Positions 1-36,962 of a stretch of DNA of 36,962 bases are shown here, one piece after another. The stretch is from FCB group bacterium (GTDB taxonomy: Bacteria > Fidelibacterota > Marinisomatia > SCGC-AAA003-L08 > JACNLC01). The stretch is taken from positions 1-36,962 of the forward strand of contig JAADGM010000100.1 in NCBI GenBank assembly GCA_013152375.1, read 5' to 3'. The translations under genes were made by a program, and so were the position numbers. Positions within the stretch are counted from its first letter, which is position 1. Each line of letters begins with the position of its first letter. The notes below the pieces were generated by a model. The model worked only from the letters and a program-made list of their open reading frames with translations. It searched no databases and was not told the DNA's origin.

Positions 1-1
1 G

Positions 2-61
2 AACTCCATCCTGTCAGAAGCAGAGATAACACGAATTAATGAATTCCTCAGATTGGGTTAA
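2..61 (+). CDS. C-terminal end of an unidentified protein (partial)
   Basis: An open frame enters from the left edge and ends at TAA 59-61. The 19 visible residues end in EFLRLG and look like an ordinary amphipathic C-terminal helix (acidic and basic residues alternating with Ile/Leu). The fragment is too short to name a family. The other two forward frames close early or look non-coding. It may simply be a chance open frame at the window edge. Confidence 0.35.
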   Translation, partial: NSILSEAEITRINEFLRLG

Positions 62-233
62 ACTGAAAAGTTTGGCCTGCATCCTGTCACAGCTGTAATT
101 CATTTTGCAGATAAGATCATTCTTATCAAACTGTCATAAGCCTGCGGCAGATGCAGCTTGAGAGCTCCTTTGCTTTCTCGATAATGAGCCCGGTCAAGGG
201 AGGTCCGGTTATTGTGGGATTAATAAAGGTATC

Positions 234-390
234 GCTCCTACGGAGCTGATAATGATATGTAATTGCATTTCTACAGTGGTTACGCCCTTACAGGGCTGAT
301 GTTAATTTGGACGCAGGGAAAAAATGAAGTCCCGGAGGGACGAAATCTTTGTAAAACTGAAGCTGCGCCAACCCCAAGCTCCAGCGGAGC
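234..390. repeat. Four regularly spaced short hairpin repeats
   Basis: Four perfect inverted repeats share one design: a 5-bp stem and a 3-nt loop. They are GCTCC-TAC-GGAGC (234-246), GCCCT-TAC-AGGGC (284-296), GTCCC-GGA-GGGAC (329-341) and GCTCC-AGC-GGAGC (378-390). The starts are 50, 45 and 49 nt apart. The stem sequences differ but pairing is kept, which points to selection on, or copying of, a structured element. Arrays of such mini-palindromes are common between genes in several bacterial phyla. Their mode of spread here is unknown. A copy of the third type occurs at 34101-34117. Confidence 0.7.
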
Positions 391-445
391 GGTACAGGCT
401 ATCAGCAATATTTTCCGCATGTTTTGGTAGATAGGAAAAGATAAA

Positions 446-483
446 CCCTGTTACCCTATCCGGTGCAGGGCTTTTTTCTTTTT
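446..483 (+). terminator. Candidate Rho-independent terminator, orphan
   Basis: CCCTG (446-450) pairs with CAGGG (466-470), and an inner ACC/GGT pair (453-455 with 462-464) extends the hairpin. It is followed by a T-rich tract from 472 to 483 interrupted by a single C. This reads as an intrinsic terminator for rightward transcription. The nearest upstream gene end visible is at 61, almost 400 nt away, so it may end a non-coding transcript or a long 3' UTR. Confidence 0.5.
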
Positions 484-512
484 ATCACCTGTACCTTTTG
501 GAGGGGTGTGAC

Positions 513-601
513 ATCCGGCGAAGGCCGGATGAATATGAATAAAAGCAGGGCACCGCAAACTCCAACCCTGAAGGGTTTACCCGGTGGAACCCCCCGGGGG
601 G
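513..601. repeat. Three further short palindromes
   Basis: ATCCGGC-GAAG-GCCGGAT (513-530) is a perfect 7-bp stem with a 4-nt loop. AACCC-TGAA-GGGTT (564-577, inner core starting at 564) is a 5-bp stem with a 4-nt loop. The 12-nt run of six C followed by six G (590-601) is self-complementary. They match the design of the 234-390 group but have longer or different stems. No T-run follows any of them, so they are not intrinsic terminators. Confidence 0.6.
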
Positions 602-788
602 GCCATTCGGGCAGGACGAATAGCGGAAAGCAGGGTCATCATTCCAACGGGGTTGAATACCGGCCTCATACTGCGGCGCTATCGGACAGGCATGACTCAC
701 AAATAAACGCTCCCCTGCCTGATCTTCAACGGAATGGGTACAGCCCCGGACTAAATTGTTTTGTCCACCGTCAATGAACCTCTCTAAA

Positions 789-803
789 TTATTGCAACAA
801 TAA
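789..803. promoter_or_regulatory. PerR-like operator upstream of rubrerythrin
   Basis: The 15-mer TTATTGCAACAATAA is a 7-1-7 inverted repeat with only the innermost pair unmatched. The known PerR box is TTATAATnATTATAA. This site keeps the outer TTAT and ATAA arms and agrees at 9 of the 14 defined positions. PerR, the peroxide sensor of the Fur family, controls rubrerythrin genes in several anaerobes, and rbr starts 113 nt downstream. No perR gene is visible in the window, so the regulator is inferred. TTGCAA inside the palindrome could also serve as a -35 element. Confidence 0.4.
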
Positions 804-871
804 GGGGTGAATTTTTCAAAGGTTCGATAAGAATCCGGTATTAAACCGACGGGAAAATGCCTTAACCGGAA

Positions 872-889
872 GGAACGTCTTTACGTTCC
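872..889. repeat. 7-bp hairpin in the rubrerythrin leader
   Basis: GGAACGT (872-878) pairs perfectly with ACGTTCC (883-889) around a CTTT loop. It ends 26 nt before the rbr start codon and just upstream of its AGAGGAG ribosome site. It resembles the mini-palindromes further upstream, so it could be another repeat copy. It could also be a 5'-UTR structure acting on rbr mRNA. Confidence 0.5.
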
Positions 890-915
890 GGAAGACAATA
901 CCAAGAGGAGATCAC

Positions 916-1491
916 ATGTCATCAATTAAGGGAACAAAAACGGAACAAAACCTGCTGAAATCTTTCGCAGGGGAATCACAGGCCAGAATGCGTTATGACT
1001 ATTTTGCCAAAAAAGCAAAAAAAGAGGGCCTGGAACAAATCTCGGACATCTTCAGCGAGACGGCGGTGAACGAGAAGGCACATGCCAAGCGCTTCTTTTC
1101 TTTCCTCGAAGGAGGGATGGTTGAGATAACCGCCACCTACCCCGCGGGGAAAATCGGGACGACACTCGAAAATCTGAAGGCTTCGGCGGAAGGTGAAAAT
1201 GAGGAGTGGACAGAACTCTATCCCGAATTCGCCAGAATCGCCGAAGAAGAGGGTTTCAAAGAAATCGCCAATACTTTCAGAATGATTGCCCGTGTAGAGC
1301 AGGCACACGAAGAAAGATTTCGGAAAATTTATGACAATCTGGAATCGGGAAAAGTTTTTGAGCGAAACGGTAAAGTGATCTGGAAATGCCGGAACTGCGG
1401 TTATTTGCATGAAGGAACTAAAGCCCCCAAACTTTGTCCTGCCTGTCAACACCCCCAGTCTTATTTTGAATTAAAGGCGTCAAACTACTAA
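916..1491 (+). CDS. rbr: Rubrerythrin
   Basis: This is a cytoplasmic non-haem iron peroxidase that reduces hydrogen peroxide using electrons from a rubredoxin-type donor. The protein has 191 aa, the classical length. An N-terminal ferritin-like four-helix domain (about 1-145) carries the diiron ligands E20, E53, H56, E94, E97, E128 and H131, all at the usual positions. A C-terminal rubredoxin-like domain has CxxC pairs at 158/161 and 174/177 for one iron. The start is ATG, preceded by AGAGGAG at 904-910. It appears monocistronic, with repeats on both sides and a PerR-like palindrome upstream, which fits peroxide-inducible expression. Family assignment is secure. Confidence 0.96.
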   Translation: MSSIKGTKTEQNLLKSFAGESQARMRYDYFAKKAKKEGLEQISDIFSETAVNEKAHAKRFFSFLEGGMVEITATYPAGKIGTTLENLKASAEGENEEWTELYPEFARIAEEEGFKEIANTFRMIARVEQAHEERFRKIYDNLESGKVFERNGKVIWKCRNCGYLHEGTKAPKLCPACQHPQSYFELKASNY

Positions 1492-1540
1492 AAGCCGCCT
1501 GCGTTCCGTGACATACTGAACAGAGATAAATTGGTATTAA

Positions 1541-1595
1541 CCCCAGGGCAAGCCCCCGGGGAATAAACCAAATCATCTCGTCCGACGTAGACGGA
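1541..1595. repeat. Short palindromes downstream of rubrerythrin
   Basis: The 222 nt between rbr and the MFS gene contain no gene. CCCC (1541-1544) matches GGGG (1558-1561) and encloses GGGC-AA-GCCC (1546-1555). At 1581-1595, TCCGAC-GTA-GACGGA forms a six-pair stem with one A-A mismatch and a 3-nt loop, the same design as the repeats at 234-390. No T-tract follows, so rbr termination is not explained by these. Confidence 0.5.
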
Positions 1596-1713
1596 TTAAA
1601 CATAGAAAAGTAACGGAGTTTTCTACGCTCTGGTCCGGCATCCGGTCTGTGACAAAAAACACTCAGGCATCAGAGAAATTTTATATCGCCACCATTGAGA
1701 AAAAGATACGGTT

Positions 1714-2988
1714 TTGCGGCATATTATCAGAAGATATCTGAACCTCCCGAAACCGATTTTGTTGCTGGTGACTGCCGGCCTGCTGATCAATATCGTCAGC
1801 GCTGGGTTTATACTCATTCTGAATATTTACCTGCGCAAAGAGGGATATTCTGATGCCCGGATTGCCGCCTTCACTTCTTATCGCTTTCTGGGAGTGTTGG
1901 TGCTGGCTTTTCCCCTGGGACTTTTTATTAAAGGGAAAAAGCTGAAACCCTATTTTGTCCTGTCTTCGATTCTCATGCCCATTGCCGGGTTTTTAATGAT
2001 GACTTCCGTGAGACAGGGCAACATCCTGCTGATTAAAAGCAGTTTTCTGCTTTGGGGTCTGGGACTGATGCTGCTGCAGGTTTGTACTTTGCCTTTTATC
2101 ATGCGCAACACCCCCGAAGCCATCATCCCGGAGGCCATTTCGTTAAGTTTTTCAACCTGGTCGTTCTCATTGATTTTCACCGGTATCTTCATTGCTATTC
2201 TGTCTGCTGTAGGCAGTTTTACACTGGGCGGTGTGCATTTCCCCTGGGAAGAGTACGAAATCCTCATGCTGTTGATAGTGATCAGCGCTTTTGCCATCTT
2301 TTTTGTGCTGCCGCTGAAGGAGGGGCCTCCCCGGTCGGCGGGCGGCATAGGTTCTCACTTCAAAGCGCTGCTGCTGGACTACGATTGGGATAAGATCCTG
2401 AAGGCACTCATTCCCACCATGCTCATCGCGGTTGGGGCCGGCCTGATGATCCCCTTCGTGAGCCTTTTCTTTTATTCGGTCTTCGGTATAGATTCCGACC
2501 AGTTCAGTCTGATCGGCTCTGCGGCGGCCGGTCTGGGGCTGATTGCGTCTCTGCTGATACCGGCCATCAAACGGCGTTACGGGTACAATATCGCCATCCT
2601 GCTCACTCAATCCCTCGCCGTTGGTTTTCTGGTGCTAATGGCCCTGACCCAGCTGTTTGCCGCGGTGACCGGTGTCGTGTTTCTGGCCATCGCTTTTTAT
2701 ATCATTCGGCAGCCTCTCATGCACATGGCGGCACCCATTACCAGTGAACTGACCATGAATTATGTCGGTGAAAAAAATCAGGAACTCATCAGCGCCATTA
2801 ACTCCAGTATCTGGAGCGCCTCCTGGTACATCAGCGCCAAGATTTTCCAGCTGATGCGTTCGCTGGACATTGCTTATTACCGGATCTTTCTCATCACCGC
2901 AGGATTCTATGCCGTGGGCATTCTGATGTATTATTTCATCATCAGGGAATATCAAACCGTGTTGATCAAAAGACTTTCCGTAAAATGA
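1714..2988 (+). CDS. MFS transporter, unknown substrate
   Basis: This is an inner-membrane major facilitator superfamily protein of 424 aa. It is almost entirely hydrophobic, with about 12 predicted membrane segments and a basic/acidic central loop near residues 205-225 that separates two six-helix halves. A TSELTMNYV stretch near residue 347 is reminiscent of MFS drug/metabolite carriers. The frame opens after a TGA at 1696, and the first usable codon is TTG 1714, without a clear Shine-Dalgarno, so the start is uncertain. It precedes the cbb3 maturation genes. CcoA, an MFS copper importer needed for cbb3 in Rhodobacter, makes copper a possible substrate. A Met/His cluster (LMHM) is present, but I do not see the CcoA motifs clearly. 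Confidence 0.8.
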   Translation: MRHIIRRYLNLPKPILLLVTAGLLINIVSAGFILILNIYLRKEGYSDARIAAFTSYRFLGVLVLAFPLGLFIKGKKLKPYFVLSSILMPIAGFLMMTSVRQGNILLIKSSFLLWGLGLMLLQVCTLPFIMRNTPEAIIPEAISLSFSTWSFSLIFTGIFIAILSAVGSFTLGGVHFPWEEYEILMLLIVISAFAIFFVLPLKEGPPRSAGGIGSHFKALLLDYDWDKILKALIPTMLIAVGAGLMIPFVSLFFYSVFGIDSDQFSLIGSAAAGLGLIASLLIPAIKRRYGYNIAILLTQSLAVGFLVLMALTQLFAAVTGVVFLAIAFYIIRQPLMHMAAPITSELTMNYVGEKNQELISAINSSIWSASWYISAKIFQLMRSLDIAYYRIFLITAGFYAVGILMYYFIIREYQTVLIKRLSVK

Positions 2989-3000
2989 CGGAGCACTGCC

Positions 3001-3060
3001 ATGTTTATTAAGATTTTTATGCCAAACCCCTGCACTCTGACAGCACTGGAAAGAAAATGA
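3001..3060 (+). CDS. Possible 19-aa leader ORF
   Basis: ATG 3001 opens a 19-codon frame (MFIKIFMPNP then CTLTALERK) ending at TGA 3058-3060. It has GGAG at 2990-2993, spaced 7 nt from the start. Its stop overlaps the start of the next gene as ATGA, the arrangement typical of translational coupling. No family is recognisable, and such a short frame could be chance. If translated, it would couple the SafE-like gene to ribosomes arriving from the MFS gene. Confidence 0.22.
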   Translation: MFIKIFMPNPCTLTALERK

Positions 3061-3806
3061 CCCTCGACCTGACAATGATTTTTCTCTTCGGACTGTCCGT
3101 AGGATTCGGCCACTGTATCGGCATGTGCGGCGGATTTGTCATGACCTATTCACTGAAAATCCAAAAACAGCAGGGGAAAACCCCGATCGTTCAGCTGGTG
3201 GCCCCCCATCTGCTCTACAGCGCCGGTCGAATCCTGACTTATTCTTTTTTGGGGGGACTGTTCGGCATCATCGGACTTACTTTTGACCTGTTTAATTTTC
3301 AGAGTTATCTGCAAATCCTGGCCGGGATTGTCATGATCATTCTGGCTGCCGAACTGGCCGGCTGGATTCCCCATTTTTCAAATGTTGGGTTTTCTCTTTT
3401 CAAACCGTTCAGAACCGTCGCTGGTCATCTGATGAGTGATTTAACATTGACCAATGTCTTTATAACCGGGCTGATCCTGGGATTTTTGCCCTGTGGTCCC
3501 GTCTATGTGGCGGTGACCAAATCGATTGCCGCCGGCAGCATTCCCTATGCCATGCTCACCATGATCGTTTATGGCCTGGGAACGGTTCCAGCCTTACTGC
3601 TGGTCGGACTCGGCGCGAACTTTGTCAGTGGCAGAATCCGGTTCAGGCTGTTCCGGTTATCGGCGATCCTGGTGCTCCTGCTGGGGTCCTATACCCTGTA
3701 CAAAGGCTGGGTGAAATTGCAGATGCCCACTGAAATGATCCAAAAAAAGATAGAAATGATGCACCGGTCGAGTGGCGCTCCGGAGACCTTGCACAATGAG
3801 CCCTGA
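3057..3806 (+). CDS. SafE/TauE-like membrane protein of cbb3 clusters
   Basis: This is a 249-aa integral membrane protein of the sulfite exporter TauE/SafE or DsbD_2-like (UreH-type) family, about six membrane segments. It carries two Cys motifs: GHCIGMCGG near the N-terminus (H19, C20, M23, C24) and FLPCGP in the middle (C146). Members with these motifs commonly sit beside the copper ATPase CcoI and are thought to help metal or redox handling during cbb3 assembly; the biochemical role is not established. ATG 3057 has GGAAAG just upstream. Its end overlaps ccoI by 11 nt, so the two are probably translated together. Confidence 0.85.
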   Translation: MTLDLTMIFLFGLSVGFGHCIGMCGGFVMTYSLKIQKQQGKTPIVQLVAPHLLYSAGRILTYSFLGGLFGIIGLTFDLFNFQSYLQILAGIVMIILAAELAGWIPHFSNVGFSLFKPFRTVAGHLMSDLTLTNVFITGLILGFLPCGPVYVAVTKSIAAGSIPYAMLTMIVYGLGTVPALLLVGLGANFVSGRIRFRLFRLSAILVLLLGSYTLYKGWVKLQMPTEMIQKKIEMMHRSSGAPETLHNEP

Positions 3807-6213
3807 ACAATCCGCCGGCGCCGGGAAAATCTGTTTTCATTGCGGAGAACCTGTCACTTCCCCTGGTATCCGCAGTGCTGAAAAGTATTTTTGCTGTAAC
3901 GGCTGCAAGCAGGTTTTCCTGTTGCTGAACGAGAGCAATCTTTATTCTTATTATGATTTAAATCCAGCACCCGGAAAGACCGCACGGGAACCCGGAAATA
4001 AGTCCCGCTTCGCCTATCTTGAAGACCCCACGGTAATCGACCGCCTGACGCTGCGAAGTGAGGGGGACCTGACCACAGCTATTTTCAAAATCCCCTCAAT
4101 CCACTGCAGCTCCTGTGTCTATGTACTCGAAAAATTATATAAGCTGGAACCGGGTATTAAATCTTCAGGAGTGGACTTTCTGCGCAAGGAAGTATCACTG
4201 AAATATGCCGCCAGTGAGACCTCCTTGAGAAAGGTCGTTGAGCTGCTGGCTTCCATCGGCTATGAACCGCAAATCGATACGGCGGACGCTAAAAACACTA
4301 TCCGCTCAGATTCCCGGAGAGACCTTTACATTAAAATCGGCATTGCCGGTTTTGCCTTCGGGAACATCATGCTGCTGAGCCTGCCGGATTATCTCGCAAT
4401 TCGGAACCCTGTGGACCCGCCTTTGCAAACCCTGTTCAGGGTACTGAGTTTATTGCTCGCTCTGCCGGTTCTGCTGGTCAGTGCCCGAGGGTATTTTAAA
4501 AGTGCCCTCACGGGTTTAAGGCAGGGCCTTATCAATATTGACTTTCCTGTTTCATTGGGAATTCTGAGCCTTTTCGGCAGATCGGTCTATGAGATCTTTA
4601 CCGGAGCCGGGGCCGGATATATGGATTCCTTTGTAGCTCTCGTCTTTCTGCTGCTGCTGGGAAAACTCTTTCAGGAGAAATCCTATGCGACGCTGTCTTT
4701 TGAAAGAGATTTTCGTTCCTATTTCCCTGTTTCCGTGATCAAAAAAACACCGGAAGGAGAGGTAAATATCCCTCTTTCCAAGCTGAAGATCGGTGACAGG
4801 ATCCTGATCCGCAATGGGGAGATCATCCCTGCGGATTCCATCCTCATCCGGAGTGATACCCGTATTGATTACAGCTTCGTCACCGGGGAATCCAACCCTG
4901 TTAAAAAGACTGCCGGAGAACTGCTCTATGCCGGAGGCAGACAGGTGGGCGGTGCCATAGAGGTGGACGTTGTGAAGCCGGTTTCACAGAGTTATCTCAC
5001 CCGGCTTTGGAATAAGGACCTGTACCGGAAACATCAGAAAAGTCACCTGCTGAGCCTGACGGATCGTGTCAGCCGCAACTTTACGGCGGGAGTGGTCCTC
5101 ATCGCCCTTGCGGCAGGTTTCTACTGGTTGTGGCAGGATTTTCCAAGAGCAGTCAATGCTTTTACGGCAGTTCTCATCGTCGCCTGTCCCTGCGCACTGG
5201 CACTGTCGGCCCCATTCACTCTGGGAACCGCCATGAGAGTTATGGGGAAAAATCAATTTTATTTGAAAAATGTGAACGTCATTGAAGCCCTGGAAAGAAT
5301 TGATACCATAATTTTTGATAAAACCGGCACATTGACCTACTCAGGAAAATCTGCCGTCAGGTTCATTCCTGCAGCAGGACAGAAGGAATTGACGCCTCCG
5401 GAACAGAAAAGGGTCCGCTCCCTGGTCAGGCATTCCAGCCACCCCCTGAGCCAGAGCCTTTATGGGTGGTTGAGCGGTGCCGATCTTTTAGAGGTCCGGG
5501 ATTACAGAGAGGTCCCCGGACAGGGTATCGAGGGGTTTATTGAAGGGCATCATGTAAAAGTCGGGTCTGCAGAATTTACCGGTGCAGCTCAAAAGGTAAC
5601 CGCAGGGTCTTCGGTCTGGATTGCCCAGGATGATAAGTGCCGGGGATATTTCCGCTTCAGTAACGAATATCGTGAGGGTCTCGGTACAACCCTGGAGCGG
5701 CTGTCAAAGAATTACACAATAGCCCTGCTCTCGGGTGATAATGACCGGGAACGGGAATCTTTGTTACGGTATTTCACGGCGGAAGATCTGCATTTTGACC
5801 AAAGCCCCTTCGATAAACTAAAATTCATCAGCGAGAAACAGAGATCCGGGGCCCGGGTGCTCATGATCGGCGACGGGCTCAACGATGCAGGGTCTCTTAA
5901 ACAGAGTGATGTTGGTGTCTCTATTTCTGAGGACAAGAATGCTTTCTCACCGGCTTGTGACGGGATCTTAGCCGCCGGTGAATTTGCAGAACTCCCGGAT
6001 TTCCTGCTGCTTTCAAAAGATGCCGGCCGGATCATCCGGATGAGTTTTTTAATTTCGTTCCTGTACAACAGCATCGGTATTGGTTTCGCGGTAACCGGGA
6101 ATTTGTCTCCTCTCATCTCTGCAGTGCTGATGCCAGTGAGCTCTGTGTCGGTGGTAGCGTTTTCTACTTTAGTCACGCGCTTTTCCGGACGACGGCGGGG
6201 GCTGTTGATTTGA
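3796..6213 (+). CDS. ccoI: Copper-transporting P1B-type ATPase CcoI/FixI
   Basis: This inner-membrane ATPase exports Cu(I) from the cytoplasm for the CuB site of cbb3 oxidase. It has 805 aa from ATG 3796. In order: an N-terminal Cys-rich segment (CFHCG 13-17; C33, C34, C37), an HMA metal-binding domain with C104/C107, eight expected membrane helices, the actuator TGES (363-366), the ion-binding CPC (464-466), the phosphorylated D508 in DKTGT, an SHP nucleotide-binding motif and GDGLND. A GTG at 3772 would add 8 residues. ATG 3796 is preferred because GGAG at 3782-3785 lies 10 nt upstream. The Cys-rich N-terminus is typical of the CcoI subclass rather than CopA. Confidence 0.95.
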   Translation: MSPEQSAGAGKICFHCGEPVTSPGIRSAEKYFCCNGCKQVFLLLNESNLYSYYDLNPAPGKTAREPGNKSRFAYLEDPTVIDRLTLRSEGDLTTAIFKIPSIHCSSCVYVLEKLYKLEPGIKSSGVDFLRKEVSLKYAASETSLRKVVELLASIGYEPQIDTADAKNTIRSDSRRDLYIKIGIAGFAFGNIMLLSLPDYLAIRNPVDPPLQTLFRVLSLLLALPVLLVSARGYFKSALTGLRQGLINIDFPVSLGILSLFGRSVYEIFTGAGAGYMDSFVALVFLLLLGKLFQEKSYATLSFERDFRSYFPVSVIKKTPEGEVNIPLSKLKIGDRILIRNGEIIPADSILIRSDTRIDYSFVTGESNPVKKTAGELLYAGGRQVGGAIEVDVVKPVSQSYLTRLWNKDLYRKHQKSHLLSLTDRVSRNFTAGVVLIALAAGFYWLWQDFPRAVNAFTAVLIVACPCALALSAPFTLGTAMRVMGKNQFYLKNVNVIEALERIDTIIFDKTGTLTYSGKSAVRFIPAAGQKELTPPEQKRVRSLVRHSSHPLSQSLYGWLSGADLLEVRDYREVPGQGIEGFIEGHHVKVGSAEFTGAAQKVTAGSSVWIAQDDKCRGYFRFSNEYREGLGTTLERLSKNYTIALLSGDNDRERESLLRYFTAEDLHFDQSPFDKLKFISEKQRSGARVLMIGDGLNDAGSLKQSDVGVSISEDKNAFSPACDGILAAGEFAELPDFLLLSKDAGRIIRMSFLISFLYNSIGIGFAVTGNLSPLISAVLMPVSSVSVVAFSTLVTRFSGRRRGLLI

Positions 6214-6341
6214 GTGAAAAGGAATATAAAATCGACCCCTCTATTCTCAATTTAAACTGAGTGTTTTCATTACTTAAAATGTAACTATCATTTGTTTACT
6301 AGTTGTAAAATCTCGTAATTTTTAGTAATCCTGTTACGAAT

Positions 6342-6521
6342 ATGAGTGTTATCTTCATACTGGTTATTGCCGGATTAATCATTGCCCTTGGGTTCTTAAT
6401 TGCTTTTATCTGGGCAGTTAAAAGCGGGCAATATGATGATAGGGAAACGCCCGCAATGCGGATCCTGTTCGATGACTCAGTCCGTCATCACAATAAAAAT
6501 AATAAATCGGAGAAAAGTTAA
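6342..6521 (+). CDS. ccoS: CcoS, cbb3 oxidase maturation protein
   Basis: This is a small gene of 59 aa. It begins MSVIFILVIAG, has one membrane helix (about residues 3-26) and a short charged tail containing SGQYDD, the hallmark that follows the helix in CcoS. In Rhodobacter, CcoS is needed for cofactor insertion into cbb3. Its TAA ends 2 nt before the ccoNO start. No good Shine-Dalgarno precedes ATG 6342. The 128 nt between ccoI and ccoS are AT-rich with several GTAA/TTAC-type imperfect inverted repeats, and could hold a promoter for the structural genes, but I see no clear -35/-10 pair. Confidence 0.9.
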   Translation: MSVIFILVIAGLIIALGFLIAFIWAVKSGQYDDRETPAMRILFDDSVRHHNKNNKSEKS

Positions 6522-6523
6522 AC

Positions 6524-8644
6524 ATGTCTGTTGAGACTTTTTATTATGACAACAAAATTGTAAAGAATTTTACCTATGCCACCATCCTCTGGGGAGTTGT
6601 CGGCATGCTGGTTGGTCTATGGATCGCCATGGAGCTCGCCTGGCCGGAATTGAATTTCGGTATTGCCCACATAACCTTCAGCCGGCTCAGACCTCTCCAC
6701 ACCAACGCCGTCATTTTCGCCTTTGTCGGCAATGGGTTCTTCCTGGGTGCCTATTATTCTCTGCAGAGGTTGTGTAAAACCCGCATGTTCAGTGACCTGC
6801 TGAGCAAAATCCATTTTTGGGGCTGGCAGCTGATCATCGTCTCGGCCGCATTGACCCTGCCCCTTGGGATCACTACCGGAAAAGAATATGCCGAGCTCGA
6901 ATGGCCGATTGATATCGCTATTGCAGTTATCTGGGTAATTTTCGGGATCAATATGATCGGAACCCTCCTCAAACGTCGTGAAAAACACCTGTACGTTTCC
7001 ATCTGGTTTTACCTGGCTTCCTTTGTCGCAGTGGCCTTGCTGCATATCGGAAATTCAATTGAAATACCCGTTTCATTTCTCAAAAGTTATCCCGTTTATG
7101 CCGGCGTACAGGATGCCCTTGTCCAGTGGTGGTACGGGCATAACGCAGTGGCATTTTTTCTCACAACGCCCTATCTGGGACTGATGTATTATTTTCTGCC
7201 CAAAGCTGCAAACCGGCCGGTTTATTCGTACCGCCTGTCCATTGTCCATTTCTGGTCGCTGATTTTCATCTACATCTGGGCCGGTCCTCACCATTTGCTC
7301 TATACGGCCCTTCCGGATTGGGCGCAATCTCTCGGAATGGTTTTTTCACTAATGCTCATCGCCCCTTCCTGGGGAGGAATGCTCAACGGTCTGCTCACCC
7401 TCAGGGGTGCCTGGGACAGGGTCCGTCAGGATCCCATTCTGAAATTCATGGTGGTGGCCGTGACAGCCTATGGGATGTCCACTTTTGAAGGCCCCATGAT
7501 GTCCATCAAAAGCATCAATTCACTATCGCACTATACTGACTGGACGATTGCTCACGTTCACATCGGTGCGTTGGGCTGGAACGGACTCCTCACCTTCGGG
7601 ATCCTCTACTGGCTGGTTCCCCGAATATTTAACACAAAATTGTATTCCGTTAAACAGGCGAATACACATTTCTGGCTGGGGACCCTGGGGATGATCTTCT
7701 ATGCGATTCCCCTTTACGTTGCCGGGATCACACAGGGTCTGATGTGGAAACAGTTTACACCGGAAGGTTTTCTGCAGTATCCTATTTTCCTGGAAACGGT
7801 CGTCCAAATCGTCCCCATGTACATGATCCGGGTTTTCGGAGGTACTTTATATTTTACAGGGTTGTTTTTTATGCTGAACAATCTCATCCGAACAATAAAA
7901 TCAGGAGAGCTCATCGCCGACGAAGAGGCTCAGGCCCCGCCGCTGGCCTCTGCAGCTTCAGCGGGTACCGAGTCAAAGCACTGGCATGACTGGATTGAAA
8001 GCCGGCCAATCCAGTTAACGCTGTTGGCCACCGTTCTGATTGCAATTGGCGGGTTGGTTGAGATTATTCCCATGTATGTCGTAAAAAGCAATGTTGTTAC
8101 AATTCCCAGTGTAAAACCCTACACACCCCTGGAGCTGCAGGGTCGGGATATATATGTGGCGGAGGGCTGTTATGTGTGCCACTCACAGATGATACGACCG
8201 TTCAGGGATGAAACGGTGCGATACGGTGAATATTCCAAAGCCGGAGAATTCGTCTATGATCATCCCTTCCAATGGGGTTCCAAGAGAACCGGTCCGGATC
8301 TGCACCGCATCGGCAGAAAATATCCTGACGCGTGGCATTATAATCACATGCTGAATCCCGGGTCTATTTCACCAGGGACGCTCATGCCGCCTTTCCCCTG
8401 GCTCATCAGCGAAGACCTGGATATAGAAAGTACGCCGGCCAAGATCCGGGCCATGCAGAAACTGGGAGTCCCCTATCCGGAGGGCTATGCTGGAATCGCG
8501 AATGAAGATCTTCGGAAGCAGGCGGAGGCAATTGCAGCTAATCTTAAAGAACAGGATATCCCTGAGGCCGTCTGGAATAAAAAGATAATTGCCCTCATCG
8601 CCTACCTGCAGAGGTTGGGGACTGATATCAAAACCGGATTTTAG
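6524..8644 (+). CDS. ccoNO: Fused cbb3 oxidase subunits I and II (CcoN-CcoO)
   Basis: This is the catalytic core of the cbb3 terminal oxidase, reducing oxygen to water and pumping protons at the inner membrane. It has 706 aa. Residues 1-465 form the 12-helix CcoN part, with low-spin haem b ligands H59 and H346, high-spin haem ligand H344, CuB ligands H206, H256 and H257, and the conserved E323. After a charged linker (about 462-490), one helix (about 497-520) and a periplasmic domain form CcoO, with CYVCH (549-553) binding haem c and M621 in MPPFPW as its likely sixth ligand. Separate genes are usual in Proteobacteria; fused forms are known in other phyla. ATG lies 2 nt after ccoS. Confidence 0.96.
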   Translation: MSVETFYYDNKIVKNFTYATILWGVVGMLVGLWIAMELAWPELNFGIAHITFSRLRPLHTNAVIFAFVGNGFFLGAYYSLQRLCKTRMFSDLLSKIHFWGWQLIIVSAALTLPLGITTGKEYAELEWPIDIAIAVIWVIFGINMIGTLLKRREKHLYVSIWFYLASFVAVALLHIGNSIEIPVSFLKSYPVYAGVQDALVQWWYGHNAVAFFLTTPYLGLMYYFLPKAANRPVYSYRLSIVHFWSLIFIYIWAGPHHLLYTALPDWAQSLGMVFSLMLIAPSWGGMLNGLLTLRGAWDRVRQDPILKFMVVAVTAYGMSTFEGPMMSIKSINSLSHYTDWTIAHVHIGALGWNGLLTFGILYWLVPRIFNTKLYSVKQANTHFWLGTLGMIFYAIPLYVAGITQGLMWKQFTPEGFLQYPIFLETVVQIVPMYMIRVFGGTLYFTGLFFMLNNLIRTIKSGELIADEEAQAPPLASAASAGTESKHWHDWIESRPIQLTLLATVLIAIGGLVEIIPMYVVKSNVVTIPSVKPYTPLELQGRDIYVAEGCYVCHSQMIRPFRDETVRYGEYSKAGEFVYDHPFQWGSKRTGPDLHRIGRKYPDAWHYNHMLNPGSISPGTLMPPFPWLISEDLDIESTPAKIRAMQKLGVPYPEGYAGIANEDLRKQAEAIAANLKEQDIPEAVWNKKIIALIAYLQRLGTDIKTGF

Positions 8645-8654
8645 GAGAAAGTCA

Positions 8655-8837
8655 ATGTTCAGAGTCTTATTTTCAGGGAATTCGGATGTGACCTTCTTTG
8701 CACTGTTTGGTCTGTTCCTGTTTTTACTTTTTTTTCTCGGGGTCACCCTTTGGGCTATTTTCGGCAAAAAGCAATACATGACGAAAATGGCAAACCTGCC
8801 CCTGGAACCCTTACATTACAAAGATAAAACTGATTAG
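8655..8837 (+). CDS. ccoQ: CcoQ-like small cbb3 subunit
   Basis: A 60-aa protein has a single membrane helix (about 14-39), followed by AIFGKKQYM and a short polar tail. It sits in the classic CcoQ position between CcoO and CcoP. CcoQ stabilises the CcoP association with the core in some bacteria. ATG 8655 is chosen because AGGAGA lies at 8643-8648, overlapping the ccoNO stop codon. A longer frame upstream (from 8589) would run through the end of ccoNO and lacks a ribosome site. Sequence conservation of CcoQ is low, so the name rests mainly on size, topology and place. Confidence 0.8.
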   Translation: MFRVLFSGNSDVTFFALFGLFLFLLFFLGVTLWAIFGKKQYMTKMANLPLEPLHYKDKTD

Positions 8838-8846
8838 GATAGAGAT

Positions 8847-9620
8847 ATGTCAAAGATAAAAGATCAAGTCATTGCCGGACATAATTACGACGGCATTCAG
8901 GAACTGGACAATGATCTGCCCTCCTGGTGGGTGAAGTTGTTTTATACGACAATCGTGATTGCCGTGGTCTATATGTTCTACTATCACTTCCTCGGTCTGG
9001 GGCTGACATCATCGGAACGTTACCTCAAGGCCACCGATCCAAACTGGACAAAAGCTTCCCGTTCAAACACAACCTTTTCGTACAGTTCGCCCTATTCCGG
9101 TACCGCCGGGGAAATTACACCGGCGCTATTGAAAAAACTCGGAGGCTTCATCGGAGAGGATGTGCCCTTTGAAGTCTTAATTCGCGAAGCCAAGCGACGG
9201 GCAAACGCAGATCAGTTGGCCGTGCTGAATAATGATTTTCCCGATGCCAGTCTTATCATCGCCCCCCGGCAGACGGAAGCATCAGCCTCGTTATTTGCCA
9301 ATATTGAAGCCTTTACAGATGACCATAGTCTGGCTGAAGGAAAAGCCGTGTTTGCACAGCACTGTGCCGTGTGTCATGGCCCTAACGGAGAGGGAAAAAT
9401 CGGACCCAACTTCTGTGACGAGTACTGGATACATGGCGGAACCATTGAGGATATTGTCCGAACCATCACCCTGGGAGTCCCGGCAAAGGGAATGATCTCG
9501 TGGCAGTCCACACTTCCGCCCGATCAAATCCTCAAGGTCGCCAGTTTTATTCAGACCCTGCCGGATACGGACCCACCCAATCAAAAAGCACCTCAGGGTG
9601 AAAAGATCACCGTTGATTGA
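8847..9620 (+). CDS. ccoP: Cytochrome cbb3 oxidase subunit CcoP, one haem c
   Basis: This is a membrane-anchored c-type cytochrome passing electrons to CcoO/CcoN. It has 257 aa. The N-terminal DGIQELDNDLPSWW (15-28) ahead of the single helix (about 30-52) is the CcoP signature. Only one haem motif is present, CAVCH (173-177), with M216 the likely axial ligand. Proteobacterial CcoP has two. Residues 60-150, where the first haem domain would lie, contain no CxxCH and are of unknown role. Mono-haem CcoP occurs in several non-proteobacterial lineages. The gene follows ccoQ by 9 nt and overlaps ccoG. Confidence 0.92.
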   Translation: MSKIKDQVIAGHNYDGIQELDNDLPSWWVKLFYTTIVIAVVYMFYYHFLGLGLTSSERYLKATDPNWTKASRSNTTFSYSSPYSGTAGEITPALLKKLGGFIGEDVPFEVLIREAKRRANADQLAVLNNDFPDASLIIAPRQTEASASLFANIEAFTDDHSLAEGKAVFAQHCAVCHGPNGEGKIGPNFCDEYWIHGGTIEDIVRTITLGVPAKGMISWQSTLPPDQILKVASFIQTLPDTDPPNQKAPQGEKITVD

Positions 9621-11068
9621 CCGATATCTTCCACTGGAAATTTCATGAACTCCAGCTTGCCGAGTGTGTGTTGACTGCCCGAAACAGCAGCGAATCATTC
9701 CGGGATAAAATCTCGACGATAGATGACAAGGGCGGCCGTGCCTGGATCTACCCTAAGAAGCCCAGCGGTCGGTTTTATACCTACCGTTCTCTGCTAAGTT
9801 ACGTCCTGCTGATTTTGTTATTTGCCGGACCTTTTATGACAATTAACGGCAGACCCATCCTGTTACTGAATTTTCTGGAGCGGAAATTCTTCATTTTCGG
9901 CGTCGCCTTCTGGCCGCAGGATTTTCATCTATTGGTTCTGACACTCATCATCGGCATTGTCTTCATCATCCTGTTTACGGTTGTTTTCGGCCGCCTGTTC
10001 TGCGGGTGGGTCTGTCCGCAAACTATCTTCATGGAGATGGTCTTTCGAAAAATTGAATATTTCATCGAAGGGGATGCTGCTCAGCAGCGAAAACTGAGCA
10101 GGGCTCCCATGTCCGCACTGAAATTTTTCAAACGGGCTGTTAAATATACAATTTTTTTTGCGATTTCTTTCGTTATTGGCAATACGTTTCTGGCCTATAT
10201 TATCGGCAAAGACGAATTGTTCAGGATTATTACCGACCCCCCGTCACAGCATATCGGCGGACTGGTTGGAATCCTATTTTTCAGTACACTTTTTTTTGGT
10301 GTGTTCGCGTGGTTCAGGGAACAAGCCTGTGTGCTGGTTTGTCCCTACGGCCGTTTACAGGGTGTCCTCCTCGACCCGAATTCAATCGTCGTGCATTATG
10401 ACTTCAAACGCGGTGAACCCCGGGGAGCCGGGAAGCGCTCCGAAAATGATCACCGTGGCGACTGCATTGACTGTCATCAGTGTGTCGAAGTCTGCCCAAC
10501 CGGCATTGATATCAGGAACGGGACGCAGCTGGAATGTGTCAACTGCACCGCCTGCATCGATGCCTGCGACAGTATCATGACCAAAATTAACAAACCAAAG
10601 GGTTTGATCAAATATTCATCTTATAATGCGATCGAGAACGGGGTCAGCAAGATCATGACACCAAAAACGCTGGGATACATGGCGATACTTGTTTTGCTCA
10701 CCGCTGTACTTACCGTAATGCTGATGAATCGCCAATTGGTTGAAACCAGCATTTTACGAACACCGGGCGTTATGTATCAAATTGAAGGTGACGGGAAAAT
10801 CTCAAATCTCTATAATATCAAGGTGGTCAACAAAACCTTTGAAAAGCAAAATATCAGCCTTGAACTGCTGTCCCCAAAGACCGGCTCAGTTTCACTGGTT
10901 GGTGATCTCACAATTGCTGAAGATGACCTGGGGGAAACCGCCTTTTTCGTTGAGCTGCCCCAATCGACCATTACCTCGCAAATGAACCAGATCATTCTGG
11001 GGGTCCTTGCCAACGGGGAACTCATCGAAACAATCAAAACAAATTTTTTAGGACCGGAAAAGCAATGA
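9617..11068 (+). CDS. ccoG: CcoG/FixG, polyferredoxin for cbb3 assembly
   Basis: This is a membrane Fe-S protein of 483 aa, implicated in Cu(II) to Cu(I) reduction for cbb3 maturation. The visible order is RAWIYPKKPSGRFY (about 41-54, typical for the family), membrane helices, FCGWVCP (C129, C133), CVLVCPYGR (C238, C242), a ferredoxin motif at C283/C286/C289/C293 and a second at C307/C310/C313/C317. A late helix (about 354-370) leads to an Ig-like periplasmic FixG C-terminal domain. TTG 9617 overlaps the ccoP stop. The first 25 residues are not family-like, so GTG 9668 or TTG 9671 are alternatives. The 3' end overlaps ccoH as ATGA. Confidence 0.92.
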   Translation: MTDIFHWKFHELQLAECVLTARNSSESFRDKISTIDDKGGRAWIYPKKPSGRFYTYRSLLSYVLLILLFAGPFMTINGRPILLLNFLERKFFIFGVAFWPQDFHLLVLTLIIGIVFIILFTVVFGRLFCGWVCPQTIFMEMVFRKIEYFIEGDAAQQRKLSRAPMSALKFFKRAVKYTIFFAISFVIGNTFLAYIIGKDELFRIITDPPSQHIGGLVGILFFSTLFFGVFAWFREQACVLVCPYGRLQGVLLDPNSIVVHYDFKRGEPRGAGKRSENDHRGDCIDCHQCVEVCPTGIDIRNGTQLECVNCTACIDACDSIMTKINKPKGLIKYSSYNAIENGVSKIMTPKTLGYMAILVLLTAVLTVMLMNRQLVETSILRTPGVMYQIEGDGKISNLYNIKVVNKTFEKQNISLELLSPKTGSVSLVGDLTIAEDDLGETAFFVELPQSTITSQMNQIILGVLANGELIETIKTNFLGPEKQ

Positions 11069-11517
11069 GATTTCGCTTTAGTTTTTTCGGCGGTTTAATG
11101 ACCGCTATCGTATTATTTGTAGGTTTCCTGTTGGGTATTTTAATTTTTGCCATGCTTCAGCCACAAAATCTTGTTTCCAAAAATTATTACAATGAAGAAC
11201 TGGCCTATCAGCAGCATATTGATAAAGTCCAGAGATTGAAAGGGTTACAGAATGAACCGCGTTTTATTTACAGAAAAAACGGCCAACTGTCAGTTCAGTT
11301 TCCCTTCGAATGGCTCGAACAGTCAATTTCCGGAACGCTGGTGCTCTTCAGGCCCTCTGATTCCAGATTGGACCGGACCCTGGATCTGAACATCGGCAAG
11401 GACGGTTTACAGCTCATCGATGTCATCGGGCTTCAGCCGGGACTTTGGAAAATCAAGCTGGATTGGCAAATGGACGGAACATCCTATTACACTGAAAGCT
11501 CACTGGTCATCGGCTGA
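11065..11517 (+). CDS. ccoH: CcoH/FixH family protein
   Basis: This 150-aa protein has one N-terminal membrane helix (about 8-31) and a periplasmic domain beginning NLVSKNYYNEELAYQQ, the characteristic FixH motif. CcoH is required for stable cbb3 assembly and stays associated with the oxidase in some species. It overlaps ccoG by 4 nt (ATGA) and is the last cbb3 gene. About 65 nt separate its stop from actA, so the oxidase and complex III genes could share one transcript. Confidence 0.88.
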   Translation: MRFRFSFFGGLMTAIVLFVGFLLGILIFAMLQPQNLVSKNYYNEELAYQQHIDKVQRLKGLQNEPRFIYRKNGQLSVQFPFEWLEQSISGTLVLFRPSDSRLDRTLDLNIGKDGLQLIDVIGLQPGLWKIKLDWQMDGTSYYTESSLVIG

Positions 11518-11570
11518 TGAGATTAATTGGATTATATCGTCATGTCGGCAAATCATAAAAACATAAGTGA

Positions 11571-11575
11571 AGGAG
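11571..11575 (+). promoter_or_regulatory. Ribosome site deciding an ACG start for actA
   Basis: A strong AGGAG (in GAAGGAG) stands at 11571-11575. The only codon at ideal distance is ACG at 11583 (7-nt spacer), which is in frame with ActA. No ATG, GTG or TTG in that frame is near this site, and the later TTG at 11622 has no ribosome site of its own. Confidence 0.6.
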
Positions 11576-11582
11576 CATAAAG

Positions 11583-12230
11583 ACGGCACAGTTATTTCCA
11601 AAATGGACCAATAAATTACCGTTGATCGCGGGGATCTTCGTCTTGTTATTTTTCGCGGGCATCACGGGATTTTTCTGGTATTATGCCTCACCAAAATTTA
11701 CCGATGTGGGTTACATGCCGGAGCAGCCCGTCCCTTACAGCCATAAACTGCACGCTGGGGATCTGGGGCTTGACTGCCGCTATTGTCATACGGCAGTTGA
11801 GGAATCCGCAAAGGCCGCAATTCCCCCCACCCAGACCTGCATGAACTGTCATGTACTGATCAAACCCGAAAGTGAAAAACTGGCACTCATCAGGGAAAGT
11901 TATCGTGATGACAAGGCCCTCCAGTGGGTCCGCGTTCATAAAGTCCCGGATTATGCCTTTTTCAATCACAGTGCCCATGTAAACCGGGGGGTGGGATGCT
12001 CAACATGCCACGGTCGAATCGATGAAATGGTCGAGGTTGCCCAGGCAGAACCTCTGAGCATGGGTTGGTGTCTCGATTGTCATAGAAACCCGGCACCCTT
12101 TCTCAGACCCCTGGACGAGATCACGAAGATGGATTGGAAACCTTCTGAAAATCAATTAGCTTACGGAAAGCTTGCAATGATACAACGCAATATATCACCC
12201 CCCACCGATTGTACGGGGTGCCACCGATGA
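11583..12230 (+). CDS. actA: ActA, pentahaem cytochrome c of alternative complex III
   Basis: This is the periplasmic multihaem subunit of the quinol:electron-acceptor oxidoreductase ACIII. From ACG 11583 it has 215 aa: a short basic cytoplasmic start (AQLFPKWTNKLP), one helix (about 16-34), and five CxxCH haem motifs at 65-69, 86-90, 139-143, 163-167 and 210-214. Five haems is the family count. The next canonical start, TTG 11622, would remove the N-terminal segment right up to the helix. The first residues resemble those usual for ActA, which supports the upstream start. The gene ends in ATGA shared with actB. Confidence 0.92.
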   Translation, partial: TAQLFPKWTNKLPLIAGIFVLLFFAGITGFFWYYASPKFTDVGYMPEQPVPYSHKLHAGDLGLDCRYCHTAVEESAKAAIPPTQTCMNCHVLIKPESEKLALIRESYRDDKALQWVRVHKVPDYAFFNHSAHVNRGVGCSTCHGRIDEMVEVAQAEPLSMGWCLDCHRNPAPFLRPLDEITKMDWKPSENQLAYGKLAMIQRNISPPTDCTGCHR

Positions 12231-15226
12231 AACAAGATCTTAAACCCATGGCTGGAAAATCTTACTGGCGAAGTCTGGATCAGAAAGCGGATGACCCTGA
12301 ATTCAGGAAATTTGTGGAGTCGGAATTTCCCGAGGGGACCTTCGATCTGGCAAGGGGGATCAGTCGTAAAAAGTTTTTAAGTTTGATGGGGGCTTCTATG
12401 GCGCTGGCCGGACTGGCAGGTTGTCGCCGACCCGTTGAGAAGATCATTCCCTATGCCATAGCACCTGAAGAGATCGTCCCCGGTGTTCCCCGATATTTTG
12501 CTACGACCATGCCCTTCGGATTGAATGCCTTTGGATTGCTCGTCGAGAGCCATGAAGGACGGCCGACTAAAATCGAAGGTAACAAGGAACACCCCTCGTC
12601 TTTAGGAGCTTCCAATGCTTTTGTACAGGCGGAGATCCTCAATTTATACGACCCCGATCGCTCGAAATTTGTCCGGCATAACGGAGAACAGAGTTCCTGG
12701 CCGGAATTTGTCGTAAACTGGAAAAATGAACGGGAAAAATATCTGAAGTCAAAGGGAGAAGGGCTGGCGGTTCTGTCCGTTGAGTTTGCTTCCCCCACCC
12801 TTGCCCGGCTCAGATCAGAATTTTTAAGTGCATTCCCAAAAGCGAAATGGGTGACCCATGCTCCCGTATCAGATGAAATGATCTATGACGGACTCAAACT
12901 CGCGGCCGGGAAATACGCCCATCCCGTGCCGGCTTTGGAAAAAGCCCGGGTTATCCTGACACTGGATGCAGATTTCATGAAAACCGGCTCCAACGATATC
13001 GTGAACTCCCGGGGATTTGCCGACTCCCGGAGGGTCAAATCAGAAAATGATACGATGAGTCGCCTCTACGCGGTTGAAAGCGGATTTTCACTCACCGGTG
13101 CAATGGCCGATCACCGGCTGCCTCTCCAGTCCCGACTGATGAGTAAATTCACGGCTGCCCTTGCTTTGGAGCTGCGCTCCCGGGGAGTTGAAATTCCCGG
13201 ACTGAAAGCTCTCACCAAAAAATCGACAGAAGGCTTTGATCAAAAATGGCTTTCAGCGCTGGCAACGGATCTGATCACCCACCGTGGCTACGGACTGATC
13301 CTGGCAGGACCCGGTCAGCCGCCGGAGCTGCATGCCCTGGTCTTTGCACTGAATGATGCTCTGGGAAATATTGGCCGGACAATCCGTTACTACGAAATTG
13401 AGGATGCTGTGCTTTCATCGGTTCCGGACCTGCAGGATCTGGTGGAGAGGATGAACTCCGGCGCAGTGTCAACGCTCTTGCTGCTCGGCGGAAACCCGGT
13501 TTATGATGCACCGGCCGACCTCGACTTCAGCAGAGCACTTCAGAACGTCCCCAACAGCATACAGGTTGCAAACCATCCTGATGAAACTTCCACGCGGGTG
13601 AACTGGCATATTCCCAAAGCCCATTTTCTTGAGCAATGGGGGGATGCCAGGGCTTTAGACGGTACGGCCAGTGTGATCCAGCCTCTCATTGCACCGCTCT
13701 TCGGCGCCAAAAGCGATGTAGAAGTTCTCTCCGCTTTCTTGTCAGGCGAAGATCGTCCCGGATATGATCTTGTGCGCGAAACCTGGTCACATATTTTGAA
13801 ACAGAAAGACTTTGACAAACGCTGGCAGACGGTTCTTCATGATGGGTTGCTGCCGGATTCCGCCGCAAGGGTTATTCAACTGAAAATATCTGCGAACTCT
13901 CTGCAGAAAGCACTGTCCTCTTTGGTTATCGCTGAAAAAGAGGAAACAGAGCTTATCTTTTCACCCTCGCCGGCCGTATTTGACGGCCGCTATGCAAACA
14001 ATGGCTGGCTGCAGGAAAATCCGCACCCGATCACTAAACTCACCTGGGATAATGCTGCCGTAATTGGAACGGCAACTGCCAGGCGTATGCAGGTTCAAAA
14101 CCATGATGTAATTCAAGTGAAGACTGAATCGGCCTCCCTGCAGCTTCCGGTCTGGATCGTGCCGGGGATTGCGGAAAACACGATCTGCATCGATCTGGGA
14201 TACGGACGTAAGTTCCCCGGACGGATCGGCGGCGGGCTTGGCCGGAATGCCTATGCCCTGAGAACCACTGCCAGTCTGGGTTTCGCAACCGGAGTTAAAA
14301 TTTCCAAAACCGGGCGAAAATACCGTCTGGTATCAACTCAGGACCATCATGGTCTGGATGTGGAAAAACTCGCTTCCGATGAGATCGAAAAACGCTTACC
14401 GGTCCTCATCCGCGAAGCAACTCTCGAGGAATACCATGAAGAGCCTGAATTTGCAAAGGAAATGGTGGAGCATCCTCCTTTGAAATCCCTGTGGGAGGAT
14501 CGGAAATACGACGAGGGATATCAGTGGGGCATGACCATCGACCTGAATGTCTGTAATGGCTGCAATGCCTGCACCATTGCCTGCCAGAGCGAGAATAATA
14601 TTCCGATTGTAGGCAAGAAAGAAGTGGGGCATGGCCGTGAAATGCACTGGATCCGAATTGACCGCTATTTTTCCGGTGAAGAGGAAAACCCTGAAATGGT
14701 CTTTCAGCCGATAGCCTGCGCCCAGTGCGAAAATGCCCCCTGTGAACAGGTTTGTCCGGTGGCCGCAACAAACCATGATGCAGAAGGTCTGAATACAATG
14801 GCCTACAACCGCTGCATCGGGACACGTTACTGTGCCAATAATTGTCCTTATAAGGTCAGGCGTTTCAATTTTTTCAATTTCACGAAAGAACTCCCGGAAA
14901 TAGTGCAGATGGCCATGAATCCGGATGTCACCGTGCGGTTCAGGGGCGTCATGGAAAAATGTACTTTCTGCGTACAGCGGATCCATCGCAGCAAGCTGGA
15001 TGCCAAAAACAGCCACCGTCAGTTAAGGGACGGGGATATCCAGACAGCCTGCGAACAAACCTGCCCCACGGACGCCATCGTTTTCGGAGATATCAATGAT
15101 GTCAACAGCAGAGTGTCTCAAATCAAAAAACAGGATCGGGACTATGCCCTGCTGGGAGAATTGAATATCAAGCCGAGGACCACTTATCAGGCTAAATTGA
15201 GAAATCCAAATCCTGAATTAACCTAA
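12227..15226 (+). CDS. actB: ActB, iron-sulfur subunit of alternative complex III
   Basis: This is a 999-aa periplasmic subunit fusing a molybdopterin-oxidoreductase-like domain (about 70-740, no cofactor expected in ACIII) to a ferredoxin domain. Cys clusters start with C776/C779/C782/C786, then C831/C834/C839/C843, CIGTRYCANNCP, CTFC and CEQTCP, enough for three [4Fe-4S] and one [3Fe-4S] as known for ActB. A Tat-like SRKKFL (46-51) and hydrophobic stretch precede a lipobox-like LAGC (C66), so export with lipid anchoring is possible. ATG 12227 overlaps the actA stop. A TTG at 12209 would add six residues inside the actA end. Confidence 0.94.
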   Translation: MKQDLKPMAGKSYWRSLDQKADDPEFRKFVESEFPEGTFDLARGISRKKFLSLMGASMALAGLAGCRRPVEKIIPYAIAPEEIVPGVPRYFATTMPFGLNAFGLLVESHEGRPTKIEGNKEHPSSLGASNAFVQAEILNLYDPDRSKFVRHNGEQSSWPEFVVNWKNEREKYLKSKGEGLAVLSVEFASPTLARLRSEFLSAFPKAKWVTHAPVSDEMIYDGLKLAAGKYAHPVPALEKARVILTLDADFMKTGSNDIVNSRGFADSRRVKSENDTMSRLYAVESGFSLTGAMADHRLPLQSRLMSKFTAALALELRSRGVEIPGLKALTKKSTEGFDQKWLSALATDLITHRGYGLILAGPGQPPELHALVFALNDALGNIGRTIRYYEIEDAVLSSVPDLQDLVERMNSGAVSTLLLLGGNPVYDAPADLDFSRALQNVPNSIQVANHPDETSTRVNWHIPKAHFLEQWGDARALDGTASVIQPLIAPLFGAKSDVEVLSAFLSGEDRPGYDLVRETWSHILKQKDFDKRWQTVLHDGLLPDSAARVIQLKISANSLQKALSSLVIAEKEETELIFSPSPAVFDGRYANNGWLQENPHPITKLTWDNAAVIGTATARRMQVQNHDVIQVKTESASLQLPVWIVPGIAENTICIDLGYGRKFPGRIGGGLGRNAYALRTTASLGFATGVKISKTGRKYRLVSTQDHHGLDVEKLASDEIEKRLPVLIREATLEEYHEEPEFAKEMVEHPPLKSLWEDRKYDEGYQWGMTIDLNVCNGCNACTIACQSENNIPIVGKKEVGHGREMHWIRIDRYFSGEEENPEMVFQPIACAQCENAPCEQVCPVAATNHDAEGLNTMAYNRCIGTRYCANNCPYKVRRFNFFNFTKELPEIVQMAMNPDVTVRFRGVMEKCTFCVQRIHRSKLDAKNSHRQLRDGDIQTACEQTCPTDAIVFGDINDVNSRVSQIKKQDRDYALLGELNIKPRTTYQAKLRNPNPELT

Positions 15227-15245
15227 CTAAAAAAAGTCAGTTTAC

Positions 15246-16679
15246 GTGAATTTAATAAAACCAAAAAAACAACCTTCGCCTGATGCCACGGTCTTCAGCG
15301 GGTCCGCACCTCTGCCGGAACCGTTGATCACCGGCAAGCAGACCTTCGCCTCCATTACGGAACGGATCAGTGCAATTGTAGAAGGTAAGCCGCCCAAAGG
15401 CTGGATGATCGCCTTCTCATTCTCGGTTTCAATACTGCTGATGCTCCTGGGGACAATCGGCTATCTTGCCGATGAGGGGATCGGTATCTGGGGACTGAAC
15501 AATCCTGTGGGTTGGGGCTGGGCGATTGTGAATTTCGTGTTCTGGGTCGGTATCGGCCATGCCGGTACGCTCATTTCGGCCGTACTGCATCTTTTCCGTC
15601 AGAAATGGAGAACTTCCATTAATCGTTTTGCCGAGGCCATGACCCTGTTTGCAGTAATTTGTGCCCTGGTGTTTCCCACCATCCATGTAGGCCGTATCTG
15701 GATGCTGCATTATGTATTTCCCATTCCTAACCAGATGGAAATGTGGCCCAATTTCCGAAGTCCCCTGCTGTGGGATGTATTTGCCGTCTCCATCTATTTT
15801 GCGGTCTCCATCCTGTTCTGGTTCACGGGATTGATCCCTGATTTGGCAACCCTCAGAGACCGGGCAAAGACCCGGGCCCGGAAGTTTATTTTCGGTGCGC
15901 TGGCTCTGGGCTGGCGGGGGAGCAATCGTCACTGGCAGCATTATGAGCTGGCATATCTGGTTCTGGCCGGACTGGCAACTCCTCTCGTGCTGTCGGTTCA
16001 CTCGGTGGTCAGTACGGACTTTGCCACGAGCATCCTGCCGGGCTGGCATACAACGATCTTCCCGCCCTATTTCGTCGCCGGCGCTATCTTTTCGGGTTTC
16101 GCCATGGTGATGACACTGGGGATTATTGCCCGGGAGGTCTTCGGATTAAAAGATTTTATCACGCTGAAGCATCTGGATAAAATGTCCAAGATCATGCTGG
16201 TAACCGGTTCAATGGTGGGCTATTCCTATGCAACAGAATTTTTTATTGCCTGGTACGGAGGCAACGGCTATGAAATGTTTGCCTTCATCAACCGGGCGTT
16301 CGGGCCGTACGCCTGGGCCTATTGGACCATGATCTCCTGTAATGTCATCATCCCTCAGCTTTTCTGGTTTAAGAAAATTCGTTCCAATGTAAAAATTCTG
16401 TTTGTTCTGTCAATTCTGGTGAATGTGGGGATGTGGTTTGAGCGGTTTGTGATCGTAGTCTCTTCGTTGTCGCGGGACTTTCTTCCTTCAGCCTGGGCTT
16501 ATTATTCTCCAACCATTTTCGACATCATGACGTTTATCGGGACATTCGGGCTTTTCTTCACCTTTTTCCTGCTGTTTCTGAGATTTCTGCCCATGGTCTC
16601 GATGACTGAAGTTAAGGGTGTACTCCCGGCGGCAGATCCCCATTACAAAGCTCCGGAGGAGGTAAAAGAAAATGACTAA
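15246..16679 (+). CDS. actC: ActC, NrfD-like quinone-binding subunit of ACIII
   Basis: This 477-aa polytopic membrane protein belongs to the NrfD/PsrC family, about ten helices. It contains conserved stretches such as [17 protein letters not shown] (about 97-113) and FPTIHVGR. ActC is the principal menaquinol oxidation subunit, passing electrons to the ActB Fe-S chain. GTG 15246 is the start, with an N-terminal polar segment of about 50 residues before the first helix and a weak ribosome site. It overlaps actD by 8 nt. Confidence 0.93.
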
Positions 16680-17211
16680 ACAGACTCTGTATGGATTTCT
16701 GGCGGAATTTTCCACTCCCGGGGACCTGCTGCAGGCCGCTGAAAAAGTTCGGGACGCCGGTTATCAAAAATTTGACTGCCATACGCCTTTCCCGGTTCAC
16801 GGTCTGGATGATGCCATGGGAATGCCCCGCACAAAACTGGGGTATGTGATCGGCCTGTTTGCGCTGCTGGGGGCTATTGGCGGGTTCTGGCTGCAGGCCT
16901 GGACCAGCACGGTGGGTTATCCCATGGTGATTGCGGGAAAACCCTATTTCAGCTGGCAGGCTTTTATCATCGTCACTTTCGGTCTGATGGTGCTGGCCGG
17001 TGCGTTTTCCGCTCTGTTCGGGATGTTTCATTTTAACCGCTTGCCCAGATTACATCACCCCCTCTTCAACTCTGAGAATTTCAAACGGGCTACCGACGAT
17101 GGCTTTTTTATCAGTATTGAAGCACAGGATACCCGCTTCAATCCTGCCGAAACGAGGACTTTTTTAACAAAAATCGGTGCTAAAAATGTGGAGGCTATCA
17201 GCAGCGAATGA
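16672..17211 (+). CDS. actD: ActD, small membrane subunit of ACIII
   Basis: This 179-aa protein of the DUF3341/ActD family has an N-terminal ferredoxin-fold-like domain beginning [18 protein letters not shown], two membrane helices (about 59-78 and 96-122) and a C-terminal soluble tail. [13 protein letters not shown] (34-46) is the family signature. It bridges ActC and the other subunits and has no cofactor. A good site (GGAGG) precedes ATG 16672 inside the actC end. Its stop overlaps actE as ATGA. Confidence 0.92.
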
Positions 17212-17819
17212 AACTTAAAACACTCCTAATTGCACTCGGCACAGGCTTTGGGCTCCTGCTGTTAAACTGTCAGGGAACACCTTCGCGGAATGCTCCAATC
17301 CATTTGAATCCCAATATGGATACTCAAAAACGGTACGATCCACAGGCAGCCAGCGGTTTCTTTATCGATGGCCGGACAATGCGGCCCCCTGTCCCCGGAA
17401 CCGTTGCCCGGGACGGACTGCGTCTCGATGATGCCTTTTACCGGGGTGAAGATGGCAAAGGTCAGGAAATTAAATACATCCCTGTTGACCTTGATGAAAA
17501 CCTGTTAGCCCGGGGAGAGGAGAGATACAATATCTACTGTTCACCCTGTCACAGTGAGCTCGGCGATGGAAAGGGGATTGTCATGCAGTATAATTTTCCC
17601 ATTCCACCCCCTTCCTTCCACACGGAAAAAGTGCGTGATTTCACTGACGGATACTTGTTTAAGGTGATTACAAACGGTGTTCGGAATATGCCTGCCTACC
17701 GTCATCAGATCAAAGTGCGGGACCGCTGGGCCATTGTCGCTTATATTCGGGCGCTTCAGCTCAGTCAGAACGCCTCAGCGGAAGATGTCCCCTTAACTGA
17801 ATTAAATGGACTGAAATGA
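17208..17819 (+). CDS. actE: ActE, mono-haem cytochrome c lipoprotein of ACIII
   Basis: A 203-aa exported protein starts with a basic MKLK, a hydrophobic core and the lipobox LLNC with C21 as the lipidated residue. The cytochrome c domain carries CSPCH (111-115), with later Met residues (for example in RNMPAYRHQ) as possible axial ligand. Family knowledge places ActE at the electron exit of ACIII, handing electrons to the terminal oxidase. Here the likely acceptor is the cbb3 oxidase encoded just upstream. It overlaps actD by 4 nt and is 4 nt from actF. Confidence 0.93.
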   Translation: MKLKTLLIALGTGFGLLLLNCQGTPSRNAPIHLNPNMDTQKRYDPQAASGFFIDGRTMRPPVPGTVARDGLRLDDAFYRGEDGKGQEIKYIPVDLDENLLARGEERYNIYCSPCHSELGDGKGIVMQYNFPIPPPSFHTEKVRDFTDGYLFKVITNGVRNMPAYRHQIKVRDRWAIVAYIRALQLSQNASAEDVPLTELNGLK

Positions 17820-17823
17820 GTGT

Positions 17824-18990
17824 ATGAATATTGATCTAAAAACATATCTGCTGACTGATACCGCCAGTACCCGAACCCGGTTACTGGCCCTGGGAGTCCT
17901 GGGATTGGTGCTCAGTTTTTTTGGCTACTTTACAAATCCCGCTCAATTTTATCATTCCTGGCTGGTGGCTTTTTCATTTTGGGCTACTCTGGGTCTGGGA
18001 GCTTTTTTCTTTGTCCTGATGCACCATGTCACCGGTGCCTTCTGGAGCACCGTTATACGTAGAATCGTTGAGTCCGTAATGGGTGCTCTGCCGCTTCTTC
18101 TGATCTTCTTCATCCCGATTATTTTTGGGCTGCACACGCTGTATCACTGGAGCGACCCCGGAGAAGATCCGCTCCTGATCTGGAAAAGTCCCTACCTGAA
18201 TACAACTTTCTTCGGTATCAGGACAGTCCTTTATTTTATCGTCTGGTATTTGATCATCAGCAAACTCTATAAACTGTCGGTCAATCAGACCGGGGAAGAA
18301 GATCTCAGACGCATGCGCCGGGTCAGCGCTGCCGGGACCGTCATTTTCGCCCTCACATTTACCTTTGCCTCTTTCGATTGGCTTATGTCCACGGATGCAC
18401 ACTGGTATTCTACAATTTACGGCGTTTATATTTTCGGCGGTGCTTATCTCTCGGCCATTATTTTTGTTGTATTATTTGCGCTTTTCCTGCAGCATAACGG
18501 AATTTTACAAAAAGAGATCACCTCGGAACATTATCACGATCTTGGCAAACTTGCGTTCGGCTTTGTAATCTTTTGGGCCTATATCGCCGGCAGTCAGTAT
18601 TTTCTCATCTGGTACGGCAACATCCCCGAAGAAACCGTCTGGTTCGCACATCGCTGGGTGGGGTCGTGGAAAACGGCGAGCCTCGTCCTCATTGCCGGGC
18701 ATTTCATAATTCCCTTTATCGTGCTGATTTTCCACGCCGCAAAACGAAACACCGGCATATTTAAAGCTGTTGCCCTCCTGTTGCTTGTCATGCACTGGGT
18801 CGACCTGTATTGGAATATCATGCCGTCTTTGTACCCTGACGGCGTCCGTATTTCCTGGATGGATTTCAGTACGATGGCCGGTATTGGCGGAATCTTCCTG
18901 TGGAAAATTTGGGATAATCTGACCCGGCATCCCGTATTGCCAACGGCTGATCCCTATCTTATGCAGTCCATAAACTTCAATAAACATTGA
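17824..18990 (+). CDS. actF: ActF, second NrfD-like membrane subunit of ACIII
   Basis: This 388-aa polytopic membrane protein is shorter than ActC but from the same NrfD/PsrC superfamily, about ten helices. The family motif FGLHTLYHWSDP lies in an early loop (about 101-112), followed by KSPYLN. ActF sits beside ActC in the complex and is proposed to participate in proton translocation. ATG 17824 directly follows the actE stop. The following small gene starts 9 nt after its TGA. Confidence 0.92.
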   Translation: MNIDLKTYLLTDTASTRTRLLALGVLGLVLSFFGYFTNPAQFYHSWLVAFSFWATLGLGAFFFVLMHHVTGAFWSTVIRRIVESVMGALPLLLIFFIPIIFGLHTLYHWSDPGEDPLLIWKSPYLNTTFFGIRTVLYFIVWYLIISKLYKLSVNQTGEEDLRRMRRVSAAGTVIFALTFTFASFDWLMSTDAHWYSTIYGVYIFGGAYLSAIIFVVLFALFLQHNGILQKEITSEHYHDLGKLAFGFVIFWAYIAGSQYFLIWYGNIPEETVWFAHRWVGSWKTASLVLIAGHFIIPFIVLIFHAAKRNTGIFKAVALLLLVMHWVDLYWNIMPSLYPDGVRISWMDFSTMAGIGGIFLWKIWDNLTRHPVLPTADPYLMQSINFNKH

Positions 18991-18999
18991 TACAAGCCT

Positions 19000-19281
19000 A
19001 TGAATAATGCCTCAATTTTCAATTATAAGAAATTAGTTCCGCTGGCAATCCTCATCATCGTGCTGGTGAGTCTCGGAGTCATCGGAAATCAGTACTCTAA
19101 ACGTGCCTACGATTTTTACGGGGATGGCATACCTACTGAAAATTCTGAAAAACTCTCTGCTCTGAGACTGCACGAAAAACAAATTTTGACAAGTTACGGT
19201 GTGATAGATGCTGAAAAGGGCATTTACAGAATTCCCATTTCCGTGGCTATGAAACGCTATCTGCAGAAGTCTGAAAAGTAA
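19000..19281 (+). CDS. Small membrane-anchored protein ending the ACIII operon
   Basis: A 93-aa protein has one helix (about 12-29), a short linker and a C-terminal motif LTSYGVIDAEKGIYRIPISV (63-82). The pattern 'Leu-x-x-Tyr-Gly-x-x-Asp ... Arg-Ile-Pro-Ile-x-x-Ala-Met' is one I recall in small proteins next to cytochrome oxidase or SCO genes in other bacteria; its function is unknown to me. Biochemically studied ACIII preparations contain an extra small subunit (called ActG or ActH), and this gene is a candidate by position only. It is 9 nt from actF, so almost surely in the same operon. Confidence 0.8.
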   Translation: MNNASIFNYKKLVPLAILIIVLVSLGVIGNQYSKRAYDFYGDGIPTENSEKLSALRLHEKQILTSYGVIDAEKGIYRIPISVAMKRYLQKSEK

Positions 19282-19360
19282 GGCCGGCGGATACTACGAC
19301 TTCTCCCCGTCACCGGGCACAATACCTGACTGATCTTCTCACCAGGACCTTTCCGGCTTC

Positions 19361-20386
19361 ATGAGCAGAGGCCGCCCGCAGTTTGACAAGGGTCGGGTGC
19401 TGACTTACCTTCAGCGGCATTACGGACTTACCGGTACCCTGAAACAACTTGGCAGTTATGATGACCAGAATTTTCTCCTTAAAACTCCCTTCGGTAAGTC
19501 TTTTATCTGCAAGATCTCCAGAGCCGGGACAGCCAACATTGAGCTGGCCGCACAGAATGAGGCTATGCGCCTGTTGGCCGAAACACTACCTGAGGCCTTA
19601 TTCCCCCGCGTTGTTCCGAATCTCGCCGGCCGTGAGATTTGCAGTTTGGCGGAGAATGATGCCTCTGAAAATCTGCTTAGGGTGTTGACATACATCGAGG
19701 GAACTTTACTGAAAGAGGATAATACCCCTCCTCTTGGGCGGCATCTGGCATTTGGGCGGTTTCTGGGACAAATGGATCAGGTCCTTTTGCAATTTGATCA
19801 TCCGGGTACTCACCGGAATTTTTCCTGGGATCTAAGACATACGCTGCATCTCAGAGAGTCCGTGTCCCTGCTGGCCGATTCTGAAAAAGAGGGTATAGTT
19901 CACGGTTTTCTCGATCTATTTAAGGATCGGGTTGTACCACTTCTCCCCGTTTTACGGAAGTGTGTCATCCATAATGATGCCAATGACACAAATATTTTAT
20001 GGCTTGGAAAAGGTTCGAAAAAGTCCTGGCGTTTCGGCGTTATAGACTTTGGAGACCTTACATTCACACACCTGGTCTTTGAGGTCGCCATCGCCGCGGC
20101 CTATGCCATGTTGGGGAAGGCCGATCCCCTGGACCATGCTCTGGCCATAGTGCAGGGCTATCATGAGGTGCTGCCGCTCACGGACCGGGAATGTGAAATT
20201 CTTTATCTGCTCATGTGCTGCAGAATTTGCATGAGCGTAGTCCTGGGGAAAAAGGCGCTTCTGGCTGAACCAGATAATCTGCATTTGAAACTTACGGAAG
20301 CACCCGGCTGGGAACTGCTGGACCGGTTGGCAGCCGAAGATTTTTCTGAAACCAGCAGACGGTTTTGTCAGGTCTGCCGCGGTTGA
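19361..20386 (+). CDS. APH-fold phosphotransferase (hydroxylysine-kinase-like)
   Basis: This is a 341-aa soluble kinase of the aminoglycoside phosphotransferase/choline kinase fold. It has the N-lobe phrase SYDDQNFLLKTPFGKSFICK with an ATP-binding Lys, the catalytic loop HNDANDTN (H204, D206, N211) and the metal-binding VIDFGD (D229). DQNFLL and HNDAN resemble the hydroxylysine kinase (HYKK/AGPHD1) branch, which phosphorylates small amino compounds. In other genomes this domain is often fused or linked to a class III aminotransferase, but none is nearby. The substrate cannot be told from sequence. It starts 80 nt after the respiratory operon, with only a weak ribosome site. Confidence 0.8.
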   Translation: MSRGRPQFDKGRVLTYLQRHYGLTGTLKQLGSYDDQNFLLKTPFGKSFICKISRAGTANIELAAQNEAMRLLAETLPEALFPRVVPNLAGREICSLAENDASENLLRVLTYIEGTLLKEDNTPPLGRHLAFGRFLGQMDQVLLQFDHPGTHRNFSWDLRHTLHLRESVSLLADSEKEGIVHGFLDLFKDRVVPLLPVLRKCVIHNDANDTNILWLGKGSKKSWRFGVIDFGDLTFTHLVFEVAIAAAYAMLGKADPLDHALAIVQGYHEVLPLTDRECEILYLLMCCRICMSVVLGKKALLAEPDNLHLKLTEAPGWELLDRLAAEDFSETSRRFCQVCRG

Positions 20387-20506
20387 AGCCGGTTCGGGAA
20401 TTGCCTGTTCTCTATTGGAGTGGCCTCCTAATACCTGAAAGGTTCTAATTTTACCGGTGTTGCTCAGCCGTCTTTCAACAGCTCTTAAGGTTCGGGGGAA
20501 CAGATC

Positions 20507-21538
20507 ATGATCAAAACTGAAACGCAAATATTTCCGCAAACCTATACTTACCAGGACATCTCAATGGTGCCAAGGCATCTTTCCGCCTTCAGAAGCAGGA
20601 GTGAAATCGACCTTTCGGTAAAAACCACGACCCAGTCGGTTCCACTGATATTCAGGATGCCAATTCTGCCAGCCCCGATGGATACTATCTGCGGACCGGA
20701 GATGTGCCGCATTTTTTCTGATAACGGTATGTACGGGATGATCCATCGGTTTCAGAGTGATGATCAGAGGCGGACGCTGTATGCAAACCTCCGGGCAGAG
20801 GGTAAAGATGCGATTATCGCCATCGGTCTGGATGAAGAACATTTTCTGAAATCAATATATGCCGACGGCGCCCGTCTGTTTATCATCGATGTTGCCAACG
20901 GTTTCAATATTCACGTGGAACCTGTTATCAGTACGCTGCGGGATTTCGGGGATACTTTCGTGATCTGCGGCAACGTAGCCTCTAAAGAAGGCTTTGAATA
21001 TCTTGCCACTCTCGGAGTGGATGCTATCCGGGTTGGAATTGGCAACGGATCCATGTGTACGACTTCAGTCATGACAGGTGTCGGACAGGGTATAGTTTCG
21101 GCGCTGCGGGAATGCGTACAGCTGAAAAAGGAAAAGGCGCTGCGCACGCTCATCATCGCCGACGGGGGTGTCTCGGAGGTTGGTCATATTGCCCTTGCAC
21201 TGGCGCTGGGGGCAGATTTGGTGATGATCGGCCGCATGTTTGCGGGCACCAGGGAGGCCGAAGGAAACATCCTCAAATACAATGGAAAACTCTACAAAGC
21301 ATTTCGGGGATCAGCCTCCTTTGCCGTACAGAAAAAGAGTAAAGGTAATCCCTATTTCGTTGAGGGCGATGAGACCATTGTAAGTTACAAGGGCAGTGTG
21401 CAGAATATTTTTGACCAGATGGAAGCCGGACTCCGAAGTGCTTTCAGCTATATGGGTGCCGCCAATGTCCGGCAGCTCCAGGACCATGCTTCTTTCGTAT
21501 GCTATCGCATGGATGAAAAACTTTTTAAATCTTCATAA
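20507..21538 (+). CDS. guaC: GMP reductase / IMP dehydrogenase family enzyme
   Basis: This 343-aa TIM-barrel enzyme of the IMPDH/GMPR family lacks the CBS pair, as GMP reductases do. Reading in order: APMDT (56-60), the IDVANG strand, CGNVAS, the catalytic loop GIGNGSMCTTS with C184, ADGG, the phosphate site GADLVMIGRMFAG, and a C-terminal YKG...LRSAFSYMGA. Overall it matches GMP reductase (GMP + NADPH to IMP + ammonia). The loop differs from the usual GPGSxCTTR at two places, Pro to Asn and Arg to Ser, so it is a divergent subfamily and IMP dehydrogenase activity is not excluded. ATG is supported by GGGGGAA upstream. Confidence 0.82.
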   Translation: MIKTETQIFPQTYTYQDISMVPRHLSAFRSRSEIDLSVKTTTQSVPLIFRMPILPAPMDTICGPEMCRIFSDNGMYGMIHRFQSDDQRRTLYANLRAEGKDAIIAIGLDEEHFLKSIYADGARLFIIDVANGFNIHVEPVISTLRDFGDTFVICGNVASKEGFEYLATLGVDAIRVGIGNGSMCTTSVMTGVGQGIVSALRECVQLKKEKALRTLIIADGGVSEVGHIALALALGADLVMIGRMFAGTREAEGNILKYNGKLYKAFRGSASFAVQKKSKGNPYFVEGDETIVSYKGSVQNIFDQMEAGLRSAFSYMGAANVRQLQDHASFVCYRMDEKLFKSS

Positions 21539-21547
21539 AAGACAGCG

Positions 21548-21631
21548 GCCGGTTTAACTGACAACAGACCGGCAATAAGAATACGAACTAACAGGCTGTC
21601 GGGGCGAAGCTGAATAAAAAATGACCCGACA
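21548..21631. other. Two hairpins between the GMP reductase gene and ruvB
   Basis: GCCGGT (21548-21553) pairs with ACCGGC (21568-21573) across a 14-nt loop. TGTCGGG (21597-21603) pairs perfectly with CCCGACA (21625-21631) across a 21-nt loop. Neither has a following T-tract, so intrinsic termination is doubtful. They may be repeat relics or mRNA-end structures. Confidence 0.35.
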
Positions 21632-21636
21632 AGAAA

Positions 21637-21688
21637 TTGACAAACCTTTATTTAGAGGTTTCAAACCCTGACAGATTCATCGTATATT
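21637..21688 (+). promoter_or_regulatory. Candidate promoter region for ruvB
   Basis: A perfect -35 hexamer TTGACA stands at 21637-21642, but the sequence 17 nt downstream is a poor -10. A good -10-like TATATT lies at 21683-21688, with TTTCAA at 21659 as a weak -35 at 18 nt. AAACCT/AGGTTT (21642-21661) forms an inverted repeat between them that could be an operator. The exact promoter is unsure. Confidence 0.3.
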
Positions 21689-21704
21689 TAGGGTCGTTTT
21701 ACAT

Positions 21705-22751
21705 ATGATAGAATCCTCCAAACAGCCCCAAAACCGCATTAATTCTTCAGAAATACAAGACGAGGATGTTCTCGTTGAACAATCTGTTCGCCCTTTGCGG
21801 TTTGAAGAATTCGTCGGTCAATCCGAAACCATTGAGAATTTGAAGGTCTTCATAGAGGCCACCCGCCAGCGCAATGAAGCCCTGGATCATGTGCTGCTCT
21901 TCGGGCCTCCCGGTCTGGGGAAGACGACTCTGGCCAATATTATTGCCAGGGAACTGAACGTGAATATCAAACTTTCTTCCGGTCCGGTGATGGAACGCCC
22001 GGGGGATCTGGCCGGTATTTTGACGAACCTGGCGGAGCACGATGTCTTTTTCATCGACGAAATTCACCGTTTAAGCAGTGTCGTAGAGGAATACCTCTAT
22101 TCGGCCATGGAGGATTACACAATTGATATAATGCTGGACAAGGGTCCCAGCGCCCGCAGTATTCAGCTGAATCTCAACCCTTTCACCCTTGTGGGCGCTA
22201 CCACGCGCCTGGGGAATATGACCTCTCCCATGCGGGACCGTTTTGGCGTGATCCTGAGGCTGGATTTTTATTCGGTGGAGGACCTGCTGAAAATCATCAC
22301 CCGTTCAGCCAGAATCATGGAGATTCAATTGGATGAAAAGGCGGCACTTGAGATATCAGGCAGATCCCGGGGAACTCCGCGAGTTGCCAACCGTATTTTA
22401 CGCCGCGCCCGGGATTTCGCCCAGGTACAGTCCGCCGGAGTGATCACACTAGAAACCGCAAAAGAAGCACTTGACCGGCTTGGAATTGATAATGCGGGCC
22501 TGGACGACATGGATCGGCGCATTTTGAGAGCGCTGGTACAGCGGTTCGGCGGGGGACCCGTCGGGCTGGATTCACTGGGTGTTGCCATTTCAGAGGACGC
22601 CCGGACCATCGAAGAAGTGTATGAACCATTTCTCATCAAAGAGGGTTTCATCCAGCGGACCTCCAGGGGGCGCATGGCCATGGACAAAACCTTCCGGTAC
22701 CTGAAGGTTAACAACACGCTGACCAACAGTCAGCGCAGTTTATTTAAATAA
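21705..22751 (+). CDS. ruvB: Holliday junction branch migration helicase RuvB
   Basis: This 348-aa AAA+ motor forms hexamers with RuvA on Holliday junctions. It has RPLRFEEFVGQ (29-39), Walker A GPPGLGKTT (67-75), Walker B FFIDEIHRL (115-123), sensor 1 GATTRLG, the arginine finger region SPMRDRFG and a winged-helix C-terminal domain with GGGPVGLDSL. The length is normal and no ruvA or ruvC is adjacent. It begins a run of co-directional genes (ruvB, queA, ispF, gltX, glnS, ispE) with short spacings. ATG 21705 has only a weak ribosome site. Confidence 0.97.
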   Translation: MIESSKQPQNRINSSEIQDEDVLVEQSVRPLRFEEFVGQSETIENLKVFIEATRQRNEALDHVLLFGPPGLGKTTLANIIARELNVNIKLSSGPVMERPGDLAGILTNLAEHDVFFIDEIHRLSSVVEEYLYSAMEDYTIDIMLDKGPSARSIQLNLNPFTLVGATTRLGNMTSPMRDRFGVILRLDFYSVEDLLKIITRSARIMEIQLDEKAALEISGRSRGTPRVANRILRRARDFAQVQSAGVITLETAKEALDRLGIDNAGLDDMDRRILRALVQRFGGGPVGLDSLGVAISEDARTIEEVYEPFLIKEGFIQRTSRGRMAMDKTFRYLKVNNTLTNSQRSLFK

Positions 22752-22764
22752 AAGGAAACGGATA

Positions 22765-23823
22765 ATGTTTTTTGGAGCAATAGAAAAACCACCACGGTTG
22801 TCAGAATTTGATTTGGAAATCCCCGAAGAATTAATCGCGCAATATCCTGTGGAAAAGCGGGATGAAAGCCGGTTGATGGTGCTGAATCGCGAGGATGAGT
22901 CCATCGAGCACCGGCAGTTCAAGGATATTGTGGAGTATTTCAAAAAGGGCGATGTGCTGGTGGTAAACAATACGAAGGTTTATCCCGCGCGGCTTTACGC
23001 CTTCAAAGAAAAATCTGAGGCCAAAGTTGAAGTCTTCCTGCTCCGTGAACTTGAGAATGACCTCTGGGAAGCTATGGTACGGCCCGCCAGAAAAGTACGC
23101 ATCGGGAATAAGCTCATGTTCGGTGAGGGCATAACCTGCGACGTTATCGACAACACGGTTTCCGGAGGGCGGGTCCTGCGTTTTGAATACGATGTACCCT
23201 CCATCTATCCTTTCATCGATCGTGAGGGCCATTCTCCCCTGCCGCCTTATATCAAGCGGGAAGCCACCCCCAAAGACAAGGAAACCTATCAGACCGTTTA
23301 TGCCAGCGAACGGGGGTCCGTTGCAGCTCCCACGGCTGGGTTGCATTTTTCTCATGAAGTTCTGGATGCCTTACGGGAACGCGGAGTTAAAATTGCCGAA
23401 GTGACCCTGCATATCGGACTGGGTACTTTTCGCCCGATTATGGTTGAGGACCTTACGCGCCATCAGATGGATTCGGAATACTTTCGGGTTTCACCGGAAA
23501 CCGCAGAAGTGATTAACAAAGCCTTTGCCAAAAGGAAACGCATTGTGGCCGTGGGAACTTCTACTGTCCGGGCCATCGAAACCGTGGCCGTCTCAGGCTT
23601 TCAAATCACGGCCAAGCGAGCCTGGACTGATAAATTCATCTTTCCGCCCTATAACTTCAAAATCGCCAATCGTCTCGTGACGAATTTTCATCAACCCAAA
23701 TCTACGTTGATGATGCTGGTGGCCGCTTTTGCAAATAAGAACTTTGTACTCAAAGCCTACCGTGAAGCCATTGACAAAAAGTACCGCTTCTTCAGTTATG
23801 GCGATGCAATGTTCATCATCTGA
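22765..23823 (+). CDS. queA: tRNA preQ1(34) S-adenosylmethionine ribosyltransferase-isomerase QueA
   Basis: This enzyme transfers and isomerises the ribose of S-adenosylmethionine onto preQ1 in tRNA, giving epoxyqueuosine. It has 352 aa, about the normal length. Family motifs: FDLEIPEELIAQYPVEKRDESRL (split across about 14-36), VVNNTKVYPARL, SPLPPYIKR, YQTVYA, GSVAAPTAGLHFS, LHIGLGTFRP and TNFHQPKSTLMMLVAA near the end. It lies 13 nt after ruvB with a GGAAA site, a linkage common in bacteria. Confidence 0.97.
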   Translation: MFFGAIEKPPRLSEFDLEIPEELIAQYPVEKRDESRLMVLNREDESIEHRQFKDIVEYFKKGDVLVVNNTKVYPARLYAFKEKSEAKVEVFLLRELENDLWEAMVRPARKVRIGNKLMFGEGITCDVIDNTVSGGRVLRFEYDVPSIYPFIDREGHSPLPPYIKREATPKDKETYQTVYASERGSVAAPTAGLHFSHEVLDALRERGVKIAEVTLHIGLGTFRPIMVEDLTRHQMDSEYFRVSPETAEVINKAFAKRKRIVAVGTSTVRAIETVAVSGFQITAKRAWTDKFIFPPYNFKIANRLVTNFHQPKSTLMMLVAAFANKNFVLKAYREAIDKKYRFFSYGDAMFII

Positions 23824-23850
23824 GCACACTATACCGGATAACATTGACAG

Positions 23851-24342
23851 GTGACATACCGGATAGGCCAGGGGTTTGATGTACATGCCTTAGCGGCAGG
23901 AATTCCGCTTACGATCGGCGGCGTAGAGATTCCTCATTCAATGGGCTCTCAGGGCCACAGTGACGGAGATGTGCTATATCACGCCATCGTGGATGCCCTG
24001 CTCGGCGCTCTGTCCCTTGGTGATATCGGCACCCATTTCCCCTCTGATGATGAGCGCTGGAGAGGAGCCTCAAGCCACATCTTTTTAGCCCACACTTCAC
24101 GGTTGATCTCAGATCGATCCTGTAAAATAGAGAATATAGATGCAACGATCATCCTCCAGGAACCGAAAATAGGATCTTATATCGACACGATGCGCCTGAA
24201 CATATCCCGAATTCTGGATATGGGTGCTGACCGGATTTCCATAAAAGCAACTACGACCGATTTCCTGGGTTTTATCGGCGAAGGGCGGGGACTGGCCGCC
24301 TCCGCTGTCGTTCTGATAGTCGAGAGGAGTTCCCATGATTAA
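23851..24342 (+). CDS. ispF: 2-C-methyl-D-erythritol 2,4-cyclodiphosphate synthase IspF
   Basis: IspF catalyses the MEP-pathway step that cyclises CDP-methylerythritol 2-phosphate with loss of CMP. It has 163 aa. The zinc ligands are D10 and H12 (in FDVHAL) and H44, and the GHSDGDV (35-41) and GAL...DIGTHFP stretches are typical. GTG 23851 is the only reasonable start, since an in-frame TGA lies at 23845-23847. It overlaps gltX by 8 nt. The later MEP-pathway gene ispE is five genes along in the same run; ispD is not in the window. Confidence 0.96.
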   Translation: MTYRIGQGFDVHALAAGIPLTIGGVEIPHSMGSQGHSDGDVLYHAIVDALLGALSLGDIGTHFPSDDERWRGASSHIFLAHTSRLISDRSCKIENIDATIILQEPKIGSYIDTMRLNISRILDMGADRISIKATTTDFLGFIGEGRGLAASAVVLIVERSSHD

Positions 24343-25756
24343 AACAAGATTTGCTCCCAGCCCTACCGGCTATCTCCATCTCGGCGGTTTACGGACAGCC
24401 CTGTATAATTATCTTTACGCCCGCAAAACAGGCGGCAAGGTCGTGCTGCGGATTGAGGACACTGATCAAAACCGTAAGGTTGAAGGAGCTGTTGATAATC
24501 TGCTGGAAACTTTTGACAAAATGGGGATCCGTTTTGATGAAGGACCCCGACAGGGTGGAAGCTGCGGACCATATTTCCAGAGTGATCGTCTTCCGCTTTA
24601 CCGGGAACAGCTCCAGAGATTGCTGGATTCCGGTCAGGCCTATCCCTGCTTTTGCACACCGGAACGGCTTGCAAAAGTCCGGGAGGAGCGGGCCGCAAAT
24701 AAGCTCAACACTCCGTATGACCGGCATTGTATCCGTCTTCCCCGCCAGGAGGCGCTGGACCGGATGCAAAGCGAACCTCATGTGGTCCGGATGAAAATCC
24801 CATCAGAAAGAACGATCCGGTTTTATGATATCATCCGGGATGCCGTTGAATTCAATTGTGCCGAAATTGACGATCAGGTACTTTTTAAAACCGACGGTTT
24901 TCCCACTTATCATTTTGCAAATGTCGTGGACGATCATTTTATGGAAATTACACATGTGATCCGGGGCGAAGAATGGCTGCCGTCAACACCCAAACATATA
25001 CTGCTGTACGAGTTTTTCGGCTGGAAAGCCCCCAAGTTCGCTCATCTTCCCCTGCTTTTGAACCCGGACAGGTCCAAGCTGTCCAAACGACAGGGAGATG
25101 TAGCCGTTGAAGCTTATCTGCAAAAGGGCTATCTGCCGGAAGCGCTGAACAATTATGTCGCCTTGCTGGGCTGGGCGCCGGGGAATGACCGGGAGATGTT
25201 CAGCCTCGACCAGCTGGAGAAAGCCTTTTCCCTGAAGGGCCTGCAAAAATCCGGAGCCGTCTTCGATGTGGAAAAACTGAAATGGATGAACGGTCACTAT
25301 CTGCGGGAGCTGCCCCTGAAACAGATCGCCCATGCGGCTGAGCCCCGGTTCCGAAAAGCGGGAATCGATATCTCTGATAAGGAAAAATATTTTCAGGTCG
25401 TTGACGATGCCCGGCGGCGCATTTCGATCCTGGATGAAATTCTCAACTTTTCAAAGATGTTCTACGAAGCCCCTGTAGCAGAAGGGGAACATCGCTCATT
25501 AACCGATAACCAAACATCCCAAAAGCTCTTTCAATTCTGGCTGGATAACCTGCACAAATTGGCACATCCGGATGAAGAATCCCTGAAGGAACTCATCCAA
25601 AAAACCACAGACGAGCTGGGGATCTCCGGTAAAAATTTATATTGGCCGCTGCGGATCGCCCTTTACGGAAGTCCCCACGGACCGGATATTCCCACGCTGC
25701 TTAAAATTCTTGGCCTGAAGGAATCCATAAAGCGGCTTCAACGACAACTGAATTGA
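24335..25756 (+). CDS. gltX: Glutamyl-tRNA synthetase
   Basis: This class I synthetase has 473 aa. It has the HIGH motif in the form HLGG (15-18, after [10 protein letters not shown]) and KLSKR (248-252, followed by QGDVAV), then the anticodon-binding helical domain. A Cys-x-Cys near 106-108 (CFC) is present, but I do not see the complete zinc set of E. coli GluRS. It starts inside the ispF end and its TGA overlaps the TTG that could start glnS. With GlnS alongside, it may be discriminating for tRNA-Glu, but that cannot be judged here. Confidence 0.96.
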
Positions 25757-25767
25757 GTAAAATAACA

Positions 25768-27441
25768 ATGACATCGGAAAAATCAGCAAATAATTTCATT
25801 CGCGAGATCATCGACGAAGATCTGAAAAAGGGTAAAAACGAAGGGCGGGTACACACCCGGTTTCCACCTGAGCCCAACGGTTATCTGCATATTGGTCACG
25901 CAAAATCGATCTGCCTGAATTTCGGGATCGCCCGGGACTATCCGGGCGGCTTGTGCAATCTACGCTTTGACGACACGAATCCGATCAAAGAGGAAGATGA
26001 ATATGTTAATTCCATCATTGAGGATATTCGCTGGCTGGGATTCGATTGGGAAGACCGGCTCTATTATGCCTCTGACTATTTTGACCGGATGTATGAACTT
26101 GCGGAACAACTGGTAAAAGCGGGAAAAGCCTATGTGGATGATCTGTCTGCAGATGAAATACGGGAAACAAGAGGAACTCTGACGCATCCGGGGACGGAAA
26201 GTCCCTGGCGCAACCGCAGTCCGGAGGAAAACCTGGAATTGTTCCGGAATATGAAGGCGGGAAAATATCCCGATGGGTCCCGCGTGCTTCGTGCAAAAAT
26301 CGATATGGCTTCGCCGAATATGAATATGAGGGATCCGGTGATGTATCGCATTCTGCGGGCGACTCATCATCGCACCGGCGACAAGTGGTGCATTTATCCT
26401 ATGTATGACTGGGCACACGGACTGGAGGATTCCATTGAGAAGATTACCCATTCTCTCTGCACACTGGAATTTGAAGACCACCGGCCCCTGTATGATTGGT
26501 TTTTAAAAGAACTCGATGTCTATCGACCGCAGCAAATTGAATTTGCCCGTTTAAATCTCAGTTACACGGTGATGAGCAAACGTAAACTGCTCCAGCTGGT
26601 GGAGGAGGGACATGTGAACGGTTGGGATGACCCGCGAATGCCTACGCTGTCAGGGTTGCGCCGGCGGGGATTTACACCTGAATCCATCCGCGACCTGGCT
26701 GACAGGGTCGGCATCGCCAAGCGGGACGGTGTGAACGATATTGCCCTGTTATATCACTGTCTGCGGGAAGACCTGAACCGACGGGCACACCGCGTGATGG
26801 CTGTTCTGGACCCATTGAAAGTCACTCTGACCAATTACCCCGAAGACCAGGTGGAGGAACTTACTGCTGAAAATAATCCTGAAGATAAGTCCATGGGAGA
26901 ACGTAAGCTGCCTTTTACAAGAGAACTTTATATCGAAAGAAGTGATTTCATGGAAGACCCGCCGAGGAAATTTTTCCGTCTGGGTCCCGGCCGGGAAGTA
27001 CGTCTGAAACATGCCTACTACATCACCTGCACAGAAGCGGTTAAAAATGATTCAGGTGAGATTGTCGAACTGAAATGCACCTACGATCCTGCTACCAGGG
27101 GCGGCTGGTCCGATGACGGTCGTCGGGTTAAGGGTACCCTGCAGTGGGTCTCAAAACCTCATGCGTTATCAGCTGAAGTGCGTCTTTATGAGCACCTTTT
27201 CACCAAAGAAAACCCCTATGAATCCGAAGATGGTGATTTTCGCTCCAACCTCAATCCCGATTCTCTTAAGGTTCTGCAGAATTGTAAAGTCGAGCAGGGG
27301 CTGATCAATGCCAGAGCCGGAGACCGCTATCAATTTTTAAGGCATGGATACTTCTGCGTTGATCCGGATACAACCCCGGCCAAACTGGTTTTCAACCGCA
27401 CCGTTCCATTGAGGGATTCGTGGGCAAAAAAGAATAAATAG
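25768..27441 (+). CDS. glnS: Glutaminyl-tRNA synthetase
   Basis: This class I synthetase charges tRNA-Gln directly with glutamine. From ATG 25768 it has 557 aa, close to E. coli GlnS (554). The N-terminus [18 protein letters not shown], then [18 protein letters not shown] with the HIGH motif, [44 protein letters not shown] and VMSKRKL (KMSKS equivalent) all match GlnS rather than GluRS. A TTG at 25753 overlaps gltX and would add five residues. GlnS is patchy in bacteria and is thought to have come from eukaryotes; its tRNA substrate is encoded 1 kb downstream. Confidence 0.96.
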
Positions 27442-27478
27442 ACTGCACATCAGGAGATTTTGACGGGAGCTGACAGTA

Positions 27479-28342
27479 ATGGAACGAAACCCCATGACGA
27501 GAACGGTCAAAGCCCATGCCAAAATCAATATCGGATTAAAGATAACCGGGTGTCTTGACAACGGTTATCATACTTTGCACAGTCTGTTTCAGGAGATCAG
27601 TTTGCATGACCGTCTCACTCTCACGATCAATGACAGCGGAGAAGTCCGGTTTACCGCCCGCGGCCTTCCGATTCCGGGAAGTCCGCCAAATCTCGTTGAA
27701 AAAGCTGCCCGGCTGCTGCAGCAACAATTTGGGATAACCGCAGGCGCTGTCCTCCAACTGGAGAAAAACATTCCCATAGGAGCAGGACTGGGAGGTGGCT
27801 CCAGCGATGCGGCTGCAGCGCTTACAGCCCTGAATTATCTCTGGAAACTGGATCTTTCGACGGAGCGGCTCATCACCTTAGCGGCGAGTCTCGGAGCGGA
27901 TGTTCCTTTTTTTATCCGGGGTGGTTTACAACTTGCTGAGGGCATAGGAGAAGTTCTGTCACCCATTGAACCCTCGCCCTTTCAGGATTATTCTATTCTG
28001 CTGGTTACACCGGATTTTGGGGTATCAACTGCCTGGGCTTATGCAGAGCTAAATAAGGTTTTGCAGCTACCGGCTGAATGTCCTAAATTTGCCGCCTCAT
28101 TGGCGCCGGTAAAATGGCAGTTATTTGAAAACGATTTTGAACGGGTCTTGTTATCAACGTATCCAGAAGTCGGTAAGATCAAAAGTGACCTCCTTAAAGG
28201 GGGCGCAGTCTTCGCCGGCTTGTCGGGAAGCGGTTCGACTATGTTTGGTATTTTTGACCACCACGCAACAGCTAAGCGGGCAGCTGCATACTTTCCCGCT
28301 TGCCGAACTTTTGTCACCCACCCCGTTGATCGCTCCGATTGA
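27479..28342 (+). CDS. ispE: 4-diphosphocytidyl-2-C-methyl-D-erythritol kinase IspE
   Basis: This GHMP-family kinase of the MEP isoprenoid pathway has 287 aa. AHAKINIGL near the start carries the substrate Lys (K15). The ATP-binding loop IPIGAGLGGGSSDAAAAL spans 98-115. LGADVPFFIRGG holds the catalytic Asp. GLSGSGSTMFG near the C-terminus is the third GHMP motif. ATG 27479 has GGGAG at 27465-27469. ATG 27494 is an alternative that gives MTRTVKAHAKIN. It ends the run that began with ruvB, and a likely terminator follows. Confidence 0.95.
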   Translation: MERNPMTRTVKAHAKINIGLKITGCLDNGYHTLHSLFQEISLHDRLTLTINDSGEVRFTARGLPIPGSPPNLVEKAARLLQQQFGITAGAVLQLEKNIPIGAGLGGGSSDAAAALTALNYLWKLDLSTERLITLAASLGADVPFFIRGGLQLAEGIGEVLSPIEPSPFQDYSILLVTPDFGVSTAWAYAELNKVLQLPAECPKFAASLAPVKWQLFENDFERVLLSTYPEVGKIKSDLLKGGAVFAGLSGSGSTMFGIFDHHATAKRAAAYFPACRTFVTHPVDRSD

Positions 28343-28393
28343 TACCCAGGCTTTGTCGATAAATACTGTATAGTCTCTGATAGAGATGAATGG

Positions 28394-28424
28394 ATTGGTT
28401 GCTGCTTTGAACCAATACCTTTTT
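28394..28424 (+). terminator. Rho-independent terminator after ispE
   Basis: ATTGGTT (28394-28400) pairs perfectly with AACCAAT (28410-28416) over a 9-nt loop, followed by ACC and five T (28420-28424). It lies about 50 nt past the ispE stop and just before the tRNA. A poor promoter (TTGATA 28339, AATACT 28362, 17 nt apart) lies upstream of it, so the tRNA promoter remains unlocated. Confidence 0.5.
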
Positions 28425-28432
28425 CGCTCAAT

Positions 28433-28503
28433 TGGGGGATCGTCCAATGGTAGGACACCAGGTTTTGGTCCTGGGAATTGGGGTTCGACTCCCTATCCCT
28501 CAG
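28433..28503 (+). tRNA. tRNA-Gln (anticodon TTG)
   Basis: A complete 71-nt cloverleaf is visible. The acceptor TGGGGGA pairs with TCCCTCA (one G-T pair), with discriminator G28503. The D arm is GTCC/GGAC. The anticodon stem CCAGG/CCTGG encloses TTTTGGT with anticodon TTG at 28465-28467. The variable loop is GAAT. The T arm TGGGG/CCCTA holds TTCGACT. CCA is not encoded (GCA follows), so the tail must be added enzymatically. It reads CAA and, by wobble, CAG. It is the natural substrate of the GlnS encoded upstream. Only four bases separate it from the prs start codon. Confidence 0.97.
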
Positions 28504-28507
28504 CAAA

Positions 28508-29446
28508 ATGAAGTTATACAGCGGCAGATCAAACAGACCCCTGGCCCAGGGCATTGCAGAGAAACTGCAAATTGAGCTGGGCAAGGTAAGTATATACAAT
28601 TTCAGCGATGGCGAGATCAGTGTAGCCTTTGAAGAAAACATCCGCAACGAGGATGTTTACATCATTCAATCTACCACTCCGCCGGCTGATAATATTATGG
28701 AACTCCTGCTGATGCTGGATGCCGCACGACGGGCCTCTGCACATAAGGTGATAGCGGTCATCCCCTACTTCGGGTATGGCCGGCAGGACCGGAAAGACCG
28801 GCCCAGAGTGCCCATTGCCGCCAGGATGTTTCTCGATATCATCTCAGCCGTGGGGGTCAACCGGATCATCTGTATGGATTTGCATACTTCACAGATACAG
28901 GGGTTCGCAAACTTCCCCATCGACCATCTTTATTCGAGGATTGCCCTTTTTGACAGATTGAAAGAATTCGGACTTACCGAAGACTCGGGGGTTGTACTTT
29001 CGCCCGATATGGGCAGCGCTAAAATGAGCCAGTCCTATGCCAAGAAATTGCATACAGGCTTTGCATTGATTGATAAAAGGAGACCTTCCCCGAATAAGGC
29101 CGTGGTGGCAAATCTCGTCGGTGACCTGGAGGATAAACATGTCCTGATCATTGACGACATGATCGATACAGCGGGAACCGTATGCAATGCGTCAGAGGTC
29201 GCCATGGATAAGGGTGCAAGAGATGTGACCTGTATTGCGACCCATCCTGTATTGTCGGGGAAGGCGATTCAGCGCTTGCAGGAGGCACCAATCTCTAAGA
29301 TTATCGTGTGTGATACCATCGATATCCCGGAGGAGAAAAAAATTGATAAACTGGAAATCGTATCTGTTGCCGATGTATTTGCAGAATCAATTCTGAGGAT
29401 TGATTCCGGCAGATCACTAAGTTCCATGTTTGAATTAGAATTATAG
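28508..29446 (+). CDS. prs: Ribose-phosphate pyrophosphokinase (PRPP synthase)
   Basis: This enzyme makes PRPP from ribose 5-phosphate and ATP for nucleotide, His and Trp synthesis. It has 312 aa, the class I length. Motifs: FSDGEISV (32-39), GYGRQDRKDRPRVPI (89-103, flexible ATP loop), MDLHTSQIQGF (123-133) and the PRPP loop VLIIDDMIDTAGT (212-224). The start is ATG 28508, only 4 nt after the tRNA-Gln. No Shine-Dalgarno exists; the upstream bases are the tRNA T arm and acceptor. A TTG at 28478 inside the tRNA is rejected. Confidence 0.96.
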   Translation: MKLYSGRSNRPLAQGIAEKLQIELGKVSIYNFSDGEISVAFEENIRNEDVYIIQSTTPPADNIMELLLMLDAARRASAHKVIAVIPYFGYGRQDRKDRPRVPIAARMFLDIISAVGVNRIICMDLHTSQIQGFANFPIDHLYSRIALFDRLKEFGLTEDSGVVLSPDMGSAKMSQSYAKKLHTGFALIDKRRPSPNKAVVANLVGDLEDKHVLIIDDMIDTAGTVCNASEVAMDKGARDVTCIATHPVLSGKAIQRLQEAPISKIIVCDTIDIPEEKKIDKLEIVSVADVFAESILRIDSGRSLSSMFELEL

Positions 29447-29454
29447 GAGAAATA

Positions 29455-30105
29455 ATGGCTTTTGAAACTTATAAACTGGAAATTCACAAACGCTCTGCAA
29501 TGACCAAAGGTGAATTGAAACACATGAGAAAAGAGGGGAAAATCCCCGGGATTTACTATTCTCACGGCTCAAAGAACAGCACACCGTTTTACATTGAGAA
29601 GAGTGAAATCCACAATATTCAAAAATCAGGCGCACGTCTGCTGAAGATCAGTGTAGGCGGGAAGCTGAAAACCGTGTTTTTTAAATCGGTTCAATACCAC
29701 CCGGTGACTGATGAGATCATTCATCTCGATCTGTACGGTGTGAAAATGGATGAAAAAATTCAGATCACGGTACCGGTGAATACGGTTGGCGAGCCTATCG
29801 GCGTCAAGGAGGAGGGCGGACAACTGACCCAGCCTCAACAGTCTGTTGAAGTGCTCTGCCTGCCGTCGAATATTCCGGAATTCCTTGAATTGGATATCTC
29901 TGAGCTTCACATGAACGACAGTATTCATGTTCGTGATATTCCATTGCCCGAAGAAGTGGAAATGGTAACCAGCCCGGAGGCAGTGGTCGCCATCATTTCC
30001 CACGGTGTCCGCGAGGAAGAAACGGTTGCCACTGAAGCCGAAGAAGAAGAACTCATCTTCGAAGAAGGCGCTGGCGACGCAGCAGACTCCGAAAGCGAAG
30101 AATAA
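29455..30105 (+). CDS. rplY: 50S ribosomal protein L25 (long Ctc form)
   Basis: This 5S-rRNA-binding ribosomal protein has 216 aa: an L25 N-terminal domain (about 1-92, with RKEGKIPGIYYSHG), a TL5/Ctc C-terminal domain (about 97-190, with VPVNTVGEPIGVKEEGG and LELDISELHMNDSIHV) and an acidic tail of about 22 residues. AGGAG stands 5 nt before ATG. The prs-rplY-pth order is common in bacteria. Confidence 0.95.
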   Translation: MAFETYKLEIHKRSAMTKGELKHMRKEGKIPGIYYSHGSKNSTPFYIEKSEIHNIQKSGARLLKISVGGKLKTVFFKSVQYHPVTDEIIHLDLYGVKMDEKIQITVPVNTVGEPIGVKEEGGQLTQPQQSVEVLCLPSNIPEFLELDISELHMNDSIHVRDIPLPEEVEMVTSPEAVVAIISHGVREEETVATEAEEEELIFEEGAGDAADSESEE

Positions 30106-30124
30106 CTGCAATCCTTGAGTATTC

Positions 30125-30703
30125 GTGCAATTGATCGTTGGCTTAGGGAATCCAGGCAGGAAATATGACCGTACAAAACATAATTTCGGTTTCTGGGTAA
30201 TTGATGCCATTGCTGAGCAGCAGGGTCAAACTTTTCGGGCCGGCAAAGGCAGTTATCTCTATTCCGGATGTCCGGACGGAACATTCTTAATGCGCCCGAC
30301 TACCTTCATGAACAATAGCGGAATGGCTGTCTCCCAGGCTTGTCATTATTTCGGTATCACTGCAGGCCAATTGCTGCTGATATATGATGATATTGACCTG
30401 CCGCTCGGTTCTATCCGCTTCAGGGATCAGGGCGGCAGCGGCGGCCATAAAGGTGTTGAATCGGTGATTACCCAGTTGGGAACGGATCAGTTTCATCGCC
30501 TGCGGTTGGGGATCGGAACGGATGAAGAGATGCGGCCGGCCGAAAACTATGTCTTAAGACCCTTTGGGAAAAAATACAAACCGGTGGTTCGCGAGGTTAT
30601 TGACCGGGCTGTTGAAGCCGTGACTTTCTACCGGAATAATACTATTGTCGAAACGATGAATCACTATAACCAAAAGATAAAACTACGAGGAGATATTGAC
30701 TGA
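30125..30703 (+). CDS. pth: Peptidyl-tRNA hydrolase
   Basis: Pth releases peptides from peptidyl-tRNA dropped by ribosomes. It has 192 aa. [20 protein letters not shown] contains N9 and the catalytic H19, matching N10 and H20 of E. coli. [20 protein letters not shown] and GSGGHKGV follow in the usual order. The start is GTG 30125, giving [11 protein letters not shown], and it has a weak ribosome site. Its final base is shared with the first of hppA (TGATG). Confidence 0.95.
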
Positions 30704-31476
30704 TGAATTTATTTTTTATTATCCCCGCTCTGGGTGTGATAGCTCTTTTATTTGCTTTATGGAAATCTTCCTGGGTAAACAAACAGGACCCGGGAAACGA
30801 ACGCATGCAGGAAATTGGCGCTGCCGTCCGTGAGGGTGCCATGGCCTTTCTGGCCAGAGAATACAAGGTGTTGTTCGTCTTCGTGATTGCTGTAGCGGCT
30901 CTGCTCGCCTGGGGGAATGCCTCGGAGGGGACCTCAATGGTGGCGCTCTCCTTTGTCATTGGCGCTTTCTGCAGCGGATTGGCGGGATATTTCGGGATGA
31001 AGGTGGCGACCCGGGCTAATCACCGGACCACTCAGGCTGCAAGAGAGAGTTTGAACTCGGCACTAAGCGTTGCCTTTGCCGGCGGATCGGTAATGGGAAT
31101 GAGCGTCGTCGGGCTGGGAGTGTTGGGTCTTTCCCTCCTCTTCTGGTTTTACGGCGGTCTTGACAAGGCTGCGGATCTCTCCCGGATCATGACCATTTTA
31201 TCGGGGTTTGCCATGGGTGCTTCTTCAATTGCCTTATTTGCCCGGGTGGGAGGTGGAATTTATACCAAAGCCGCTGATGTCGGTGCCGATTTGGTCGGTA
31301 AAGTCGAGGCGGGAATCCCTGAGGACGACCCCCGTAACCCGGCGACCATAGCCGATAATGTGGGCGACAACGTCGGTGATGTGGCCGGGATGGGAGCCGA
31401 TTTGTTTGAGTCCTATTCGGTTCGATCATCGGTGCCATGGTGCTGGCCGCCGCTGCGGGATACAGCAACCTGGTGA
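30703..31476 (+). CDS. hppA: Membrane pyrophosphatase HppA, N-terminal part (frameshifted)
   Basis: This is the first 238 residues of an ion-pumping membrane pyrophosphatase, which couples PPi hydrolysis to H+ or Na+ export. Several membrane helices lead to the substrate-binding signature [18 protein letters not shown] (187-204), then [20 protein letters not shown] and [12 protein letters not shown] (E236). Right after Tyr238 (TAT 31414-31416) the frame is lost, and the remaining residues ([12 protein letters not shown]...) are nonsense up to a stop at 31474-31476. The rest of the protein continues in another frame from 31417. One missing base explains the break. ATG overlaps the pth stop by one base. 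Confidence 0.85.
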
Positions 31477-32741
31477 TGCTGCCCCTCTCTCTGGCTGCGG
31501 TTGGAATTTTCGTCTCCATGCTGGGTACTTTTCTGGTTAAAACGAAGGAGGGCGGGAATCCACAGAACGCTTTGAATATAGGGACATTCGGTGCTGGAAT
31601 CCTGATGATCATTGCGAGTTATTTCCTGATCCTGCGCTTTGTCCCGGAAGCGGTGACGCTGGGGAGTAAGTCTGTCAGCGGCACGGATATTTTTCTCTCG
31701 ACGATTGTGGGTCTGGTTGCCGGAACGCTGGTCGGTTTGCTGACGGAATATTACACTTCCGAAGCCCGTAAACCTTCACGTAATATTGCCAAAGCCAGTG
31801 AAACCGGTGCCGCTACCAATATCATCGCCGGTCTGGCCAATGGGATGTTCTCCACAGCCTACCCGGTGCTGACCATTGCTATTGCGATTATCCTCTCCTA
31901 CCATTTCTCAGGCCTTTACGGCATCGCTATTGCAGCCCTGGGGATGCTCTCCACTACCGGCATACAGCTCGCTGTTGATGCCTACGGTCCCATCGCCGAC
32001 AATGCCGGGGGCTGCGCCGAAATGGCCGAGCTGGAACCCGAAGTGCGTCAGCGCACTGATAAACTGGATGCCGTTGGGAATACCACAGCCGCCATTGGTA
32101 AAGGCTTTGCCATCGGTTCGGCCGCATTGACTGCCCTGGCCCTGTTCAGCGCTTACCAGACGAAAGTCGGGCTGGACAGTATTGATGTCATGAAACCTAC
32201 CGTCATGGCCGGACTGCTCATCGGTGCTCTGCTGCCTTTCGTATTTTCCTCTTTTGCCATGAAAGCCGTTGGGGAAGCAGCCTTTGACATGATCGAAGAA
32301 GTCCGCCGGCAGTTCCGTGAAATTAAAGGATTGCTGGAGGGTAACGCTAAAGCGGACTATGCCCGCTGTGTGGATATTGCAACAGCCGCAGCTATTAAAA
32401 AGATGATCATTCCCGGTCTGTTGGCTGTGTTAACCCCCGTCTTTTTTGGTCTTGTGCTGAGAGATGCTGAAATGCTGGGCGGAGTGCTGGCTGGTGTAAC
32501 CGTATCCGGAGTGCTGCTGGCCATCTTCATGGCGAATGCAGGGGGTTCCTGGGACAATGCAAAGAAATATATCGAAAGCGGTCACCACGGCGGCAAAGGA
32601 AGCCCCGCACACAAAGCCGCAGTTGTCGGAGATACCGTCGGGGATCCTTTTAAAGATACCGCCGGTCCTTCGCTGAATATTCTGATCAAGCTGATGTCCG
32701 TCGTGTCCCTGGTCATCGCGCCCATGATCGCTAGATTTTAA
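31437..32741 (+). CDS. hppA: Membrane pyrophosphatase HppA, C-terminal part (frameshifted)
   Basis: This is the remaining two-thirds of HppA. True homology starts at 31417 (GSIIGA), and ATG 31437 is just an internal Met. It contains [53 protein letters not shown] and the terminal [20 protein letters not shown], all catalytic-site or signature segments. The A-A-I-G after GNTT is the K+-dependent (type I) pattern; K+-independent enzymes have Lys there. With one base restored the two parts make about 679 aa, the full family length. Either a sequencing/assembly error or a recent inactivating deletion fits. Ion specificity cannot be told. Confidence 0.85.
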
Positions 32742-32762
32742 ATAAGAAAGAAAAAGGAAAAA

Positions 32763-33338
32763 ATGCGTTATTATGAATCAATGATAATTATACATCCCGC
32801 ACTGGAGACCAACCGTCTCAAAGATCTGATTGTCGGGATACATGAAAATCTCAAACGTAAGGGTGGTACCGTTATCACCACTGAACTGTGGGGAAGAAAG
32901 CGCCTGGCTTATCTCATCGATAAGCAAAAATACGGGACTTACCTTCTTCTGCAATTTTCAGGAGAGAAAGTCCGTTCGACAGATTTCAATACGGACCTGG
33001 AACATGATGCCGATATCCTGGCCTATATGACCGTAAAGATCGAAAAAGAACAGATACGGGAGCAAGAGACGGATCTTGACACACAGATTGCGGGGACAGC
33101 CAGGGAGGAAGCTCAGACCCAAAGCAGTGAGAGTGATGAAAAAACGGAGGAGAAACCCGAAAAGAGCACCGCTGCAGCTGAAACGACAGAAGAAGATACT
33201 AGCGATCCAGCCCCCGGTACCGGCGAAGAAACTGCCGAAGTACCTCAAGAAGAAATACCGGCCGCTCCTGAAACACCGGAAGCTGATTCCGGTAGTGAGG
33301 ACTCTTCAGAAACGCCAGATGAAAAACCGGAAGATTAA
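32763..33338 (+). CDS. rpsF: 30S ribosomal protein S6 with long acidic tail
   Basis: The N-terminal ~95 residues ([37 protein letters not shown]) are ordinary S6, which binds S18 and 16S rRNA. The remaining ~95 residues form a low-complexity tail of Glu, Ser, Thr, Pro and Ala with almost no hydrophobic residues, so it is disordered and very acidic. Normal S6 is 95-135 aa; this is 191. E. coli S6 also has a C-terminal Glu addition, but much shorter. The site AAGGAAAAA precedes ATG. It is followed directly by rpsR, with no ssb between them. Confidence 0.95.
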
Positions 33339-33361
33339 CTACATATTGGAAAGGTGAGATA

Positions 33362-33589
33362 ATGGGATTTATCACACAGAGAAAAATTTGTCCCTTTTGT
33401 GAAAACAGGGAAATGGTAATTGATTATAAAGAATACAGATTGTTAAGAAAATTCCTCACCGAACAGGGAAAGATCATTCCGGGTTTCGTTACCGGTGTCT
33501 GCGCCAAACATCAGCGCAGGGTCACCCGTGCCGTAAAGCGTGCCAGGAATATTGCACTGCTGCCGTACACGCGTGACGTCAGAGAATAG
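33362..33589 (+). CDS. rpsR: 30S ribosomal protein S18
   Basis: This is a 75-aa protein. CPFCENR near the N-terminus and CAKHQRRV in the middle give a Cys-x2-Cys plus Cys-x2-His set (C10, C13, C47, H50) that could bind zinc, the so-called C+ type. The [19 protein letters not shown] and [15 protein letters not shown] segments are classical S18. AGGTGAG precedes ATG. It pairs with S6 on the platform of the small subunit. Confidence 0.96.
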
Positions 33590-33603
33590 AAGGAGCACAT
33601 TTC

Positions 33604-34050
33604 ATGGAAATCATCTTAACCAGCAACGTAGAATCTCTGGGCAAAACCGGAGATATCGTAACTGTGAAACCAGGGTATGCCCGAAACTATTTATTCCCCA
33701 AAGGATTGGCGAAAAAAGCTACGGCAAGTATTATCGATTCTATCCGGAAGCAGGTTGAACAGGAGGAACTCCGGGAAGCTAAAGTCAGAGCCAATTTGGA
33801 AGCACTGGCAACCCGATTGGATAAACTGACCCTGAAATTCACCATGAAATCCGGAGAGGATGATAAACTCTTCGGTTCAGTGACATCAGCCATGATCGCC
33901 GATGCTATCGTGGCAAAAGGCTATCCGATTGATAAAAAAGAAGTCGAGATGCCGGAACCCATCCGCCATGTGGGCAATCATTTCGTTATCGTCAAACTTG
34001 GCGGCGGACTTGAAGGCAGGGTTAAAATTAAAGTTGCCGCTGAGAAATAA
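33604..34050 (+). CDS. rplI: 50S ribosomal protein L9
   Basis: This 148-aa protein of normal length has an N-terminal domain with GKTGDIVTVKPGYARNYL (18-35 region) and KGLAKKA, a long connecting helix rich in Lys/Glu (about 41-75) and a C-terminal domain ending EGRVKIKVAAEK. It stabilises the L1-stalk region and helps frame maintenance. AAGGAG lies 8 nt upstream. It ends the rightward gene run and converges on aroE. No clear intrinsic terminator is seen in the 111-nt gap. Confidence 0.96.
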   Translation: MEIILTSNVESLGKTGDIVTVKPGYARNYLFPKGLAKKATASIIDSIRKQVEQEELREAKVRANLEALATRLDKLTLKFTMKSGEDDKLFGSVTSAMIADAIVAKGYPIDKKEVEMPEPIRHVGNHFVIVKLGGGLEGRVKIKVAAEK

Positions 34051-34100
34051 GTAAACCCGGCTGCGGCAGGGCTGTTGTCGCCAAACCTCTATTTCTGAAT

Positions 34101-34117
34101 AAGTCCTTGCGGGACGA
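34101..34117. repeat. Distant copy of the hairpin repeat
   Basis: AAGTCC-TTGC-GGGACGA here and AAGTCC-CGGA-GGGACGA at 327-343 agree in all 13 bases outside the 4-nt centre. The stem is GTCC/GGAC. It lies between the convergent rplI and aroE genes, 33.8 kb from the left-hand cluster, showing that the element is dispersed. Confidence 0.5.
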
Positions 34118-34161
34118 CGAGCAGGAGTGTTTCAGACAAGTCAAATTGCAGGTTTTTCCGT

Positions 34162-35010
34162 TCAGGCATTTTCGATGAGATCTTCAAGGTAAGTTTTCAA
34201 AGCCCGGACATCAACTTTGGCCGAAAGTTCCTCACCGAACCAGAGATCCAGTGATGCCAGTGCCTGATAGATGAACATATTGAGCCCGTTGATAGTCTTG
34301 GCTCCCTGCATTCTGCCCCTTTTCAGAAAATGGGTCTCCAGGGGGGTATATATCGTATCGACCAATACATGACCCTCCCCGAGCATCAAATGGGGGAAGG
34401 GAGTTGCTTCAACTTCAGGCCACATCCCCACAGGAGTGCAGTTAATGATGCAGATTTCTTCCGGAACCCGGGAGAGATCTTCCATAGGTCGGGCTGTAAA
34501 AGCAGTATTACCCCGGAAGCGCTGGAAATGATCGATCAACCCGGCAGCCCGCGCGGCAGACCGGTTCACGACGACGACCGATTTTGCCCCCTCCCGCATG
34601 AGCGTGTATAAAACACCCCGGGCCGCCCCACCGGCCCCCAGCAGGATGAAATCTCCCCCGTTAATCTCAACGCCAAAAGCCCGCATGGCCATTGAAAACC
34701 CGAACCAATCCGTATTAAACCCGATGACAGAACCCTTATCGTTGACCAGACAGTTAACGGCGCCAATGTGCTGGGCTTTTATGTTCAGCTCATCCAGCAG
34801 AGACATGATCTTCGTTTTATAGGGCAGAGTGATGTTGGCGCCGTCAAGATCGCCGCTTTTCATGGAAGCCACAACACCACGAAGGTCCTCCTGCGAACAC
34901 TCAACGCGGTAATACTGAGCCTCCAGCCCTAATTGCTGAAAGATCAGACCATGTAACTGGGGACTAAGGCTGTGCGCCAGAGGATTCCCGATAACGGCAA
35001 ATTTTTTCAT
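34162..35010 (-). CDS. aroE: Shikimate dehydrogenase
   Basis: AroE reduces 3-dehydroshikimate to shikimate with NADPH. It has 282 aa from the chosen ATG (reverse strand 35010). FAVIGNPLAHSLSP is the shikimate-binding N-terminus, LPYKTK holds the catalytic Lys, GFNTDWFGF the catalytic Asp, and LLGAGGAARGV the NADP-binding loop, followed by VVNRS. An ATG four codons upstream (35022) overlaps the aroA end. Neither has a clear ribosome site, and MKKFAVIGNP is the more family-like start. It is the last gene of a leftward trpD-aroA-aroE group. Confidence 0.95.
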   Translation of the reverse strand: MKKFAVIGNPLAHSLSPQLHGLIFQQLGLEAQYYRVECSQEDLRGVVASMKSGDLDGANITLPYKTKIMSLLDELNIKAQHIGAVNCLVNDKGSVIGFNTDWFGFSMAMRAFGVEINGGDFILLGAGGAARGVLYTLMREGAKSVVVVNRSAARAAGLIDHFQRFRGNTAFTARPMEDLSRVPEEICIINCTPVGMWPEVEATPFPHLMLGEGHVLVDTIYTPLETHFLKRGRMQGAKTINGLNMFIYQALASLDLWFGEELSAKVDVRALKTYLEDLIENA

Positions 35011-35012
35011 CT

Positions 35013-36260
35013 TCAGCTGCATGCTTTTCTAAGGAGTTGAAAAAATTCCGGGCACGAAATGTTCACACAGTCCTCTTGATCCAGCCGAATTGGATCCGTC
35101 GAGAGCAAAGCGGCAATGGAGAAGGCCATGGCTATCCGGTGATCACCACAGGTGTTGATCTGCCCACCCCTAAGCCGGGTGGGGCCGTTGATGATAAAAC
35201 CATCCTGAAGTTCTGCAATGTCCCCACCGATTATCCTCAGATTCTCACAGATAGCCCTAATCCTGTCCGTTTCTTTAACCCGCAATTCACCGGCGCCGGT
35301 GACGACCGTTTTCCCCGCCGCCTGTGTCGCCAGAACGGCCAGAATAGGCAATTCATCCACCAGGAGCGGAATTTCTTCGGCACCGATCTCCACTCCCTCT
35401 AGTGAACCGGGACGTACCCGCAGATTCCCAACTTTTTCACCCCCCTCATCCCGGAGTTCAAGCCACTCCAGACGGGCATTCATTCTGCGCAGAATTTCAA
35501 AAAATCCTATACGGAATGGATTTGCCAAAATATTGGCTAAAAACAGATCGGAACCCGGCAAGATGGCGGCGGCGGCGGCGAAAAAGGCGGCTGTTGAGGG
35601 ATCACCGGGGATATCCATTTTGAGAGGTTCCAGATTTTTCGCATCGGGACGCAGGGTGATTTTGCTCTCGCTTACTTCTATATCGACTCCGGATTGTTTC
35701 AGCATAATTTCGGTGTGATCCCGGCTGGGCAGCGGTGAAGAAATAACCGTTTGTCCCTCGGCCCCCAATCCTGCCAGCAGGATAGTGGATTTTACCTGTG
35801 CGCTGGGGACAGGCAAAGTGTAGGTGATTCCTTTTAGAGGTGCAGGCCGGATCTGCAGGGGAAGCTTCCGGGCTTTTGCGGTCACCTCCGCCCCCATCAG
35901 GTTCAGAGGGTCGAGAATCCTCCCCATGGGACGGCTGGAAAGAGAAACATCGCCGGTTAGTTTGGCCGGGATCCCCTGACCAGCCAGTAAACCCGTCAGG
36001 AGCCTGGCGGTGGTTCCTGAATTCCCACAGTCGAGTGATGCGTGTGGGTTTTGGAATTTCCCGCCCGTCACCGTTCCTGAAGTGCCGCTGAAGTTAATAT
36101 CGATGCCGCAATGTCGGAGGCAGGCTGCCGTCGATTTTACATCGAGTCCCGTCGCACAGTTCGTAAAAGTGCTTTTACCCCGGGTAAGTGCACCTATCAT
36201 CAGCACTCTGTGAGAAATTGATTTATCCCCTGGAAATTGCAGCTCACCACGTAACCGCAT
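35013..36260 (-). CDS. aroA: 3-phosphoshikimate 1-carboxyvinyltransferase (EPSP synthase)
   Basis: This enzyme joins PEP to shikimate 3-phosphate. It has 415 aa. GDKSISHR near the start, [57 protein letters not shown] (catalytic Asp), RVKETDRI and CGDHRIAMAFS appear in order. GDKS, SAQVK and RDHTE correspond to the motifs used to define class II EPSP synthases, whose members are often poorly inhibited by glyphosate; that property here is inference only. The gene follows trpD by 17 nt and abuts aroE, so an operon for chorismate and tryptophan supply is likely. Confidence 0.96.
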   Translation of the reverse strand: MRLRGELQFPGDKSISHRVLMIGALTRGKSTFTNCATGLDVKSTAACLRHCGIDINFSGTSGTVTGGKFQNPHASLDCGNSGTTARLLTGLLAGQGIPAKLTGDVSLSSRPMGRILDPLNLMGAEVTAKARKLPLQIRPAPLKGITYTLPVPSAQVKSTILLAGLGAEGQTVISSPLPSRDHTEIMLKQSGVDIEVSESKITLRPDAKNLEPLKMDIPGDPSTAAFFAAAAAILPGSDLFLANILANPFRIGFFEILRRMNARLEWLELRDEGGEKVGNLRVRPGSLEGVEIGAEEIPLLVDELPILAVLATQAAGKTVVTGAGELRVKETDRIRAICENLRIIGGDIAELQDGFIINGPTRLRGGQINTCGDHRIAMAFSIAALLSTDPIRLDQEDCVNISCPEFFQLLRKACS

Positions 36261-36277
36261 ATTGACTGACCCCGCTC

Positions 36278-36962
36278 TCAGACCTCTTGAAGTTGTGCCA
36301 GTATATCCCTGGCCGCACCGCTGTCAACAGATTCGGCGGCAAGCTTCAGCCCTTCGGCAAGGGTCGTAGCCTTGCGGCTGATTTGGATTCCGGCGGCGGC
36401 ATTTAAGAGGACGATATCCCGGTGTGGACCTTTTTCACCATCCAATACGCGGCGGATGACCTCCGCATTATATTTTGGTGAGCCGCCTTTTAGATCTGAC
36501 AATTTTGCGGTTTTTATACCGAACTCACTCGGCGAACAAATCACTGAATGTATTTCTCCGCCGGAGGTCAGGTGTGTCAGCTTGGTTGAAGTGGTCGTTG
36601 TGATCTCATCCATATCATCATGGCCGATGACGATGAGAGCCTCTTCGGAACCAAGCATTTTCAGGACCTTTGCCATGCGCTCTGTCAGGCGGATATCATA
36701 GACTCCCAGCACCTGCCGCTTGACACCGGCTGGATTGTTCAGGGGACCCAGTACATCAAAAACGGTCCGCACGCCCATTGAGCTTGTCGCATTGGCAACC
36801 TGGGCGATGGCCGGGTGCAGATCAGGAGCGAACATGAACCCTATACCGATATCCTCAACACAGCGGGCTACCTGTTCAGGGCCAAGGGTAATATCAACCC
36901 CCAAAGCAATCAGCACATCCCCCGAACCGGATTTTGATGACATGGAACGATTCCCGTGCTTG
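36278..36962 (-). CDS. trpD: Anthranilate phosphoribosyltransferase, cut by window edge
   Basis: TrpD attaches phosphoribose from PRPP to anthranilate in tryptophan synthesis. The window holds about the C-terminal two-thirds (228 codons). The frame enters from the right edge as KHGNRSMSSKSGSGDVL, the conserved PRPP/Mg-binding segment, so the Met in it is internal rather than a start. FMFAPDLHPA, RTVFDVLGPLNNPAG and GHDDMDEITTTT follow. The real start lies beyond 36962. It is first of the visible leftward genes trpD, aroA, aroE. Confidence 0.94.
   Translation of the reverse strand, partial: KHGNRSMSSKSGSGDVLIALGVDITLGPEQVARCVEDIGIGFMFAPDLHPAIAQVANATSSMGVRTVFDVLGPLNNPAGVKRQVLGVYDIRLTERMAKVLKMLGSEEALIVIGHDDMDEITTTTSTKLTHLTSGGEIHSVICSPSEFGIKTAKLSDLKGGSPKYNAEVIRRVLDGEKGPHRDIVLLNAAAGIQISRKATTLAEGLKLAAESVDSGAARDILAQLQEV

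Follow-up and report, generated by a model that had tools for sequence, protein, structure and literature searches.

Alternative complex III (ACIII) is a bacterial respiratory enzyme, a menaquinol:cytochrome c/HiPIP oxidoreductase. Its subunit ActG reportedly stabilises the complex, as set out for Chloroflexus by Xin et al. in their 2024 structure paper. ActG of Rhodothermus marinus was found in the purified complex by peptide mass fingerprinting and was predicted to have one transmembrane helix; the map of the complex contained no ActG density, and ActG is the only subunit missing from some act clusters (PMC5928083). An ACIII–caa3 supercomplex has been proposed for the same organism (PMC5928083). 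In Chloroflexus, actG closes the actABCDEFG cluster, and a second cluster has SCO and cox genes after actG (PMC3150298). ActG has also been called Chloroflexus-specific and absent from R. marinus (PMC9316378), a claim that is contradicted by PMC5928083 and, as judged from sequence, by the family profile described below.

A short gene at the end of the act operon

In the stretch of 36,962 nucleotides analysed here (the window), a complete act operon, encoding ActA through ActF, is followed on the same strand by an open reading frame for a protein of 93 residues, with its ATG at 19000 and its stop codon at 19279–19281 (Table 1). The first-pass annotation had described one helix and a YGVID...YRIPI...AM motif in this product and a gap of 9 nt after actF, all of which sequence and hydropathy confirm. 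The single hydrophobic segment is N-terminal (residues ~12–30, Kyte–Doolittle mean 2.6), and the C-terminal stretch, TSYGVIDAEKGIYRIPISVAMKRYL, places the motif at Tyr66, Gly67, Val68, Ile69 and Asp70, followed by Tyr76, Arg77, Ile78, Pro79 and Ile80 and then Ala83 and Met84. The protein has no cysteine, a single histidine and no cofactor motif. Its N-terminus is short and is without the GYEKRD motif that many relatives carry. Upstream, the cbb3 oxidase genes (fused ccoNO, ccoP, ccoG and ccoH) and the ACIII genes form a single co-directional run from 6524 to 18990; the same cbb3–act order occurs in one related genome (G057, locus L291), but without actG.

Table 1. Features of the act region, in window coordinates
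Feature	Position	Strand	Description
cbb3 oxidase genes, upstream of act	6524..11517	+	fused ccoNO, small ccoQ-like ORF, ccoP, ccoG, ccoH
actA	11622..12230	+	pentahaem cytochrome c, five CXXCH
actB	12209..15226	+	1005-aa iron-sulfur/molybdopterin-like subunit
actC	15246..16679	+	NrfD-like quinol-binding subunit
actD	16672..17211	+	gene order conserved in relatives
actE	17208..17819	+	monohaem cytochrome c, one CXXCH
actF	17824..18990	+	NrfD-like membrane subunit; best PDB match 6f0k_F ActF, E=1.7e-96
actG	19000..19281	+	93-aa ActG (very probable), single-pass ACIII membrane subunit; divergent
Codons, predicted membrane helix core (residues 12–30; AlphaFold helix 9–42)	19033..19089	+	hydropathy, AlphaFold
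Codons, conserved C-terminal motif, residues 62–85	19183..19254	+	I-L-T-S-Y-G-V-I-D-A-E-K-G-I-Y-R-I-P-I-S-V-A-M-K; predicted beta-hairpin, then amphipathic helix

Relationship to ActG

Searched as a single sequence, the protein gave no match in Pfam, one weak and meaningless match in NCBIfam and nothing meaningful in the PDB, and Pfam and NCBIfam searches of 42 relatives returned only weak, inconsistent matches. A family profile of 42 members, with the 93-residue protein as its first row, matched PDB chain 8k9e_G, deposited as ActG of Chloroflexus ACIII, at the top of 177,635 sequences (E=1.5e-5); the alignment is confined to ~34 residues at the C-terminal motif. This chain, which occurs as chain G in entries 8k9e, 8k9f, 8x2j and 9ilt, was the sole convincing PDB match of the profile. 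With a Rhodothermus copy as single query the same chain was found weakly, but over most of the length (residues 30–115, E=0.026). When members from the phylum of the window genome were left out, the profile picked the 93-residue frame alone among 687 window ORFs (E=1.3e-19), and leave-out profiles recovered the Rhodothermales copies at 4.2e-19 or better. A Foldseek search of the AlphaFold model against the PDB gave no match, a result that is possible for a short, mostly helical model and that neither supports nor refutes the relationship.

The protein thus belongs to one family with the Chloroflexus ActG chain, and its gene has the actG position seen in Rhodothermus. Very probably it is ActG, the product of the seventh gene of the ACIII operon and an accessory single-pass subunit; it would then be a divergent copy of a known part. 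The first-pass annotation had called it uncharacterised, which holds for the sequence libraries, where Pfam and NCBIfam have no model, but not for the ACIII literature and the PDB, where the family is named ActG. Because these libraries lack a matching model, annotation that relies on them tends to overlook ActG, and the assignment removes one 'hypothetical protein'.

ActG of Chloroflexus aurantiacus (Caur_0627, PMC3150298) is likewise small and encoded by the last act gene, and it shares the C-terminal motif, there LNSYG...IPIDRAM. However, it has 112 residues, its similarity is limited to this motif, and it belongs to a photosynthetic ACIII, whereas the window's ACIII genes lie beside those of a cbb3 oxidase. 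The gene for Rhodothermus marinus ActG also lies directly after actF and its product has one transmembrane helix; in the Rhodothermus sp. locus L033 the motif reads YGVVDAERGIYRIPIDRAM. That protein is longer (~135 residues, with longer N- and C-terminal tails), and in Rhodothermus SCO and coxBA come after actG, whereas the window genome is without these. R. marinus itself lies outside the loci surveyed, and the match to its actG is by position, the single helix and close relatives. R. marinus ActH (Rmar_1979) is likewise an accessory ACIII subunit without cofactors, but it is a periplasmic three-helix bundle (PMC5928083), and no sequence relationship to the 93-residue protein was seen.

Distribution and gene neighbourhood

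A search with aligned ActF sequences, headed by R. marinus ActF as extracted from the PDB alignment, yielded 80 loci in named genomes. A family member lies directly 3' of actF in 73 of them, including the Rhodothermus loci L033 and L034, and seven have none there. Loci with the family come from Rhodothermus, Balneolales, Zixibacteria, KSB1, Calditrichota, Neomarinimicrobiota, Verrucomicrobia, Acidobacteria, Gemmatimonadetes and others, and whole-genome searches of relatives added further copies, each directly after actF. The first-pass proposal of an extra ACIII subunit is therefore right as to the complex, given the 8k9e_G match and these positions, but the subunit is the already known ActG and not a new one.

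Of the 71 named loci long enough to show the gene after actG, 65 have SCO there and six do not, and coxB comes next in the loci read further. The flanks read in Acidobacteriota and Bacteroidota show actF–actG–SCO–coxB with few exceptions, all still respiratory. This order, which is also that of the second Chloroflexus cluster (PMC3150298), recurs in many phyla, and the common arrangement actF–actG–SCO–coxBA explains why the motif had correctly been described as widespread near oxidase genes. Wherever the neighbourhood of a clear homologue was read, ACIII and/or SCO–cox genes adjoin it; homologues without respiratory neighbours, which the first-pass annotation had named as grounds for abandoning its reading, did not turn up there. 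Motif-only matches in a second group of Acidobacteriota were considered as a separate oxidase protein; those read sit between actF and SCO, with one exception cut by a contig end, and the idea was dropped.

The motif and profile unite the Rhodothermus and Chloroflexus ActG with unnamed proteins of many phyla, at least Neomarinimicrobiota, Zixibacteria, KSB1/Calditrichota, Acidobacteriota, Verrucomicrobia and Gemmatimonadetes and, within Bacteroidota, Balneolales, Rhodothermales and Ignavibacterium.

ActG follows ACIII and not one type of oxidase

The frequent SCO and coxB neighbours would also suit a maturation factor of A-family oxidases, a companion of SCO that would insert copper A or haem a and adjoin ACIII by chance. 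Among 245 genomes of the window's own phylum, ActF was found in 71 and clear ActG (E up to 1.7e-5) in 36, all 36 with ActF (P=1.2e-23, a strength that is overstated since genomes were treated as independent and many are close relatives). The gene is adjacent to actF in 35 of the 36; in the other (G082) the two lie on different contigs, each near the contig start. An apparent absence of ActF from the sister genome G001 was discounted, as the contig ends inside actA.

Searches for SCO (PF02630) and A-family CoxA (TIGR02891) gave no hit in the window genome (G000, completeness 89%) or in the related genomes G087 (91%) and G088 (99%). In G000 cbb3 is the only oxidase found and actG follows actF; G087 and G088 also have cbb3 and keep ActG with ACIII. 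Conversely, no actG follows actF in one family of genomes that have both ActF and CoxA. Presence in cbb3-only genomes and absence from genomes with CoxA and ActF together indicate that ActG accompanies ACIII and does not depend on a particular type of oxidase; it is optional, because some ACIII operons have none. The cbb3-only pattern is consistent with an ACIII subunit and speaks against an assembly factor for the SCO/A-type oxidase. The earlier suggestion of a haem/oxidase assembly factor thus finds no support in G000, G087 and G088 or in several genomes that have CoxA and ActF but no ActG. With many such genomes, the six named loci without SCO after actG and the presence of ActG in purified ACIII (PMC5928083), a maturation factor is highly improbable. 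That ActG follows ACIII rather than A-type oxidase narrows the search for its function.

A second, divergent type of ActF, scoring ~300 bits where the other reaches ~500–650, is present in other families of the same phylum (G050, G056, G137–G139, G149, G170, G171 and others), and clear ActG is missing in nearly all of these genomes. In G087 (L295:1410-4438), actB is seemingly present as two overlapping ORFs, either a real split or possibly a sequence error.

Conservation, predicted structure and proposed role

Across 74 aligned members, Pro79 is invariant, Leu63, Asp70, Tyr76, Ile78 and Ala83 are conserved in >90%, and position 66 is Tyr or Phe in 97%, giving the family motif L-x2-[YF]-x-V-x-D-x3-G-x-Y-[RQH]-I-P-[IV]-[DE]-x-A-[MI]. 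The AlphaFold model of the 93-residue protein (mean pLDDT 86) has a long helix (9–42), a second helix (46–64), a hairpin formed by the motif (67–70/75–77) and a last helix (80–92). The positive-inside signal is weak: the N-terminal flank is richer in Lys and Arg in 46 of 74 members, and the count is 2 against 2 in the 93-residue protein. An inside N-terminus is nevertheless our inference, and one Rhodohalobacter copy, whose N-terminal extension matches HTH_Tnp_1, is consistent with it.

Most likely, ActG is a non-catalytic structural subunit that stabilises ACIII, with a small periplasmic foot. Residues ~9–42 would form a helix anchoring the protein beside the membrane subunits, with the N-terminus inside, and the C-terminal helix–hairpin–helix, ending with the invariant I-P and the amphipathic A-M helix, may bind the periplasmic face of the complex. 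Since the protein lacks a cofactor motif, a direct part in electron transfer would be unlikely.

ActG might instead be an assembly chaperone that co-purifies with ACIII and is no true subunit, in line with its detection by mass spectrometry in R. marinus despite the map without ActG density (PMC5928083) and with its absence from some act operons. An ActG chain is nonetheless present in four Chloroflexus ACIII entries of the PDB, and we consider a chaperone very unlikely.

The location of the gene, which in many phyla has act genes on one side and cox genes on the other, the proposed ACIII–caa3 supercomplex (PMC5928083) and the large N-terminal extensions of some Balneolaceae copies would suit a linker through which ACIII docks onto an oxidase, in place of a stabiliser of ACIII itself. 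Yet ActG is kept beside ACIII in G087 and G088, where cbb3 alone is present, on a different contig, and ActG is resolved in the photosynthetic ACIII of Chloroflexus. That structure was reportedly solved without an oxidase, which also counts against a linker, and we regard this role as unlikely. It is slightly less probable still that ActG is a general docking piece joining ACIII to different oxidases, caa3 in most lineages and cbb3 here; if so, its C-terminal motif would mark a conserved supercomplex interface.

Two Rhodothermales copies (L035:9235-10053 and L036:9141-9965) have long N-terminal extensions that resemble, by eye, a fibronectin-like beta domain; a Pfam search of these extensions gave no match. 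The long N-terminal extensions of Balneolaceae copies (L084:9108-9632, L112:9139-9696 and others) match a transposase-type helix-turn-helix domain, HTH_Tnp_1, which would be an odd, DNA-binding-like addition to a respiratory subunit; the match passes the Pfam cut-off in L084 (E=1.3e-6) but falls short of it in L112.
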